Shown here piece by piece: positions 1 through 64,000 of a stretch of 64,000 bases of DNA. Position numbers and translations under genes: made by a program. Every line of letters begins with the position of its first letter. Positions within the stretch are counted from its first letter, which is position 1. Source of the stretch: an uncultured Pelagibacteraceae bacterium (GTDB taxonomy: Bacteria; Pseudomonadota; Alphaproteobacteria; Pelagibacterales; Pelagibacteraceae); contig CACIHQ010000003.1 in the NCBI GenBank assembly GCA_902586495.1, forward strand, positions 36,606 through 100,605. The letters are read 5' to 3'. The notes beneath the pieces are model-generated. The model had not been told where the DNA came from and made no database searches. It worked only from the letters and a program-made list of their open reading frames with translations.

Positions 1-2274
1 TGAGGTAGATTTTCCTATTATTTTATCTTCTAAATAAATAGGCTCATCGTGAAGTAATAGTGGTTCTCCAGGCTTACTATCTTTTAAAATAAACATTGCA
101 AATCTCATTTTAATATTTTTTTTATCAATCTTTTCAAGAGCCGACTTTCCAACAAAATCTACATTTTTTTTATTACTGATTGTAAAAGAAAGACCTGCTT
201 GATATTGATTTTCTTCAGGCGAAATATCGTGTCCCCAGTGTAGAAAACCACTTTCCATTCGCATAATATCCATTGAATGCATACCACAATTTGAAAGATT
301 AAAATCTTTACCTTTTTCAATAATTAATTCATAAATTTTTTTGGCATCTTTAGCTTCTACGTAAAGTTCGTATCCTAATTCCCCAACGTAAGACAATCTC
401 TGTGTCCAAATTTTAGTATCTATGATTGAAATAAATTTAGCAGTTCCAAATTTAAAATTTTCATTGTCAAAACTATCTTTACTTAACGAACTAATAAGAT
501 TTCTACTTTTAGGTCCAAATAAACCAAAAACACAATAATCATCAGTCACATCTATTAATTCAATGTTTTTATTTAAATGTTTTTTGATGTGGTGCTTGTC
601 TCTTTCTCTTGTTGCGGCAGAACTAATTATTCTAAAATGGTTTTCATCAATCGCCGCTATAGTTAAATCAGTCTCAATACCTCCATCTGAGTTTAACATA
701 TGAGTATAGGTACATTTACCAACTTCTTTTTTAATATTTGCAGTGCAAATTCTTTGTAATTCTTGATGGGCTTTATCAGATTTTATTTCGAACTTTGAAA
801 AAGGAGTTAGATCAAATAAGCCAACATTCTTTAAAGTATTATTAGTTTCATACTCAGCTGAAGGATACCAACTTTGATAGTTATAACTATATTTATACTC
901 CGCCTTTTCACCATCTAGTGCAAACCACATAGGTCTTTCATACCCACCCGAGACACCAAAACATGCTCCAAAGCTTTTCAAATTATCATGATGTGGTAGT
1001 TTTTTTATGTCTCTAGAAGTTTTATGCTGTTTAAAGGGCCAATGCATTCCATACAAATCTCCTAATGATTCTGTAATTCTTTTTTTTATAAAACCTAAAT
1101 CTGAATGAAATTTTTGAAATCTTTTTATATCATAACTAAAGATATCCTCATTAATATGACCAGTCATCAACCACTCTGCTGTAACCTTTCCAACACCACC
1201 ACCACTGCCAATTCCAATACTATTTAAACCACAACATACAAAAAAATTCTTAACCTCAGGTACTTCTCCTAATAATGTGTTGGTATCAGGAGTAAAAGAT
1301 TCTGGTCCTGAAAAAAATTTTCTAATTCCAGCAGTTTCTAAAATTGGAAATCTTTTAATTGCTGAAGCTAAATAAGGTTCAAAATGTTCAAAATTTTCTT
1401 GAAACTCACCGAAGGAGAAATCCTCTGGAACTTTATTAGTTTTATTCCAAGCAGGAATTGAATTTCCTTCAAAAATTCCAACTAGTATTTTCCCTGCATC
1501 TTCTTTTATATAAGTTCGATTATCAAAATCTCTTACCACTGGTAAAGTTTTAGACAAATTTTCAATCGGTTCAGTGATTATATAAAAATGTTCAGCTGGA
1601 TATAATGGAATACTAACACCAGCTTTTTCTCCTATTTGTCTCGACCACATACCTGAGGCTAAAACAATATATTCACATTCAATTTTTTGGCCTTTAACTT
1701 TAACTCCAGAAATTTTTCCATCTTTAGTTAAAATTTCTTCAACTGGTGATTTCTCAAAAATTTGTGCCCCTTCTAATCTTGCTGCTTTAGCCAACATATG
1801 TGTAACTCCTGAAGGATCAGCGGCACCATCGCCTGGCATTAAAATTCCTCCTATGACTTCATCTGTATTAATAATTGGATAATCTTTTTTAATTTGATCT
1901 TTATCTAAAATTCTTACGTCAACATCATAAAGTTGTGCTGTCGTAGCTTGTCTTTGAAGTTCTTGCCATCTTCCTTTATGCTGAGCAATTGAAAGTGCTC
2001 CGTTTAATCTTAACCCCGCAGAGTGATCAACTTTTTTCTCAAGTTCTTTATATAAATCTAGAGTATATTTTCTTATTTTTGTTACTGCTGCTGTTGGACC
2101 CAACTGACTTACTAGGCCTGCCGCATGCCAAGTTGTGCCTGATGTTAATTGATCTCTTTCTAAAAGAATTGTGTCTTTCCATCCAAATTTAGCTAAATGA
2201 TAAGCAACAGAGCAACCTACTACTCCACCTCCTATCACAACAACTTTTGTACTACTTGGAAATTTTTTTTCCAT
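1..2274 (-). CDS. FAD-dependent dimethylglycine/sarcosine dehydrogenase-like protein with GcvT-type C-terminal domain (3' end truncated by window edge)
   Basis: Absent from the ORF track because it has no stop inside the window. Reverse-strand reading from ATG at 2274 gives MEKKFPSSTKVVVIGGGVVGCSVAYHLAKFGWKDTILLERDQLTSGTTWHAAGLV..., an N-terminal GxGxxG FAD motif plus an aminomethyltransferase-like C-terminal half; similar to the complete protein at 36833-39265. Confidence 0.9.
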   Translation of the reverse strand, partial: MEKKFPSSTKVVVIGGGVVGCSVAYHLAKFGWKDTILLERDQLTSGTTWHAAGLVSQLGPTAAVTKIRKYTLDLYKELEKKVDHSAGLRLNGALSIAQHKGRWQELQRQATTAQLYDVDVRILDKDQIKKDYPIINTDEVIGGILMPGDGAADPSGVTHMLAKAARLEGAQIFEKSPVEEILTKDGKISGVKVKGQKIECEYIVLASGMWSRQIGEKAGVSIPLYPAEHFYIITEPIENLSKTLPVVRDFDNRTYIKEDAGKILVGIFEGNSIPAWNKTNKVPEDFSFGEFQENFEHFEPYLASAIKRFPILETAGIRKFFSGPESFTPDTNTLLGEVPEVKNFFVCCGLNSIGIGSGGGVGKVTAEWLMTGHINEDIFSYDIKRFQKFHSDLGFIKKRITESLGDLYGMHWPFKQHKTSRDIKKLPHHDNLKSFGACFGVSGGYERPMWFALDGEKAEYKYSYNYQSWYPSAEYETNNTLKNVGLFDLTPFSKFEIKSDKAHQELQRICTANIKKEVGKCTYTHMLNSDGGIETDLTIAAIDENHFRIISSAATRERDKHHIKKHLNKNIELIDVTDDYCVFGLFGPKSRNLISSLSKDSFDNENFKFGTAKFISIIDTKIWTQRLSYVGELGYELYVEAKDAKKIYELIIEKGKDFNLSNCGMHSMDIMRMESGFLHWGHDISPEENQYQAGLSFTISNKKNVDFVGKSALEKIDKKNIKMRFAMFILKDSKPGEPLLLHDEPIYLEDKIIGKSTS

Positions 2275-2278
2275 TTAA

Positions 2279-3397
2279 TTAGTTATTGATTGCATCTACT
2301 GGATTAACATATTCATGTCCAAAAACATCTGCAACCGCTTTATAAGTCACATGGCCTTTGTGAACGTTTAATCCTGCTAGAAAATTTTTGTCATCACTAA
2401 GAGCTTTTTGATAACCTTTGTTAGCTAATTTAACTAAATAAGGAAGTGTTGCTTTATTTAATGCAATAGTTGAGGTTCTTGGAACTCCCCCTGGCATGTT
2501 AGCTACACAATAATGAACGACATTATCAACAATAAAAGTTGGATCATTAAAAGTTGTTGGTTTACTTGTTTCTACACATCCACCTTGATCGATTGCGACA
2601 TCAACAATTACAGAGCCTCTTTTCATTAATTTAAGCATATCTTTGGTAACTAATTTTGGTGCCTCTGCCCCAGGTATTAAAACACCTCCTACTATTAAGT
2701 CAGCCTCAGCTACTAACTTTTTTAAATCTATCTTGTCACTTTGTTCTGGAATAATTTTATCTCCAAAGATTTCAACTAATTGTTTTAGTCTTTCTTCTGA
2801 TCTATCAATAACATGAACTTTTGCCTTCATACCGGTTGCAATAGTTGCAGCATTTTCACCAACAACCCCTCCACCTAAAATTAAGACATTTGCAGGCTCA
2901 CCACCAGGAGCTCCTCCTAATAAAACTCCTCTGCCTTTCTGATTTTTTTCTAAACAATGTGCTCCTGCTTGAACTGACATACGTCCAGCTACAGCACTCA
3001 TAGGTGCCAATAAAGGGAGTCGTCCATTATCATCAGTGATGGTTTCGTAAGCAATATTAATACTTTTTGATTTTACCAAACCCTCTGTTAATTCTTTTGC
3101 GGCAGCTAGATGTAAATAAGTATAAACAATTTGATTTTCCTTAATCATTTCAACCTCAACTTTTTGAGGCTCTTTAACTTTTACAATTATCTCAGCATCA
3201 TTAAAAATATCACTAGCTTTTTCTATAATTTTTGCGCCAGCTTTTTTGTACTGATCATTCTCAAAACCAGCTTCAAAACCACCATTATTTTCAACTAAAA
3301 CTTCATGGCCTTCTGAGACTAAAGTTTTTACACTATCAGGAGTTAGGCCAATTCTATTTTCTTGAGGTTTAATTTCTTTAGGAACGCCAATTCTCAT
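2279..3397 (-). CDS. ald: Alanine dehydrogenase
   Basis: MRIGVPKEIKPQENRIGLTPDSVKTLVSEGHEVLVE... and NADVKE-type central motif (VLILGGGVVGENAATIATGMKAKVHVIDRS); 372 aa, full length. Confidence 0.95.
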   Translation of the reverse strand: MRIGVPKEIKPQENRIGLTPDSVKTLVSEGHEVLVENNGGFEAGFENDQYKKAGAKIIEKASDIFNDAEIIVKVKEPQKVEVEMIKENQIVYTYLHLAAAKELTEGLVKSKSINIAYETITDDNGRLPLLAPMSAVAGRMSVQAGAHCLEKNQKGRGVLLGGAPGGEPANVLILGGGVVGENAATIATGMKAKVHVIDRSEERLKQLVEIFGDKIIPEQSDKIDLKKLVAEADLIVGGVLIPGAEAPKLVTKDMLKLMKRGSVIVDVAIDQGGCVETSKPTTFNDPTFIVDNVVHYCVANMPGGVPRTSTIALNKATLPYLVKLANKGYQKALSDDKNFLAGLNVHKGHVTYKAVADVFGHEYVNPVDAINN

Positions 3398-3406
3398 TAA
3401 CGAAAT

Positions 3407-4753
3407 TTAATTCTTTTTACTCTTTGCGTAATTAGTTATTCCTGTTCTTAATTTTTCTATAATTTCATCAATGTGTTTTTTTTCACATATAAACATTGGT
3501 GCTATAATTAAACAATCACCAGTAGCTTTGAAATTTACGCCTGCATCGTAACAATGTTTGAAAGTAGCTAAACCAGCCTTACCAGGTCTGCCATCAGTTT
3601 TAATATCTATACCACCCATCATTCCATAACCTCTAATATTATCCACCACATCAATGTCTTTTAGAGAAAACAGACCTTCTTGAAAGTAAGGAGAAAGTTC
3701 TTTCGCTCTATTAAAAATATCTTCCTTTTCGAAAATATCTTGAACAGCTAAAGCTGCAGCTACTGAAACTGGGATTCCAGAATATGTATAACCATGAAAT
3801 AATTCTATTGCACCTTTTGGAGAATTGTCCATTACAGCATCATAAATTTCTTCTTTACAAGCAACAACACCAAAAGGAACTATTCCATTGGTTGTTGCTT
3901 TTGCCATTGTCATTATGTCAGGTGTTACGCCAAATTCTTGAGCTCCAAAAGCTGAACCAGTTCTTCCCCATCCGGTGATGACCTCATCAAAAATTAATAG
4001 TATCTTATGTTTGTCACAAAGTTCTCTTAGTCTCTGTAAATATCCAACTGGTGGCACTAAAGTTCCTGTTGAACCAGCAATAGGTTCAACGATACAAGCT
4101 GCGATGTTTTCAGAACCAAAATTAGTACAAATTCTATCTAAGTCATTAGCAATCTCAGCTCCCGTTTCTGGTTGACCTGAAATAAATTTATGTTCATCTA
4201 AATGTGTGTGTCTCATGTGAACAACGCCTGGCATCAATACACTTGCATACGCTTTAACGTTATTGATCATACCACCTACTGAGGTTGCTCCAATATTCAT
4301 ACCATGATAAGCACGTTCTCTACCTACAAATCTAAATCTTTGTCCCTCACCTCTTGCTTTATGATATGCAATACTAATCTTTATTGCAGTTTCTACTGCA
4401 GTAGATCCACATATTGTGTAAAAAATTTTATTTAAGTTTCCTGGTGTATGTTTTGAAATTCTTGTTGCTAATTCAAATGAACCACCAAATCCTTGTTGAA
4501 ACGGCTGACAATAATCGAGAGTGTTTAATTGATTTGTTATTGCTTCGATAATTTCTTTTCTTCCATGTCCCAATGGATTACAGAATAATCCTGAGCTTGC
4601 ATCAATTTGTGTTTTGCCATGATGATTTTTTAAATAAACACCTTTTGCCTCAACAATCAATTTTGGGTTTTCTTTAAAATCCTTATTAGATGTAAATGGC
4701 ATCCAATGTTCATTGAGTGAATTAGGCACTGATGTTCTTTTTTCTGAGCTCAT
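3407..4753 (-). CDS. tpa: Class III aminotransferase, probable taurine-pyruvate aminotransferase
   Basis: PLP-dependent class III fold motifs (LLIFDEVITGWGRTGSAFGAQEFGVTPDIMTMAKA); N-terminus NSLNEHWMPFTSNKDFKENP; divergent from tauABC and next to ald. Confidence 0.8.
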   Translation of the reverse strand: MSSEKRTSVPNSLNEHWMPFTSNKDFKENPKLIVEAKGVYLKNHHGKTQIDASSGLFCNPLGHGRKEIIEAITNQLNTLDYCQPFQQGFGGSFELATRISKHTPGNLNKIFYTICGSTAVETAIKISIAYHKARGEGQRFRFVGRERAYHGMNIGATSVGGMINNVKAYASVLMPGVVHMRHTHLDEHKFISGQPETGAEIANDLDRICTNFGSENIAACIVEPIAGSTGTLVPPVGYLQRLRELCDKHKILLIFDEVITGWGRTGSAFGAQEFGVTPDIMTMAKATTNGIVPFGVVACKEEIYDAVMDNSPKGAIELFHGYTYSGIPVSVAAALAVQDIFEKEDIFNRAKELSPYFQEGLFSLKDIDVVDNIRGYGMMGGIDIKTDGRPGKAGLATFKHCYDAGVNFKATGDCLIIAPMFICEKKHIDEIIEKLRTGITNYAKSKKN

Positions 4754-4928
4754 AAATAAATTTAAAAATGTTTAATAGTTAAACCCTTAGACTAATTAAT
4801 AGAAATTAACCACCAAAATAATGTCACAACTTTGAGTTGTGTAACTATAATGATCATTTTTTTGTTTTACATATAGGTCAAATTAATCTTAAAATTGGAA
4901 CATATAAATAAACAAGGAAGAGGCATAA

Positions 4929-5870
4929 ATGAAAAAAATAATTAGTTTTATTCTTGGATGTTTTGTAGCTCTTAATCTTTCAATATCTGTTGCTAATTCA
5001 GCAGCAAATGAAGTTAGAGTTGCTTACTTCTTAGAGTGGCCAAGTCCAAATCTAGAGGACATGATGAAGAAAAACTTCGCAAAAGCTCTAGGGGTTCCTG
5101 TAAAGTGGACTAACTTTACTAATGGTGGTGCTATGACTGATGCGATGTTAGCAGGGGATATTGATATTTCTTATTCTCAAGGTTTAGTTCCATTTATTAA
5201 CGCTGTAAAATCTAAAGCACCTATCAAATTAGTTGATATTGCTATGGAATACGGAATGGGAGGAACAACTTGTGTTACATCTAATGCATCTGGAATTACA
5301 AAAGCGAATGCAACTGAATTAGAAGGTAAAAAAGTTGCTGTTCCACTTGGAACAATGGCGGAATATGTTTTTGATGAGAGTATGAAAGTTGTTGGAGCGG
5401 ATAGAAAAAAAATGGATATCATTCAAATGGACCCTGAAGAAGGTGCTGCTGCTTTAGTAAGTGGTGATGTTGTAATGGCATGCTTGTTTGGTGGTAATTC
5501 TATCAAAGCTGCTGTTGCAGTTGGATCTAGATTACTAACAGTTCAAGAAGCTAGAGATGCAGGTATCCTAGGGATTGATATTACTTCTGTAACTACAAAG
5601 TTTATGAAAGAAAATCCAGGAATGTTAAGAACTTTCATCGAAGTAACTCATGAAGCTAATGCAAGATATAGAGCTGGAAAAAGCGATATGAATGCAATGT
5701 CAAAAGCTTCAGAAATGAAAATTCCTGACATGAAAGAAACTTTAAGTGGTTTCAAATTTCTAACTCCAGAGGAAACAAAAAGTTCTATGGAAAGTGGAAA
5801 TCTTGATGCGTTCCTAAAAGGAATGGGAACACCAAGAGGAAACGTCGATACAAGTTTCTTACCTTTGTAA
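4929..5870 (+). CDS. tauA: Taurine-type ABC transporter substrate-binding protein
   Basis: Signal peptide MKKIISFILGCFVALNLSISVANSAA, NMT1/TauA-like fold (EVRVAYFLEWPSPN...), followed by ATPase and permease. Confidence 0.85.
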   Translation: MKKIISFILGCFVALNLSISVANSAANEVRVAYFLEWPSPNLEDMMKKNFAKALGVPVKWTNFTNGGAMTDAMLAGDIDISYSQGLVPFINAVKSKAPIKLVDIAMEYGMGGTTCVTSNASGITKANATELEGKKVAVPLGTMAEYVFDESMKVVGADRKKMDIIQMDPEEGAAALVSGDVVMACLFGGNSIKAAVAVGSRLLTVQEARDAGILGIDITSVTTKFMKENPGMLRTFIEVTHEANARYRAGKSDMNAMSKASEMKIPDMKETLSGFKFLTPEETKSSMESGNLDAFLKGMGTPRGNVDTSFLPL

Positions 5871-5891
5871 TTTAAAGGTAATTAAAATTTA

Positions 5892-5932
5892 AATAGGCGC
5901 CAATTTTTTATTAAATTGGTGCCTATTTTTTT
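5892..5932 (+). terminator. Strong hairpin with T-tract between tauA and tauB
   Basis: AAATAGGCGCCAATTT-TTTATT-AAATTGGTGCCTATTTTTTT: long stem followed by a U-run. Confidence 0.8.
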
Positions 5933-5960
5933 ACTATAAATTCTAATATAAAGTGAGCAA

Positions 5961-6758
5961 ATGAGTGATCTAGTTTCTCAAAATCTTAATATGATTTTTA
6001 AAACTCCAAAAGGAGAAACTGTTCATGCTCTAAAAGATTTAAATTTTACTCTTAAAAAAGGAGAACTTTTAACAGTTCTTGGACCATCAGGTTGTGGAAA
6101 AACAACATTATTAAATATTACCGCAGGATTTATTCGACCAACATCCGGAAGCATTACTTTAAATAGTAAAGAGATTGATGGACCAGGTGTAGAGAGAGGT
6201 ATGGTTTTTCAGCAAGGTGCATTGTTTGAATGGTTAACAGTTGCTGAAAATGTCAACTTTGGATTAAGAATGAAAAAAAAAGATCCAATTGAAACTCAAA
6301 AAAAAGTTGATGAATGGTTAGAAATAGTTGGCTTAAAAGGTTTTGGTAATACCCCAACCTATCAACTTTCTGGTGGTATGCAGCAAAGAGTTGCTCTTGC
6401 AAGATGTTTAATTAATGATCCCGATCTAATTTTAATGGATGAACCTTTAGGAGCTCTTGATGCATTAACAAGAGAAAAAATGCAGTCTTTAGTTTTAAAA
6501 ATTTGGAAGGAGACTGGAAAGACAATTATTTTAATTACCCATTCAGTTGAAGAAGCTCTTTTACTTGGTGAAAGATTATATGTTATGGCACCTCGACCTG
6601 GGAGAATTCATAAAGAATACAATCTTCCATTTGCCTCAATGGGACTGAAAGAAGATCTAAGAGAGATAAAAAAGAACAAAGATTTTTCTACGAAACGTGA
6701 AGAAATATTAGAGATGATTTGGAATATGGAAGAAGAAATTATGGGGAAAGATAATTAA
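5961..6758 (+). CDS. tauB: Taurine/nitrate/sulfonate ABC transporter ATP-binding protein
   Basis: Walker A GPSGCGKTT, signature LSGGMQQRVALARC, Walker B LILMDEPLGALD. Confidence 0.9.
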   Translation: MSDLVSQNLNMIFKTPKGETVHALKDLNFTLKKGELLTVLGPSGCGKTTLLNITAGFIRPTSGSITLNSKEIDGPGVERGMVFQQGALFEWLTVAENVNFGLRMKKKDPIETQKKVDEWLEIVGLKGFGNTPTYQLSGGMQQRVALARCLINDPDLILMDEPLGALDALTREKMQSLVLKIWKETGKTIILITHSVEEALLLGERLYVMAPRPGRIHKEYNLPFASMGLKEDLREIKKNKDFSTKREEILEMIWNMEEEIMGKDN

Positions 6759-8684
6759 ATGTTAACTCAAATCGTCACTTTTTTAATTTTTTTTGCAGTT
6801 ATTGGCTGTATTCTCTATGGAAGAAGATTAATTAAAACTGAAAAAGTTGATGCTGTTTTTGGAAATCCTGAAAGAGCAAGAGGTGGTACTCATTGGATTA
6901 TAGTCGGAAGCAGCTTTCTATTATTGGTATGGCTTTACTATTCTTGGGATATTGCAAAAGGTTTTTACCCAAAATCTGCTAATGAACTATGCCAAGTAGC
7001 AAAAGTTAACGACTCTTTATTAGGTTTAAAATATCAATTTCCAATAGAGGAACGAGAATTCAAAAGTACTGCTCAAATTAAGAAAGAAAATAAAAATCTT
7101 AAAGCAACTTTAAATGAAATCAAATTTTCTGAAGATCTAAATTTACAACAAAAAACAGAGCTCACTGAATTTATAAAGAAAACTATTCAACTAATTCCTT
7201 TATTAACTAATGAAGATTTAATTGAAAATGAGACGAAATTTAAAATAGATAGCATTACTGGTAAGATTAACTTATTAACTGAAAATTTTAGAAAACCTGA
7301 ATATCCTTTTGAAACAGAGCAAGAGGCAAACCAAAGACTTAAAGCAGTAAGTGAACAAGGAGATTGGGGAATTATAAAGGTTCAGTCTGGAACGGGGTCT
7401 ATAGAAAATACTATCGAAGTACCTTTGGTTCCAGAGACTAAAAGAGGTTTAAAATTTGATGCTGCCGCAAAAGAATTACAAATTATTAGTGATGAATTCT
7501 TTAAGTTAAGAAATCATAATCCTCAATTTAAAGATAAAATAAAAGAGCTCAAAGATGAGATCAAAGCTTATCGAAAAAATTTAGATGATACTCAAGAAGT
7601 AGCTTCAACTTACGCTAAAGATATTGTTAAAATTGCACGACGAATAGAATTTGCAAGTATATATCCACCCAATGCGTTAAACGAAATGCAAAATGCAATT
7701 ATCAATTTTGATGTTGCCCAAAAAGAAGCTCAAGGGGGATTGAGATTTGTAGATATATTTTTATTTCCAGCTGGCACTATTGTTGCAAGTGGGCCAAGCT
7801 GTTCAGAACAAGGATCTGGTAGATGGCTACCAAAGCCGTCAGATACATTTGATAAGTTTATGCTTATGCTTAAACCGAGTGTAGGTTATAAAGAAATTCC
7901 TCTTCTATGGATAGAACTAGTTGATGTAAGTAAAATGATTGGTTTTATTTTACCAGATTGGATAGCTGATATTTTACCTGGTGAATACCCAGTTCACACA
8001 CAAGATGGAATTGTTAAACAAAATTTTAAAGGCCAAGTTTTAAAATTAGTAACAGGAGACTTTAAGCTATTTAAAGTACCAGTGCCTTATGGTCATATTT
8101 GGGATTCATTTTTAAGAGTATTTTTAGGATTAGTGTTTGGAATATTAATTGGTGTGCCGCTTGGATTATTTATGGGATTAAATAGATTTGCTAAAGGTTT
8201 TTTTGATCCATTAATTGAGCTTTATAGACCTGTTCCCCCTCTAGCTTGGGCTCCTTTAATTATTTCAGTCTTAGGAATTGATAATACCGGGAAAGTTTTC
8301 TTATTATTTATGGTCTCATTATCAATCATGATTATTTCTGCAAGAGCTGGTGCCTCTGGTACTCAGTTATCAAAAATTCACGCAGCTCACTCACTCGGTG
8401 CATCCAAAAAACAAATTTTAAGATATGTAATTTTCCCAAATTCTTTACCAGAAATACTTACTGGAATAAGAGTTGCTGTCGGTATGTGTTGGGGAACTTT
8501 AGTTGCAGCTGAGTTTTTAGCTGGAACAACCGGCATAGGATTTGTTGAAAACGTTGCTAAAAAATATTTCCAATATGAAGTTATTTGGATCACTATATTT
8601 ATAATGGGAATGCTTGGTTTATTATTTGATGTCACCTTGAGAAAAATAATAGACAAAACAATACCATGGCGTGGAAAAGGCTAA
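6759..8684 (+). CDS. tauC: Taurine-type ABC permease with very long N-terminal extension
   Basis: C-terminal BPD_transp_1-like domain (FLRVFLGLVFGILIGVPLGLFMG... EAA-like GASKKQILRYVIFPNSLPEILTGIRVAVG); 641 aa rather than about 250-280, with two N-terminal hydrophobic segments and a lysine/glutamate-rich helical region. Confidence 0.85.
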   Translation: MLTQIVTFLIFFAVIGCILYGRRLIKTEKVDAVFGNPERARGGTHWIIVGSSFLLLVWLYYSWDIAKGFYPKSANELCQVAKVNDSLLGLKYQFPIEEREFKSTAQIKKENKNLKATLNEIKFSEDLNLQQKTELTEFIKKTIQLIPLLTNEDLIENETKFKIDSITGKINLLTENFRKPEYPFETEQEANQRLKAVSEQGDWGIIKVQSGTGSIENTIEVPLVPETKRGLKFDAAAKELQIISDEFFKLRNHNPQFKDKIKELKDEIKAYRKNLDDTQEVASTYAKDIVKIARRIEFASIYPPNALNEMQNAIINFDVAQKEAQGGLRFVDIFLFPAGTIVASGPSCSEQGSGRWLPKPSDTFDKFMLMLKPSVGYKEIPLLWIELVDVSKMIGFILPDWIADILPGEYPVHTQDGIVKQNFKGQVLKLVTGDFKLFKVPVPYGHIWDSFLRVFLGLVFGILIGVPLGLFMGLNRFAKGFFDPLIELYRPVPPLAWAPLIISVLGIDNTGKVFLLFMVSLSIMIISARAGASGTQLSKIHAAHSLGASKKQILRYVIFPNSLPEILTGIRVAVGMCWGTLVAAEFLAGTTGIGFVENVAKKYFQYEVIWITIFIMGMLGLLFDVTLRKIIDKTIPWRGKG

Positions 8685-9690
8685 TTTGAAAACAGAAAAT
8701 CTTAAAAAAGAAGTCATTAAAATTTTTAAAAATCACGGATTAAGTAATCCACATGCTGTTATTTCAGCTAATGCTTTGATTAATGCCGAGTTAGTCGGTG
8801 CTTATGGTCATGGTCTTTCTAGATTAAGAATGTATTGTGAAAGAATATCTAAAAAAGTTATTAATCCAAAACCTAGAATAAAAGTTAAAAAAATATCTCA
8901 ATCGATAGCTCACATTGATGCTGATAATAGTATTGGCTTCGTTGCAGCTGATCTTGCGATTAGAAAAGCAATCGAATGTGCCAAAAAAACAGGTATCGGT
9001 TTAGTGGCGGTAAAAAATAGTGGTCACTATGGATTGTCTGGTTATTACGCTGAGCAAGCAGTCAAAAAAAATTTAATCACTATGATTTATACTAATGCTC
9101 CACCAGCAATCGCTCCTTATGGTGCAAAAAAAAGTTTGTTTGGAACTAATCCCATATGTTTTGGTTCTCCAACTGGAGCAAAGGTACCTTTTATATTAGA
9201 TACAGCTATTGCAAAAATTAATAGAGGAAAAATTAGATTTGCAGCTAGAAATAATCAAAAAATACCAAAAGGTGTTGCATTAGATAAACTTGGTAAACCT
9301 ACAACGGATGCAAAAAAGGCTCTTTACGGAGTTCAATTACCTATTGCAGGTTTTAGAGGTTCAGGTTTAGCGTGGATGGTAGATATTTTAAGTGGTGTTT
9401 TAACTGGTGGAAATCATGCAGGTAAGGTTAAGGATCCTTTTGATGATTTTTCAGGTCCACAAAATATTGGACATTTGTTTATCACATTTAAAACAAACTT
9501 ATTTGTCAAAAATTATACCTCAAGAATTAAGAATAATATTAAAATGATTAAAAGATTGCCTAAAATAAAAGGAGTAAAAGAAATAATGTATCCTGGTCAA
9601 AATAAAGATAAAAGGTTTAGAAAGAACATAAAAAAAGAAATCAAATTGTCAAAAATTATCAAAAAAGATTTAGTAGATTTAAAAAAATAG
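8671..9690 (+). CDS. Malate/L-lactate dehydrogenase (LDH2/MDG2) family oxidoreductase, possibly sulfolactate dehydrogenase (ComC-like)
   Basis: LDH2-family motifs (AELVGAYGHGLSRLRMYCERI, GLVAVKNSGHYGLSGYYAEQA, FGTNPICFGSPT, GFRGSGLAWMVDILSGVLTGG). Start uncertain: the track start (GTG 8671) overlaps tauC. Confidence 0.8.
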   Translation: MEKANLKTENLKKEVIKIFKNHGLSNPHAVISANALINAELVGAYGHGLSRLRMYCERISKKVINPKPRIKVKKISQSIAHIDADNSIGFVAADLAIRKAIECAKKTGIGLVAVKNSGHYGLSGYYAEQAVKKNLITMIYTNAPPAIAPYGAKKSLFGTNPICFGSPTGAKVPFILDTAIAKINRGKIRFAARNNQKIPKGVALDKLGKPTTDAKKALYGVQLPIAGFRGSGLAWMVDILSGVLTGGNHAGKVKDPFDDFSGPQNIGHLFITFKTNLFVKNYTSRIKNNIKMIKRLPKIKGVKEIMYPGQNKDKRFRKNIKKEIKLSKIIKKDLVDLKK

Positions 9691-9692
9691 TC

Positions 9693-10604
9693 ATGCTATC
9701 CAAAAAAGAAATTATTTGTCCTGATAACTTGCTCAACGTTGCTCATAAAAAGAAAGGTGTTAAAGCAGGGATTGTTAATGCAGGAAAACCTCTTCCTATG
9801 CAGTCGGTGCAAGATGCTGTTAAAGAAAATCTAATTGAGCCAATTTTTATAGGTGATGAAAAAGAAATAAATAAGTGCGCACAAGATTTAAAATGGGATA
9901 TCTCAAATTATGAGATAATTCATGAACCTATTGAAAACAATACAGCCGTCATTGCTGCAAAACTTGCGAGCGAACAAAAGATCAAAATTATTGTTAAAGG
10001 CCATATTCATACTGACGTTCTAATGAAAGAAGTTTTGAAAAGAGAATATGGTTTACTTGGAAAAACCAGATTAAGTCATATTTGGCATATGACTTTAGGA
10101 AAAGAGGATAAACCTTTAATAATTACTGATGGAGCATTGAATGTTTTGCCTAATGTAAAAACAAAATTACATATTCTTAAAAATGTTATTAATTTTTCCA
10201 ATAGAATTGGTATTGAAAAACCTAAGGTCGCAATATTATCTGCTACTGAAGAAATTTTAGATAGTGTTCCAAGTTCGAAAGAGGCTGAAGAATTAACTAA
10301 ATTAGCAAAAAAAGAAAATTTAAATGCCGATGTTTTTGGTCCGCTAGCATTTGATAATAGTATCTCAAAAAAATCTGCTGCTATTAAAGGAATACAAAAT
10401 AGTGTAGCTGGTATGGCTGACGTATTACTGGTTCCAAGTGTTGAAACGGGAAATGGATTAGTAAAAATGCTTATATATTTTTGTGGAGCGTGTGCAGCAG
10501 GTGTGGTTGTTGGTGGTAAAGTTCCAGTAGTAATAACCAGTCGTTCTGATGATGCTCCAGCAAGATTAGCTTCTATTGCTGCAGCTGTTGTTGCTTTAGA
10601 TTAA
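9693..10604 (+). CDS. pta: Phosphate acetyl/butyryltransferase family protein
   Basis: PTA_PTB-type protein (IIVKGHIHTDVLMKEVL, ADVLLVPSVETGNGLVKMLIYF, VPVVITSRSDDAPARLASIAAA). Confidence 0.85.
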   Translation: MLSKKEIICPDNLLNVAHKKKGVKAGIVNAGKPLPMQSVQDAVKENLIEPIFIGDEKEINKCAQDLKWDISNYEIIHEPIENNTAVIAAKLASEQKIKIIVKGHIHTDVLMKEVLKREYGLLGKTRLSHIWHMTLGKEDKPLIITDGALNVLPNVKTKLHILKNVINFSNRIGIEKPKVAILSATEEILDSVPSSKEAEELTKLAKKENLNADVFGPLAFDNSISKKSAAIKGIQNSVAGMADVLLVPSVETGNGLVKMLIYFCGACAAGVVVGGKVPVVITSRSDDAPARLASIAAAVVALD

Positions 10605-10665
10605 TTGTTTGATTGCAATAAAATTGAAATTGTCTTAAATAATCCAACTATAGTAAACAATTAAT

Positions 10666-11952
10666 ATGGCTATCACATATCTAAAAAAATCTCCAAAAAC
10701 ATCATCAACTGATGACAATAAGACAACAGGAATAGTTCAAGATTTATTAAAAGACATTGAAACTACAAAAGAACAAGGTTGTATTGATTTAACAAAAAAG
10801 TTTGACAAATACGATGGGGAAATAATTGTTTCAAAAGAAAGAATTGATGAAATAAAAAAAACTTTAGATCAAAAAACTAAAGATGATATCCAATTTTCTT
10901 TTGATCGAGTAAGAAAATTTGCTGAAGCTCAACTTAAAAATTACGGTCAAGATTTTGAAGTTGAATTATCTGATGGTTTATATGCAGGTCAAAAATTAGT
11001 TCCTGTTAATACTGCTGGTTGTTACATACCAGGTGGAAGATATGCTCATATCGCTTCTGCTGTTATGAGTGTTACTACAGCTAAAGTTGCCGGTGTTAAA
11101 AATATAATCGCATGTAGCCCTCCAAAAGAAAATGTTGGTGCCCACCCTGCTATTGTCTACACTGCTGATCTCTGTGGAGCAGATGTAATATTGAACTTAG
11201 GTGGTGTTCCAGCGATTGCTGCGATGACTAATGGATTATTTAAAAACCCTCCAGCAGACATCATTGTTGGTCCGGGAAACCAGTTTGTAGCTGAAGCGAA
11301 AAGAATTTTATATGGCAAAGTGGGAATAGATTTATTTGCGGGTCCAACTGAAATTGGAATAATTGCTGATGCAAAAGCTGATCCAGAGATAGTTGCTGTA
11401 GACTTAGTGGGTCAAGCAGAGCACGGCTATAATTCTCCATGTTGGTTATACACAACAAGTAAAGAGTTAGCTGAGAAAGTGTTAAAGAGAGTTCCAGAAT
11501 TAATTTCAGAATTACCCGAAGTTCCTAGAAAAAGTGCAGAAGCAGCTTGGAGAGATTATGGTGAGGTAATTCTTTGTGATACTGATGAAGAAATTGTTAA
11601 GATTAGTGATGAATACGCTCCAGAACATTTAGAAGTTCAAACAGAAAATTTAAAATGGTTTTATGAACGTTTAACAAATTATGGATCGTTATTTGTAGGG
11701 GAAGAAACTACAGTTGCATATGGAGATAAATGTTCAGGTACAAATCATATTTTACCAACTAAAGGAGCTGGTAAATATACTGGTGGTTTATTTGTTGGTA
11801 AATTTATTAAAACTTTAAGTTTTCAAAGAATGACAAAAGAATCTACTGAACTAGTCGGTGCTGCTGCAGCAAGAATATCAAGATATGAGGGAATGGAAGC
11901 TCATGCAAGAACTGGTGATGTAAGATTAAAGAAATATGGATATTCTAATTAA
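10666..11952 (+). CDS. hpsN: Histidinol dehydrogenase family, probable sulfopropanediol 3-dehydrogenase (HpsN-like)
   Basis: HisD-family motifs (GCYIPGGRYAHIASAVMSVTTAKVAGVKNI, VGPGNQFVAEAKR, DLVGQAEHGYNSP, YAPEHLEV). Resembles sulfonate-catabolism HpsN more than biosynthetic HisD, from remembered family sequences; lies in a sulfonate operon. Confidence 0.7.
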   Translation: MAITYLKKSPKTSSTDDNKTTGIVQDLLKDIETTKEQGCIDLTKKFDKYDGEIIVSKERIDEIKKTLDQKTKDDIQFSFDRVRKFAEAQLKNYGQDFEVELSDGLYAGQKLVPVNTAGCYIPGGRYAHIASAVMSVTTAKVAGVKNIIACSPPKENVGAHPAIVYTADLCGADVILNLGGVPAIAAMTNGLFKNPPADIIVGPGNQFVAEAKRILYGKVGIDLFAGPTEIGIIADAKADPEIVAVDLVGQAEHGYNSPCWLYTTSKELAEKVLKRVPELISELPEVPRKSAEAAWRDYGEVILCDTDEEIVKISDEYAPEHLEVQTENLKWFYERLTNYGSLFVGEETTVAYGDKCSGTNHILPTKGAGKYTGGLFVGKFIKTLSFQRMTKESTELVGAAAARISRYEGMEAHARTGDVRLKKYGYSN

Positions 11953-12553
11953 TAGTTTCCATTATTACAAAAATTGTAAGTAGACTCATAAAACTAATAA
12001 TAAAAATATTTATTGTTTTCCACACTTTTAAACTTTGAGCATATTGCGATAAATATTTAGATAAATAACCAATAGTAAAAAAGAATAGGAAGGATGCTAT
12101 TGAAGCTCCAGCTCCAAATAATATTTTTTGATTTAAAATAAAACTTTTAGAAAAATTTCCTAAAAAAAATACAGTATCAGAGTAAACATGTGGATTTAAA
12201 TAAGTAAAACCAAGTGTTTTTATGAAAACATTTAATTTTGAGATTTCAGGAACTCTATCATTAAAACTAACTATTGAATTTAAGGATTTTAGTTTTGAAT
12301 ATATAAAATGAATTAAAAAAATAATTAACAAAATGTTAAAAATTAACTCTACTGTTGCAGTAAAGTATTGTGTAAAATAATGAAAAAGAAATATTCCTAA
12401 AAATATTAAAATAAAATCAGATATAGAACAAATAAAACAAACTAAAAAGACGTGTTGTTTTTTTAGACCTTGTTCTATAACAAAAACATTTTGAGCTCCA
12501 ATAGCTAATATAAGACTTAACCCTGTTAAAAAACCTAATAAAGCAAATTCCAT
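11945..12553 (-). CDS. LysE/ArgO family amino-acid exporter
   Basis: MEFALLGFLTGLSLILAIGAQNVFVIEQGLKKQH...: GAQNxFVxxxGL motif, multi-TM. Confidence 0.9.
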   Translation of the reverse strand: MEFALLGFLTGLSLILAIGAQNVFVIEQGLKKQHVFLVCFICSISDFILIFLGIFLFHYFTQYFTATVELIFNILLIIFLIHFIYSKLKSLNSIVSFNDRVPEISKLNVFIKTLGFTYLNPHVYSDTVFFLGNFSKSFILNQKILFGAGASIASFLFFFTIGYLSKYLSQYAQSLKVWKTINIFIISFMSLLTIFVIMETIN

Positions 12554-12612
12554 AACATAGATATTTGAATGTTCTGAACTTACTTTAAATCTTTAAAAAA
12601 TAAAAATGATTA

Positions 12613-13074
12613 TCAAGTTTCAGGGATAAATAGTAAACACAACCCATTATTACAAAATCTTTTACCAGTTGAGCTTGGGCCATCGTCAAAAACGTGTCCA
12701 TGATGGACCCCACACTTTGCACAATGATACTCGATCCTTTTCATACCAAATGAATAATCTACTTTTGTTTTAAAAGCCCCTGGTAAAGCTTCACTAAATG
12801 ACGGCCAACCAGTGCCACTATCGAATTTAGCCTCTGAGGAAAATAATTTATTTCCACAATTCGCACAATGATAAAAGCCTTTTCTTTTCTCTTGTAGAAG
12901 TTCGCTGGTAAATGGTCTTTCAGTGCCTTCATTAAACATAATTTCTTTTTGTTTACTGGTAAGGTTCTGATTTATTATTTTTTTTGTCTCTGAAAGTACC
13001 AACTTATATGGATACAGAATCAATGACACAAAAGATAAACCAATAATTTTTAATAAATTTCTTCTGAAAGTCAT
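12613..13074 (-). CDS. msrB: Peptide methionine-(R)-S-oxide reductase with N-terminal signal/anchor
   Basis: ERPFTSELLQEKRKGFYHCANCGNKLFSSEAKFDSGTGWPSF...RIEYHCAKCGVHHGHVFDDGPSSTGKRFCNN. Confidence 0.95.
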   Translation of the reverse strand: MTFRRNLLKIIGLSFVSLILYPYKLVLSETKKIINQNLTSKQKEIMFNEGTERPFTSELLQEKRKGFYHCANCGNKLFSSEAKFDSGTGWPSFSEALPGAFKTKVDYSFGMKRIEYHCAKCGVHHGHVFDDGPSSTGKRFCNNGLCLLFIPET

Positions 13075-13102
13075 TTCACACCTTGGTGTAATTTGATTAA
13101 GA

Positions 13103-13513
13103 TTATTCAGGATTTGCTGTTAATGTTTTTATTTCCAAAATATTTTCGTTTGGATCTTTAACAAAAAATGTTTCTTGCTCGTACTTTGTGCCTTTAAATC
13201 TAAGATAAGGCTCATCATAGTATTTTGCCCCTCTATCTTTTAATCTTTGTTTCAAAGCATCAAAATCTTTTCTTGATAAATGAACACCGAAGTGAGGAAC
13301 TGAGACATTACCCATATCAACATCGTGTCTTTCATTGCTAAGTTTGTGATCACTAGCATGAAGGGTTAATTCATTTCCCCAAAAATCTACATCAGCCCAT
13401 TCTTTTTCAGAGTTACTTAAGTTACATCCAAGAGTCTCACTATAAAATTTTTTAGCAGTTTCTAAATCACCACAAGGTATAGCTAAATGAAAACAATTAG
13501 TGTTTTTGTACAT
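13103..13513 (-). CDS. VOC/glyoxalase superfamily protein
   Basis: FHLAIPCGDLETAKKFYSETLGC...VPHFGVHLS...FFVKDPNENILEIKT. Confidence 0.9.
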   Translation of the reverse strand: MYKNTNCFHLAIPCGDLETAKKFYSETLGCNLSNSEKEWADVDFWGNELTLHASDHKLSNERHDVDMGNVSVPHFGVHLSRKDFDALKQRLKDRGAKYYDEPYLRFKGTKYEQETFFVKDPNENILEIKTLTANPE

Positions 13514-13580
13514 AATAAATCCTTTAAATATCTTTTAAAATAACTATATAAACTAAATCTATTGACGCAATAAATACAAC

Positions 13581-14150
13581 ATGAATAATTTTTTACAATC
13601 TATAATCGACCGTGACCCTGCGGCAAAATCTAAATTAAGTTTAATATTAACTTATCCAGGAGTGAAGGCGATATTTTTTCACAGAATTGCAAATTTTTTT
13701 GCAATTGCAAAATTTGATTTAATAGCAAGAATTATTTCACAATTATCAAGATTTTTTACTGGGATTGAAATTCACCCAAAGGCAAAAATTGGAAAAAATT
13801 TATTTATTGATCATGGTATGGGTGTAGTCATTGGGGAAACATCTGAAATAAGCGATAACGTAACAATTTATCATAATGTGACTCTTGGGGGAACATCTCC
13901 AAGCATTAATACAAATGAGCAAAGAAATTCAAAAAGACACCCAACCTTAGAAGAAAATGTTGTGGTAGGTTCTGGTGCTCAAATCCTAGGACCTGTTGTT
14001 ATTGGAAAAAATTCTTTAATTGGTGCTAACGCAGTTGTAACCAAAGATGTTCCGGAAAAATCTATAATGGCTGGTAATCCTGCAAAAAAAATTGGGGACG
14101 CTACACGAGGATTTAAGCCTTATGCTGTTACTGATAATAAAGAAGATTAA
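13581..14150 (+). CDS. cysE: Serine O-acetyltransferase
   Basis: Hexapeptide-repeat motifs [45 protein letters not shown]; overlaps the start of cysK. Confidence 0.93.
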
Positions 14151-15151
14151 TGACTCATATTAGGAATACATTTATTGATTCAATTGGCAATACTCCATTA
14201 ATCAAACTTAAAGCTGCCTCTGAGTTAACAGGATGTAACATTTATGGTAAAGCAGAATTTATGAATCCTGGCGGGTCTGTCAAAGATAGAGCTGCGCTCT
14301 CATTACTTAAAGACGCACAAGAAAAAAAATTAATTTCTAAAGGTGGTATTGTTGTTGAAGGTACTGCGGGTAATACCGGAATTGGATTAGGTTTGATAGG
14401 GAATTCACTTGGTTATAAAACAATAATTGTAATGAATGATAATCAAACTCAAGAAAAAAAAGATACAATAAAAAATCTAGGGGCAGAATTAAGATTAGTC
14501 CCTGCAAAGCCGTATAAAGATGAAAATAATTTTGTTAAGATTGCTGGACGTCTAGCAGATGAGTTAAGACCAACTAATAACAATGGTGTTGTCTGGGCCA
14601 ATCAATTCGACAATGTCGCTAATGCTAAAGGACATTATACAGGAACAGGAAAAGAAATTTGGGAACAAACTGAGGGTAAAGTTGATGGTTTTGTTTGTTC
14701 ATCTGGAACAGGTGGTACTATTTCTGGTGTGAGTAATGCGCTCAAAGAAAAAAATAAAAATGTTAAAATTTGTCTTTCTGATCCTAAAGGATCTGCACTT
14801 TATAGTTATATTAAAAATGGTGAATTAAAATCAGAAGGTGGATCGATAACTGAAGGGATTGGCTCAAGTAGAATAACAAAAAATTTTGAGAACGCAAAAA
14901 TTGATGATGCATATTCCATTGATGATCATGAGGCATTGCCAATACTTTATGATTTAATTCAAAATGAAGGGCTAAGTTTAGGAACAAGTTGTGGAATAAA
15001 TATTGCTGGTGCAATTAGACTTGGAAAAGAACTTGGGCCCGGAAAAACAATTGTTACTATTCTTTGTGATAAATCAGATAAATACAACTCTAAGATGTTT
15101 AATAAATCATTTTTAAAGGAAAAAAACTTACCCGTACCAAGCTGGTTATAA
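14150..15151 (+). CDS. cysK: Cysteine synthase A
   Basis: GNTPLIKLKAASELTGCNIYGKAEFMNPGGSVKDRAALSLLKDA: PLP lysine motif. Confidence 0.93.
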   Translation: MTHIRNTFIDSIGNTPLIKLKAASELTGCNIYGKAEFMNPGGSVKDRAALSLLKDAQEKKLISKGGIVVEGTAGNTGIGLGLIGNSLGYKTIIVMNDNQTQEKKDTIKNLGAELRLVPAKPYKDENNFVKIAGRLADELRPTNNNGVVWANQFDNVANAKGHYTGTGKEIWEQTEGKVDGFVCSSGTGGTISGVSNALKEKNKNVKICLSDPKGSALYSYIKNGELKSEGGSITEGIGSSRITKNFENAKIDDAYSIDDHEALPILYDLIQNEGLSLGTSCGINIAGAIRLGKELGPGKTIVTILCDKSDKYNSKMFNKSFLKEKNLPVPSWL

Positions 15152-15167
15152 TAACGCATACCAGGCA

Positions 15168-15191
15168 TGTAACAAAACAGTTACATTTTTG
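15168..15191 (+). terminator. Small hairpin plus T-run downstream of cysK
   Basis: TGTAAC-AAAACA-GTTACA-TTTTT. Confidence 0.5.
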
Positions 15192-15219
15192 TACTAATAT
15201 TATTTAACGTCGAGGGATT

Positions 15220-15591
15220 ATGAAAAAAGTTTTTATAGTTTTATCTTTTTTCATTTTTACATCTGCCAATGCAGGCATGAGTAAGGATGATAAATCTAAA
15301 GCATGGGATTGTGTTGGAATTTATATGGCAAATTACTTTTTACCATCTGGCGAAAAATTTGAATATGGAATGAAAGAAAAATCTATTTCAACAGTAAAGG
15401 TTTTAAAAGCGTATGCTCTTGAAATTGGTATCCCTGAAAAAGAATGGGATGAAGGAGTTAATAAAGCAGTGGATAAACATTATGGTTCAAAGTACGACCA
15501 AGCTAAAACTGATAAATGTCATGCATTTGTTGAAGCCTTAGTTCCAAATGGAGCTGAAAGAGTTAAAAAAGTAGTTCAAACTTTGTATTAA
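15220..15591 (+). CDS. Secreted hypothetical protein
   Basis: Signal peptide MKKVFIVLSFFIFTSANA; start of a run of small co-directional genes. Confidence 0.7.
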   Translation: MKKVFIVLSFFIFTSANAGMSKDDKSKAWDCVGIYMANYFLPSGEKFEYGMKEKSISTVKVLKAYALEIGIPEKEWDEGVNKAVDKHYGSKYDQAKTDKCHAFVEALVPNGAERVKKVVQTLY

Positions 15592-15612
15592 TCCAAAAAA
15601 AAGGAGGAAAAA

Positions 15613-15903
15613 ATGGAAAAAGAAATGTTAGTTCATCTTAAACTTAAAGAAGGTAAATTAGAAACTTTCATGGGTTGGATGCAATCAGATGAAGGGATGG
15701 GTGTTAGAAAAAGTGTTGCCTATCCAGAAAAAACTGTTGGTGCCATGATTCCAGATAAAAGTGGAATGTTGTTTAAAGTGAATGTTCATAATGAAGCTGG
15801 AATGAAAGAATTTGTAACTGGGAACAATCCTACAGCGAAGGCTATTTACGCAGAATGTGTAGAGAGTGCTAAATTATATGAACTATCTGAAGTAAATTTA
15901 TAA
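15613..15903 (+). CDS. Small dimeric alpha/beta-barrel-like (antibiotic monooxygenase-like) protein
   Basis: 96 aa, MEKEMLVHLKLKEGKLETFMGWMQS...; preceded by AGGAGG; fold assignment tentative. Confidence 0.65.
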   Translation: MEKEMLVHLKLKEGKLETFMGWMQSDEGMGVRKSVAYPEKTVGAMIPDKSGMLFKVNVHNEAGMKEFVTGNNPTAKAIYAECVESAKLYELSEVNL

Positions 15904-15912
15904 GGAGTAGTA

Positions 15913-16119
15913 ATGAAAAAAATAATGTTAACGCTTTGTTTGGTCTTATTTGTGAGCTCAGCATACGCAGGTTCATGTCCGATGTTAGCTAAAAATATTG
16001 ATGATAAGATTAAAAAAGCTCAAGAACTTAAAGATCAAGGTATGGATGCCCACAATAGTGGTGATCATGCTAAGTCTGAAAAACTTTTAAATGAAGCTCT
16101 TGCTCTTTTTAAAAGTTAA
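15913..16119 (+). CDS. Small secreted protein
   Basis: Signal peptide MKKIMLTLCLVLFVSSAYAGSC; AAGGAG RBS; 68 aa. Confidence 0.65.
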   Translation: MKKIMLTLCLVLFVSSAYAGSCPMLAKNIDDKIKKAQELKDQGMDAHNSGDHAKSEKLLNEALALFKS

Positions 16120-16134
16120 ATAGAAAGGAAAAAA

Positions 16135-16425
16135 ATGAAAAACTATATAGTCACGCACACTTTTAAGTCAAAAGAAGCAAAAGCTAAAATGATAGAAGTT
16201 ACTGGTTCAATGTCTATGGAAGATATGACTAAAGCAATGACAAGTGATAGTGCAAAGTGCCAAATGAGCTGGAATACACCTGGAGACAATCTCACAATGT
16301 ATTGTTGGTGGAAAGGTACTGATCCAGATGCAATTAATAAACAATTAGAGTCTATGAACGATTTCTTTGAACCTCATAAATTTGTTGAGTGTACAGATGA
16401 TGTTATAGATTTTAATGCTAAATAA
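16135..16425 (+). CDS. Conserved small hypothetical protein
   Basis: 96 aa in the same gene run with RBS (gaaagga). Confidence 0.65.
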   Translation: MKNYIVTHTFKSKEAKAKMIEVTGSMSMEDMTKAMTSDSAKCQMSWNTPGDNLTMYCWWKGTDPDAINKQLESMNDFFEPHKFVECTDDVIDFNAK

Positions 16426-16459
16426 AAATGCCTAAATTTTTACCGAGTGAGGAAAAACA

Positions 16460-16768
16460 ATGAAGGTAATTTATACTAGAACGATGAGAGTAAAAGATGA
16501 TGGCCTAGGAAAAGCAATGGAAATAGGAAAAGGTTTAGCGGCAGTTAGAAAAAAACATTATCCTAACCATGATGTTTATTTTTCTTTTCAAATGGGTGGA
16601 GACCCAAGAACCATAAGGGAGACCTTAATTGGACCCATGTTTGAGGGTGATAATGATGCTGACGCTAACATGTCTGCAGATCCTGAATATATTAAACTTT
16701 TAGAGCAATTAAAAGAAGTTGCAATAGAAGGTACTATTGAAGATGAAATTAGACCAATATTTAGTTAA
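16460..16768 (+). CDS. Small hypothetical protein
   Basis: 102 aa, co-directional with short spacer and purine-rich RBS. Confidence 0.65.
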   Translation: MKVIYTRTMRVKDDGLGKAMEIGKGLAAVRKKHYPNHDVYFSFQMGGDPRTIRETLIGPMFEGDNDADANMSADPEYIKLLEQLKEVAIEGTIEDEIRPIFS

Positions 16769-16780
16769 AGGATTTTAATA

Positions 16781-17197
16781 ATGTTAGAAAAATTCAATGG
16801 AATAATCTATTTATCTTTATTTATTATCCACTTTGCAGGTTTTGCTTACTATGGATTTAGGTGTGTGTTTCAAACGCAGTCTTTTTTAAATCAATATGGA
16901 ATGCATGATACAGGGGCAGGAGCTGTGAGATTTTTTGGCTCTATTTTTATTGGCTCGACTGCGATGGCTATTTACGTAGGATTTATAAGACCAAATGGTG
17001 TAGAAGCTACTTGGGGATTTTTTAATCTTGTGTTTTTACAAAACCTATCAGCATTTATAGTTGGTTTTTATAGTACTAAGATAAATAAACTTGGACATAC
17101 CGACAAAACTTCTGATGAAGCAATTTACGCACCTTTATTTTTGACAATTTTAAGTGCTTTACTTTGTTACGGGTTAGCAGATAAAATCTACGTTTAA
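16781..17197 (+). CDS. Small integral membrane protein
   Basis: 138 aa with four predicted hydrophobic segments. Confidence 0.7.
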   Translation: MLEKFNGIIYLSLFIIHFAGFAYYGFRCVFQTQSFLNQYGMHDTGAGAVRFFGSIFIGSTAMAIYVGFIRPNGVEATWGFFNLVFLQNLSAFIVGFYSTKINKLGHTDKTSDEAIYAPLFLTILSALLCYGLADKIYV

Positions 17198-17284
17198 CAT
17201 CAAAGAAGTGATAATGATCAGAATGGAAGTAAAAAGTCAGCTGTCGCTTGTGAGTTTAATAGAATGTGGTTTAAATGATCTTTA

Positions 17285-17572
17285 ATGCCAGGTTTTGTCA
17301 TTTTTAATATAGAAATAAAAAAACCTGAAGAATATAAAGAATACGTTCAGAAGGTAACACCAATAGCTAAAAAATTTGGGGGTGAATATATTGTCAGAGG
17401 TGGTGAAACCAAAGTAATTGAAGGTAATTGGAAATATCCTAGAACAATTATTATTAAATTTCCAAGTTACGAAAAAGCTTTAGAGTGGTATAGTTCAGAA
17501 GAATATAAACCAATTAAAAAAATCCGTTTAGACAATTCAGTCAGTAATGGAATAATAATTAAAGGAGTTTAA
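17285..17572 (+). CDS. DUF1330 family protein
   Basis: MPGFVIFNIEIKKPEEYKEYVQKVTPIAKKFGGEYIVRGGETKVIEGNWKYPRTIIIKFPSYEKALEWYSSEEYKPIKKIR: classic DUF1330 pattern. Confidence 0.9.
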   Translation: MPGFVIFNIEIKKPEEYKEYVQKVTPIAKKFGGEYIVRGGETKVIEGNWKYPRTIIIKFPSYEKALEWYSSEEYKPIKKIRLDNSVSNGIIIKGV

Positions 17573-17573
17573 A

Positions 17574-17894
17574 ATGTCGATGTTAGAGAAATATACGAAT
17601 GCAATTAATAATAAAGATGAGTCAATTATGAATGAACTTTTGCATGATGACTTTAAATTTACAATGCATAAGTCAGGAAATACCATAGGTAAAACTGATG
17701 TTATAAAATGGGCAATGAGTGGTGATATAAACCAAGATAAAGCAAGAGTAGTCTATGAAAATGATGAAGTTGGAGTTCACCATTCAATAGTTACATTTAA
17801 TGATGGGAATGTTGAAGCAGTAATGGCAGTTTATAAATATAAAGATGGAAAAATTATAAGTTTGGAGACTGGCGCTACTCCTATGCCAAAATAA
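17574..17894 (+). CDS. SnoaL/NTF2-like small protein
   Basis: 106 aa, YTNAINNKDESIMNELLHDDFKFTMHKSG... typical NTF2-like. Confidence 0.75.
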   Translation: MSMLEKYTNAINNKDESIMNELLHDDFKFTMHKSGNTIGKTDVIKWAMSGDINQDKARVVYENDEVGVHHSIVTFNDGNVEAVMAVYKYKDGKIISLETGATPMPK

Positions 17895-17900
17895 AAGTAA

Positions 17901-18485
17901 ATGATTGACTTTTATTTTTCTATTGGAAGCACATATACTTACTTAGCAGTTACTAGAATACCTGATGTCGAAAAAAATTATCAAGTTGAGTTTAATTGGA
18001 AACCTTTTAGTGTTCGGGCAATCATGAAAGAAATGAATAATATTCCATTTCCAAAGGATAAGCTCAATAAAGTAAACTATATGTGGAGAGATATTGAAAG
18101 ACGTGCTGAGAGTTATGGTTTTTTTGCTAAAACCCCTGTGCCCTACCCATTATCTGAATTTGATTTAGCAAATCAAATTGCAATTCTTGGATTAGATAAG
18201 GGTTGGGGTGTAGATTATGTGAGACTGACTTATAAAAAATGGTTTCAAGAAGTTAAAGAACCAGCGATAGAGCCAAGTATTTCTGAAGTATGTAAAGAAT
18301 TAAAACTTAATAAGGATGAAATAATATCTGAAGCAAAAACAAAATTAATTGAAGATAAATATTTAGCTAATACAAACTCTGCAAGAGAAAATAAAATCTT
18401 TGGTAGTCCCTCTTTTGTTGTTAAAAACGAAATATTTTGGGGTGACGATAGGATGGAAGATGCAATCAAATTTTTTAAAAAATGA
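17901..18485 (+). CDS. 2-hydroxychromene-2-carboxylate isomerase / DsbA-family protein
   Basis: MIDFYFSIGSTYTYLAVTRIPDVEKNYQVEFNWKPFSVRAIM...NKIFGSPSFVVKNEIFWGDDRMEDA: GST-kappa/HCCA isomerase motifs. Confidence 0.88.
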   Translation: MIDFYFSIGSTYTYLAVTRIPDVEKNYQVEFNWKPFSVRAIMKEMNNIPFPKDKLNKVNYMWRDIERRAESYGFFAKTPVPYPLSEFDLANQIAILGLDKGWGVDYVRLTYKKWFQEVKEPAIEPSISEVCKELKLNKDEIISEAKTKLIEDKYLANTNSARENKIFGSPSFVVKNEIFWGDDRMEDAIKFFKK

Positions 18486-18706
18486 TGTTTTCAAAAAAAT
18501 ACTTTGATCTCATCTTTATCTTAATTATGGGCTTTGGCATGAGTTTACTTATGACCCTTATTATTACTTATATTAACACCGGTATGGATGAAGATTATAT
18601 CACAAGATTCTTAAAAGCTTGGATGATAAGTTTACCGATAGCAATCATAGCTGCTCTTATACTTGGCCCACCTATTAAAAAATTTGTAGATAAAATAACT
18701 AAATAA
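18482..18706 (+). CDS. DUF2798-like membrane protein
   Basis: 74 aa, two TM segments, overlaps preceding stop. Confidence 0.65.
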   Translation: MMFSKKYFDLIFILIMGFGMSLLMTLIITYINTGMDEDYITRFLKAWMISLPIAIIAALILGPPIKKFVDKITK

Positions 18707-18720
18707 TCATATTTTAGAAT

Positions 18721-19056
18721 ATGAGTAATTTGTCAGGATATATATTTTTATTATTAGCTATAATTCTTGGAATAACTTCAAATGGTTTCTTAAAGTCTAC
18801 AAATGGTTTTACAAATCTTGGGCCATCTATTTTTTGTGCAATTTCAATATTAGCTTGTATTTTTTGTTTATCTAAAGCAATGAATATTATTCCAGTTGGT
18901 TTCACCTATGCAACATATGGAGGATTGACTATAACTGCTGTTACTTTATTTGGCGTATTTAGATACAATCAAATTCCAAATCTTTATGGCATTATAGGAA
19001 TAGCATTAATTGTTGTTGGTGTAATTTTACTCAATACACTTGGAAAGACTACTTAG
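18721..19056 (+). CDS. SMR (EmrE-like) small multidrug resistance transporter
   Basis: 111 aa, four TMs; YIFLLLAIILGITSNGFLKSTNGFTNLGPS...IPVGFTYATYGGLTI. Confidence 0.85.
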   Translation: MSNLSGYIFLLLAIILGITSNGFLKSTNGFTNLGPSIFCAISILACIFCLSKAMNIIPVGFTYATYGGLTITAVTLFGVFRYNQIPNLYGIIGIALIVVGVILLNTLGKTT

Positions 19057-19855
19057 TCACAGGTTTCAATATTTTCAATATTCTGTTATGCAGATTTTTA
19101 TTCGGCGCACAAATAATGTTTCCTGCTTTTTTTGGATCCTCATTTTTCCATGTGGTAACTATTCCTCCCGCTGCTCTTATTATGGGGATTAGAGCATGGA
19201 TATCCCAAATTTTATTTCCACATTGAATTACAATATCTATTTTTCCCTCTGCAAAATGTGAATAACTCAGAGCATCGGCACACGGAAATTGCATTCGTTT
19301 TAATATTTGTGTTATTTTTTTTTGTTGGTTTAAAGATAAACTGCCATGAAATGCAGCTGACAATTTCATATTTTTGAAAGTTGCTTTTTTATTCACTTTT
19401 AATCTTTTTTTATTTCCATTTTCACAAACAAAAGCAACTTTGTCTGTTTCGTTAAAATAATATTTTTTTAAAATTGGAAAATTAGCAAGACCTAAAATTG
19501 GTATTCCTCTGAAATTTAGCGAAATGAGGTTACTCCAAGTTGGGTTACCTATAACGAAAGATCTTGTGCCATCTATTGGATCAACGACCCAGGAAAAATC
19601 ACTTTTAGTTTTTTTATTTTGAAATTCCTCACCTATAATTTGATGAGTGGGAAATTTATTACTAATCTCTTTTCTTATAAATTTTTCAAAAGCTATATCT
19701 GCGTTAGTAACAGGGTCATAACCTGTGCCCTTTAACTTATTTGAAACTTTAAATGGCCTGTTTAATTTTAAGAAATAAAATCTAGTGAGTTTATTTGCTA
19801 AATTGTTAAGAAATTTAGAGTATTTTTTATATTCTGAAGATTTTAATTTAATCAC
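19049..19855 (-). CDS. Inositol monophosphatase family (histidinol-phosphatase-like)
   Basis: IIGEEF, WVVDPIDGTRSFVIGNPTW, KIWDIHALIPIIRAAGG: IMPase metal-site motifs. Confidence 0.88.
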   Translation of the reverse strand: MIKLKSSEYKKYSKFLNNLANKLTRFYFLKLNRPFKVSNKLKGTGYDPVTNADIAFEKFIRKEISNKFPTHQIIGEEFQNKKTKSDFSWVVDPIDGTRSFVIGNPTWSNLISLNFRGIPILGLANFPILKKYYFNETDKVAFVCENGNKKRLKVNKKATFKNMKLSAAFHGSLSLNQQKKITQILKRMQFPCADALSYSHFAEGKIDIVIQCGNKIWDIHALIPIIRAAGGIVTTWKNEDPKKAGNIICAPNKNLHNRILKILKPVTK

Positions 19856-19920
19856 ATGAGACTATTACAATTTAATTTGTATTGATTAAAGTAAAATTTT
19901 AAATAATCATAAGAATCATT

Positions 19921-21021
19921 ATGAAAATTGAACTTTCAGACAATAAAGTTTTTTTTGAAAATCAAGGATCAAAAAAAGAAATACACCCATTCTGGTTGAG
20001 AGAAAGAGTGAACGGTTTAGATTTTGTTGATAAAGGTACCAAACAAAGATTGTTTGATCCAACAACACTCAATCAAAATATTGAAATAAATAAAGTAAAT
20101 TTGACTGATAAATTTTTAGAGATTTCTTTTAATGACGGAGTTGAAACAAAAATATCAATTCAAAGTATCTTTGAAGAATATTCTGGTATTAATGATATAA
20201 AATTTATCAAAAAAACTAAATGGGACTCTTCTTTAAAAAATCTAAATAATTTTCAGTTCAGAAAAAATATATTTGAAGAAAAAATAATGTATGAAGCTTT
20301 AATAAGTTTCTATAAATATGGTTTCATTATTTTCAAAAATGTGCCGACAGAAAACAATTTCCTGGTAAAATTCGCAAATTCTATGGGTAGTATAAGGAGA
20401 ACGAATTTTGGTGAATTCTTTAATGTAAAATCAAAACCCAATCCCAATGATCTAGCTTATACATCTTTACCTTTAGCACCTCATACTGATAATCCTTATA
20501 GAAATCCAGTTCCATGTATTCAAATATTGCATTGTATTGAAAATGCAGTTGAAGGTGGATACTCTACTTTGGTAGATGGCTTTACAGTTACAGAGGAATT
20601 AAAAGAAAAATATCCTGAATATTATAAAATTTTAACTGAGGTGAAGGTAAAATATCAATTTATAGATAAGGATGTAATATTAGAAAATTGGGCTGAGATG
20701 ATTGAATTAGATGAAAATAAAAATTTTAAACAGGTTAGATTTAGCCCAAGGTTAGATTTTGTTCCATTAATTGATAAAAATAAATTAGATATTTACTATA
20801 AGGCAAGAAATAAAATTTCTGAATTGTATAATTCAAGCAAATATAGAATTGAATTTAAACTTCTTCCAGGAGATCTACTAATGATGGATAATTATCGACT
20901 TCTTCATGGAAGGACATCCTTTAATGCTAATCAGGGTAATAGATTTCTTCAAGGTTGTTATATAGATTATGATAGTACTGAAGGAAAAATTAAGCATCTA
21001 AAAAGAAAATTTAATATATAA
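19921..21021 (+). CDS. Gamma-butyrobetaine hydroxylase-like 2OG-Fe(II) dioxygenase
   Basis: N-terminal DUF971-like WLRERVNG and TauD-type core with LAPHTDNPYRNPVPCIQILHC and DNYRLLHGRTSF. Confidence 0.82.
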   Translation: MKIELSDNKVFFENQGSKKEIHPFWLRERVNGLDFVDKGTKQRLFDPTTLNQNIEINKVNLTDKFLEISFNDGVETKISIQSIFEEYSGINDIKFIKKTKWDSSLKNLNNFQFRKNIFEEKIMYEALISFYKYGFIIFKNVPTENNFLVKFANSMGSIRRTNFGEFFNVKSKPNPNDLAYTSLPLAPHTDNPYRNPVPCIQILHCIENAVEGGYSTLVDGFTVTEELKEKYPEYYKILTEVKVKYQFIDKDVILENWAEMIELDENKNFKQVRFSPRLDFVPLIDKNKLDIYYKARNKISELYNSSKYRIEFKLLPGDLLMMDNYRLLHGRTSFNANQGNRFLQGCYIDYDSTEGKIKHLKRKFNI

Positions 21022-21022
21022 A

Positions 21023-21202
21023 TTATTTATTAAAACAATTATTCACTAATATTGCCATTAATATCCAAATGACAAAAGTTTCACCATGGGTGAAAGAATA
21101 ATCCGCTCCAGCAAATCCAGCAACTATATTGATTGCATAAATAATTACGGTAGAGACTAATAAACTTAAGAATAATTTTACTATTCCATTAATATATTTC
21201 AC
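21023..21202 (-). CDS. Small membrane protein (59 aa, GTG start)
   Basis: Not in ORF track. Manual reading: VKYINGIVKLFLSLLVSTVIIYAINIVAGFAGADYSFTHGETFVIWILMAILVNNCFNK*; two hydrophobic segments. Confidence 0.5.
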   Translation of the reverse strand: MKYINGIVKLFLSLLVSTVIIYAINIVAGFAGADYSFTHGETFVIWILMAILVNNCFNK

Positions 21203-21292
21203 ATTAAAATTTTAACTATTCTCAATATTTATGCAAATGAAAATTTTCTATTAATAAGTGAAATTATTTTAGATGCCGGAATATTATTAAAT

Positions 21293-21550
21293 ACCTAGGT
21301 TGTATTCAAGAAATATATTTTCAGAAAATTTAAATAAATTTATTGATTACAACCTAATCAAAATTTAATCTTTAATTAAGGAGGTAGCTTTAATGAATCA
21401 AACACCACCTGATACTTAGCTGGGTATTTTCATACTTCATAAAAACGTAAATAAAAAATATAAAGTCCATTCGGACTTAAATGCCAGAACGGCAAATTAG
21501 GGGCTGCTCTTTTGGTTAATTAACTAGAGAGCAAACCCCTAAATTATTTT
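21293..21550 (+). ncRNA. Candidate structured RNA / leader with 8-codon ORF and three downstream hairpins
   Basis: Inverted repeats TAGGTTGTA/TACAACCTA (21296-21304/21348-21356) and TTGATTA/TAATCAA (21343-21361); SD AAGGAGG 21378-21384; ORF MNQTPPDT* 21393-21419; hairpins AAGTCC-ATTC-GGACTT, TGCC-AGAAC-GGCA, TTAGGGG..TGCTCT/AGAGCA..CCCCTAA. Confidence 0.5.
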
Positions 21551-21556
21551 GTTAAT

Positions 21557-22264
21557 TTATCTATTCAAAACTAGACAAATCAATTTATCTTGAAAAGATA
21601 TTTGTTTTTTATACTTTTTCTTTATTTCATTTAAACCACTAGATATTATCTTATGGCTCATACCCAACAACACCGATATATATTTGCTATTTACCATTTC
21701 CATATATTTTATCCTTGAAATTTTAACTTTATAACTAAACCCTCTAACGAGTTTTCCTTTGAATGAATATGAAATTGATTTAATAATTTTCTTATCTCTT
21801 ATTAAGGCTTTTTTCAGCTTTTTTTTCATAATCGAAAATGTTGGAATTTCATTATTAATGGGGTCTAGAGTAAAAATAATAATTTTACCGTTTGGATTTA
21901 GCAATGTCTTCGACAATTTAAGTATAATCTTAATATCTTTAATTTTAAAAAGATGAATAGTTTGTTTTAATAAAATTAGATCAAATGTTTTTTTATTCTT
22001 TTTTAAAAATTTAATTGCATCAATTTTTTTAAAAATTATTCTTTTATCTCTATCTTTGTGATTTTCTATATCTACACCTATAGATTTTCTCTTTAAGCTT
22101 AACTTTGACGACAAGCTTCCTAGTATCTTACCCCTGCCACAACCAATATCTAAAATCTGACTGTTTTTATTTAATTTAACTTGTTTTAATAAAAAATTAT
22201 TAAAAGATTTAATATAAGACGATGATGAAAGCCAAGTTTTGTTGTCCCAATTTTTTAATGACAC
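21557..22264 (-). CDS. SAM-dependent methyltransferase
   Basis: NSQILDIGCGRGKILGSL motif I; FDLILLKQTIHLFK. Confidence 0.85.
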   Translation of the reverse strand: MSLKNWDNKTWLSSSSYIKSFNNFLLKQVKLNKNSQILDIGCGRGKILGSLSSKLSLKRKSIGVDIENHKDRDKRIIFKKIDAIKFLKKNKKTFDLILLKQTIHLFKIKDIKIILKLSKTLLNPNGKIIIFTLDPINNEIPTFSIMKKKLKKALIRDKKIIKSISYSFKGKLVRGFSYKVKISRIKYMEMVNSKYISVLLGMSHKIISSGLNEIKKKYKKQISFQDKLICLVLNR

Positions 22265-22701
22265 GCAATATTAAATTTTTTTAATCTCCAATAATTATAA
22301 GGCCAGGGTGTTAAAAATCCAACTAAGAGCATAATTGGAATTACCCACCAAGTAAGAATTGCTCCACCTGTTAAAAAATAATCAGTCAAATTCATCATGA
22401 TATCCATACTTATCATCGATATAAAACTCATTCCCATTGCTGTTTTTAAGGCTTTAGAAAAATCAAAATTTTGTTTTATTAGGATTACTGTCTCTAAAAT
22501 AACACTCGTAATTAATCCGTTGATAATAGCTAAAGTCATTATTCCCATAACTGGGAATGGAATTTTAGTTAGTTGAAAAAATAAAATAGTACCGAAATCG
22601 CCAATTGCACAACCTAATAAACACCAACTTGTGTTTTTAGCGCTTCTCTTCCATGTATGTTTACACGACCAATTAAAATTGGCATTGACTGCATTGTCCA
22701 T
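22255..22701 (-). CDS. DUF4396-like integral membrane protein
   Basis: SCKHTWKRSAKNTSWCLLGCAIGDFGTILFFQL...: multi-TM, overlaps the methyltransferase. Confidence 0.7.
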   Translation of the reverse strand: MDNAVNANFNWSCKHTWKRSAKNTSWCLLGCAIGDFGTILFFQLTKIPFPVMGIMTLAIINGLITSVILETVILIKQNFDFSKALKTAMGMSFISMISMDIMMNLTDYFLTGGAILTWWVIPIMLLVGFLTPWPYNYWRLKKFNIACH

Positions 22702-22705
22702 TAAA

Positions 22706-23209
22706 TTAGTTTATATCAACTTTAGCTATCATTCCAACTTGATAATGGCCTGGCACATTGCATGCAATTTCAATATTTATTGCATTATCAAATTTCCAAA
22801 TGATATTTCCTTTTTGTTTTGGTTCCAATAAAACACTATTACTATGTGAATGAGCCATAGCTTTATCCATCTTTGCCATTTTTTTCATCTTTTCTTTATC
22901 AATTGAATCTGCAAGAAGAATTTCATTCTCAACCATTTTTTCCATTTCTGGCTGATGCTTTATATGCATCATTTTGTTTGCTATATTAAATTCGTGAACT
23001 AACTCACCTACATTTTCAACTTCAAACTTTATTGTTTCACCTGCTTTAATTTGAAAAGAACTGGGTTCATAATAGTTATCAAACATTTTTACTTTTATGA
23101 TTCGGTTAATATCGCCTACTTTTCCTTTTGAACCAATTTTCATGTTTTTATCAGCAAAAGATGGCAAACAATATAATATTAGAATAATTAATGTTATAAC
23201 TTGTTTCAT
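22706..23209 (-). CDS. Secreted cupredoxin-like copper protein
   Basis: Signal peptide; FQIKAGETIKFEVENVGELVHEFNI ... CNVPGHYQVGM: His, Cys-x5-His-x4-Met type-1 Cu ligand set. Confidence 0.85.
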   Translation of the reverse strand: MKQVITLIILILYCLPSFADKNMKIGSKGKVGDINRIIKVKMFDNYYEPSSFQIKAGETIKFEVENVGELVHEFNIANKMMHIKHQPEMEKMVENEILLADSIDKEKMKKMAKMDKAMAHSHSNSVLLEPKQKGNIIWKFDNAINIEIACNVPGHYQVGMIAKVDIN

Positions 23210-23278
23210 ACTAATAATTTAAATGTATTAATAATATTATCAATGGGTCAATTTGTGTTTGTATGATATCGTAAATAA

Positions 23279-23959
23279 ATGATTTTTAAACAATTATTCG
23301 ACAATAGATCATCAACATATACATATCTGATTTCCTCTGGAGAGGGAAGAGAGGCTTTAATTATCGACCCTGTAATAGAAAATGTAAATGAATACGTTAA
23401 TTTATTAAAAGGGCTTAATTTAAAACTTGTCAAAGTTATCGATACTCATATTCATGCGGATCACGTGACCGGTGCCTCAAAATTAAAAGACATTACAAAA
23501 TGCTCTAGAATAATGGGCGATCATACTCCCGCTGATACGGTTGAAATCAGAGTTAAAGATGATGAGTATATTAATTTAGATGACATCAAATTAAGAGCTA
23601 TGTATACACCTGGACATACTTCAGATAGCTATAGTTTTTTAATGGATAACTATCTATTTTCTGGAGACACTTTACTGATAAATGGGACAGGTAGAACAGA
23701 TTTTCAAAATGGAAATGCCATAGATTCTTATAATTCCATATTTAATAAACTCCTAAAATTACCAGACGAAACTCTTCTTTACCCCGCTCATGACTATAAA
23801 GGTGAAAAATTTAGCACTATCGGAAAGGAAAGAAAAAATAACCCAAGGTTACAAGTTGATAGCAAAGATCAGTATATTGAAATAATGAATAATTTAAGTC
23901 TAAAAAAACCAGATCAACTTGAGTCTAATGTTTCAAGAAATATTAAGATGGGTGTTTAA
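23279..23959 (+). CDS. Metallo-beta-lactamase fold, persulfide dioxygenase (ETHE1)-like
   Basis: MIFKQLFDNRSSTYTYLISS...DTHIHADHVTGASKL...YTPGHTSDSYSF...FSGDTLLINGTGRTDFQNG...LLYPAHDYKG. Confidence 0.9.
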   Translation: MIFKQLFDNRSSTYTYLISSGEGREALIIDPVIENVNEYVNLLKGLNLKLVKVIDTHIHADHVTGASKLKDITKCSRIMGDHTPADTVEIRVKDDEYINLDDIKLRAMYTPGHTSDSYSFLMDNYLFSGDTLLINGTGRTDFQNGNAIDSYNSIFNKLLKLPDETLLYPAHDYKGEKFSTIGKERKNNPRLQVDSKDQYIEIMNNLSLKKPDQLESNVSRNIKMGV

Positions 23960-23960
23960 A

Positions 23961-24329
23961 TTAAATTGCTGATTTAAGAGCTTTATAAATTGCTTCTTTT
24001 TTAATTTCTCCAATACTTCTATATACCTCGTTATTATTTTTAAAAATAAGAAGTGTTGTTTGATATTGCACATTAAACATATCTGAAATTTCTCTATTTG
24101 TTACATCAAATGCAAAATATTCAATGTTATCAAAATCATTTTTAGCTTTTTGCAAAACTTTCATTTGACTTGCGCAAGAGGGACAATACTTAATCCAAGA
24201 GCTCACTACTACAACCTTGCCCTCAGATTGTGCTTTATCAAATAATTCTTTTTTAAAAGTTGTTTCTTTTTCCATAGCATTGACATTGAACGCCAATATA
24301 AGAAAACAAAATGTTAAAATTTTTTTCAT
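23961..24329 (-). CDS. Secreted thioredoxin-fold protein
   Basis: Signal peptide; VVVVSSWIKYCPSCASQMKVLQKA: CPSC active site. Confidence 0.8.
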   Translation of the reverse strand: MKKILTFCFLILAFNVNAMEKETTFKKELFDKAQSEGKVVVVSSWIKYCPSCASQMKVLQKAKNDFDNIEYFAFDVTNREISDMFNVQYQTTLLIFKNNNEVYRSIGEIKKEAIYKALKSAI

Positions 24330-24335
24330 AATTGT

Positions 24336-24650
24336 TTATACAACAAATATTAAAAACCAATAAGATGCCAATCCTGAAAATATTGTCGCAATTATACTTC
24401 TAGAGAAAATACCGATAAACATTGCAATTATTGCAGCCAATATCTTTGGATTATCATCTATTTCGAATAATCCTCTTTCATTAATAAAAATAGCTGGAAA
24501 GATTATTGCAGGAAATATTGCAGATGGCACAAATGATAATATCTCTCTAACTCTATCATTAAACATTTCTTTTTTAATTAAAGCTATCATTGAAAATCTC
24601 GTTAGATAAGTAATCAATCCACAATATAAAATTAATGTCCAGTTGCTCAT
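24336..24650 (-). CDS. azlD: AzlD branched-chain amino-acid exporter subunit
   Basis: 104 aa AzlD pattern (LITYLTRFSMIAL..., FVPSAIFPAIIFPAIF); overlaps AzlC. Confidence 0.88.
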   Translation of the reverse strand: MSNWTLILYCGLITYLTRFSMIALIKKEMFNDRVREILSFVPSAIFPAIIFPAIFINERGLFEIDDNPKILAAIIAMFIGIFSRSIIATIFSGLASYWFLIFVV

Positions 24651-25339
24651 GCTTTTTTATTTTTTCTTGTTAATATCATTGCAGTAAATAATCCTGCTAG
24701 AGCTGCAACAATAACGTAAGCTTTAAAAGGAATATAACTATATCCAAAAGTCGCTACCAAACCTGAAATAATTATTACAATCACATTTATAAATTTTCTA
24801 AAGTCATTAACTAATAAAGCTAAAAATGTTAGAGGAACTGCAAAACTTAGTCCAAGTTTTTCTGGAATTGCTGCTCCAAGTATAATTCCTAAAAATGTAG
24901 TCGATTGCCAAATTACCCAACAAGTAGCTCCTCCACCTACTAAGTGAAAGTATCTATTATGGTCCTTATTCTTTTTTAAATATTCATTTGAAATTGCAAA
25001 TGCCTGATCGATTAAAAAATAGGATATAATAATCTTCCAAATCAATTTCAAATCTGACAAATGCTCTGATACCACAGCTCCGTAAAGCAAGTGTCTGGAG
25101 TTCACTGCACCAACCGAGCTGATTATTACTAAAGAAGATGCACCACCAGAAAATAATTGCAATAAAACTATCTGAGAAGCGCCCCCAAAAATAATTAAAG
25201 ACATTGCCATTGTTTCAATTGGATTAAATCCAACATCAATAGCAAGAACTCCAAATATTAAACCAAAGGGAACAACTGGTATCATTAGTGGGCTTACATC
25301 AATAATACCCTTTAAAAAAACTTTAAAGTTACTTTTCAT
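24647..25339 (-). CDS. azlC: AzlC branched-chain amino-acid exporter subunit
   Basis: FGLIFGVLAIDVGFNPIETMAMSLIIFGGASQIVLLQLF; NSRHLLYGAVVS. Confidence 0.9.
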   Translation of the reverse strand: MKSNFKVFLKGIIDVSPLMIPVVPFGLIFGVLAIDVGFNPIETMAMSLIIFGGASQIVLLQLFSGGASSLVIISSVGAVNSRHLLYGAVVSEHLSDLKLIWKIIISYFLIDQAFAISNEYLKKNKDHNRYFHLVGGGATCWVIWQSTTFLGIILGAAIPEKLGLSFAVPLTFLALLVNDFRKFINVIVIIISGLVATFGYSYIPFKAYVIVAALAGLFTAMILTRKNKKA

Positions 25340-25356
25340 TTCCTAAAAGGTTTTTA

Positions 25357-26418
25357 TTAGAAGCAAACTATATGATCAATATGAATTGGTCTTTTAATGC
25401 CAAATTTTTCACTAACTTCATGTTGATGAATATGATGAGAATGAACAAATACTGGAATAAGCCTATTGCTGGGTGTCCTTAAAGTATAAATAAAGTTTGT
25501 TCCTCTAAATTTTGTATCAACAACTTCTAATTTTAAATTACTTTGATCATCATGATGCAAATCCTCTGGTTGAACTAACAACTGAACATTTGAACCAATG
25601 GGAAAAGGTTTGACAAAATTTCCTGTAATAGTTCCAAGATCTTCATTTTCTAAACTTTTGGGACTTGTTACTTCTGCTGGTATCAAAACACCTCTATTTA
25701 AAAAATTCACCACCTCTATTGAATTTGGAAGGTGATAAAGTTTATAAGGGTCATCAAACTGTCTTAGCTCTTGATCAAAAATAATTCCGCATTTTGAGCC
25801 TAAGTAAAAAGCCTCGTAGGAATCATGAGTCACAATTATTGTTGAGATTTTTAAAGTTTTTAAAATTTTTTTTAACGTAATTTGAATTTCCTCTTTAAAA
25901 CTTTGATCAACATTAGACAAAGGTTCATCTAGCAATAATAGATCAGGTTGGGTGAGCAAAGTTCTTGCTAAAGATGTTCTCTGAGCTTCGCCAGCACTAA
26001 TTTGGTGAGGGTACTGTTTTAATATATTAGAAAGATCTAATAAATCTAAAATTTCCTTTAGATCAATCTGCTTTTCTTTTTTTCCTTTATTTTTTTCTAA
26101 ACCCAATAAAATATTTTTTTCTACTGTATAATGTGGAAACAAACTATTCTCTTGGAAAGCTAAAGAAATATTTCTATCCTCAGGCTCAACATTCACATCA
26201 CTTGAGGATATTGTTTTACCTTTTAGCTCAATAGATCCATTTTTAATTTTTTGTAAACCAGCTATTGTTCTTAATATAGTTGTTTTGCCTATTCCCGAAG
26301 GACCAAGTAGACATATAACATCACCCTCGTTTTCAATTGCAAAAGACATGTTTCTTACTTTTGTTTTACCTCCAGCAACAAAATCAACATTTTTTACCTC
26401 AAAGAAATTATTATTCAT
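25357..26418 (-). CDS. fbpC: Iron(III) ABC transporter ATP-binding protein
   Basis: GPSGIGKTT, ISAGEAQRTSLAR, LLLLDEPLSNVD; C-terminal TOBE-like region. Confidence 0.88.
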   Translation of the reverse strand: MNNNFFEVKNVDFVAGGKTKVRNMSFAIENEGDVICLLGPSGIGKTTILRTIAGLQKIKNGSIELKGKTISSSDVNVEPEDRNISLAFQENSLFPHYTVEKNILLGLEKNKGKKEKQIDLKEILDLLDLSNILKQYPHQISAGEAQRTSLARTLLTQPDLLLLDEPLSNVDQSFKEEIQITLKKILKTLKISTIIVTHDSYEAFYLGSKCGIIFDQELRQFDDPYKLYHLPNSIEVVNFLNRGVLIPAEVTSPKSLENEDLGTITGNFVKPFPIGSNVQLLVQPEDLHHDDQSNLKLEVVDTKFRGTNFIYTLRTPSNRLIPVFVHSHHIHQHEVSEKFGIKRPIHIDHIVCF

Positions 26419-28030
26419 TGTTTTCTCTTAAAATATATTTGGATGCAATTATAATAAAAAAAGATGCAATTAAAATTAAAAATAGTGATGGCACAGCTGC
26501 AGCTTCAAGCAAATCTTCTGAAGCAGAAATATAAGCAGTCGTCGCAAAGGTTTCAAAATTGAAGGGTCTTAAAATCAATGTTATTGGTAATTCTCTTATA
26601 ATTTCAAGTGAGACTAAAATAATAATGAATAACAAAGAATTTCTCAAAAAAGGAACGTGAATATGCATAAATGTTTTTCTTTTTGAGTAACCCAGTAAGT
26701 ACGCACTTTCATCAACTGCGATATTAATTTTTTCATACCCTGACTTTATCCCATTATACGCAAGTGAATAAAATCTAACAAAGTAAACTAGAACTAATCC
26801 AATTATTGAACCTATGAATATTTTCTTTATTGAAAAGAAACCAAGACTTTTAATTACATTTTCATCAAACCAAGCAATGAAAGTAATGTATGCAACTGCT
26901 AATATTACACCTGGTATTGCATAACCTGAAATAGATAGAGTAGACAAGACATTTAAAACTTTATTTTTAGTTACTCTATTTCCATAATTAGAAATTAGTG
27001 CGAAAATTATCAAAACTAAACTAGATAAAGAAACCAAATATAAGGTATTTTTTAATAGATCTAAAACTTGAAGTTCAAATAAATTTTCAGGGAATTTTAG
27101 TGTCCAATACATCATTTGACTTAAAGGGAATAAAAAACTTAAGAAGAATACAGAAAAACAAAATATGAAAGCCAGAAAGGATTTTTTTCCCTCGAGTTTT
27201 ATTTTCTGCTTTTGCTTAAATCCACCCCTCGAATTGAAGTGGTATTTTGCCTTCTTTCTCGAAAAATTTTCTATAATGAAGAGTGCAAAGATAAAAAGTA
27301 GTAAAAAAAATGATAATCTATTTGCAAAAGCTAAATCATCAAAGGCTATCCAAGAATTATATATTCCTGTAGTTAAGGTATTTATTGAAAAAAAATCAAC
27401 TGCACCAAATTCTGCTAGAGTTTCCATTGCTACCAACGATAAGCCTGCAATTATAGCCGGTCGTGCTGATGGTAAAATAATTGAATATAATGTTTTTAAT
27501 TTAGTAAATCCTAGGTTTTTACCTAATTCTATTATATTTTGTGATTGATACAAAAAAGATGCTCTGGCTAAAATATAAACATAAGCATATAAAGAAAAAG
27601 AAATAGATAAGATAACACCAAATAAACCATCAAATTTAGGTATATTTTGATTGTAATTACCATCACCAAATAAATTTTTTAAAATAGTATATGCAGTTCC
27701 ATAATTTTCAAAAAAAGCTGTTAAAGAATAAGCGTAGATATACGGTGGGACTGCAAAAGATAATATTAAACTCCATTTGAAAAAATTACTCAGTGGAAAT
27801 TCGTAAAAAGAAACCAAATAAGCTGACCCAGTGCCAATTAAAAAAGTTAATAATAAAACAGAAAATAATAAAAAAATTGAGTTAAATATGTATTCTACTA
27901 AAAAAGTGTCTTTTAAAACTTGATAATAATTTGAAGTATCTTCAAAAAAACTGGAAAAGACGGTAAGTATTGGGATTATTACAAAAAGTGAAATTAAAAA
28001 AGAAGATATATGCCAAAAACTAATTCTCAT
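26411..28030 (-). CDS. fbpB: Iron(III) ABC transporter permease (two fused BPD domains)
   Basis: 539 aa with two EAA-like loops (ELGKNLGFTKLKTLYSIILPSARPAI; DESAYLLGYSKRKTFMHIHVPFLRNSL). Confidence 0.88.
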   Translation of the reverse strand: MRISFWHISSFLISLFVIIPILTVFSSFFEDTSNYYQVLKDTFLVEYIFNSIFLLFSVLLLTFLIGTGSAYLVSFYEFPLSNFFKWSLILSFAVPPYIYAYSLTAFFENYGTAYTILKNLFGDGNYNQNIPKFDGLFGVILSISFSLYAYVYILARASFLYQSQNIIELGKNLGFTKLKTLYSIILPSARPAIIAGLSLVAMETLAEFGAVDFFSINTLTTGIYNSWIAFDDLAFANRLSFFLLLFIFALFIIENFSRKKAKYHFNSRGGFKQKQKIKLEGKKSFLAFIFCFSVFFLSFLFPLSQMMYWTLKFPENLFELQVLDLLKNTLYLVSLSSLVLIIFALISNYGNRVTKNKVLNVLSTLSISGYAIPGVILAVAYITFIAWFDENVIKSLGFFSIKKIFIGSIIGLVLVYFVRFYSLAYNGIKSGYEKINIAVDESAYLLGYSKRKTFMHIHVPFLRNSLLFIIILVSLEIIRELPITLILRPFNFETFATTAYISASEDLLEAAAVPSLFLILIASFFIIIASKYILRENNE

Positions 28031-28065
28031 AATTTATAATCCGCCTTATAAACACGAAAGTATTT

Positions 28066-28115
28066 GTGCCCATACTAAAAGGAAGGAGACATCTTCTCAG
28101 TCAAAGTATGGGCAC
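28066..28115 (-). promoter_or_regulatory. Perfect 11-bp inverted repeat between iron SBP/small ORF and permease genes
   Basis: GTGCCCATACT (28066-28076) ... AGTATGGGCAC (28105-28115), 28-nt loop. Confidence 0.7.
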
Positions 28116-28125
28116 TCCAGAAAAT

Positions 28126-28308
28126 TTAAAGATCAAATACTTTTAGGATATGCGGAACCTCCTTAGCACTTAATTCTGAAAGTTTTCTATTATTTACTCT
28201 TTTTACGATTTTTTTACATTCTAAATTACATGGTGAACATGCCTTAGAAGATTTATTGTAATCAATATCAGATATAAATTTCTTTTTTTCTCTCATTGTT
28301 ACTTCCAA
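28126..28308 (-). CDS. Small Cys-containing protein (60 aa)
   Basis: SSKACSPCNLECKKIVKRVNNRKLSEL: CxxCxxxC; overlaps the stop of the iron SBP gene. Confidence 0.6.
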   Translation of the reverse strand: MEVTMREKKKFISDIDYNKSSKACSPCNLECKKIVKRVNNRKLSELSAKEVPHILKVFDL

Positions 28309-29330
28309 CCAGCAGCCGTCATTACCTCTACTGCAGCAGCTTGATTTTTTCCATAAGAAGCGAGTTTAGTTTTCATGTCTTGTTTGAAATCTAACCCCAA
28401 GTTATTAACTACTAATGGACTTGGCGAAACACCATCAATCATTGGAAACTCAAAAGTATTATTTGTAAAATGCTCTTGAGACTCTGGAGTTAATAAAAAC
28501 TCTACGAGTTTAACAGCGTTGCCTTTGTTTGGGGCACCTTTTACTAGAGCTGCACAACTTACGTTCATGTGTGTTCCTCTGTCATTTTGATTAGGAAAGA
28601 ACGCTTTAACTTTTTTTGCAGCCTCTTGTTGTTCTGCACCCTTTTTACCTGATAACATTAAAGCTAAGTAATATGTATTAGCTACAGCAATATCAGCCTC
28701 ACCAGCTGCTACTGCCATTATTTGTGCTCTATCATTGCCTGTCGGTGTTCTTGCCATATTGGCAACAACTCCTTCAGCCCACGCGGCTGTTGCAGCTTTT
28801 CCATTATTTTTAATCAATGAAGCAACAAGAGATTTATTATATATGTTACTTGATTTTCTTATTACCAGTCTACCTTTCCACTTGGGATCAGCTAAACCCT
28901 CATAGGTCATTCCAGATAATTCTGCACCTGTAACTCTTTCAGGTGAATAATAAATTATCCTAGCTCTTTTTGCGATTCCCACCCACTTGTTTGTTCTAAA
29001 ACTTTTTGGAACGGCATCTTTAATAGCTTTAGAAGTTAGGCCACCTTGAAGCGTACCTTTTGCATCCATGGCTCCACATCTACCTGCATCTGCAGTGATG
29101 TATAGATCAGCAGAAGAGTCTGCACCCTCGCTTATTATTCTTTTTTCTAAAGAACCCGATTTTCCGTTTATCAAATTGACTTTAATTCCGGTCTTATTTG
29201 TAAATTTTGAGTAAAGTTCAGAGTCTGCTTTATAGTGTCTTGCGTTAAAAACATTAATCTCGTCTGCAATTGCGAATGATGATGCAAATATTGAGAAGAC
29301 TAACGTAATTGTTGATATTATATTCTTCAT
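28299..29330 (-). CDS. fbpA: Iron(III) ABC transporter substrate-binding protein
   Basis: Signal peptide; EINVFNARHYKADSELYSKFTNKTGIKVNLINGKSG...; FutA/FbpA-like. Confidence 0.9.
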   Translation of the reverse strand: MKNIISTITLVFSIFASSFAIADEINVFNARHYKADSELYSKFTNKTGIKVNLINGKSGSLEKRIISEGADSSADLYITADAGRCGAMDAKGTLQGGLTSKAIKDAVPKSFRTNKWVGIAKRARIIYYSPERVTGAELSGMTYEGLADPKWKGRLVIRKSSNIYNKSLVASLIKNNGKAATAAWAEGVVANMARTPTGNDRAQIMAVAAGEADIAVANTYYLALMLSGKKGAEQQEAAKKVKAFFPNQNDRGTHMNVSCAALVKGAPNKGNAVKLVEFLLTPESQEHFTNNTFEFPMIDGVSPSPLVVNNLGLDFKQDMKTKLASYGKNQAAAVEVMTAAGWK

Positions 29331-29373
29331 ATATCCTCAGTTTTTATTGTTTTTCCGCATGATTCTTAATGAG

Positions 29374-29408
29374 AATGAGAACTATTCTCATTGATAATGA
29401 TTATCAAT
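29374..29408. promoter_or_regulatory. Two overlapping 19-bp Fur-box-like palindromes
   Basis: AATGAGAACTATTCTCATT (29374-29392) and ATTGATAATGATTATCAAT (29390-29408), both with perfect 8-bp half-sites, just upstream of fbpA. Confidence 0.85.
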
Positions 29409-29428
29409 CGCAATAGTGTCGCAGGCTT

Positions 29429-30319
29429 CTATGATTTCCAGTCACCTATTTTGCTGAATAAAAAATTTCTAAAAGCTTGAACTCTCGCAGTATTTTTTAG
29501 TGATTGTGGGTATACGAAATGAGCTTCCGTTATTGGTCCCTCAGATTTAGGTAAAACTTTAATTACCTTGTTTGAGTCACTTACCAAATATTCTGGTAAA
29601 GCGGCTAATCCAACACCTGTTTCAACCGCTAGTAATAAACCCATCACACTATTGACCTTCATAATCGGTTTTCTTTTTTTGCCCTCAGGCATCCCTAATT
29701 TTAATACCCAATCAGGATTATAAACTGGGGAAGGAGCTCCTCTTCCAAAAGATATGAATTTATGCTTGTTTAAATCATTTATTGATTTGGGCATGCCGTT
29801 TTTCTCTAAATACCTATTAGAACCATAGATATAGTATTTCAAATCTACCAATTTTTTTTGAATATAGTTTAATTGTTTTGGTCTTCGCATAAAGATGCCA
29901 ATATCTGCTTGTCTAGTGCTTAAATCTAGTTCTTTATCCTCAAAAATAAGCTCAATCTCTATATCGGGATTTAATCTCATAAATTCTTGAATTCTTGGTG
30001 TCAACCAATGAGTGCCAAAACTTCTTACTGTCGTAATGGTTAATTTTCCAGTTGGCTTATTTTTTTGATCCCCTAAAGTAGTTTCTACCTCTTTTAATTT
30101 ACTTATAACTTCATGAGCAGTTTTAAAAACATACTCACCATTTTCTGTAAGAGTAAGTCCTCTTGCATGTCTTTCGAATAATTGAACTTGTAAATCTTGC
30201 TCTAGTGATTGGATTTGCCGACTAATAGCCGATTGACTTAAGTTTAAATTGACTGTTGCATTTGTAAAGCTTCCAGCCTCAGCCACTGCATGAAATATTT
30301 TTAATTTGTCCCAATCCAT
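29429..30319 (-). CDS. LysR family transcriptional regulator
   Basis: MDWDKLKIFHAVAEAGSFTNATVNLNLSQSAISRQIQSLEQDLQVQLFERHARGLTLTENG. Confidence 0.95.
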   Translation of the reverse strand: MDWDKLKIFHAVAEAGSFTNATVNLNLSQSAISRQIQSLEQDLQVQLFERHARGLTLTENGEYVFKTAHEVISKLKEVETTLGDQKNKPTGKLTITTVRSFGTHWLTPRIQEFMRLNPDIEIELIFEDKELDLSTRQADIGIFMRRPKQLNYIQKKLVDLKYYIYGSNRYLEKNGMPKSINDLNKHKFISFGRGAPSPVYNPDWVLKLGMPEGKKRKPIMKVNSVMGLLLAVETGVGLAALPEYLVSDSNKVIKVLPKSEGPITEAHFVYPQSLKNTARVQAFRNFLFSKIGDWKS

Positions 30320-31320
30320 TATTTATTCAAATCTACTAAAACTCTTCCTGAAATTTCACCTTTTAATATCTTCGGATAAGTTTCAATTAACTCCTCCAAG
30401 GTTACAGTTTGAATAGAATTTTCTAATAAATCAAAATCAATTAATTTCGAAGCTTCTCCCCAAATAAATTCTCTTCTTCGAATGCTACAATTGGCCGAGT
30501 CCATACCCCAAAGTTTTATTCCTCTTAACATAAATGGTATCACATTAGTATTTAATTCATTGGTGCTTGCGTTACCACAAACAGCAATGATTCCATTAGA
30601 ATTTGTTTGAACTATTGCATTGGCTAAAATTTTTCCACCAACTGTATCAACCACTCCATCCCATAAACCTTTATCAATCAGTTTTGGATCTTTATCGAAT
30701 TCAGCCCTATTTATAACGTTTTTAGCACCTAATGATTTCAAGTAGTCAGCTTTAGACTCTTTTCCAGATACGGCAGTAACCTCGTACCCCATTTTATTTA
30801 ATATCATTACAGCAATACTTCCCACTCCTCCAGATGCTCCTGTTACCAAAACATTTTTTACTTTTTCGCCTAATAGAATTTCTTCTCTTGCCTTGATTGC
30901 AAATGCTGCCATTAGAGATGTAAAACCTGCCGTGCCCAATATCATTGCTTGCATTGTCGTTAAACCAGTTGGTTTTTTAACCAAAAAATCTCCATTAACT
31001 TTTGCAATTTGCGAATAACCACCGTAGAAAATCTCCCCAACTCTAAAACCAGTCAAAATTACTTCGTCACCTGATTTAAATTTTGAGTTTTCACTTTCTA
31101 AAACAGTACCTGAAAAATCAATTCCAGGAATATGAGGAAATTCCTTAACTAACCTACCACCATTTTTAAGGATCATTCCATCTTTAAAATTTAAGTCTGA
31201 ATAATCTACTTTGACAGTTACATCGCCATGTTTTAAAAAATTTTTATCAATTGATTTTACTACCCTTGTGAACTTATCACCTTCTTGATTTAGTATTAAT
31301 GCTTTAAATTGATCAGACAC
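30319..31320 (-). CDS. acuI: Zn-independent MDR oxidoreductase, acrylyl-CoA reductase (AcuI/YhdH)-like
   Basis: DLNFKDGMILKNGGRLVKEFPHIPGIDFSGTV...VLVTGASGGVGSIAVMILNKMGYEVTAVSGK: YhdH/AcuI pattern. Confidence 0.85.
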   Translation of the reverse strand: MSDQFKALILNQEGDKFTRVVKSIDKNFLKHGDVTVKVDYSDLNFKDGMILKNGGRLVKEFPHIPGIDFSGTVLESENSKFKSGDEVILTGFRVGEIFYGGYSQIAKVNGDFLVKKPTGLTTMQAMILGTAGFTSLMAAFAIKAREEILLGEKVKNVLVTGASGGVGSIAVMILNKMGYEVTAVSGKESKADYLKSLGAKNVINRAEFDKDPKLIDKGLWDGVVDTVGGKILANAIVQTNSNGIIAVCGNASTNELNTNVIPFMLRGIKLWGMDSANCSIRRREFIWGEASKLIDFDLLENSIQTVTLEELIETYPKILKGEISGRVLVDLNK

Positions 31321-31321
31321 T

Positions 31322-31936
31322 TTAATCTTTTTGCGTGCTTATAAATCTTAAATACCTATTTTGATAGCTTAGATCTTCTTTAAACTGACCTAAGTAATAA
31401 TTCGTTACTGTTGAAGCTTGTTCTTTTTTAATTCCTCTCATTGTCATACACTGATGAGTTGAGTCAATAGTTACAGCTACACCTTTTGCATCTAAAGATT
31501 TCATAAGTGTATTCGCAATCTGCATAGTTAATCTTTCTTGTGTTTGCAGTCTTTTTGAAAAAACTTCTACAACTCTTGCTAATTTACTTAATCCTACCAC
31601 TCTGTCTCTTGGAATATAAGCTACATGGGCTTTTCCAATTATTGGTGCCATATGATGTTCACAATGACTTTGAACCGATATATTTTTTTGAACAACCATA
31701 TCATCATAACCCTCAACATCTCCAAAAGTTTTATCTAATACTAAGTTTGGATCTTCTTTATATCCTTTAAAATATTCCTTAAAAGCTTTAACTACTCTTT
31801 TAGGTGTTTCCAGTAGGCCTTCTCTTTCAGGATCTTCACCTATCCATTTCAAAATTGTTTTAAAAGCTTCTTCAGCATCCTTATCGGATACAATTTCAGT
31901 TTTTTGTTCTTCGTTATTATTTTTAACAAGTTTCAT
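31322..31936 (-). CDS. folE: GTP cyclohydrolase I
   Basis: CEHHMAPIIGKAHVAYIP...LSKLARVVEVFSKRLQTQERLT; TIDSTHQCMTMRGI. Confidence 0.95.
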   Translation of the reverse strand: MKLVKNNNEEQKTEIVSDKDAEEAFKTILKWIGEDPEREGLLETPKRVVKAFKEYFKGYKEDPNLVLDKTFGDVEGYDDMVVQKNISVQSHCEHHMAPIIGKAHVAYIPRDRVVGLSKLARVVEVFSKRLQTQERLTMQIANTLMKSLDAKGVAVTIDSTHQCMTMRGIKKEQASTVTNYYLGQFKEDLSYQNRYLRFISTQKD

Positions 31937-32012
31937 TGCGGGTTTTATACCTATAAATTTATATTTTTAAAATATTTAATATATCCAGATATATGCTACA
32001 TAATTACCTTAT

Positions 32013-32480
32013 ATGTTCAAAAAAAGAGAAAATGTCCCTGAAATTGAAGAAGGTAATCTTCTTTCTCCAAAATTTGATAATGATGGTTTAATTCCTGTAA
32101 TTACAATGTGTGATAAAACTAAGGATATTCTTATGCATGGTTATATGAATGTCGAGGCTTTAAAAAAAACTATTGAAACTAAAGAAGCTCATTATTTTAG
32201 TAGATCAAGAAAAACTATTTGGCATAAAGGTAAAACTAGTGGATTTATTCAAAAAGTAAAAGAAATTCGAATTGATGATGATCAAGACTCTATTTGGTTG
32301 ACTGTCGATATTGGTGAGGGAGCAAGCTGTCATGTTGGATATAGATCTTGTTTTTATAGATCTATACCTCTAGGAGTAATTCATAACGGTAGAGAGGTGA
32401 AAATGAAATTTTTAGAAAAAGAAAAAAAATTTGATCCAGAAGAAGTATACAAAGATCAACCCAACCCTACAAAAATTTAA
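32013..32480 (+). CDS. hisI: Phosphoribosyl-AMP cyclohydrolase
   Basis: GYMNVEALKKTIETKEAHYFSRSRKTIWHKGKTSG; CHVGYRSCFYRSI. Confidence 0.92.
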   Translation: MFKKRENVPEIEEGNLLSPKFDNDGLIPVITMCDKTKDILMHGYMNVEALKKTIETKEAHYFSRSRKTIWHKGKTSGFIQKVKEIRIDDDQDSIWLTVDIGEGASCHVGYRSCFYRSIPLGVIHNGREVKMKFLEKEKKFDPEEVYKDQPNPTKI

Positions 32481-32483
32481 ACT

Positions 32484-33116
32484 ATGGAAAATAATTATGG
32501 TTTAATTAAAGCTTTTGGTCCCTCCATATTTAAAGTGAAGATTCCAGAAGAACTGTTAAATAAACTCAATAAATTTATTGATGATACAATTAATGATGAA
32601 GAGCAATCAAAAAAACTAGATGTTGGCAAAGGTCTTGTAGGAGATGTAAAACAGGAATTTAAATTAGACAAAAAAACTGTACAAGAAAGTGGATGGTTAA
32701 AATTTTTGGGTGATTCAGTTGCACAGTGGATTTATAAAGATACTGGAAATAAAATTTCAGAATTTAGATTAATTGAGTCGTGGGTAGTAAGACAATTTGA
32801 AAATGAATATAACCCGATACATTGGCATTCAGGCCATATATCTGGTGCAGGATTTTTAAAGTTACCTGAAACTTTTGGAAAGCCCTATCAAAATAATAAG
32901 CAAGACTACAGAGGTGGAAACTTAGAATTAATTCATGGTAACAGAATGTTTTTGTCTCAATGTAGATATCCTATAAAACCAAAAGTAGGGGATTTTTATT
33001 TTTTCCCTCATTATTTGATGCATACGGTTTATCCTTTTAAAGGAACAAAGGAAGAGAGGCGTTCAATTTCATTTAATGGACTTATAGATAGTAAAATTTT
33101 TAATATATTTGGATAA
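32484..33116 (+). CDS. 2OG-Fe(II) oxygenase-like protein
   Basis: HWHSGHISGAGFLKLP ... HTVYPFKGTKEERRSISFNG: HxS..H..R jelly-roll oxygenase pattern. Confidence 0.75.
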   Translation: MENNYGLIKAFGPSIFKVKIPEELLNKLNKFIDDTINDEEQSKKLDVGKGLVGDVKQEFKLDKKTVQESGWLKFLGDSVAQWIYKDTGNKISEFRLIESWVVRQFENEYNPIHWHSGHISGAGFLKLPETFGKPYQNNKQDYRGGNLELIHGNRMFLSQCRYPIKPKVGDFYFFPHYLMHTVYPFKGTKEERRSISFNGLIDSKIFNIFG

Positions 33117-33486
33117 ATCAATGCAAAAAAATGTTTTGGGTGAAAATTTAGAAAGTTGTTCATTGGATCCACTCACTGGATGGTATAGAGATGGCTGTTG
33201 TAACACTGATGAAAATGATAGAGGTTTACACACCGTTTGTGCAAAAGTAACAACCGAATTTTTAGAATGGTGTAAAGAAGCTGGTAACGATTTAATTACG
33301 CCCCATCCGGAATACGGTTTTCCTGGTTTAAAGGATGGAGATGGATGGTGTGTATGTGCTACCTGGTATGCCAGAGCTGTCGAAGCTGGTAAAGGTTGTC
33401 CAATTTATCTAAAAAGCACACATGAAAATACTTTGAAAATTCTACCTATCGAAACATTAAAAAAATTTGCGATAGATCTATCTTAA
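33109..33486 (+). CDS. DUF2237 family protein
   Basis: NVLGENLESCSLDPLTGWYRDGCCNTDENDRGLHTVCAKVTTEFLEW...GDGWCVCATWYARA. Confidence 0.92.
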   Translation: MDKSMQKNVLGENLESCSLDPLTGWYRDGCCNTDENDRGLHTVCAKVTTEFLEWCKEAGNDLITPHPEYGFPGLKDGDGWCVCATWYARAVEAGKGCPIYLKSTHENTLKILPIETLKKFAIDLS

Positions 33487-35106
33487 TTACATATTCCCGT
33501 ATTTAGGGCCACCCCCACCTTCAGGTGTTACCCATGTGATATTTTGTGAAGGTTCTTTTATGTCACAAGTTTTACAATGAATACAATTCTGAGAATTAAT
33601 AACAAATCTGTTGGATCCATTCTCCTTTTGAACTTCATAAACACCTGCTGGACAATACCTTTGTGCGGGTTCATCATATTCATTTAATGTATAGTTAATT
33701 GGTAATGATGGATCTTTAAGTTTTAAATGAACAGGTTGATCGTCTACATGGTTTGTTCCAGTTAGATAAACTGAACTCGTTTTATCAAAAGTTATAACGT
33801 TATCTGGCTTAGGATAATCAATTTTAGGCATTTTATTTGCTGGTTTTAATGTTTGATGGTCAGCATGTTTGTGTTTTAGTGTAAATGGTAATTTACCTCG
33901 AAACAAAATTTGGTCAATTCCAGTGAAAATAATTCCCAAAATTAAGCCCCAACTAAAACTAGGCTTAACATTTCTTGCTTCATAAAGCTCTTTATATAAC
34001 CAACTTTTTTTTAATTTTTCCTCAAAGATTGATAACTCTTTATTATCTTTAATATGATCATTAATTGCTTCTGCCGCAATTATCCCACTTTTCATTGCAG
34101 TATGCGAACCTTTTATCTTAGGCATATTTAAAGTACCTGCATCACATCCAATCAATAATGCCCCAGGCATAAACATTTTTGGCAAACTTTGAAAGCCTCC
34201 TTCTATTAAAGCCCTAGCGCCATAAGAAATTCTTTTACCACCTTCAATAATTTTTCTAATTGCAGGATGTGTCTTGAATCTTTGGAATTCATCGAATGGT
34301 GACAAATGTGGATTTTGATAATCCAGACCGATTACATAACCTAAAAATATTTGTTTATTTTCTGCGTGATAGATAAAACTTCCTCCATAGGTATTATTAT
34401 CTAACGGCCAGCCAGCAGTATGCATAACTAAACCTTCTTGGTGTTTTTTTTCATCTACTTCCCATATCTCTTTAAATCCTATTCCATATTGTTGTGGGTC
34501 TTTATCTTTATCAAGATTAAATTTTTTAATTAATTGTTTTCCTAAGTGTCCTCTGCAACCCTCTGCAAAAACTGTAACCTTTCCCAATAAATCTATACCT
34601 GGCTCGAAACTATCCTTTTTATTTCCTTCTTTATCAATACCCATATCTTGAGTTGCTACACCTTTTACAGAGCCATCATCATTAAATAAAATTTCACTCG
34701 CTGGAAATCCTGGGAAAATTTCAACACCAAGCGCTTCTGCTTGTTCTGCAAGCCATCTGCATAAGTTGGCAAGGCTTATAATATAATTCTTATGATTTTT
34801 TTGAACTGCTGGTAATAACCATGTTGGCCAGCTTAATGATTTATTTTTTCCTAAAAATAAAAATTTTTCTTTGGTAACTTTAGTTTTAATAGGTGGATTC
34901 AATTCTTTCCAACTTGGAATTAGTTCATCTAAAGCTCTTGTTTCAAATACATTTCCACTTAAAATATGGGCACCAATTTCTGATGCTTTTTCTAACAAGC
35001 AAATGTTTAATTCTGAGTTTAATTGTTTTAACTTTATAGCAGTAGCTAAGCCTGATGGACCGCCACCTACAATTACTACATCATATTCCATTGTCTCTCT
35101 GGGCAT
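33487..35106 (-). CDS. Electron transfer flavoprotein-ubiquinone oxidoreductase
   Basis: FAD N-terminus and C-terminal RYCPAGVYEV...NCIHCKTCDIKEPSQNITWVTPEGGGGPKY. Confidence 0.96.
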   Translation of the reverse strand: MPRETMEYDVVIVGGGPSGLATAIKLKQLNSELNICLLEKASEIGAHILSGNVFETRALDELIPSWKELNPPIKTKVTKEKFLFLGKNKSLSWPTWLLPAVQKNHKNYIISLANLCRWLAEQAEALGVEIFPGFPASEILFNDDGSVKGVATQDMGIDKEGNKKDSFEPGIDLLGKVTVFAEGCRGHLGKQLIKKFNLDKDKDPQQYGIGFKEIWEVDEKKHQEGLVMHTAGWPLDNNTYGGSFIYHAENKQIFLGYVIGLDYQNPHLSPFDEFQRFKTHPAIRKIIEGGKRISYGARALIEGGFQSLPKMFMPGALLIGCDAGTLNMPKIKGSHTAMKSGIIAAEAINDHIKDNKELSIFEEKLKKSWLYKELYEARNVKPSFSWGLILGIIFTGIDQILFRGKLPFTLKHKHADHQTLKPANKMPKIDYPKPDNVITFDKTSSVYLTGTNHVDDQPVHLKLKDPSLPINYTLNEYDEPAQRYCPAGVYEVQKENGSNRFVINSQNCIHCKTCDIKEPSQNITWVTPEGGGGPKYGNM

Positions 35107-35129
35107 AAATTAATTTTTTACAGATTATA

Positions 35130-36083
35130 TTATTTTTGTATAGTGTTTAATTTGTTTAATTCCTCTAAGAATTGAGGGACTGCTTCAAAAAGATCAGCTT
35201 CAAGACCATAGTCTGCAACACTAAAAATTGGTGCTTCTCCATCTTTATTTATTGCGACAATTACTTTACTTTCTTTCATTCCTGCTAAGTGCTGGATAGC
35301 CCCAGAGATACCAACAGCAATATATAAGTCAGGGACAACAACTTTACCTGTTTGACCAACTTGGTGATCGTTACTTATATATCCAGCATCAACTGCTGCT
35401 CTAGATGCTCCTATTGCTGCATTTAATTTATCAGCTAAAGAAGTAATAAGTTTAAAATTATCTCCACTCTGCATCCCTCTTCCGCCTGATACAACAACTC
35501 TAGCAGTGCCAAGTTCTGGTCTATCTGATTTTACCTCTTCTCTTTTGACAAACTTTGTTTTTGAAAATTCCTCACCTGCTTCAGCTTTCTCAATTGAGGC
35601 TGATCCACCAGAACTTTCACAAGCGTCAAAAGATGTGGGTCTTATAGTAACACATTTTTTTGTGTCTTTACTTTTTACTGTTGCAAAAGCATTTCCTGCA
35701 TAAATTGGGCGCAAGAAGGTATCGGTAGCAATAACTTTAGTTATATCACTGATTTGAGATGTATCTAGAGCAGCAGCAATTCTAGGCATTAAATTTTTAC
35801 CAAAAGTGTTAGCTGAACTTATTATGTGTGAATAGCTGTCAGCTAATTTTACAATTACTGGTGCAAAATTTTCAGCAACAAAATTCTCGTAGTAAGCTGC
35901 TTCGACTTGGATAACTTTCTTAACAAATTCTAATTTTGATAATGCTTTGGCAGCTTCTTCACAATTGTGTCCAATAATTACAGCATGAACATCATTATCT
36001 ATCTGTGATGCTGCAGTTGCTGCATTAAGTGTAAATGGCCTCAATTCTTTATTGTTATGTTCTGCAATTAATAAAACTGACAT
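35130..36083 (-). CDS. etfA: Electron transfer flavoprotein alpha subunit
   Basis: VVVSGGRGMQSGDNFKLI...GASRAAVDAGYISNDHQVGQTGKVVVPDLYIAVGISGAIQHLAGM. Confidence 0.96.
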   Translation of the reverse strand: MSVLLIAEHNNKELRPFTLNAATAASQIDNDVHAVIIGHNCEEAAKALSKLEFVKKVIQVEAAYYENFVAENFAPVIVKLADSYSHIISSANTFGKNLMPRIAAALDTSQISDITKVIATDTFLRPIYAGNAFATVKSKDTKKCVTIRPTSFDACESSGGSASIEKAEAGEEFSKTKFVKREEVKSDRPELGTARVVVSGGRGMQSGDNFKLITSLADKLNAAIGASRAAVDAGYISNDHQVGQTGKVVVPDLYIAVGISGAIQHLAGMKESKVIVAINKDGEAPIFSVADYGLEADLFEAVPQFLEELNKLNTIQK

Positions 36084-36833
36084 TTAAATTACCTTAGCCT
36101 CATTTTTTAATTTGTGAACCAATTCAGATACACTAGCAACTTTAATGCCAGCTTTTCTTTTAGGCGGCTCTTCAACTCTAATTTGCTCGATTCTTGGACT
36201 TATATCTACTCCTAAATCTGACGCATTTAATTTCTCAATAGGTTTTTTTTTAGCTTTCATTATATTTGGTAATGAAGCATACCTTGGTTCATTTAATCTT
36301 AGATCACATGTTACTATTGCTGGAACATTTATTTCTATTGTTTCTAAACCTTCATCTATTTCTCGTGTAACCTCTAACTTACCATCTTTAATCTCAATTT
36401 TAGATGCAAAGGTAGCTTGAGGCCAATTAAGAAGTGCACTTAACATTTGACCTGTTTGATTACAATCATCATCGATTGCCTGTTTACCCATAAAGACTAA
36501 ATCTGGTTTTTCTTTTTCAACAATTTTTTGTAATAATTTAGAAACAGAAAGAGGTTCAACAACTCCTTCTGTTTTAACGAGTATTCCTCTATCTGCTCCG
36601 ACTGCCAACGCCTTACGAACTGTTTCTTGTGCTTTCTCTTCACCAATGCTTACTGCTAATACTTCTGTAGCTTTACCAGATTCTTTAATCTTTACCGCTT
36701 CTTCAATTGCATTATCATCTGGTGGATTGGTCGACATTTTGACATTGTCAGTTACTATACCCGAGTTGTCTTCTTTCACTCTGATTTGAACGTTGTAATC
36801 AATCACTCTTTTTACTGCTACTAAAATTTTCAT
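36084..36833 (-). CDS. etfB: Electron transfer flavoprotein beta subunit
   Basis: [25 protein letters not shown]...[19 protein letters not shown]...[26 protein letters not shown]. Confidence 0.96.
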
Positions 36834-39265
36834 TAAGCTCTCAATAATTTATTCTCAGCGTCATAAGGACTTTCGTCAAGAATTGTAGCCTCATACATCT
36901 TTCCAAGAATATCAACTTTTAGTTTCTCTCCAACATTAGCTAGATCAGGTTTTACCATTGCTAAAGCTATCGATTTATCAATTCTAAATCCGTATTCACC
37001 ACCAGTTGCTCTTCCAACAACCTTATTATCTTTATAAATCGGATTATTTCCCAATACATCGGAGTCAGTAGTATTGTGAACTTCAAGAGTAACTAATTTA
37101 TTATCAAAACCTTTTTCTCTCCATTTATTTAAGGCCTCTAGACCAATAAAATTTCCTTTATTTGGATGAACAAATCTATCTAAACCAGATTCATATGGAG
37201 CATACTCAATTGATAATTCGGTTCCTACAAGCTTATAAGATTTTTCAATTCTTAAACTATTCATTGCTCTAATACCAAATGGCTTTATTCCCAAATCTTT
37301 ACCCGCTTCCATCAATTTATCAAAAATATGATTTTGATACTCAATTGGGTGATGTAACTCCCACCCTAACTCCCCAACAAAATTTACTCTCATCGCATTT
37401 ACTGGTGCGTATCCAACATTAACATTTTTTGCAGTTAACCATTTAAAATTTTCATTTGAAAAATCATCTATTGAAACTTTTTTCATTAATTCTCTTGCTT
37501 TAGGTCCTGCAACAACAAGAACTCCTGTACTGTTAGTTAAATCCTCAAAAATTACAGAGCCATCAGTTGGCATCCATTTTTGTATCCAGTCGTGGTCTAA
37601 TCGTAAATTTGCCCCAGCAGAAACGAGATAATAACTATTTTCTGCCTCTTTCATAATTGTAAATTCTGAATGAACACCACCTTTTGTGTTTAATGCGTGG
37701 CATAAATTTATTCTACCAATTTTTTTCGGAAGTTTATTTGCGACTAAATAATCAAGAAATTCCTCAGCTTTTGGTCCTTTAATTCTACATTTTGCAAATG
37801 CAGTCATATCTAAAAGGCCAACGTTTTTTTTCACGTTCTCACATTCTTTTTTTATTGCATCAAACCATTTTGATCTTCTAAAAGACCAGTCGTCTTTTTG
37901 TTCCATGCCATCAGTTGCAAAAAAATTAGGACGTTCCCATCCAAATTTTTGTCCAAATACAGCTCCTAAGGCTTTCATTCTTTCATAACACGGTGCAGTT
38001 CTTAAAGGTCTTGCTGCTGGTCTTTCTTCATCAGGATAATGAACTATAAAAACATGGCTATAAGCCTCCTCATTTTTAGCTTTCAAATAAGACTTAGTGG
38101 CATAATTTCCATATCGTCTTGGTTCTACGCCTAACATATCTATAGTTGGTTCTCCATCTACAATCCATTCTGCTAATTGCCAACCAGCACCACCTGCAGC
38201 GGTTATTCCAAAGCTATGTCCTTCGTTGATCCAAAAATTTTTTAAACCCCAAGCAGGACCAACTATTGGATTACCATCTGGAGTATAACAGATTGCTCCA
38301 TTATAAACTTTTTTAACTCCTACTTCTCCAAATGCAGGTACACGATGTATTGCACCTTCAATATGTGGAGCAAGTCTGTCTAAATCTTCCTGAAATAATT
38401 CATACTCTGAATTTTTTGAAGGTCCTTCGACATAACAAGCAGGAGCACCATCCTCATATGGACCTAAGATTAATCCACCAGCTTCTTCTCTCATGTACCA
38501 TCTGCTGTCACTATCTCTTAAAACTCCCATCTCTGGAAGACCTTCTTTTTTTCTTTTTTTAATCTCTGGATGTGGCTCCGTTACGATGTATTGATGTTCA
38601 ACAGGTATGACTGGAATATCTAATCCAACCATTTCTCCCGTTTGTCTTGCAAAATTACCTGAGCAAGAAATCACATGTTCACATTCAATTGAACCTTTGT
38701 CGGTTTCAACTATCCACCCATCTTTAGTTTGTTTCATAGATAAAACAGTTGTGTTTCGATAAATTTCAGCTCCTCTATTTCTTGCACCCGTCGCTAACGC
38801 CTGAGTTAAGTCAGCAGGCTGTATGTAACCATCTTCTGGATGTTGAATAGCACCTACTAAATCATCTGTATGACATAAAGGCCAAATTTCTTTTACTTGT
38901 TGAGGAGTTAAAAATTTTACATCTACACCTATTGTTTTAGCTACGCCTGCATATTGATGGTATTCATCCATTCTATCTTTAGTACTCGCTAAACGAATGT
39001 TTGAAACAACACTAAAGCCTACATTTTTACCTGTTTCCTCCTCTAATGTTTTATAAAGATTAACCGCATACTTATGAAGCTGACCAACTGAATAGCTCAT
39101 ATTAAAGAGTGGCAGTAACCCAGCTGCATGCCAAGTAGAACCAGATGTAAGTTCCTTTCTTTCAACTAAAACAACATCCGACCAACCTTTTTTTGCTAGG
39201 TGGTATAGTGCACTTACACCCACGACACCTCCGCCAACAACAACTACTTTTGTTTTAGTTTTCAT
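36833..39265 (-). CDS. Dimethylglycine/sarcosine dehydrogenase-like FAD protein with GcvT C-terminal domain
   Basis: 810 aa; [46 protein letters not shown]-terminal GcvT region ([22 protein letters not shown]). Confidence 0.92.
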
Positions 39266-39321
39266 AATTGTATACCTACTAAATTTTTATTCATTACGAA
39301 ACAAAATTGTATGAATTTGCA

Positions 39322-39795
39322 TCATATTGAGCTGCCTAAAGATTCTGGACTTGATACCATTGTAGTTAACCAACAGTCCTTTAAAGGTCCATCCTCTATA
39401 AATTTTTCAACTTGCCAATTAAATTTATAATAGATTTTTTCCTTATCTAGTATAATTACCTCAAACTGAACCCAGTCATCTCCTCTTCTAACTTGGGTAA
39501 TAGTGTGACTTATATGATTTATCATCATTTGGTAATTATTGCTTTTTAACATTTCTTTAAATCTATCTAGGGGACCTGTTGCTTGTTTATTCATAGGATG
39601 AGCAAAATTCCAGGTTTGCTCAATTCCACTGTCATTAAATACTTTATTATTATTTTGAAGTCCTATAAGTTGAATTTTAACAACTTCAGAAGGTTTAATA
39701 TTACTATTTGGCTTAAGCAATTCTGCATTTGAAGTCGAAATAGTTATTAAAAAAATTACTAAAAATTTAAATATTATTTGCTGTTTTTTGAACAT
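39322..39795 (-). CDS. DUF4864-like secreted protein
   Basis: Signal peptide; FAHPMNKQATGPLDRFKEMLKSNNYQMMINHISHTI. Confidence 0.7.
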   Translation of the reverse strand: MFKKQQIIFKFLVIFLITISTSNAELLKPNSNIKPSEVVKIQLIGLQNNNKVFNDSGIEQTWNFAHPMNKQATGPLDRFKEMLKSNNYQMMINHISHTITQVRRGDDWVQFEVIILDKEKIYYKFNWQVEKFIEDGPLKDCWLTTMVSSPESLGSSI

Positions 39796-40336
39796 CTTTT
39801 AAAAATTTTTTTCTTTTTATGACTCCTACGAATGGTACAGCAAAGTATCTTTTATATGTAACATCCGTTATGCCGCATATATTAAACACACCCCTTCTTA
39901 ATCTTTTAGTTGGCATATTCAAAAAGAAAGTTCTAACTGCAAATTGCGGGGATCCATAAGTACAAAATACAACAGCTTTTTTATCTTTCAGGTTACCTAT
40001 AGGGTATCCATAATTTCCAAATAATCTTTTGAACCTAAATGCCCAAGGTGGAGCTAGTACTTTGTCTATCCAACCTTCCACTATTGCTGGCATTCTAAAA
40101 TTCCATATTGGAGCAATTAAAACTATTACATCAGATTTTTCTATTCTGCCTCTATGATCTAAAACAATTTCATCCGGTTTCTCTCCTGAAAAAACTGGAT
40201 CAAATTTTTCTTTATATAAGTCTACAACATCTACTGTATGACCATTATTTTTTACAGTATCTACGAATTTATCTCTTATTGCAGCGTTGAATGACTTTTC
40301 ATCATAATGTCCGTAAACAATAAATATTTTTTTCAT
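39767..40336 (-). CDS. NAD(P)H dehydrogenase (quinone), flavodoxin-like fold
   Basis: MKKIFIVYGHYDEKSFNAAIRDKFVDTVKNNGHTVDVVDLYKEKFDPVFS...LIAPIWNFRMPAIVEGWIDKVLAPPWAF. Confidence 0.88.
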   Translation of the reverse strand: MKKIFIVYGHYDEKSFNAAIRDKFVDTVKNNGHTVDVVDLYKEKFDPVFSGEKPDEIVLDHRGRIEKSDVIVLIAPIWNFRMPAIVEGWIDKVLAPPWAFRFKRLFGNYGYPIGNLKDKKAVVFCTYGSPQFAVRTFFLNMPTKRLRRGVFNICGITDVTYKRYFAVPFVGVIKRKKFLKDVQKTANNI

Positions 40337-40364
40337 TTTATTATTTAATACCTAAAATAAAATT

Positions 40365-40814
40365 TTAAATTTTTTGATCGAGACGTGGTTTCCAAAAAGG
40401 TCTAAATAGTTCTATCTTTGGACACCTGTTCATTACAACTTTAAGTCCAGCCTCCTCAGCAATACGAGCTGCTTTATGATTTATTACCCCTATCTGTCCC
40501 CACAATACTTTGGCACCAATAGCGATAGCTTCTTCAGCAACGCCATATAAATCCTCCGACTTTCTAAAAACTTCAACCATATCTACAGGTCGGTCAATCG
40601 CAGCCAAATTTGGATATACTTTTAAATTACGAATTTCTGTTATTTCTGGCTTTGGATTTACTGGTATCATATCATATCCAGTTTCATGCAATACTCTTAA
40701 AACACCATAACTAAATTTTGTTTTATCTGGACTAGCTCCTACCATAGCAATTGTTTTTACTGAATCTAGAATATCTTTCAAATATTGATCACTATAGGGC
40801 TCGTTATGATTCAT
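40365..40814 (-). CDS. CoA-binding domain protein (YccU-like)
   Basis: IAMVGASPDKTKFSYGVLRVLHETGYDMIPVNPK...LWGQIGVINHKAARIAEEAGLKVVMNRCPKIE. Confidence 0.9.
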   Translation of the reverse strand: MNHNEPYSDQYLKDILDSVKTIAMVGASPDKTKFSYGVLRVLHETGYDMIPVNPKPEITEIRNLKVYPNLAAIDRPVDMVEVFRKSEDLYGVAEEAIAIGAKVLWGQIGVINHKAARIAEEAGLKVVMNRCPKIELFRPFWKPRLDQKI

Positions 40815-41172
40815 TTTTTTTTGTAGCTATATCTGCTTTTAACTCATGAGGTGCAAGTGGGTCAAGAAAAGGATTGCGATAAAGCTTATCATGACTTTCA
40901 ACTCCAATTTCTATCTTACAATCAGTTTTAGGTCGAGCTACACATAAAACAATATAACCATTGTTTATCTGCCGATTATTTAAAGCGACTTGAGATTTCT
41001 GATCTACTTCACCTTCAATAAGTTTTGCAGCACAAGTTATGCATCCTCCATACTCACAACCGTAAGGAAGATCAACTCCTTGAGTACGTAATTCTTGAAG
41101 TAATGGTTTACGATCTGAAACCTTAAATGTTTTATTTTTCCGATTCTTGATAGTTATTAATTTTATAGCCAT
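40804..41172 (-). CDS. 2Fe-2S plant-type ferredoxin
   Basis: GVDLPYGCEYGGCITCAAKLIEGEVDQ...GYIVLCVARPKTDCKIEI: Cx4CxxC...C. Confidence 0.93.
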   Translation of the reverse strand: MAIKLITIKNRKNKTFKVSDRKPLLQELRTQGVDLPYGCEYGGCITCAAKLIEGEVDQKSQVALNNRQINNGYIVLCVARPKTDCKIEIGVESHDKLYRNPFLDPLAPHELKADIATKKNES

Positions 41173-42533
41173 ATATCACTTGTACAGTCACCGCCAGGAT
41201 ATCTACTTTCATGACATCTACTTGGCCCATTTGGTTCTTTACCAAAATCAATTATAAAATCTTTATTAATTTTCATACCGCCATTTTTTACATCACAATC
41301 TATCATTATCATTGCTCCGCCTTGAGTTCTTATTTCAGGATAAAATTGATTATCCCATGTTGAAAATAATGATGTAGTTACATACATCCTTTTACCATCT
41401 AACGATAGTTGATACATTTGAGGTCCACCTGTAATTTTAACTCCGTTGACAACTGGTGCTTTACCTAACAAACCTCCCATCCATACTTGACCTGTTAACT
41501 TAGGTTTATGAGGATCAGTTATATCGTATTGTCTCAAATCACCATGAAGCCAATTATTTAAATATAGATATTTGTCATCCATTGAAACTAAAATTGCCGA
41601 CATTACTCCTGGTATAGGTATAGGCCAATCTGGATGAGGCTCATTATCAACATCAATGATTTTTTCCCATTCCCATTTTCCTTTTTTAGATTTCCAAAAA
41701 TGGATAACATTAGAACTTAGAGCTGCTCCACAAAATCCATGAGTACTATTAGGATCGTGTTTAAACTTTACTTCCAAAGGTATTAAACCATCTTCACCTA
41801 GATACATCGTTTCAACGGGTTCTTTTTTTTTAAAATCCCAAATATGAAGTCTTCGACCATATTTTAAATGTCCAACCTCTTCGAGATCAAACCCTGGCAT
41901 GAAAGTATTTGGCGCTGCCCACTCTGAGCTTACCATAACATTGTGACGTGGTTGGTACCAAAAATCGTAACTAAATGGAATATCTCCCATTGAATTTTCC
42001 CATCTACCAACAATTTCAAATTCTTTGTTTAAATGCAAATAACCTCCTGGAGCTTCACCTTTTGCGTTTCCAAGAAAAGAAATAATTATTTCGGATCCTA
42101 AGCAATGAACAGTATGAGGTCCTGAAAGATTAGTTTTTGATTTAATTTCTGACCCTTTAATAACTTTATGTATTTTAGGAGCATATGGATCTGTTGCTGT
42201 ATCAATCACATGAATATTATTTGACCTAACACCGGGTACAAGAAGGTATTTTCTACTCATACCAGAATCACCGTGACATGATGAACATGCATTCCATCCC
42301 ATGTGATGTAACTCATCACCAATACCTGGCATTTCAAGACGGTGAATTACTTTTGAATAATTTGGACTATCTGGATCAACATCGATAGTAGCAAGGTAGT
42401 CAGGTTTTTGAATTCCTGTTCCTGTATAAATAGCTATTGTATATAAAAGTTTTTCATTTGGCGCTTTGATAGCCTCAGCTGGACTTGCATACCCTGGGCC
42501 GCAGCAAGGATTATTTATAGTTTTATTAATCAT
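41163..42533 (-). CDS. Selenium-binding protein 56 / methanethiol oxidase-like
   Basis: CCGPGYASPAEAIKAPNEKLLYTIAIYTGTGIQKPDYLATIDVDP...HHMGWNACSSCHGD...GPHTVHCLG...HPDWPIPIPGVMSAILVSMDDKYLYLNNWLHGDLRQYDI. Confidence 0.92.
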   Translation of the reverse strand: MINKTINNPCCGPGYASPAEAIKAPNEKLLYTIAIYTGTGIQKPDYLATIDVDPDSPNYSKVIHRLEMPGIGDELHHMGWNACSSCHGDSGMSRKYLLVPGVRSNNIHVIDTATDPYAPKIHKVIKGSEIKSKTNLSGPHTVHCLGSEIIISFLGNAKGEAPGGYLHLNKEFEIVGRWENSMGDIPFSYDFWYQPRHNVMVSSEWAAPNTFMPGFDLEEVGHLKYGRRLHIWDFKKKEPVETMYLGEDGLIPLEVKFKHDPNSTHGFCGAALSSNVIHFWKSKKGKWEWEKIIDVDNEPHPDWPIPIPGVMSAILVSMDDKYLYLNNWLHGDLRQYDITDPHKPKLTGQVWMGGLLGKAPVVNGVKITGGPQMYQLSLDGKRMYVTTSLFSTWDNQFYPEIRTQGGAMIMIDCDVKNGGMKINKDFIIDFGKEPNGPSRCHESRYPGGDCTSDIWL

Positions 42534-43300
42534 TTATTTTTCCAAACGGGTTTTCTTTTTTCCAAAAAAGCTGAGATCCCCTCTTTTGCATCCATGGCCA
42601 TCATATTTAAGGTCATCATTTTACTGGTGTAAGAATATGATTTTCTTAATGGCATTTCTAATTGTTTGTAAAAAGTTTGCTTGCCAATTTTAATTGTTAG
42701 ATTTGATTTAGAGGCTATTTTTTTAGCAATCTTCAAAACTTCAAAATTTAATTTAGATTTTGTGAAACAATCATTGATTAATCCAATTTCTTTTGCAAAA
42801 TTTGCTTTTATTGGTTCTCCGGTCAGTAACATTTTCATCATAGGTTTTCTTCCTATCTTTCTGCTGACAGCAACCATTGGTGTACTGCAGAATAATCCTA
42901 TGTTTACTCCTGGTGTAGCAAAAAGTGCATCCTTAGTGCTATATGCTAAATCACAACTAGCAACTAATTGACATCCAGCTGCGTATGCTGCTCCATGAAC
43001 TTTAGCAATTACAGGTTTTTTACCTTCAACTAGTTGAATCATCAATTTTGAACATAAATTGAATAGTTTTTGATACTTTTGTTTTTTTTTTAAACTTTTA
43101 ACTTCTTTAAGATTATGCCCTGCACTAAATCCTTTTCCTGCTCCCTCTAAAATAATTACTTTAACTTTTTTATCATTATCTAATTTTTTGAATACTTTAA
43201 TGAGATTATTTAAGTTTTTGAAAGATAAAGAGTTGTAGGTTTTAGGTTCATTCATTATTACTCTTGAAATATCTTTTTGGTTAATAACTTTAATACTCAT
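42530..43300 (-). CDS. Enoyl-CoA hydratase/isomerase (crotonase) family
   Basis: LEGAGKGFSAGHNLKEV, GAAYAAGCQLVASCDLAYST, EIGLINDC; C-terminal FLEKRKPVWK. Confidence 0.9.
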   Translation of the reverse strand: MSIKVINQKDISRVIMNEPKTYNSLSFKNLNNLIKVFKKLDNDKKVKVIILEGAGKGFSAGHNLKEVKSLKKKQKYQKLFNLCSKLMIQLVEGKKPVIAKVHGAAYAAGCQLVASCDLAYSTKDALFATPGVNIGLFCSTPMVAVSRKIGRKPMMKMLLTGEPIKANFAKEIGLINDCFTKSKLNFEVLKIAKKIASKSNLTIKIGKQTFYKQLEMPLRKSYSYTSKMMTLNMMAMDAKEGISAFLEKRKPVWKNK

Positions 43301-43306
43301 ATAGTT

Positions 43307-43681
43307 TTATTTTAGTTTACCTTCTTTTCTCATTTGAGCTCTAATATTTGTTGCAGAGATTTCCTGGATTTCTTTTGATAATTCTATTTCTTCAATTTTA
43401 TAACCTACACCTCTTCCGTAACAAATATTAGTTATATTTGGAACTAGCATAACCTTGAAACGTCCCTCAAATTCTGGATTAAGTCTATCTTCAATACTTT
43501 TTTTTACTGTCTCAAAATCAAAGGGGTTATCGTCTACACCTTGAACATCTCTTATTTGAATACAAACTTGACCAGTTTTTTTTATTATTTCCTTAAATAA
43601 ATTATAGTGCCCATCATGAAATGGTTGCCATCTTCCTAACATTTGTGCAGTTGGTTTTTTATTATCCCATTGATAAGACAT
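43307..43681 (-). CDS. Cytidylyltransferase/NMN-adenylyltransferase-like nucleotidyltransferase
   Basis: MLGRWQPFHDGHYNLFKEIIKKTG: HxGH-type motif; EISATNIRAQMR. Confidence 0.82.
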   Translation of the reverse strand: MSYQWDNKKPTAQMLGRWQPFHDGHYNLFKEIIKKTGQVCIQIRDVQGVDDNPFDFETVKKSIEDRLNPEFEGRFKVMLVPNITNICYGRGVGYKIEEIELSKEIQEISATNIRAQMRKEGKLK

Positions 43682-43717
43682 TATTTTAAATTCTCATATA
43701 TTTTAATATAATTTTCA

Positions 43718-44347
43718 TTATTTTACTTTATACAAACCCAACCAAGCATTTACATCTTTGCTAGCGATGTAATCAGATTTAAAAAACTCTATTTCACTCC
43801 AAAGATTAGATTTATTTAATTCTTGTATTTTTTTATCAAATCCATAATCTTTGTATATACCCTCATTAATTGTGAAACAAATTAAACCACTTTTTTTAGT
43901 TATTCTTATAAATTCATCCAAAGCATTTGGTTTTACGTGGCCAAAAGTAAATGTGCCAACACAAAAAATTGCATCGTAAGTGTCATCTTTCAAATTAATT
44001 GGCTCATTTAAATTTGACTTTAGGAGTTTTTTATACAAATTTGTCGGGATGGTGCTCAATAATTTTTGTGATAGATCTGCACCATGAAAGTTTTTGAAAC
44101 CGTATTTTTTTAATTCTAAGCCAACTAAACCAGTTCCGCAGCCAGCGTCAAAGATCAAAGCATCTTTATTTTTCTCATATTTTAGGAAAGTATTAACGGT
44201 TTCTTTTGGTCCTGTATAATTCCAATCAACCATATCTTTGTTATATTTGTCATTTTCACCCCACTCATCATAGTAATCCATTACCTCTTTTGTGGTTTTC
44301 AATTTATAAATTGGTACTTTGTTTCCTACGTCTTTTTGTGCCATCAA
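43718..44347 (-). CDS. SAM-dependent methyltransferase
   Basis: ALIFDAGCGTGLVGLELKKYGFKNFHGADLSQKLL. Confidence 0.85.
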   Translation of the reverse strand: MMAQKDVGNKVPIYKLKTTKEVMDYYDEWGENDKYNKDMVDWNYTGPKETVNTFLKYEKNKDALIFDAGCGTGLVGLELKKYGFKNFHGADLSQKLLSTIPTNLYKKLLKSNLNEPINLKDDTYDAIFCVGTFTFGHVKPNALDEFIRITKKSGLICFTINEGIYKDYGFDKKIQELNKSNLWSEIEFFKSDYIASKDVNAWLGLYKVK

Positions 44348-44408
44348 ATAATTATATTATAGGATGAATTTCTTTGACAGTATTTTCAAAAGATATAATT
44401 ATCTAAAT

Positions 44409-45137
44409 ATGAGATTTTCTCTTGAAATAAGTCCCAAAACTGACTTAAGCACTATTCCAAAAGTTAGTGATGTTTATATCACAATGTTGCCTGGTGGTGA
44501 CTACAAAAAAACAGCTCAACAAGCAGTTGATTTAGTTAAAAAAGGCTTTAACCCAGTTCCTCATTTCCCTGCTCGATCAATGCAAGATGAAAAACAGCTA
44601 AAAGATTATGTTTCTAGATGTAAAGATGGGGGTGTAAAACAAGTGCTGGTAATCGGAGGTGGTAGAGAGCCGATGGGAAAATTCGATAGCTCCTTTCAAC
44701 TTTTAGAGACTGGTTATTTTGAGAAGATGACCATAGGAATTGCTGGACACCCAGAGGGGAGTCCTGATATATCCGACTCAGATTTAAAAAAAGCTATGAT
44801 AGATAAAAAACCTTATGCTGATTATATAGTAACACAATGGTTGCTAGATCCTCAACCTATTATAGATTTTATATCAAAACAAAGTGTACCAGTCCATGTA
44901 GGGATTACTGGGCCCCTAAAGATATCGAGCCTAATAAAATTTGCAAATATCGTTGGAGCAAAAAATTCCTTAAATTTTCTTAAATCTAATTTCAGCAAGG
45001 CATTAGATTTATTAAGACCTAAAGACCCAAATGATTTAATTGGGAAAATTAAATCTCATACTGATTTTTTCCACATTTATACATTCGGCGGCTTGACGGA
45101 AACTAACAAGTGGTTGAAGGAGAACAATTATGTCTAA
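44409..45137 (+). CDS. Divergent methylenetetrahydrofolate reductase (MetF)-like protein
   Basis: MRFSLEISPKTDLSTIPKVSDVYITMLPGGDYKKTAQQAVDLVKKGFNPVPHFPARSM...; ORF track starts at 44364 but a promoter-like TTGACA-N17-AATTAT (44374-44102 range, see findings) lies inside that extension, so ATG 44409 is preferred. Confidence 0.8.
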   Translation: MRFSLEISPKTDLSTIPKVSDVYITMLPGGDYKKTAQQAVDLVKKGFNPVPHFPARSMQDEKQLKDYVSRCKDGGVKQVLVIGGGREPMGKFDSSFQLLETGYFEKMTIGIAGHPEGSPDISDSDLKKAMIDKKPYADYIVTQWLLDPQPIIDFISKQSVPVHVGITGPLKISSLIKFANIVGAKNSLNFLKSNFSKALDLLRPKDPNDLIGKIKSHTDFFHIYTFGGLTETNKWLKENNYV

Positions 45138-46488
45138 AGAATTTGATTATACAAAATTAAAACATGCAACATCAGTAGATCAATCTGATCGAGAAGTACC
45201 TTATAACTTAAGACAAAGTGGACCTACCAAAGTTGAAATGCTTATATCAACAAGAGTTAGAAAATCACCTTATTGGCATTTATCTATGCAAGCAGGATGT
45301 TGGAGGGCAACAGTATACAATCGAATTTATCATCCAAGAGGATATGTAAAACCTGAAGATGGTGGAGCGATGGTTGAGTATGATGCAATTGTAAACCATG
45401 TAACGATGTGGAATGTTGCAGTCGAAAGACAAATAAGAGTAAAAGGTCCTGATGCAGAAAAATTTGTAGATTATGTAATAACTAGAGACGCAACAAAAAT
45501 TTCTCCAATGAGAGCAAGATATGTAATTTTATGTAATGCATACGGTGGAGTTTTAAACGATCCTATTCTTTTAAGAATTTCAGAAGATGAATTCTGGTTT
45601 TCTCTATCAGACTCAGACATTGGAATGTATCTACAAGGCGTAAACGCTGATGGAAGATTTAATTGTAAAATTGAAGAAACTGACCATTGCCCAGTTCAAA
45701 TACAAGGTCCTAAATCTAAAGCTTTAATGAAAGATCTTTGTGGTGATCAATTTGATTTGGATAATATGCCTTTTTACGGATTGGCTGAGGCAAAAATCGG
45801 AGGAAGAAGTTGTGTAATTTCACAATCTGGTTTCTCAGGTGAAGCTGGATATGAGATTTATTTAAAAAATGCAACACTATACGCGGATGATATGTGGAAC
45901 GCTGTTCTAAAAGCTGGTGAAAAACATAATTTGATGGTTATTGCTCCAGCTCACCATAGAAGAATCCAAGCAGGTATACTTTCTTGGGGACAAGATATGG
46001 ATCAACAACATAATCCTTTTCAGTGTAATCTCGGTTATCAAGTCTCTTTATCTGGTAAAGGAGAATGGAATAAAAAGTCTGACTATGTAGGTAAAGAAGT
46101 TTTAGAAAAAATGAAGTCAGAAATAAAAGCAGGAAAGAAACCTTACAAACTGCAATTAGTTGGTTTAGAACTGGGTGGAAAGCCAATAGAAGATTATGCA
46201 CCTGATTTTTGGTTAATCTCAAATATAAATGGTGGTGATCCTGTAGGATTTATTACTTCTCCTTGGTGGCATCCTGAAAAAAAGACTAATATTGCAATGG
46301 GCTACGTTCCTTTTGACGGGACTCTGAATGCTAATGGATTTCCTAAAGGAAAGGTCGGAACTAAATATAAGGTTCATCTACCAGAAAAATATTCAAATAG
46401 TCCAGGTCAACCAGTAGATGCAGTTATAGTTGATATACCATTCAAAGAGTCTTTTAATGCAAATACAAGAGAGGTGGTTACAGGTTAA
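45130..46488 (+). CDS. GcvT/DmdA-family tetrahydrofolate-dependent methyltransferase (demethylase-like)
   Basis: VRKSPYWHLSMQAGCWRATVYNRIYHP...VERQIRVKGPDAEKFVDYVITRD...VQIQGPKSKALMKDL...SGFSGEAGYEIYL; overlaps the MetF-like stop. Confidence 0.85.
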   Translation: MSKEFDYTKLKHATSVDQSDREVPYNLRQSGPTKVEMLISTRVRKSPYWHLSMQAGCWRATVYNRIYHPRGYVKPEDGGAMVEYDAIVNHVTMWNVAVERQIRVKGPDAEKFVDYVITRDATKISPMRARYVILCNAYGGVLNDPILLRISEDEFWFSLSDSDIGMYLQGVNADGRFNCKIEETDHCPVQIQGPKSKALMKDLCGDQFDLDNMPFYGLAEAKIGGRSCVISQSGFSGEAGYEIYLKNATLYADDMWNAVLKAGEKHNLMVIAPAHHRRIQAGILSWGQDMDQQHNPFQCNLGYQVSLSGKGEWNKKSDYVGKEVLEKMKSEIKAGKKPYKLQLVGLELGGKPIEDYAPDFWLISNINGGDPVGFITSPWWHPEKKTNIAMGYVPFDGTLNANGFPKGKVGTKYKVHLPEKYSNSPGQPVDAVIVDIPFKESFNANTREVVTG

Positions 46489-46504
46489 TAGTCTTTAAAA
46501 GAGC

Positions 46505-46522
46505 TAGATTACTTTTAATCTA
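46505..46522 (+). promoter_or_regulatory. 7-bp perfect hairpin immediately before a 34-aa ORF
   Basis: TAGATTA-CTTT-TAATCTA. Confidence 0.45.
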
Positions 46523-46523
46523 A

Positions 46524-46628
46524 ATGTCTAAAGGTTTTTTAATTGGAATTTGCATTATCATAATTATTGCTTTAATAGTCTTTCCATTAATTGTTTCATA
46601 CAAAGAGCAAAAAAATAAAAAAAATTAA
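46524..46628 (+). CDS. Small single-TM protein (34 aa)
   Basis: Below ORF-track cutoff: MSKGFLIGICIIIIIALIVFPLIVSYKEQKNKKN*; stop directly abuts the next ATG (46629). Confidence 0.55.
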   Translation: MSKGFLIGICIIIIIALIVFPLIVSYKEQKNKKN

Positions 46629-47171
46629 ATGTTTGGAGAGTTTTTAAATATTATCTTTAAGTCTATTAAACTAGACAAGTCTCTTTATACAGATAGTAGA
46701 AATTTTGGTGAAGCCTCAATTTATTTTGCTGGATTAATTATGATCTTAGATGGAGTAGCGGGTGCTGTAGCTGCAAATACAGTTATCAAAACAGCTATTG
46801 GGATGTCAGGACTAACAGCAATTTTGACTTGGTTTATTTGGGCAATTTTAATTTATGTTTTGGGAGTGAAGATATTTCCTGATAAACAAACAAAAGTATC
46901 TTTTAAAAAAGTGTTAACTTTTGTTGGATTTGCTCACGCTCCAGGTTTGTTGAGGTTCTTCGCAGTCACACCTGAACTGATGATACCAATAATTTTTATT
47001 ACTCAATTTTGGATTTTTGCTGCGCTAATTATCTCAACAAGACAAATTTTAAATTTTAAATCAAATTTAAAATCTTTTGGAATTGTGTTCTTATCTTTTC
47101 TAATTATTGTCTTCTTATCTATTTCTTTTGTAATGAGTAGAATGAATGCTTTACCAGTAAACAGTATTTAA
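46629..47171 (+). CDS. Yip1-family membrane protein
   Basis: 180 aa multi-TM; AAGLIMILDGVAGAVAAN-type region and FKKVLTFVGFAHAPGLLRFF. Confidence 0.75.
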   Translation: MFGEFLNIIFKSIKLDKSLYTDSRNFGEASIYFAGLIMILDGVAGAVAANTVIKTAIGMSGLTAILTWFIWAILIYVLGVKIFPDKQTKVSFKKVLTFVGFAHAPGLLRFFAVTPELMIPIIFITQFWIFAALIISTRQILNFKSNLKSFGIVFLSFLIIVFLSISFVMSRMNALPVNSI

Positions 47172-47323
47172 ATCGGAAAAATTGTTTTTGAAACTCTGCA
47201 CGATTTGCAAATTTTAAATCCTGTTAAAATTAAATTTTGAGTAACACTCTCATCTTCCTTTTTACACTCATCACAAATATCGTCTAACTCTTTTGAATTA
47301 TCAAAATCTTTATCATTGCTCAT
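47168..47323 (-). CDS. Small zinc-ribbon-like protein (51 aa)
   Basis: Below ORF-track cutoff: MSNDKDFDNSKELDDICDECKKEDESVTQNLILTGFKICKSCRVSKTIFPI*; two CxxC pairs. Confidence 0.55.
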   Translation of the reverse strand: MSNDKDFDNSKELDDICDECKKEDESVTQNLILTGFKICKSCRVSKTIFPI

Positions 47324-47426
47324 TTTATGAAAACATTATTAATGATATTAACACTTTTTTTTAGTTTTATTTATTTTATTGAAATTTTTATTTAATTTTG
47401 AAATAAGATTATATTCAAATTTTTCG

Positions 47427-47918
47427 ATGAAAAAGAACAAAAATCAAAAAGTAGCATTGGTGATGGGTAGTCAATCGGACTATAAAACAATGAAATTAGC
47501 TGCAAAAGTACTTAAAATTCTCGGTGTTAAATTTGAAACTAAAATAATTTCAGCTCATAGAACACCTAAAAGAATGTATGAATTTTCAAGTAAGGCTAAA
47601 AAAAATAATATTAGTGTAATAATTGCTGGTGCCGGAGGATCTGCGCATTTACCTGGAATGATTGCAGCTTTAACTTCGATTCCTGTTTTGGGTGTTCCAA
47701 TTGAAAGTAAAAAACTTAAAGGCTTAGATAGTCTTTTGTCAATTGCTCAAATGCCTAAAGGTATCCCAGTAGGAACATTAGCCATAGGAAATGATGGAGC
47801 GATAAACGCAGCATTACTTGCTGCATCAATAATTGCAAATAATAATTCTATTGTAAGTAAGAGATTAGAAAAATGGCGTGTATCACAAACAAGATCTGTA
47901 AAAAAAAGACCTAAGTAA
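47427..47918 (+). CDS. purE: N5-carboxyaminoimidazole ribonucleotide mutase
   Basis: VALVMGSQSDYKTMKLAAKVLKILGVKFETKIISAHRTPKRMYEF; ATG 47427 (MKKNKNQK) is more plausible than the track start 47379. Confidence 0.95.
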   Translation: MKKNKNQKVALVMGSQSDYKTMKLAAKVLKILGVKFETKIISAHRTPKRMYEFSSKAKKNNISVIIAGAGGSAHLPGMIAALTSIPVLGVPIESKKLKGLDSLLSIAQMPKGIPVGTLAIGNDGAINAALLAASIIANNNSIVSKRLEKWRVSQTRSVKKRPK

Positions 47919-47923
47919 GACTA

Positions 47924-48973
47924 ATGTCAGAGATAAAGTTAGGCATTATCGGTGGTGGTCAACTCGGAAGTATGCTTTCAAATGCTGCACAAAAGTTGAA
48001 CGTAAAAACAGTAATCTATTGTGATGATTTAGATGCACCAGCAAAAAATTTTTGTGATGAGTTTATTTGTGGTAAATACGATGAAAAAGAAAAAATTAAT
48101 GAATTTATTGAAAAGGTAGATATCGCTACATATGAATTTGAAAATATTCCATTTGAAACTCTCAATGAAATCAATAAGACAAAGCCTGTATTACCAAAAC
48201 CATCTATCAATAGACTGATACAACACAGGTTAGCTGAAAAAGATTTTGTAAATAAACTTAATATTAGAACCACACAATATGCATCTATTGATAAAAAGTC
48301 TGACTTAGATTCTTTAAAAGATTTGCTTCCAGGTATTTTAAAAACAACAACTATGGGTTACGATGGTAAAGGCCAATACCCTATTAAAGAAATTAAAGAA
48401 GTAGATGCGTTAAATATAGATTTTTCCAAAGGCTACATACTAGAAAAATTAGTAAAACTTAAAAAAGAAATTTCAGTAATTATTACAAGATTTGGAAATA
48501 ACGAATATGAAATTTATGAACCAATAGAAAATATTCATGAAGATCAAATACTTAAATACTCCAGTATACCTGCTGATATAAGTGAAAATATTTTTAAACA
48601 GTCAAAAAATTGGGCTATGGATATTGCTGAAGAGTTAAAGTTTATAGGAACTCTTTGTGTAGAATTTTTTATAGATAGAAATGAAAATTTATTTGTTAAC
48701 GAAATTGCCCCTAGAGTACATAATTCTGGTCATCTCACTATCAATGCTTACAATGTTAGCCAATTTGAAAATCATGTAAGAGCAGTTTGTTCTCTAAAAA
48801 AAGTCTCGTTAAAAAAACTATATAATGCAAAGATGATTAATCTAATAGGAAGTCAGATTGAGCAATATAGAAAAAATAATAGTTTGGGTGAAAACGAATT
48901 TTTTTTTGATTATTTAAAAAAAGAAATTAAAGCTAAAAGGAAGATGGGACACATCACTACTTTGATAAAATGA
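47924..48973 (+). CDS. purK: N5-carboxyaminoimidazole ribonucleotide synthase
   Basis: IKLGIIGGGQLGSMLSNAAQKL...KTTTMGYDGKGQYPI...EIAPRVHNSGHLTINAY. Confidence 0.95.
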   Translation: MSEIKLGIIGGGQLGSMLSNAAQKLNVKTVIYCDDLDAPAKNFCDEFICGKYDEKEKINEFIEKVDIATYEFENIPFETLNEINKTKPVLPKPSINRLIQHRLAEKDFVNKLNIRTTQYASIDKKSDLDSLKDLLPGILKTTTMGYDGKGQYPIKEIKEVDALNIDFSKGYILEKLVKLKKEISVIITRFGNNEYEIYEPIENIHEDQILKYSSIPADISENIFKQSKNWAMDIAEELKFIGTLCVEFFIDRNENLFVNEIAPRVHNSGHLTINAYNVSQFENHVRAVCSLKKVSLKKLYNAKMINLIGSQIEQYRKNNSLGENEFFFDYLKKEIKAKRKMGHITTLIK

Positions 48974-49437
48974 TACAATCAATAGAAGGAAATTTTGATC
49001 ATCCAGAAGTAAATGAACTTCTTACAAAACATTTTAAAGAACTAAGAGCTGCATCCCCACAGGGAAGTGCCCATGTTCTGGATATCCCTGGTTTAAAAGT
49101 TTCCTCAATAAAATTTTGGAGTCTATGGGAAAATAATAACTTAATAGGATGTGGTGCGCTTAAATTTTTAAGTAAAGACCATGGTGAATTTAAGTCAATA
49201 AGAGTTCATGATGACTTTAGAAATAAAGGAAACGGAATTAAGATAATAAAACATTTAATCAATGAAGCAAAAAATCTAAATATTCTTAGAATTAGTATTG
49301 AAACAGGTTCTGGAGAATTTTTTGAGCCTGCAAGAAAGTTATTTAAAAGTTGTAACTTTCAGCCTTGTAAGCCTTTTGCGCATTATAAAGAGGACGTAAA
49401 TTCTCTTTATTTTACAAAACAAATTAGCAATGATTAA
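48970..49437 (+). CDS. GNAT family N-acetyltransferase
   Basis: GCGALKFLSKDHGEFKSIRVHDDFRNKGNGIKIIKHLINEAK. Confidence 0.9.
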   Translation: MIQSIEGNFDHPEVNELLTKHFKELRAASPQGSAHVLDIPGLKVSSIKFWSLWENNNLIGCGALKFLSKDHGEFKSIRVHDDFRNKGNGIKIIKHLINEAKNLNILRISIETGSGEFFEPARKLFKSCNFQPCKPFAHYKEDVNSLYFTKQISND

Positions 49438-49547
49438 TATTTAAACTTGTAAATAGATCAATTTAGTTGACAAAAGACTTAAAATTTTAAAGAAAGGCAC
49501 AATTACTTAATTATAAGTGATAAATTAACATAACAATAAGTAAAAAT

Positions 49548-49754
49548 ATGAGTCTACAAGGTAAAGTAAAATGGTTCAATCCGACTAAAGGTTATGGTTT
49601 TATTGAACGAGAAGACAAAGAAAAAGATGTATTTGTTCACGTTTCAGCAGTGAGAGACGCTGGCATGAACGGTTTAGATGAGGGTCAAGCTTTGACTTTC
49701 GATGTTGAAGATGGTCCTAAAGGTCCTTCAGCAGTTAACTTAAAAACTGCATAA
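49548..49754 (+). CDS. Cold-shock protein
   Basis: [31 protein letters not shown]. Confidence 0.96.
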
Positions 49755-49846
49755 TTTTCAAAAATTTTATTGGCTGTATCAATCAAATAACTTAGGTATT
49801 TCATTTTTATGGCCAATAATTTTTTATCAAAAAGAAGCTATAAGTT

Positions 49847-50593
49847 ATGATTGGTATTCTTGGTGGAATGGGAACACAAGCAGGTCTTGATTTCTGTAAT
49901 AAACTTGCAGTGTTAAATAGAGGAAAAATTGATCAAGATTATCCTCTATTTTTACTTTATAATAAATCTAACATACCTGGTCGACCTGAGTCGATTGGAA
50001 TTCAGACAAGTAGATTAACAAATAGATTTTCAAATTCAAAAAATAAAAAAAAATATAGATTAGTCTTAGACAGTTTGCTCAAAGGATGCAGATTACTTAA
50101 AAAAGATAAATGTAAGTTTATTGTCATTCCATGTAATACAGCACATTATTGGTATGATGATTTAAAAAAAAAAATAAAATTACCAATAATAAACATGCCA
50201 AGAGAAGTCTATATTCATACAAAAAGGACGTGTAAAAAAAACTCACCTATAGGCTTACTAGCTACAGAAGGAACTATAATTACAGGTGTATATAATAAAT
50301 TTTTTGATACAAATTATAAATTGATACACCCAAATAAATTAATTCAAAAAAATTCTGTAAACCAAGCAATTAAACTTGTTAAAATGGGTAACGTAAAGGC
50401 AGCAGCTAAGAAAATTAAACCAGCTATAAATTTCTTGATTGAAAAGAAGTGTAAAAAAATTATTCTTGGTTGTACAGAATTACCCATAGCAATATTTGCC
50501 TTTAAATCATTTGATAAAATCAAAAAATCAAAAATTTTTTTAGATCCAAATTTAATTTTAGCAAATGCAGCAATGAAAAAATATCGAAAATAA
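49847..50593 (+). CDS. Aspartate/glutamate racemase family protein
   Basis: MIGILGGMGTQAGLDFCNKL...FIVIPCNTAHYWYDDLKK...KKIILGCTELPIA. Confidence 0.92.
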   Translation: MIGILGGMGTQAGLDFCNKLAVLNRGKIDQDYPLFLLYNKSNIPGRPESIGIQTSRLTNRFSNSKNKKKYRLVLDSLLKGCRLLKKDKCKFIVIPCNTAHYWYDDLKKKIKLPIINMPREVYIHTKRTCKKNSPIGLLATEGTIITGVYNKFFDTNYKLIHPNKLIQKNSVNQAIKLVKMGNVKAAAKKIKPAINFLIEKKCKKIILGCTELPIAIFAFKSFDKIKKSKIFLDPNLILANAAMKKYRK

Positions 50594-50596
50594 TCA

Positions 50597-51034
50597 ATGC
50601 AATCTAAAGATAAGCCATATGTTTTATATGTTGCAGAGGTAATCTATTTAGAAATTTCAGAAATTAAAAAAAAGAACTCAAATTTTTCAAATAAAGAGGC
50701 TATTGATGCTTTTATTGGTAACGGGACTTATAAAAATATTAGTAGCGGAAAATTTCATGATGATTGGCTAAAAGAATTAAAAGAAAATAATTTTATTGAT
50801 TTAAAAACAAATAAAAAAATTCCAGAGGAGACAATAAGACTATTAAAAATTCAAAAAGATTTGATGGTAAAACAACTTATCCAGTTTCCAGATCTTTATG
50901 ATACTAAAAATAATTTACCACTTGAAATATCCCAAAGAGCATTTGATCATATTTGGAGAATGTGTGAAAGTTATGAGTTATGGTGCAAAGAGACTAAACA
51001 AAATGAATTTATTCAATTACATATTACTGATTAG
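50597..51034 (+). CDS. Hypothetical protein
   Basis: 145 aa, 3 nt after the racemase gene, no recognised family. Confidence 0.6.
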   Translation: MQSKDKPYVLYVAEVIYLEISEIKKKNSNFSNKEAIDAFIGNGTYKNISSGKFHDDWLKELKENNFIDLKTNKKIPEETIRLLKIQKDLMVKQLIQFPDLYDTKNNLPLEISQRAFDHIWRMCESYELWCKETKQNEFIQLHITD

Positions 51035-51072
51035 TAAACTGTATAAATGATAATTAACCTATCAAGCTAAAA

Positions 51073-51921
51073 GTGATTAGAATATATCCTCTTATTTTTA
51101 TTCTGCTATGGTCTTCAGCATTTATAACCACTAAGCCAATTGTAGATAATAGCGACCCTTTTGTAGCATTGGCTTTTAGGTTTTTTTTTGTAGCTCTTGG
51201 TTTCTATTTTTTCTCTTATTATTTAAATCAATCATTAATTACAAATAAGAGAAAAATAGCTGAGGCTGTTTTAAGTGGTGTGCTTTTTCATGGATTTTAT
51301 TTAGGTGGAGTTTTTTATTCAATCTCAATTGGAATGCCAGTAGGAATAGCAGCTTTAATAGTCACTCTTCAACCGGTTTTAACAAACATCTTAAGTGGAC
51401 CCATCCTTGATGAGAAAATAACTACCCAACAATGGATTGGGGTTTTACTAGGTTTCACGGGTGCCTCTTTAGTTTTAGGTTTAGATATAGGTTCTGGTAT
51501 CCCTTTATTAGGACTTATCGCAACAATCATAGCTTTATTATCAATTACAATATCTACAATTTGGCAGAAAAAGATAAGTAAAAACTTACCTTTGTCAGTA
51601 AGTAATTTTTATCAGGCATCTGGAGGATGTTTATTTCATGTTCTAATAGTAATTTTCTTTGCTGAACCATATATAAATTTTACCAAGGTTTTTATTATTG
51701 CAATGAGCCATCAGGTACTGCTTGTCTCTTTTGGTGCTTTTACAATCTTAATGGTTTTAATTAAAAAAAATTCAGCAAGCAAAACTGTCTCGATATTTTT
51801 TTTAATTCCATCAACTTCAGCTTTAATGGCATGGTTTTTTTTAAATGAAAAATTAACTAATTTGGATGTTGTTGGCTTTATTGTAACATCTGTTGGGGTT
51901 TATATTGCTACAAGAGAATGA
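51073..51921 (+). CDS. EamA/DMT family transporter (GTG start)
   Basis: IRIYPLIFILLWSSAFITTKPIVDNSDPFVALAFRF...: about 10 TMs. Confidence 0.88.
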   Translation: MIRIYPLIFILLWSSAFITTKPIVDNSDPFVALAFRFFFVALGFYFFSYYLNQSLITNKRKIAEAVLSGVLFHGFYLGGVFYSISIGMPVGIAALIVTLQPVLTNILSGPILDEKITTQQWIGVLLGFTGASLVLGLDIGSGIPLLGLIATIIALLSITISTIWQKKISKNLPLSVSNFYQASGGCLFHVLIVIFFAEPYINFTKVFIIAMSHQVLLVSFGAFTILMVLIKKNSASKTVSIFFLIPSTSALMAWFFLNEKLTNLDVVGFIVTSVGVYIATRE

Positions 51922-51985
51922 AACTATTATATATTTTCAAAATTAATAAAAAGATATATTAATCGATAAATTTTAATTTAATGTA

Positions 51986-53671
51986 ATGGCTAAAGTAAAA
52001 TCAGATATAGAAATAGCAAGAAAAGCTAAAATGAAACCAATAGGTAAAATTTTAGCAAAAATTAAAGTTCCAGATGAGAGTAGTGCTTTCAGTCCAATGG
52101 GTAGACATATAGCAAAAATTAATTTTGAGTTTTTAGATAAATTAAAGAAAAAAAAAGATGGTAAATTAATTTTAGTCACTGCAATAACGCCTACACCAGC
52201 TGGTGAAGGAAAAACAACGACTTCGGTTGGTTTAAGTGATGGTTTAAATAAAATTGGTAAAAAATCTATCGTTTGTCTTAGAGAACCTAGTCTTGGTCCA
52301 TCTTTTGGAATGAAAGGCGGTGCTGCAGGAGGTGGTTATGCTCAAGTAGTTCCTATGGAACAAATAAATTTACATTTTACAGGTGACTTTCATGCAATTA
52401 CTTCAGCACATAATTTACTTTCAGCAATGATAGATAACCATATTTATTGGGGGAACAAACTAAATATTGATGAAAACAAAATAGTTTGGAAGCGTGTGAT
52501 GGATATGAATGATCGCGCTCTTAGATTTATTGACATTAATACTAGTGGGGTTGCTAAAGATTTCAAAAGAGTTGACGGTTTCGATATAACAGTCGCATCA
52601 GAAGTAATGGCAATTTTTTGTCTCTCTAATGATTTAAAAGATTTAGAAAAAAGAATTGGTAATATTACTTTTGCATATGACAAAAATGGAAAGCCACTTT
52701 ATGCTAGAGATATAAATGCTCATGGTCCTATGACGGTTTTACTCAAAGAAGCCATCAGACCAAATGTAACTCAAACTTTAGAAAATAATCCAGCAATTAT
52801 TCATGGAGGTCCATTTGCAAATATTGCTCACGGATGTAATTCAGTGATTGCAACGAAAACCGCTTTAAAATTATCTGATTATGTAGTTACTGAAGCAGGA
52901 TTTGGTGCAGATCTTGGTGCAGAAAAATTTTTAAATATTAAGTGTAGAAAAGCAGGCCTGACTCCAAGCTGTGTGGTAATAGTTGCAACAATAAGAGCAT
53001 TAAAGATGCATGGTGGTGTTGAAAAAGAAAACTTAAAAAAAGAAGATATTACTTCCTTAGAGAAAGGACTAGTTAATTTAGAAAGACACATTTCAAACAT
53101 TAAAAAATTTGGTTTAGAGCCAATTGTAGCCATAAATCATTTCGCACTTGATACCAAAGAAGAGGTAAATACTGTTTTAAATTTTTGTAAAAAAAATAAA
53201 GTAGAGGTCAGTGAATGTAAACATTGGGCTACAGGTGGAAATGGCACGAAAGACCTTGCAAAAAAGGTTGTTAAAGTTTGCAAAAATAAGAAAAATAAAT
53301 TTAAATTTTTATATAATAATAATCTTAAACTTTGGGATAAAATTGAGTTGATTGCCAAACAAATCTATAAAGCTGACAAAATAACTGCTGATGAAAAAGT
53401 TAAAGAACAATTAAAAGTTTTTGAAAATAATGGTCATGGAAATTTACCAGTTTGTATTGCAAAAACTCAATTTAGTTTTTCAACAGACCCAAAGCTTAAG
53501 GGTGCTCCATCAAATCATGAAATACCAATAAGAGAAGTGAGATTATCATCAGGAGCAGAATTTGTGGTGGTTGTTTGTGGTTCAATAATGACAATGCCAG
53601 GATTACCAAGAGTACCAGCAGCTGATACTATTAAGTTAAACCAAAAAGGCCAAATTGAGGGATTATTTTAA
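51986..53671 (+). CDS. fhs: Formate-tetrahydrofolate ligase
   Basis: [62 protein letters not shown]. Confidence 0.97.
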
Positions 53672-54450
53672 TTTAACTCCTTAAGCCAATTTTTAAGCTC
53701 TAACATTTTTTTTTCTTTAACAGTGATCTGAATTTCTTTCTCAATAAGAGAGATATGCTTTTCGAGATCATTCTCATTTTCGAATACTTTTCTATCTTCA
53801 ATTAATCTTTTTCTTCTAAAATTAATTAGACTTATCATTTTTTCATAAGTTATTTCAGGATGATATTGCAGACCCCATACTCTAGTTTTGTTTACTTCAA
53901 AATATAAACCTTGGACTTTATTAACTTTATTAGACGCTAGACAAATACCGTTTTCAGGAATTTTTACTACTTCATCATAATTAAAAGCTGCAGAATTAAA
54001 TTTTTTTTCTTTATCTTTATATAGTGGATGCTTTAGGCCCTCTTCATTTAACTCAATTTCTTTTGCGATCCCAACATGAGATACATTTGCTTTTTTAACT
54101 TGGCCACCAGCAGCAGTCACAGCTACTTGCATGCCCCAGCAAATCCCTAGAATATTTTTAACCTTTTTTTGACAATTTTTCATAAATTCAATTTGTCTTT
54201 TTATTTCTGGAGTATCGTTATAAATATTCAAACTGCTTCCTCCCCAGATTAAACCATCGTAAATGTGCAACTTATCGTTGAAACTATCAATATTTTTATC
54301 TGACGATGGATTAACTATATCTAGCATTATCTCTTTCGATAAATAATCTAAACTTTCTTTTAAACTTTGGGTGTGAGTTTGGATTCCAGCCTTAGTAAAA
54401 GTATTATTTTCTTCCTCTAAATTTCCCTCAACTATCAAAATTTTTTTCAT
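53668..54450 (-). CDS. Class I glutamine amidotransferase-like protein
   Basis: [21 protein letters not shown]...[13 protein letters not shown]. Confidence 0.9.
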
Positions 54451-54584
54451 AATCGTAATCTAGCTTATCTTCAAACTTTATAATTAGTTGATATGCAATC
54501 ATAATCATCAAAGTTAAGAGGAAAAATTTTCTTCAATCTAAAGTTGTATAATTTTGAATTACTAGGAGAGTTATATTTTTTTAA

Positions 54585-54603
54585 ATTAATAATGATTATC
54601 AAT
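54585..54603. promoter_or_regulatory. Fur-box-like 19-bp near-palindrome upstream of liv operon
   Basis: ATTAATAATGATTATCAAT: differs by one base from ATTGATAATGATTATCAAT at 29390-29408. Confidence 0.65.
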
Positions 54604-54678
54604 TGCAGAAACCCTAGCTATGTGGTTAGATTATATCTTATTATAATGTTTAACATAACTAAACAAAAGGGAGGAATA

Positions 54679-56019
54679 ATGTTAGCAAAAATGATTAAAA
54701 AGCTAACCTCTACTCTAACAGTAGTTATAGCTTTAATTTCTTCACTTGGTTTACCTCAAAATGTATTTGCGGCGGAGACACAGTACTTTCCAGTAGCAAG
54801 TAGCCGTGTCGGACCATACTCAGCAATGGGAACTGGTTACTACGGTGCTCAGATTGATTACATGAACTATGTAAACATGACAGGTGGGGTGAATGGAGTA
54901 ATGCTTACATGGCAGGAATGTGAGACTGAGTATAACGCTGTTAAAACAGTTGAGTGTTATCAGAGACTTTTAGAAAAAGACGGACAAAGAATAGTAGTGT
55001 TCGATACTTTAGGAACACCAGGAGCATACGCAGTAATTAATCGTATGGCAAAAGACAATGTTGTTTTAGCTCAATATGGTTACGGAAGAACTGATGGTGC
55101 TGATGGAAGAGTTTGGCCTTGGGTATTTAATGCTGCAAGTCACTATTGGTCACAAATAGCTGTTAAACTTAAGTTTATGGCTAAGATCGAAGGCGGAATT
55201 GATAAGATGAAAGGTAAAAAAATCGTTCACTTACACATCGACTCTGCTTACGGTAGAGAGCCATTACCAGCAATGAGAAAAATTTGTAATGACTGGGGAG
55301 TTAAATTGATTGAGATATCAATTCCACCTCCAGGTCTTGAACAACAATCTCAGTGGCTGCAAATCAGAAAAGAAAAACCTGATTGGGTTACTTTCTGGGG
55401 AGCAGGTTCTGGAATGAATTCAACAGCAATGACTAATGCTGCTAGAATTAATTTCCCAAGAGATAGAATGATGTATGTAACATTCGGTGCTGCCGAAGAG
55501 GATATGTACCCAGCAGGTGATGCAGCTAAGGGAACTTATGCTGTTGCAAATGCTTTGCCAGGAGAATATCCGTTAGTTAAAGACATCAAAGATAAAGTAT
55601 ATGGTGCTGGAAAAGGTAACTTAGCTGATCCAAATAGGATTGGTTCAGTTTACTGGAATAGAGGACTAGGTGCTGCAGTTATGTGGATTGAGGGTTTAAG
55701 AAATGCTCAAAAAATGCATAACAAAGTTGGTAAAGCAGTAACTGGTGCTGAGTTTAGAGACGGTTATGAAGCAATTAACATGACTGAAGCTAGACTGAAA
55801 GAGCTTGGAGTTGGTGGTATGTTAGCTCCATTCGCTATTACATGTGCAAACCATGAAGGTGCCGGTAAATTTGCTGTAATGCAGTGGGATGGAACAAAAT
55901 TCAACCAGGTTACTGGTTGGGAAGCACCAGGTGATCCTGCATTTATTAGAGGTCTAGTAGAGGCATCTGCAGCTAAGTTTGCTAAAGAGAACAACATTAC
56001 ACCGAAAAAATGCGGATAA
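54679..56019 (+). CDS. Branched-chain amino acid/urea-type ABC substrate-binding protein
   Basis: Signal peptide MLAKMIKKLTSTLTVVIALISSLGLPQNVFAAE after GGGAGG RBS; Peripla_BP_6-like. The track start at 54544 includes the operator region and is probably wrong. Confidence 0.88.
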   Translation: MLAKMIKKLTSTLTVVIALISSLGLPQNVFAAETQYFPVASSRVGPYSAMGTGYYGAQIDYMNYVNMTGGVNGVMLTWQECETEYNAVKTVECYQRLLEKDGQRIVVFDTLGTPGAYAVINRMAKDNVVLAQYGYGRTDGADGRVWPWVFNAASHYWSQIAVKLKFMAKIEGGIDKMKGKKIVHLHIDSAYGREPLPAMRKICNDWGVKLIEISIPPPGLEQQSQWLQIRKEKPDWVTFWGAGSGMNSTAMTNAARINFPRDRMMYVTFGAAEEDMYPAGDAAKGTYAVANALPGEYPLVKDIKDKVYGAGKGNLADPNRIGSVYWNRGLGAAVMWIEGLRNAQKMHNKVGKAVTGAEFRDGYEAINMTEARLKELGVGGMLAPFAITCANHEGAGKFAVMQWDGTKFNQVTGWEAPGDPAFIRGLVEASAAKFAKENNITPKKCG

Positions 56020-56046
56020 TTAATTTAGAGATAAATTAATATCTGT

Positions 56047-56091
56047 TAGAGGGGAAGTTTAAATATTAAATTATTTTAAACTCCCCCTTTA
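56047..56091 (+). terminator. Hairpin between liv SBP and ATPase genes
   Basis: AGAGGGGAAGTTTAAA-TATTAAATTATT-TTTAAACTCCCCCTTT. Confidence 0.65.
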
Positions 56092-56125
56092 AATAAAATT
56101 TAATTTAATATAAAAAGAAAGCTTA

Positions 56126-56944
56126 ATGAGTAACACTTCAACTAACATTCTTGATATTAAAAATATTGAAGTAATGTATGATAATGTCATTTTAGCTTTA
56201 CACGATGTATCTCTAAAAGTTCCTAAAGGAAAAGTAGTTGCATTATTAGGAGCAAACGGTGCAGGTAAAAGTACTACACTAAAAGCAGTTTCAACCATGT
56301 TAGCTTCAGAAAGAGGCAAAGTTACAAAAGGTTCAATAGATTATGATGGTACTTCGATTGAAAAACAAAATCCTTCACAAATGGTCGGGCTCGGAATGGT
56401 CCAAGTATTAGAGGGCAGAAGATGTTTTGGTCACCTTACTGTTGAGGAGAACATTATTTCAGGAGCATATTCAAGAAAATTATCAAAAGGTGATATCAAT
56501 CAAGAATTAGAAAAAATTTACACTTATTTTATAAGACTTAAAGAAAGAAGAAAAAGTCAAGCAGCATTTACTTCAGGTGGAGAGCAACAGATGATAGCAG
56601 TTGCAAGAGCTATGATGGCAAAACCTAAGATGCTACTATTGGATGAACCTACAATGGGTTTAGCACCACAATTAGTGGCTGAGATCTTTAATATCGTAAA
56701 AGAATTAAACCAAAAAGAAGGTGTTAGTATTTTACTTGCTGAACAAAATACCAACGTTGCACTTAAAAATTCAGATTATGGTTATATTATTGAAACAGGA
56801 AGAGTTATGTTAGATGGTACAGCTAAGAGTTTATTGAGTAATGATCAGGTAAAAGAATTATATTTGGGTATTTCAAAGAAAGGTAGAAAAAATTTCAGAG
56901 ACGTACTTAAAGAAGAAAGTTTAACGAAGAAAAAAATTAATTAA
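56126..56944 (+). CDS. livF: Branched-chain amino acid-type ABC transporter ATP-binding protein LivF
   Basis: GANGAGKSTTLKAVSTML, TSGGEQQMIAVARAMM, LLLDEPTMGLAP. Confidence 0.92.
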   Translation: MSNTSTNILDIKNIEVMYDNVILALHDVSLKVPKGKVVALLGANGAGKSTTLKAVSTMLASERGKVTKGSIDYDGTSIEKQNPSQMVGLGMVQVLEGRRCFGHLTVEENIISGAYSRKLSKGDINQELEKIYTYFIRLKERRKSQAAFTSGGEQQMIAVARAMMAKPKMLLLDEPTMGLAPQLVAEIFNIVKELNQKEGVSILLAEQNTNVALKNSDYGYIIETGRVMLDGTAKSLLSNDQVKELYLGISKKGRKNFRDVLKEESLTKKKIN

Positions 56945-56946
56945 AA

Positions 56947-57741
56947 ATGGCACAAGAGAGAAAATTTAAAATAGGTAAACCAATATTAGAAGTAAAAAAT
57001 ATCTCACTTTCTTTTGGTGGTGTTAAGGCAATAACTGATACTTCGTTTGATGTGCTTGAGCATGAAGTTAGAGCTATAATCGGACCTAATGGAGCTGGAA
57101 AAAGCTCAATGCTTAATTGTATAAATGGAATTTATAAGCCTCAACAAGGGACTGTTTCGTTTAGGGGACAACAAATACCAAATATAACTCCAAATATCAT
57201 GGCTCAAATGGGTCTTTCTAGAACTTTTCAAAACTTAGCTCTATTCAAAAGAATGTCAGTTTTAGATAATATTTTAGTTGGCCGAAAACTTCACACAAAA
57301 ACAAATTTTCTTGAAGTTGCATTTCAACTACCTAAAGTTAAAAAAGAAGAAAAGATTAATAGAGATAGATCTGAAGAAATAATTAGTTTTTTAGAGATTG
57401 AAGATATTAAAGATACACCAGTTGGGAAACTTCCATATGGATTACAAAAGAAAGTAGAATTAGGTCGAGCTCTTGCAACAGACTCATCTGTAATTTTATT
57501 AGATGAGCCTATGGCTGGCATGAATGTTGAAGAGAAAAGAGATATGTGTAGATTTATATTAAAAGTAAATGATGAACTTGGCACAACTATGGTTCTTATT
57601 GAGCATGACATGGGAGTAGTCATGGATATATCAGATAGAGTTGTAGTACTTGATTATGGTAAAGTTATTGGTGATGGTACGCCTGATGAAGTAAGATCAA
57701 ATCAAAAAGTAATAGACGCTTATTTGGGAGTGGAACATTAG
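56947..57741 (+). CDS. livG: Branched-chain amino acid-type ABC transporter ATP-binding protein LivG
   Basis: ISLSFGGVKAITDTSFDV...GPNGAGKSSMLNCINGIYKP; GLSRTFQNLALF. Confidence 0.92.
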   Translation: MAQERKFKIGKPILEVKNISLSFGGVKAITDTSFDVLEHEVRAIIGPNGAGKSSMLNCINGIYKPQQGTVSFRGQQIPNITPNIMAQMGLSRTFQNLALFKRMSVLDNILVGRKLHTKTNFLEVAFQLPKVKKEEKINRDRSEEIISFLEIEDIKDTPVGKLPYGLQKKVELGRALATDSSVILLDEPMAGMNVEEKRDMCRFILKVNDELGTTMVLIEHDMGVVMDISDRVVVLDYGKVIGDGTPDEVRSNQKVIDAYLGVEH

Positions 57742-57750
57742 GATAAAGAT

Positions 57751-58659
57751 ATGGTTGATGAATTACTATTTTTTATGGAAGTTTTGGTTGGTGGTTTGCT
57801 TGCTGGAACTATGTATTCGTTAGTAGCTTTAGGATTCGTTCTAATTTTTAAAGCTTCAGCAACGTTTAACTTTTCACAAGGAGCTATGGTTTTTTTCTCA
57901 GTGCTTGCTTTTTGTGGTTTCATGCAAGATTTTAACATACCTTTTGTACTTGCATTTATTATGGCTGCTCTTTTAATGGTAGTCGTTGGTCTATGTACCG
58001 AAAGGTTTGTTTTAAGACCTCTCATGAATGCAAGCGAAGACACAGTGCTAATGGCTACAATCGGTCTAGGATATGTTTTAGAGGGCTTGGCTCAAGCAGC
58101 ATGGGGAGTAGAAGTAAGAAGATTAGATTTAGGTATAGGAGATTTTCCAGTACCGTGGATCGCTGATAACTTAAAATTATTCATTAGTGCTCTTGATATT
58201 ACTGCAGGACTTGTGGCTGCTATTATGATTATTGGTTTATTCCTTCTGTTTAAATACACAAAAATTGGTCTTGGTTTGAGAGCTGTTGCAGATGATGCAG
58301 GTGCCGCTAGTTCAATAGGAATTCCTTTAAAACATATTATGTTACTAGTTTGGTCTGCTGCTGGAGTTGTGGCATTAGTTGCAGGATGTATGTGGGGTGC
58401 AAGAGCTGGTGTTCAATTTGCCTTAGTTGACTTAGCTCTAAAAGCTTTACCAGTTTTAATTATAGGTGGTTTCTCATCTATCCCAGGTGCAATTATTGGT
58501 GGCTTGATCATTGGTGCAGTAGAGAAAGTTTTAGAAGTATACATTGGACCGTTTTTTGGAGGCGCAATTGAAGGTTGGGCTCCTTACGTCTTAGCAATAT
58601 TCTTTTTATTATATAGACCGGAAGGTTTATTTGGAGAAAAAATTATTAGGAGAGTTTAA
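57751..58659 (+). CDS. livH: Branched-chain amino acid-type ABC permease LivH
   Basis: GGLLAGTMYSLVALGFVLIFKASATFNFSQGAMVFFS. Confidence 0.92.
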   Translation: MVDELLFFMEVLVGGLLAGTMYSLVALGFVLIFKASATFNFSQGAMVFFSVLAFCGFMQDFNIPFVLAFIMAALLMVVVGLCTERFVLRPLMNASEDTVLMATIGLGYVLEGLAQAAWGVEVRRLDLGIGDFPVPWIADNLKLFISALDITAGLVAAIMIIGLFLLFKYTKIGLGLRAVADDAGAASSIGIPLKHIMLLVWSAAGVVALVAGCMWGARAGVQFALVDLALKALPVLIIGGFSSIPGAIIGGLIIGAVEKVLEVYIGPFFGGAIEGWAPYVLAIFFLLYRPEGLFGEKIIRRV

Positions 58660-58662
58660 TTT

Positions 58663-59736
58663 ATGATGAAACCAGTATTTATGACTTATACAAAAAAAGA
58701 CCTAATTAACTTAGCTGTTTGTATGGTTCTGAGTGTATTAGTAATACCATCATTTATTACAACAGAATATTGGTACACTTCCATATTAATACCTTGGCTT
58801 TGCTTAGCTCTAGCTACAATCGGACAGCAAATAGTTATGGGTTACACAGGACAATTAGCTTTAGGTGCCGCTGGCTTCATGGCTGCAGGTGCTTTTGCGA
58901 TGTTTAACCTTATTTTACGAGTGCCTGATTTAGGTTTCGTCGGTTCATTAATAGTGTCAGGTTTGATTGCTGCCGCTTTTGGAATTTTATTTGGTTTACC
59001 AAGTCTAAAAGTAAGAGGAATTTATCTGATGGTAGCAACATTGGCCTCACAATTTTTTATTATATGGATGATAGATAAATTTGGTTGGTTTAAAAACTAT
59101 GACTCTTCAGGAATTATAACCGCACAAGACATAGTTATCTTAGGAAAACCATTTACAACTCCATTAGCTATGTATTTTGTGTGTTTAGCTGTTACTACGG
59201 TTTTAACTTTGCTAGCGATGAATATGGCTAGAGGTAGTACGGGTAGGAATTGGATGGCAGTTAGAGATATGGATATAGCTGCGGAGTCGATGGGAGTTTC
59301 ATTATTAAGAACAAAAGTACAGGCCTTCGCAATTAGTGCGTTTTATTGTGGGGTTGCTGGTGCACTTTTTGCATTTTGTTATTTAAAATCTTTAGAACCA
59401 GTTGCTTTTGATATTAAATTATCTTTTAAAATATTATTTATGTGTATTTTAGGTGGACTTGGTACAATAAATGGTGCTTTTATTGGTGCAGCGTTTATTC
59501 TACTTTTTCCAGTTCTTCTTAATGCCATTGGTAATAATGTTTTTCATGGTGCTATTGACGCTACAATAATATCTTCAATCGAGCAGGTAATATTTGGTGG
59601 ATTGATGATTATCTTTATGATTTATGAACCTTTGGGAATGGCAAAATTATGGGAAAACATAAAGCAAAAATGGAAGACAAAATTCCCAACTATGAACATT
59701 AAAAATTTAACTTCTTCAATTGGTAAAAAATCTTAA
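58663..59736 (+). CDS. livM: Branched-chain amino acid-type ABC permease LivM
   Basis: GQQIVMGYTGQLALGAAGFMAAGAFAMF...LPSLKVRGIYLMVATLASQFF. Confidence 0.92.
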   Translation: MMKPVFMTYTKKDLINLAVCMVLSVLVIPSFITTEYWYTSILIPWLCLALATIGQQIVMGYTGQLALGAAGFMAAGAFAMFNLILRVPDLGFVGSLIVSGLIAAAFGILFGLPSLKVRGIYLMVATLASQFFIIWMIDKFGWFKNYDSSGIITAQDIVILGKPFTTPLAMYFVCLAVTTVLTLLAMNMARGSTGRNWMAVRDMDIAAESMGVSLLRTKVQAFAISAFYCGVAGALFAFCYLKSLEPVAFDIKLSFKILFMCILGGLGTINGAFIGAAFILLFPVLLNAIGNNVFHGAIDATIISSIEQVIFGGLMIIFMIYEPLGMAKLWENIKQKWKTKFPTMNIKNLTSSIGKKS

Positions 59737-59739
59737 GAA

Positions 59740-59823
59740 GTGGATAAAAAAAAACTAATTTTTGCATTATTGGTTGGTATCATTATAGGATTACTTGTAG
59801 AAAATAATTTTCTAATTGGTTAG
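59740..59823 (+). CDS. Possible 27-aa single-TM protein (GTG start)
   Basis: VDKKKLIFALLVGIIIGLLVENNFLIG*, 3 nt after livM stop; overlaps the 3' end of gpsA. Confidence 0.35.
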   Translation: MDKKKLIFALLVGIIIGLLVENNFLIG

Positions 59824-60770
59824 ATTTTTTTATTATACAATATCGTCTTTAGCAAATTGATCATCAAAGGTATCTTTTTTTTATTAATTTTTTTTAAAAT
59901 ATAAGGAGCAATTTCTCTAGCCAATTGCTCACCTTCGACTGTATCTTTTGGCATAAACTTTTTTTTAGCTACTGTAAATGTAAAACCTTTACCTAAAAAA
60001 TCTCCCATTTTACTATTTCTTCCTCCCACAGCACTTACATAGAGATCACCAATTCCAGCAAGACCTAATATAGTTGACTGATCACCCTTAAAATATTTAA
60101 TCAAAAATTTCATCTCATTTACACTTTTTTGAAATAAATCTGATGCAGCATTTAAATTTTGACCTGAGCCTATAACCATTGCATAAATATTCTTAATTGC
60201 TGAGCAAATTTCTACTCCAATAACATCTCTTGAAAATTCAGTCAGATAATATTTTGTTGATATCTGTTTTCCAATCCATTTAGCTATTTTGATATTCTTA
60301 TTTGCTATTACTACGCTTGTCTTATTTTTTCTTGCTAATTCTTTAGCCAGACAAGGTCCTTTTAAAACTGATACATTTGCAACATTATAATTATTTTTGA
60401 GTAACCCTGAAATAGTCAAGAGTTTTTTTCTTTTTTTATCATATTTTAGTCCTTTAGTAAGAACTAGTAATGGTGTTTTTATTTTTAAGTCTTTCAACTC
60501 TTTTCCAATAAAATCAATTCCAGCAAGACTCAATGCAATTACAATCAAGTCAAACTTTTCTTTGTATATATCTTTTGAATAATACTTAAATTTTAACTTT
60601 TTTGGCAAATTTATTTTTAAGGAGGAATGAAGTTTTTTTTTTGAAGATAAGTTCTTAATGAAAACTTTATTATATGGTTCTGTTATTATAACTCTATTAT
60701 TATTTTCTAAACACGGGATTGAAAAAGCAGAACCCATTGCACCACCACCAATAATTAATATTTTTTTCAT
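59820..60770 (-). CDS. gpsA: NAD(P)-dependent glycerol-3-phosphate dehydrogenase
   Basis: MKKILIIGGGAMGSAFSIPCLENN...VLKGPCLAKELARK...GLAGIGDLYVSAVGGRNSKMGDFLGKG. Confidence 0.93.
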   Translation of the reverse strand: MKKILIIGGGAMGSAFSIPCLENNNRVIITEPYNKVFIKNLSSKKKLHSSLKINLPKKLKFKYYSKDIYKEKFDLIVIALSLAGIDFIGKELKDLKIKTPLLVLTKGLKYDKKRKKLLTISGLLKNNYNVANVSVLKGPCLAKELARKNKTSVVIANKNIKIAKWIGKQISTKYYLTEFSRDVIGVEICSAIKNIYAMVIGSGQNLNAASDLFQKSVNEMKFLIKYFKGDQSTILGLAGIGDLYVSAVGGRNSKMGDFLGKGFTFTVAKKKFMPKDTVEGEQLAREIAPYILKKINKKKIPLMINLLKTILYNKKI

Positions 60771-60836
60771 ACAGTTTTTCTTTGTATAAATATTAATATA
60801 GGTTTATTTATAGTTTGAATATAAAAAAAATTTATA

Positions 60837-61958
60837 ATGCAAAATCTTAAATGGAAATACTCCAAATTCTTAATAAATAAAAACTTTCAATTTACTAGAA
60901 ACTATGTCTTAAAATATTTGCCGTCAAATTTATTAGTTAATTCTCATAAAAATATATCTAAATGGAAAGGATATAATCCAACTCCTCTATTGAAATTAAA
61001 CAAATTAAATAAAAAACTTCAGCTTAAGAATATATTTTACAAAGACGAATCGAAACGATTTCACTTAAAATCCTTTAAAGCACTTGGTGGTGCCTATGCA
61101 GTAGAAAAAATTTCAAAAAAAACTAGCAAAATAATTGTTTCATCAGCAACAGCTGGCAATCATGGGAGATCAGTAGCTTGGGGAGCAAAAAGACTAAAAT
61201 TGCAGTGTAAAATTTTTGTTAGTCAATACGTGAGTGAAACAAGAGTAAAAGAAATTAAAAAATTTGGTGCTGAAGTAATAAGAGTAAAGGGAAATTATGA
61301 AGCATCCTTAAAAGAATGCCAATTACTCTCAAAACAAAATAACTGGAAAATTGTTCAAGATGTATCTACAAAAAATTATAAGTATATTCCTCAATTAACA
61401 ATGGCAGGATACTCTATTTTAATTAAAGAAATTTCTAATCAAACTAATCAGTATATTACTCATATTTTTCTTCAAGCGGGTGTTGGTGGTTTGGCTGCAG
61501 GTTTGGTCGCTGGAGTAGCAAAATATTTTAAAAAAATTCCAAAAATAATTATCGTTGAACCAGATAGAGCCGATTGTGTTCTTCAAAGTATTAAAAGTAA
61601 TAAGTTAAAAAAAATAAGAATTAAAAAAGAGAGCATTATGGGTGGTATGTCTTGCAATGAAATGTCTCTTGTGCCTTGGCAAATATTAAAAAAAGCTAGT
61701 AATTGTTGTGTATCAATTTCAGATAAAAATGTAGCTAAAACAGTAGCTGGTTTAAAAGATAAAAAGTTCAGCAAAACTTCAATTGTAGGTGGTGAATGCG
61801 CTACTCCAGGAATTATTGCTTTGGTTGGAATATGCAATAACAAAAAGGCAAGAAAATTGATTAACCTTAATCAAAATTCTAATGTTTTAGTTATTGGATG
61901 CGAAGGTAATGCAGATGTTAAACTCTACAAACAACTGCTACTTAAAGGTAGAAAATAA
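60837..61958 (+). CDS. Fold-type II PLP enzyme, diaminopropionate ammonia-lyase-like
   Basis: WKGYNPTPLLKLNKLNKKLQLKNIFYKDESKRFHLKSFKALGGAYAVEKI; SATAGNHGRSVAWGAKRL. Confidence 0.82.
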   Translation: MQNLKWKYSKFLINKNFQFTRNYVLKYLPSNLLVNSHKNISKWKGYNPTPLLKLNKLNKKLQLKNIFYKDESKRFHLKSFKALGGAYAVEKISKKTSKIIVSSATAGNHGRSVAWGAKRLKLQCKIFVSQYVSETRVKEIKKFGAEVIRVKGNYEASLKECQLLSKQNNWKIVQDVSTKNYKYIPQLTMAGYSILIKEISNQTNQYITHIFLQAGVGGLAAGLVAGVAKYFKKIPKIIIVEPDRADCVLQSIKSNKLKKIRIKKESIMGGMSCNEMSLVPWQILKKASNCCVSISDKNVAKTVAGLKDKKFSKTSIVGGECATPGIIALVGICNNKKARKLINLNQNSNVLVIGCEGNADVKLYKQLLLKGRK

Positions 61959-61964
61959 TTTTTT

Positions 61965-63383
61965 ATGACAAAAAACGCGATCACTTGGATAAGAGAGGAT
62001 TTTAGAATTGAAAATAACCCTGCCCTTTCTTACGCAACCCAAAATCATGATAGCGTGCTTGCCCTATACATTTACAACAAAAGCGACTTTGATGCCAAAA
62101 GAGAGGCACAAAAATGGTGGCTTTCAAAATCATTAGAAATCTTTAAGTTTGAATTATCTAAGTTTAAGATCAATCTTCAAATATTGGCAGGTGATGAGCT
62201 GGATATATTTTCAAAGATTAAAAAAAAAGACAATATGTCGATATATTGGAATAAAATTTACGAACCAGACGTAATTGCAAAAGGAAAAAAGATTAGAGAT
62301 ATTTTTGTTAAAAATCAGATTAATTACAAATATTTTAAAGGAAATATTTTAAATGAGTTTCAAGAGGTAACTAAAAATGACGGAACACCTTTTAAAGTTT
62401 TCACACCATTTTGGAGAAACGCTGAACAAAAATTTTTAGGATCACCACCAAGTAAAAATTATAGTATTAAAAAAAAAACAAAGTCATTAACATTCTTTAA
62501 AGGTTGTATAGAGCCAAAAGATATTCTTCCAAGAAAAAATTGGTATAAAAAGTTTGAAAAATATTGGAAGGTTTCTGAGGAAGAGTCTAAAAAAATTCTA
62601 AAAGATCTAATTGATGGTAAAATTAAAGATTATGGAACTGCAAGAGATTATCCTTCTGTCGAGGGCACATCTAAATTATCTCCTTATATCAAACATGGAC
62701 AAATTCACGTGAATACTATTTGGAAAAAGTGCAGTGAAATTAAATCGAAAGGAATTGGTTACAGAAAATATATTAATGAATTAGGATGGCGTGAATTTTC
62801 ACATAGTTTAATCAATTATTTCCCGGAATTTTTAAAAGGAAATTATAGAAAAGAATTTGATAAGTTTCCCTGGGTCAAAAATGAAAAATTTTTAAAGGCG
62901 TGGAAATCAGGTATGACGGGTTATCCGATTGTTGATGCTGGGATGAGAGAGCTTTATGAAACTGGTTGGATGCATAACCGGATAAGAATGGTTGTGGGTT
63001 CCTTTCTAGTAAAACATTTAAGAATAAATTGGACTGAGGGTGAAAAACATTTTAGAAATTGTTTATTAGATTTTAATAAAGCTAATAATGTAGCTCAATG
63101 GCAATGGGTTGCTGGTTGCGGCGCTGATGCAGCTCCTTATTTCAGAATATTCAATCCTATCCTTCAAGGTGAAAAATTTGATAAAGAAGGAAAGTATGTA
63201 AAAAAATGGGTACCAGAATTAAGTAAGGTTCCACAAAAGTTTATTCATAAACCATGGGAAATGGAAATTAAATATCAAGAAGCAATAAATACAATTATTG
63301 GAAAAAGTTATCCAAAACCAATTGTTATTCATGAGCAAGCAAGAGCCGCAGCTTTAAAAGCGTTTCAAACTTTAAAAAATTAG
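61965..63383 (+). CDS. Deoxyribodipyrimidine photolyase / cryptochrome family
   Basis: ITWIREDFRIENNPALSYA...GWREFSHSLINYFPEF...GMTGYPIVDAGMRELYETGWMHNRIRMVVGSFLVKHL...VAQWQWVAGCGADAAPYFRIFNP. Confidence 0.95.
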   Translation: MTKNAITWIREDFRIENNPALSYATQNHDSVLALYIYNKSDFDAKREAQKWWLSKSLEIFKFELSKFKINLQILAGDELDIFSKIKKKDNMSIYWNKIYEPDVIAKGKKIRDIFVKNQINYKYFKGNILNEFQEVTKNDGTPFKVFTPFWRNAEQKFLGSPPSKNYSIKKKTKSLTFFKGCIEPKDILPRKNWYKKFEKYWKVSEEESKKILKDLIDGKIKDYGTARDYPSVEGTSKLSPYIKHGQIHVNTIWKKCSEIKSKGIGYRKYINELGWREFSHSLINYFPEFLKGNYRKEFDKFPWVKNEKFLKAWKSGMTGYPIVDAGMRELYETGWMHNRIRMVVGSFLVKHLRINWTEGEKHFRNCLLDFNKANNVAQWQWVAGCGADAAPYFRIFNPILQGEKFDKEGKYVKKWVPELSKVPQKFIHKPWEMEIKYQEAINTIIGKSYPKPIVIHEQARAAALKAFQTLKN

Positions 63384-63392
63384 TAATATAAT

Positions 63393-64000
63393 TTATAAAT
63401 TGTATTCTCTAGATGTTAAATCATACAATCGACTTATGGTACGCTCAAAAGGAGCTTTAAGAGATTTTGAAGATGTGAAATTTTCCAAACTTTCTGCAGC
63501 TGTGGTAGCCAAAGGAATATCTTTATCGTGAATTATATCTAATAATGTTATAAATCTCTGTTGTTGATCTGAATTATTATTGCTAAACAATGGAATTTCT
63601 TCGATAACAATAAATTTAGAGTTTTTAATTATTTCCAAATAATCCTCAGCTCCTAAATTTCTATTACAAAGTTCATCAAAGCTAAATCTACAAATCCCTT
63701 CATAAAAGTTTTGTATTGTAAAATCTCTCCCCTTAATATTTAAATTCATAGGTGAGTTTTTTTTTTCTTTTGTAATAATTCTAAAAAATTTGTTTATTTT
63801 AAAATTGGTTTCTTGATTTAAAGGAAAAAAAAATCTTTGTTTTTGATTTTCTTTTGATTTTCGATAATCATCCTCAATTTTTAATTCATAGTTAATAGCA
63901 TTTTTTTTCATAATTTCTATGAATGGTAAAAATTGGTCTCTCTGTAATCCATCTTTATACAATTCAGATAATTCAATATTTGAAGTTAATATGATCTTAA
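63393..64000 (-). CDS. zapE: Cell division ATPase ZapE/AFG1-like (5' end truncated by window edge)
   Basis: Reading frame continues upstream of the track start to the edge: KIILTSNIELSELYKDGLQRDQFLPFIEIM..., RFSFDELCNRNLGAEDYLEI; AFG1 C-terminal motifs. Confidence 0.9.
   Translation of the reverse strand, partial: KIILTSNIELSELYKDGLQRDQFLPFIEIMKKNAINYELKIEDDYRKSKENQKQRFFFPLNQETNFKINKFFRIITKEKKNSPMNLNIKGRDFTIQNFYEGICRFSFDELCNRNLGAEDYLEIIKNSKFIVIEEIPLFSNNNSDQQQRFITLLDIIHDKDIPLATTAAESLENFTSSKSLKAPFERTISRLYDLTSREYNL

Follow-up and report, generated by a model that had tools for sequence, protein, structure and literature searches.

Sequence comparison supports the transcription-unit layout and RNA structure of a compact element in the window (the whole 64,000-nt stretch of DNA analysed), a new RNA family by Rfam, as well as selection on its strong Shine-Dalgarno (SD) sequence, in-frame start codon, last four residues, and stop codon. 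We tentatively regard as plausible that this element is a single-copy, free-standing RNA gene of ~250 nt that is translated and serves as a regulatory RNA gated by the ribosome, through pausing at Pro-Pro-Asp/Glu. The ORFs ending at 21202 and 21557 are separated by a 354-nt gap, in agreement with the spacer of about 350 nt claimed in the original prediction, and the element lies inside this gap with the following parts.

Architecture of the element in the window

21295-21543, + strand: whole RNA element; sole match of covariance model R1 within the window, 224.9 bits
21285-21290, + strand: predicted promoter -10-like box TATTAA, in conserved alignment columns, 7 nt upstream of the 5' stem
21297-21355, + strand: 5'-terminal hairpin GGUUGUAUUCAA ... 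UUGAUUACAACC with inner AAUAUAUUU/AAAUAAAUU (helix 1, 89% of cells paired)
21378-21384, + strand: perfect Shine-Dalgarno AAGGAGG; GGAGG core upstream of the tail in all retained homologues
21393-21419, + strand: mini-ORF MNQTPPDT-stop (ATG 21393, TAG 21419), with an in-frame ATG throughout the homologues
21405-21419, + strand: conserved tail CCN CCN GAN ACN stop, encoding Pro-Pro-(Asp/Glu)-Thr-stop, defined by codon comparison
21406-21422, + strand: possible small hairpin CACCUGA-YAC-UUAGCUG over the tail, predicted by RNAalifold
21463-21478, + strand: hairpin H1, AAGTCC-ATTC-GGACTT, with compensatory changes
21482-21494, + strand: hairpin H2, TGCC-AGAAC-GGCA (GCC/GGC core), with two pairs changed on both sides
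21497-21542, + strand: bipartite hairpin H3, AGGGG/CCCCT plus GCTCTTT/AAAGAGC, with five pairs changed on both sides

In a coordinate check, every sequence element listed in the original prediction was found at its position, including the perfect AAGGAGG followed by the MNQTPPDT ORF and the three 3' hairpins, all of which were verified in the sequence, the hairpins also by compensatory changes. The predicted 5' pairing of TAGGTTGTA (21296-21304) with TACAACCTA (21348-21356) was correctly positioned, and the stem proved to be longer, extending over 21297-21355. Its 5' arm is almost invariant, and the 3' arm of one subclade retains only the top pairs plus G-U wobbles. The TTGATTA/TAATCAA hairpin (21343-21361), proposed as a mutually exclusive alternative to this stem, had to be abandoned as a conserved feature, being found only in close relatives of the window, with most homologues reading TTGAATACAACCT. 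The loop of H3 carries a conserved UUUUGGU.

The -10-like box reads CTACTAAAG in most relatives, and a transcript start at the 5' stem would be consistent with its position. A consensus promoter scan returned GTGAAA-18-TATTAT at 21258-21287, with a score no better than chance. Elsewhere in the 64-kb window, the sole other AAGGAGG right before an ATG is located at 15601-15617 (+), and strong SDs look rare in this genome. Beside the element, a 59-aa ORF (21023-21202, -) without a Pfam match, whose homologues are the upstream neighbour in 61 loci, is probably a real small membrane protein.

Conserved RNA structure and selection on the mini-ORF

Covariation was evaluated over 48 pairs in 29 homologues less than about 86% identical, in which 93.1% of cells are paired. 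Twelve pairs are changed on both sides, compared with 5.7 +/- 1.3 after shuffling, and 40 cells are double-changed, compared with 13.7; neither value was reached in any of 500 shuffles, bearing out the structured RNA that had been predicted. When the partners were slid against each other as a control, pairing dropped to 27-52%, and the native sequences of seven homologues fold 3.5 to 7.7 s.d. below their dinucleotide shuffles. The 3' part of the structure is also found in a second genus, with homologous H1, H2, and H3 downstream of the mini-ORF; H2 covaries there (GACC/GGTC, GGCC/GGCT, and GGCA/TGCC), and H1 and H3 together show 26 double-changed cells across the two genera versus 8.7 after shuffling, in an alignment of 18 sequences. 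Over the whole element, G-U cells exceed A-C cells (76 to 18), which favours an RNA of the plus strand, with H1-H3 alone showing no such bias (12 versus 14). On the minus strand, H1 is predicted to form an intrinsic terminator with a U-tract for the convergent gene. Plus-strand sequence 3' of H3 contains no U-tract, and the RNA probably ends near H3. H3 was also considered as a common SAR11 terminator and rejected, as no second copy occurs elsewhere in its own genome.

The SD is often partly paired in the predicted folds, with partners that are inconsistent among homologues. Its sequestration by the Pro-Pro codons (GGAGG with CCNCC) was discarded as a general feature, being seen in some folds only, with a mean of 0.13 of pairing. 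In many homologues, a pyrimidine patch (CUUU/ACCUUU) lying just upstream, within 21370-21384 (+), is able to base-pair with the SD, and in these modelled folds the two may form an SD-masking hairpin.

In all 140 distinct full copies of the first set, the SD is followed by an in-frame ATG with no stop before Pro-Pro-Asp-Thr-stop, and these copies contain ~26 different N-terminal sequences. Likewise, each of the 52 distinct spellings from two genera keeps the in-frame ATG (chance by shuffling, 0.088 each), and out-of-frame ATGs number zero. The ORF is 6-10 codons long and follows the peptide pattern M-x(1-6)-Pro-Pro-(Asp/Glu)-Thr. Among 18 sequences from the two genera, the first and second codon positions of Pro-Pro-(Asp/Glu)-Thr are invariant and the third is variable in all four codons; the stop codons UAG, UAA, and UGA are all in use. 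PPDT thus survives the changes ACT->ACA, CCT->CCA, CCA->CCG, GAC/GAT, and TAG->TAA, the tail being CCR CCT GAC ACA TAA in four divergent copies (G153, G156, G161, and G285) and CCR CCA GAT ACT TAG in G034 and G356. The second genus has ATG TCA CCR CCT GAA ACW TGA/TAA, encoding MSPPET, in all six genomes sampled. When both residues after Pro-Pro were left free in the search pattern, Asp-Thr was the only pair among the listed matches with the ORF layout, and the other listed matches look like chance.

Conservation of the tail as a hairpin was rejected, because its pairs lack covariation and are broken in the same four divergent copies and in the second genus. As these copies keep the peptide, the amino acids rather than the tail hairpin appear to be selected. 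By this evolutionary comparison, the element has a short ORF with a selected C-terminus, as leader peptides do, and this ORF ranks among the shortest in which third-position variation can demonstrate coding selection.

Gene order and distribution in SAR11

In 136 of 138 loci, the element is followed by a convergent gene; these downstream neighbours represent at least nine families, and their distance from the SD is almost always 152-178 nt. The upstream neighbour is found on either strand. The original prediction had noted that no co-directional gene follows the element, and the same layout thus extends to almost every locus. The two others (L069 and L080) have no close convergent gene; there, the first ORF detected downstream is co-directional, at a distance of 453 nt. 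The element occupies several distinct chromosomal positions and seems to have moved repeatedly; contexts at L042-L051, L098, and L252 include photolyase/aminotransferase, cytochrome/methyltransferase, and DUF952/SMR genes. Convergent neighbours of many families, an upstream neighbour on either strand, and the several positions together point to an independent transcription unit rather than a leader. Such a unit, which is expected of a dual-function sRNA, is predicted from the gene order and the conserved -10-like box.

BLASTN of the gap against 150 relatives recovered the intergenic element from much of the genus. Of 398 genomes of the order, 134 matched a pattern running from the SD to the tail, every one belonging to this same genus, and the reversed control pattern gave zero matches. 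With the R1 model, 22 of the 31 near-complete genomes searched in the genus each yielded one intact copy (E < 1e-17), and conservation extends to the second genus, with homologues in 6/6 sampled genomes; a search of 16 genomes from a second family of the order gave no match. Titled records among the matches are Pelagibacteraceae single-cell genomes and MAGs. A weak second BLAST match in the genome G000 was at chance level, and non-SAR11 matches to a 17-base motif lacked an SD and were likewise ascribed to chance. By the R1 model, the element is missing from the remaining 9 of the 31 genomes, and one genome carries a decayed remnant (L212; G024:C5, 3274-3449, -) without the 5' hairpin and with disrupted PPDT codons, which is, at the sequence level, evidence of loss in one lineage. 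The element is therefore not essential.

A copy is present in Ca. Pelagibacter ubique HTCC1062 at 762688-762949 on the minus strand (G156:C1), between ORFs whose ends lie at 762677 and 763013. The interval so bounded is identical to an intergenic region listed by Meyer et al. 2009 in their Table 1 (762678-763012), located between SAR11_0785 and SAR11_0786 (qacH), which had 76 BLAST hits, with a cut-off of 200, and no RNA assigned (PMC2704228). Pfam identified the flanking ORFs as DUF952 and a small multidrug resistance protein, the former in agreement with the annotation of SAR11_0785 (PMC2864753). The candidates of that survey resemble the element in their intergenic conservation in Ca. P. 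ubique, and the element is none of its eight motifs (rpsB, rpsL, ffh, SAM-V, rhtB, pntA, bablM, and SAR11_0636) (PMC2704228).

Proposed mechanism, rival explanations, and known systems

In the mechanism that we propose, the RNA would be transcribed from its own promoter and would combine the roles of structured RNA and mRNA for a tiny peptide. The perfect SD would load a ribosome on nearly every copy, and Pro-Pro-Asp/Glu, as an EF-P-sensitive motif, may hold this ribosome over the ORF and stop codon, just upstream of H1-H3. The residence time of the ribosome could be set by the status of EF-P, prolyl-tRNA, or release factor and would in turn determine the stability or accessible form of the RNA, which may then act in trans; in short, the element would be a leader peptide without a led gene. 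A pausing motif would tolerate the swap of Asp for Glu while the rest stays fixed. In Escherichia coli lacking EF-P, PPD occurred exclusively at diprolyl sites with pausing, and ribosomes also paused at PPE (PMC4140641). The invariant Pro-Pro-Asp/Glu of the element exactly matches such EF-P-dependent motifs (PMC4140641) and, judged by its sequence, supplies the known stall motif expected in the nascent chain of a ribosome arrest peptide. Unlike diprolyl motifs inside ordinary proteins, it makes up approximately the whole ORF, right before the stop codon of a stand-alone RNA. It can further be speculated, with some doubt, that the element founds a new class of stand-alone 'arrest RNA', in which a programmed Pro-Pro-acid pause cassette, as the sole ORF, senses EF-P or the state of translation and gates a trans-acting RNA.

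The main rival is that the peptide itself is the product, with its Pro-Pro-(Asp/Glu)-Thr C-terminus binding a protein or RNA in trans and the hairpins forming a 3' UTR. The last four residues are indeed the most conserved feature, the N-terminus is free, the free-standing layout suits a peptide gene, and alphaproteobacteria are known to have leader peptides that act in trans (peTrpL, PMC7298713). However, just four of the 6-10 residues are conserved, and the RNA structure conserved on both sides of the ORF, its 3' part across genera, is unneeded by a simple mRNA; we consider this explanation unlikely. It is less likely still that H1-H3 is just a bidirectional terminator between convergent genes, with the conserved sequence upstream constituting a minimal ORF unit of its own. 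The minus-strand terminator at H1, the lack of strand bias in the G-U and A-C counts of H1-H3, and the convergent gene downstream in nearly all loci agree with such a role, but H2, H3, and the H3 loop are retained although the convergent genes beside them are unrelated and number at least nine, they accompany the ORF to its various loci and into the second genus, and H3 has no further copy in the genome.

A purely non-coding sRNA, with an incidental ORF and a tail kept as a hairpin or base-pairing seed, would account for a tail whose nucleotides hardly vary among most copies of the genus and for the small hairpin that it can form. We hold it to be improbable, as the same amino acids (or Glu in place of Asp) persist in the divergent copies and the second genus despite altered third bases and a broken hairpin, and the ATG stays in frame in all 52 distinct spellings. 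The several chromosomal positions, sharp edges, and patchy presence could also be those of a mobile or phage-derived element, to which we assign a similarly small probability, given that the element is always single copy, that phage records gave no convincing match, and that the loci read showed no transposase close by. Most improbable is that the element controls a downstream gene in cis, as an attenuator or riboswitch. Attenuator leaders look similar in having an SD, a short ORF, and hairpins in succession, and an attenuator was one reading of the original prediction. This reading fails on the opposite-strand gene that comes next in 136 of 138 loci, where a transcription attenuator would have a co-directional structural gene, on the 453-nt distance to the nearest co-directional ORF found in the two exceptional loci, and on the non-conservation of the alternative hairpin. 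The other reading offered there, a free-standing structured RNA and possibly a peptide/sRNA unit, fits the covariation, the -10-like box, the translated-looking ORF, the varied convergent neighbours, and the lack of an Rfam match.

Searches of Rfam 15 returned nothing at the gathering threshold in the window or in ten homologous loci, and the best matches at relaxed thresholds were at chance level, so that the predicted RNA does not coincide with an already described family. ARAGORN found no tRNA or tmRNA in the element; a two-piece alphaproteobacterial tmRNA was thus dismissed by both Rfam and ARAGORN, and the tmRNA of HTCC1062 lies elsewhere, at 10302-10518 (PMC2704228). A type I toxin-antitoxin system, which pairs a hydrophobic toxin of ~20-60 residues with an antisense RNA, was also rejected, the peptide having 6-10 residues and being not consistently hydrophobic. 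The element shares a short ORF, a selected C-terminus, and downstream RNA hairpins with the TnaC, ErmBL, and SecM class, but has no regulated gene downstream and an unconstrained N-terminus, and its stalling is predicted from the motif. Like dual-function sRNAs and rnTrpL/peTrpL of Sinorhizobium, it is a free alphaproteobacterial RNA with a tiny ORF (PMC7298713); it differs from them in that no sequence relationship was found, its ORF is shorter, and it does not serve as attenuator of an adjacent operon. The parts (mini-ORF, pause motif, and sRNA) are already known, and the stand-alone combination is unmatched: a stand-alone RNA with a conserved pause-like cassette as its only ORF had no counterpart in Rfam or in the literature searched, subscription papers, ocean metatranscriptome surveys of sRNAs among them, lying outside that search.

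The presence of the element in cultured HTCC1062, established by the coordinate match, makes its transcription and the proposed ribosome stalling directly testable. SAR11 are the most abundant bacteria of the ocean, and both transcriptional regulators and non-coding DNA are very scarce in their cells. In such regulator-poor, compact genomes, a conserved 250-nt RNA gene without a cis target must earn its keep, and, if the proposal is true, a class of 'arrest RNA' would operate in cells that are among the most abundant on Earth.

Follow-up and report, generated by a model that had tools for sequence, protein, structure and literature searches.

We propose that P0001, a 452-residue protein of the GcvT superfamily encoded in a 64,000-nucleotide stretch of a Pelagibacteraceae genome (hereafter the window), is a glycine betaine demethylase that depends on THF, consists of one protein, and uses no corrinoid; its methyl-THF product would be oxidized by the MetF-like protein of the overlapping gene, and we put the probability of this reading at roughly three in four. 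With somewhat less confidence, we favor a broader view in which P0001 would represent a family of single-protein, corrinoid-free, O2-independent glycine betaine:THF methyltransferases, spread by transfer in Bacteria and haloarchaea and providing the main route of bulk betaine oxidation in SAR11. The proposed betaine assignment is strong for one drawn from genomes, and it appears to be new as far as the literature was searched: no GcvT-type betaine demethylase is described there, with most subscription papers falling outside the coverage.

In the proposed mechanism, P0001 would bind glycine betaine together with THF, whose N5 would accept one of the N-methyl groups, with N,N-dimethylglycine and 5-methyl-THF as the products. 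On the analogy of DmdA, the step would require neither corrinoid nor oxygen. The MetF-like enzyme would work in the oxidative direction, from 5-methyl-THF to 5,10-methylene-THF, and the carbon would then pass to CO2 through FolD, Fhs, and formate dehydrogenase, while the FAD- and GcvT-domain-containing dehydrogenases of the window would convert dimethylglycine to sarcosine and then to glycine. We infer the substrate, the oxidative direction of MetF, and the P0001 reaction from genomic evidence. An initial sequence-only reading had suggested a THF-dependent demethylase with recycling of methyl-THF, and this predicted activity fits the GcvT/DmdA fold, the folate residues, and the conserved linkage to MetF (often with Fhs); the same reading left the substrate open, and gene context across phyla now points to glycine betaine. 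One chemical point counts against betaine: its demethylation has to release a tertiary amine, which leaves less readily than the thioether of DMSP.

The gene pair and its window

The MetF-like gene (44409–45137, forward strand) and the P0001 gene (45130–46488, forward strand) were both located as the sequence-only reading had described them, with an 8-nt overlap between the P0001 start at 45130 and the MetF end at 45137. The longest MetF open reading frame begins at 44364, but the ATG at 44409, giving 242 aa, is the likelier start, because the frames of relatives are 242 aa long and the match to 7xg9 begins at residue 3. The MetF-like protein is divergent, a marginal member of PF02219 (25.3 bits; gathering cutoff 24) that falls far below the equivalog model TIGR00676 (24.2 versus 293.7), yet its nearest solved relative with an MTHFR fold is clearly 7xg9 (E 7e-33). 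In the SAR11 genomes of genus g1 examined, it is the only PF02219 match where any was found, and an ordinary MetF is present in genera g2–g4. The pair is conserved and was noticed earlier without an assigned function. It is not a chance arrangement, because 203 of the 247 Pelagibacterales genomes sampled carry P0001 and the MetF–P0001 arrangement recurs in several SAR11 genomes, in other bacteria, and in haloarchaea.

Several further genes of the window would serve the same pathway. As anticipated from sequence, fhs, encoding formate–THF ligase for a later step of THF-linked C1 oxidation, lies near 52 kb (51986–53671, forward strand). A dimethylglycine dehydrogenase (DMGDH) gene at 36833–39265 (reverse strand), encoding FAD oxidase and GcvT domains and assigned by its match to rat DMGDH (4p9s) and human DMGDH (657 bits), would provide the step that follows P0001. 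A second FAD- and GcvT-domain protein of the DMGDH/SARDH type, encoded at 1–2214 (reverse strand) by a gene truncated at the window start, is a candidate sarcosine dehydrogenase and shares 33% identity with the DMGDH.

Two other features lie near the pair. A tight array at 40365–42533 (reverse strand) encodes a CoA-binding protein, a 2Fe–2S ferredoxin, and a protein (677.9 bits) of the SBP56 family, which we take to be the methanethiol-oxidase family; no SBP56 gene was found around the pair at three other SAR11 loci (L216–L218). Directly 3′ of the pair, a gene at 46629–47171 (forward strand) encodes a predicted membrane protein of 180 aa with no Pfam match, which is kept at the same three loci.

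Betaine-pathway genes and the first step

For the analysis of gene context, all open reading frames within 10 kb of 85 P0001 loci were clustered, and recurrent families were identified by family scans. The recurrent neighbors are FAD- and GcvT-domain dimethylglycine dehydrogenase/oxidase, MetF, Fhs, SoxA, SoxB, GbdR, L-serine ammonia-lyase, GlyA, and a BCCT transporter. Marker queries detected DMGDH or dimethylglycine oxidase at 64 of the 85 loci, MetF at 51, Fhs at 22, SoxA/B at 19, a GbdR-like regulator at 16, and BCCT at 8, in a sample whose 80 contig loci were picked by sequence rather than by context, with near relatives included and L192, a stretch that missed the gene, left out of the counts. 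As a control, DMGDH was found near none of 14 true DmdA genes. In a separate class-wide draw supplemented with a few SAR11 loci, 10 of 17 P0001 loci had a DMGDH or sarcosine oxidase gene no more than 10 kb away, versus 1 of 14 loci of true DmdA genes (p 0.007; the Fisher p-values and genome counts given here and below ignore shared ancestry). P0001 thus has the conserved context of dimethylglycine and sarcosine enzymes by which we recognize glycine betaine demethylases as a functional class.

At one locus (L131), SoxA, SoxB, a GbdR-like regulator, P0001, MetF, Fhs, and DMGDH all occur together, and no GbcA match was found in that genome. The DMGDH-type neighbor in Marinobacter best matches dimethylglycine oxidase, and both Marinobacter regulators tested exceed the cutoff for GbdR, a regulator responsive to betaine and dimethylglycine (PMC12093977). 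Haloarchaeal plasmids carry, in varying combination, genes for P0001, MetF, GlyA, FolD, Fhs, formate dehydrogenase, dimethylglycine-oxidase-type proteins, threonine/serine ammonia-lyase, and BCCT. Adjacency of dimethylglycine oxidase and BCCT genes in haloarchaea has been described in a paper that names no enzyme for the first step (PMC3102087). On a Haloarcula marismortui plasmid (L057), a Rieske oxygenase that is distantly GbcA-like (20028–21167; 132 bits versus a cutoff of 670) is encoded between two dimethylglycine-oxidase-type genes, near the P0001 ortholog.

Might the betaine genes be neighbors by regulation only, with P0001 acting on another quaternary ammonium compound such as proline betaine, carnitine, homarine, trigonelline, or choline? 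BCCT transporters are broad, and some P0001 loci are devoid of pathway genes, with only housekeeping neighbors at two of them (L180 and L189). We nevertheless consider such a substrate unlikely, given that the products of betaine demethylation are themselves the substrates of DMGDH and sarcosine oxidase, and that the recurring neighbor families identified include no genes for pyridine, proline-betaine, or carnitine catabolism.

Betaine degradation proceeds through dimethylglycine, sarcosine, glycine, and serine to pyruvate (PMC12093977). The fullest P0001 clusters contain the later steps of this route and none of the known enzymes for converting glycine betaine to dimethylglycine, which makes P0001 a candidate for that step. 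GbcA scores above its cutoff in 3 of 34 P0001 genomes, and MtgB-type proteins occur in 2 of the 34 and are absent from 32. Among nine Marinobacter genomes with P0001, eight have no GbcA over the cutoff and one does. True GbcA accompanies P0001 in M. iranensis, Halomonas, and Litchfieldella, and actinobacterial P0001 genomes encode GbcA-like Rieske proteins (about 400 bits versus the cutoff of 670); P0001 is therefore not always the sole first-step candidate. Strict mutual exclusion of P0001 with BHMT or GbcA was considered and rejected, as many genomes carry both.

Within Pelagibacterales, where BHMT was scored as a PF02574 protein, DMGDH is present in 193 of 247 genomes. These 193 divide into 140 with both P0001 and a PF02574 protein, 43 with P0001 only, 10 with PF02574 only, and none with neither; by comparison, 10 of the 54 genomes lacking DMGDH have neither. 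The genome of the window (assembly G000, 79.5% complete) is among the 43 that combine DMGDH and P0001 with no PF02574 (betaine–homocysteine-methyltransferase-type) protein, a set that also includes genomes of 96–99% completeness (G017, G024, G036, G048, G060, and G072). P0001 thus occurs in many genomes where DMGDH is present and the known first-step enzymes scored there are absent. In the non-g1 genera of the window's family (f1), P0001 and DMGDH occur together in 11 genomes, are both missing from 23, and are discordant in one (11/1/0/23; p 3e-8). Five of these genomes have no linked P0001 in the 20 kb around DMGDH, where the best GcvT-like match reaches at most 24–26%, and the coupling there is therefore independent of linkage. 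Class-wide, a close DMGDH type is found in 15 of 18 P0001 genomes versus 86 of 367 others, and the remaining three have a divergent DMGDH-like gene (35–37%) in the operon. One genus of f1 (g5) is split between genomes with P0001 and DMGDH without PF02574 (e.g., G070 and G136) and genomes with PF02574 alone (e.g., G034 and G038).

Orthologs of P0001, at 50–89% identity, were found in SAR11, other Alphaproteobacteria, Marinobacter, Halomonas, Actinomycetota, Acidobacteriota, Gemmatimonadota, Nitrospinota, and haloarchaea, with two Pelagibacteraceae contigs (L136 and L138) among the relatives at 89%. The gene content of the window likewise fits an origin in Pelagibacterales (SAR11). This patchy spread over phyla, together with the haloarchaeal plasmids, suggests that the family has been spread by transfer.

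P0001 within the GcvT superfamily

Membership of P0001 in the GcvT/AMT superfamily is clear from its match to GCV_T (PF01571; 138.8 bits versus a cutoff of 25.6). Its closest solved relative is DmdA (E 3e-43; E 7e-59 in a profile search), and the AlphaFold model superimposes best on DmdA 3tfh (Foldseek; TM 0.86 on the target, 25% identity). The mean pLDDT of this model is 64.9, with low values at the N-terminal extension and at residues 275–303, and the pocket was therefore left out of substrate inference. The GcvT/DmdA fold with folate-site residues is supported: in the strip F235...E242, Y244 (45832–45861, forward strand), E242 and Y244 are conserved and correspond to the DmdA folate residues E204 and Y206. 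As described from sequence, P0001 is longer than DmdA, by about 80 aa, and the motif quoted at that time is present and largely conserved across the family. The added length includes a family-specific N-terminal extension, VDQSDR.VP.NLRQSG (aa 16–31; 45175–45222, forward strand), that is nearly invariant in 55 members and absent from DmdA. Gln232 is a further mark of the family, with Arg at this position in the DmdA, DmdA-like, GcvT, and DMGDH rows compared.

Classification of P0001 as a DmdA, GcvT, or LigM was rejected on the basis of model cutoffs and phylogeny. It scores 228.7 bits against DmdA model NF009133 (curated cutoff 410), 151.6 and 130.3 bits against GcvT models NF001567 and TIGR00528 (cutoffs 300 and 235.9), and 36.4 and 44.5 bits against LigM/DesA models NF047885 and NF047633 (cutoffs 580 and 800). 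A separate protein of the same genome (on G000:C1) has the best GCV_T score there and was taken as GcvT. In a maximum-likelihood tree of 86 rows, spanning the P0001 family, DmdA, GcvT, LigM, and DMGDH/SoxA domains, the P0001 family forms a single clade (100/100, stem 1.07) outside the other four; the DmdA clade (100/100) holds 12 of the 13 DmdA rows. The branches of GcvT, LigM, and the oxidase domains are long, making their own placement unsure. Grouping inside a clade with an assigned substrate, which the sequence-only reading had named as grounds for rejecting its proposal, did not occur. An alphaproteobacterial DmdA-like group (L162–L170 and L054; about 336–393 bits) also lies below the DmdA cutoff and outside the DmdA clade, and it probably comprises further THF-dependent demethylases. 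L054, tried as a P0001 ortholog, was rejected, as score and tree place it as a sister outside the family.

The kinship with DmdA, the use of DMSP by SAR11, and an SBP56-family gene 2 kb from the pair could indicate that P0001 demethylates DMSP, or MMPA (removing the second DMSP methyl) to yield mercaptopropionate. Such a role is, in our judgment, highly unlikely: a true DmdA (540.7 bits) is encoded separately in the same genome, P0001 lies far below the cutoff and outside the clade of DmdA, and its dimethylglycine and sarcosine enzyme neighbors recur in haloarchaea and Actinomycetota. Trp197 of 3tfh has been named key and specific for DMSP (PMC7487153; numbering there is offset by 26, and the mapping was made here), and its position is occupied by Phe235 in all 55 family members, although Tyr in 7 of 14 DmdA rows makes it a weak discriminator. 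The ECH gene near the pair resembles ECHDC3-type hydratases. Considered as a DmdD in support of MMPA, it was rejected, with ECHDC3-type best matches and no DmdD-named entry among the 60 best PDB matches. The least plausible reading, for which co-location and the GcvT fold would speak, is that P0001 is an accessory aminomethyltransferase that, like GcvT, loads THF with formaldehyde-level units supplied by DMGDH or sarcosine oxidase. Against it, the oxidases have their own GcvT domain, P0001 sits on the DmdA side of the tree rather than with GcvT or the oxidase domains, and MetF linkage implies methyl-THF, not methylene-THF.

Comparison with known systems

What would a betaine demethylase of this kind mean for SAR11? 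Among marine nitrogen osmolytes glycine betaine is a major one, and no marine heterotroph is more abundant than SAR11. BHMT uses one homocysteine per betaine and is better suited to methionine supply than to bulk energy, and many SAR11 genomes lack a BHMT-type enzyme. If the glycine betaine assignment is true, a direct THF route would explain the burning of betaine methyl groups in SAR11, the gap at the first step of the haloarchaeal and Marinobacter pathways would be filled, and studies of betaine catabolism in oceanic and hypersaline waters would gain a marker gene.

The pair has a counterpart in strain HTCC1062, SAR11_1264/1265, with orthology taken from the same MetF–AMT adjacency and a matching description. 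In 2011, SAR11_1265 was listed as an aminomethyltransferase of unassigned substrate adjacent to metF, with MMPA as a guess (Sun et al. 2011, PMC3160333); we propose glycine betaine instead. The same study credited the first step of betaine degradation in SAR11 to BHMT (SAR11_1173) and described the role of Fhs in THF-linked C1 oxidation (PMC3160333). Transcripts of the MetF and P0001 counterparts in HTCC1062 drop together 5–10-fold under the same conditions (PMC5069961), as expected of one operon.

DmdA (3tfh/3tfi/3tfj; NF009133) shares with P0001 the GcvT fold, the folate residues, and methyl transfer to THF, which for P0001 is proposed. P0001 differs from it in sequence (about 25% identity), in its separate 100/100 clade, in the N-terminal extension, in the Phe at Trp197, and in its betaine-pathway neighbors. 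The O-demethylases LigM and DesA are GcvT-type THF demethylases working with an oxidative MetF, and they have the fold and the linked MetF in common with P0001; unlike LigM, P0001 scores 36 bits against the cutoff of 580, and no aromatic catabolic genes were seen near it. For the corrinoid proteins MtgB/MtgC, conversion of betaine and THF to dimethylglycine and methyl-THF is established, with a dedicated metF2 linked in Ruegeria (PMC12478193). The net reaction is the same as that proposed for P0001, but MtgB/MtgC is an unrelated multi-protein corrinoid system. GbcAB and BHMT likewise perform the pathway step proposed for P0001, from betaine to dimethylglycine, but the former is a Rieske oxygenase and the latter is homocysteine-dependent; their folds differ from that of P0001, and they are missing from many P0001 genomes. 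If our reading is true, P0001 would be an alternative to BHMT for this step in SAR11, where many genomes have no BHMT-type protein.
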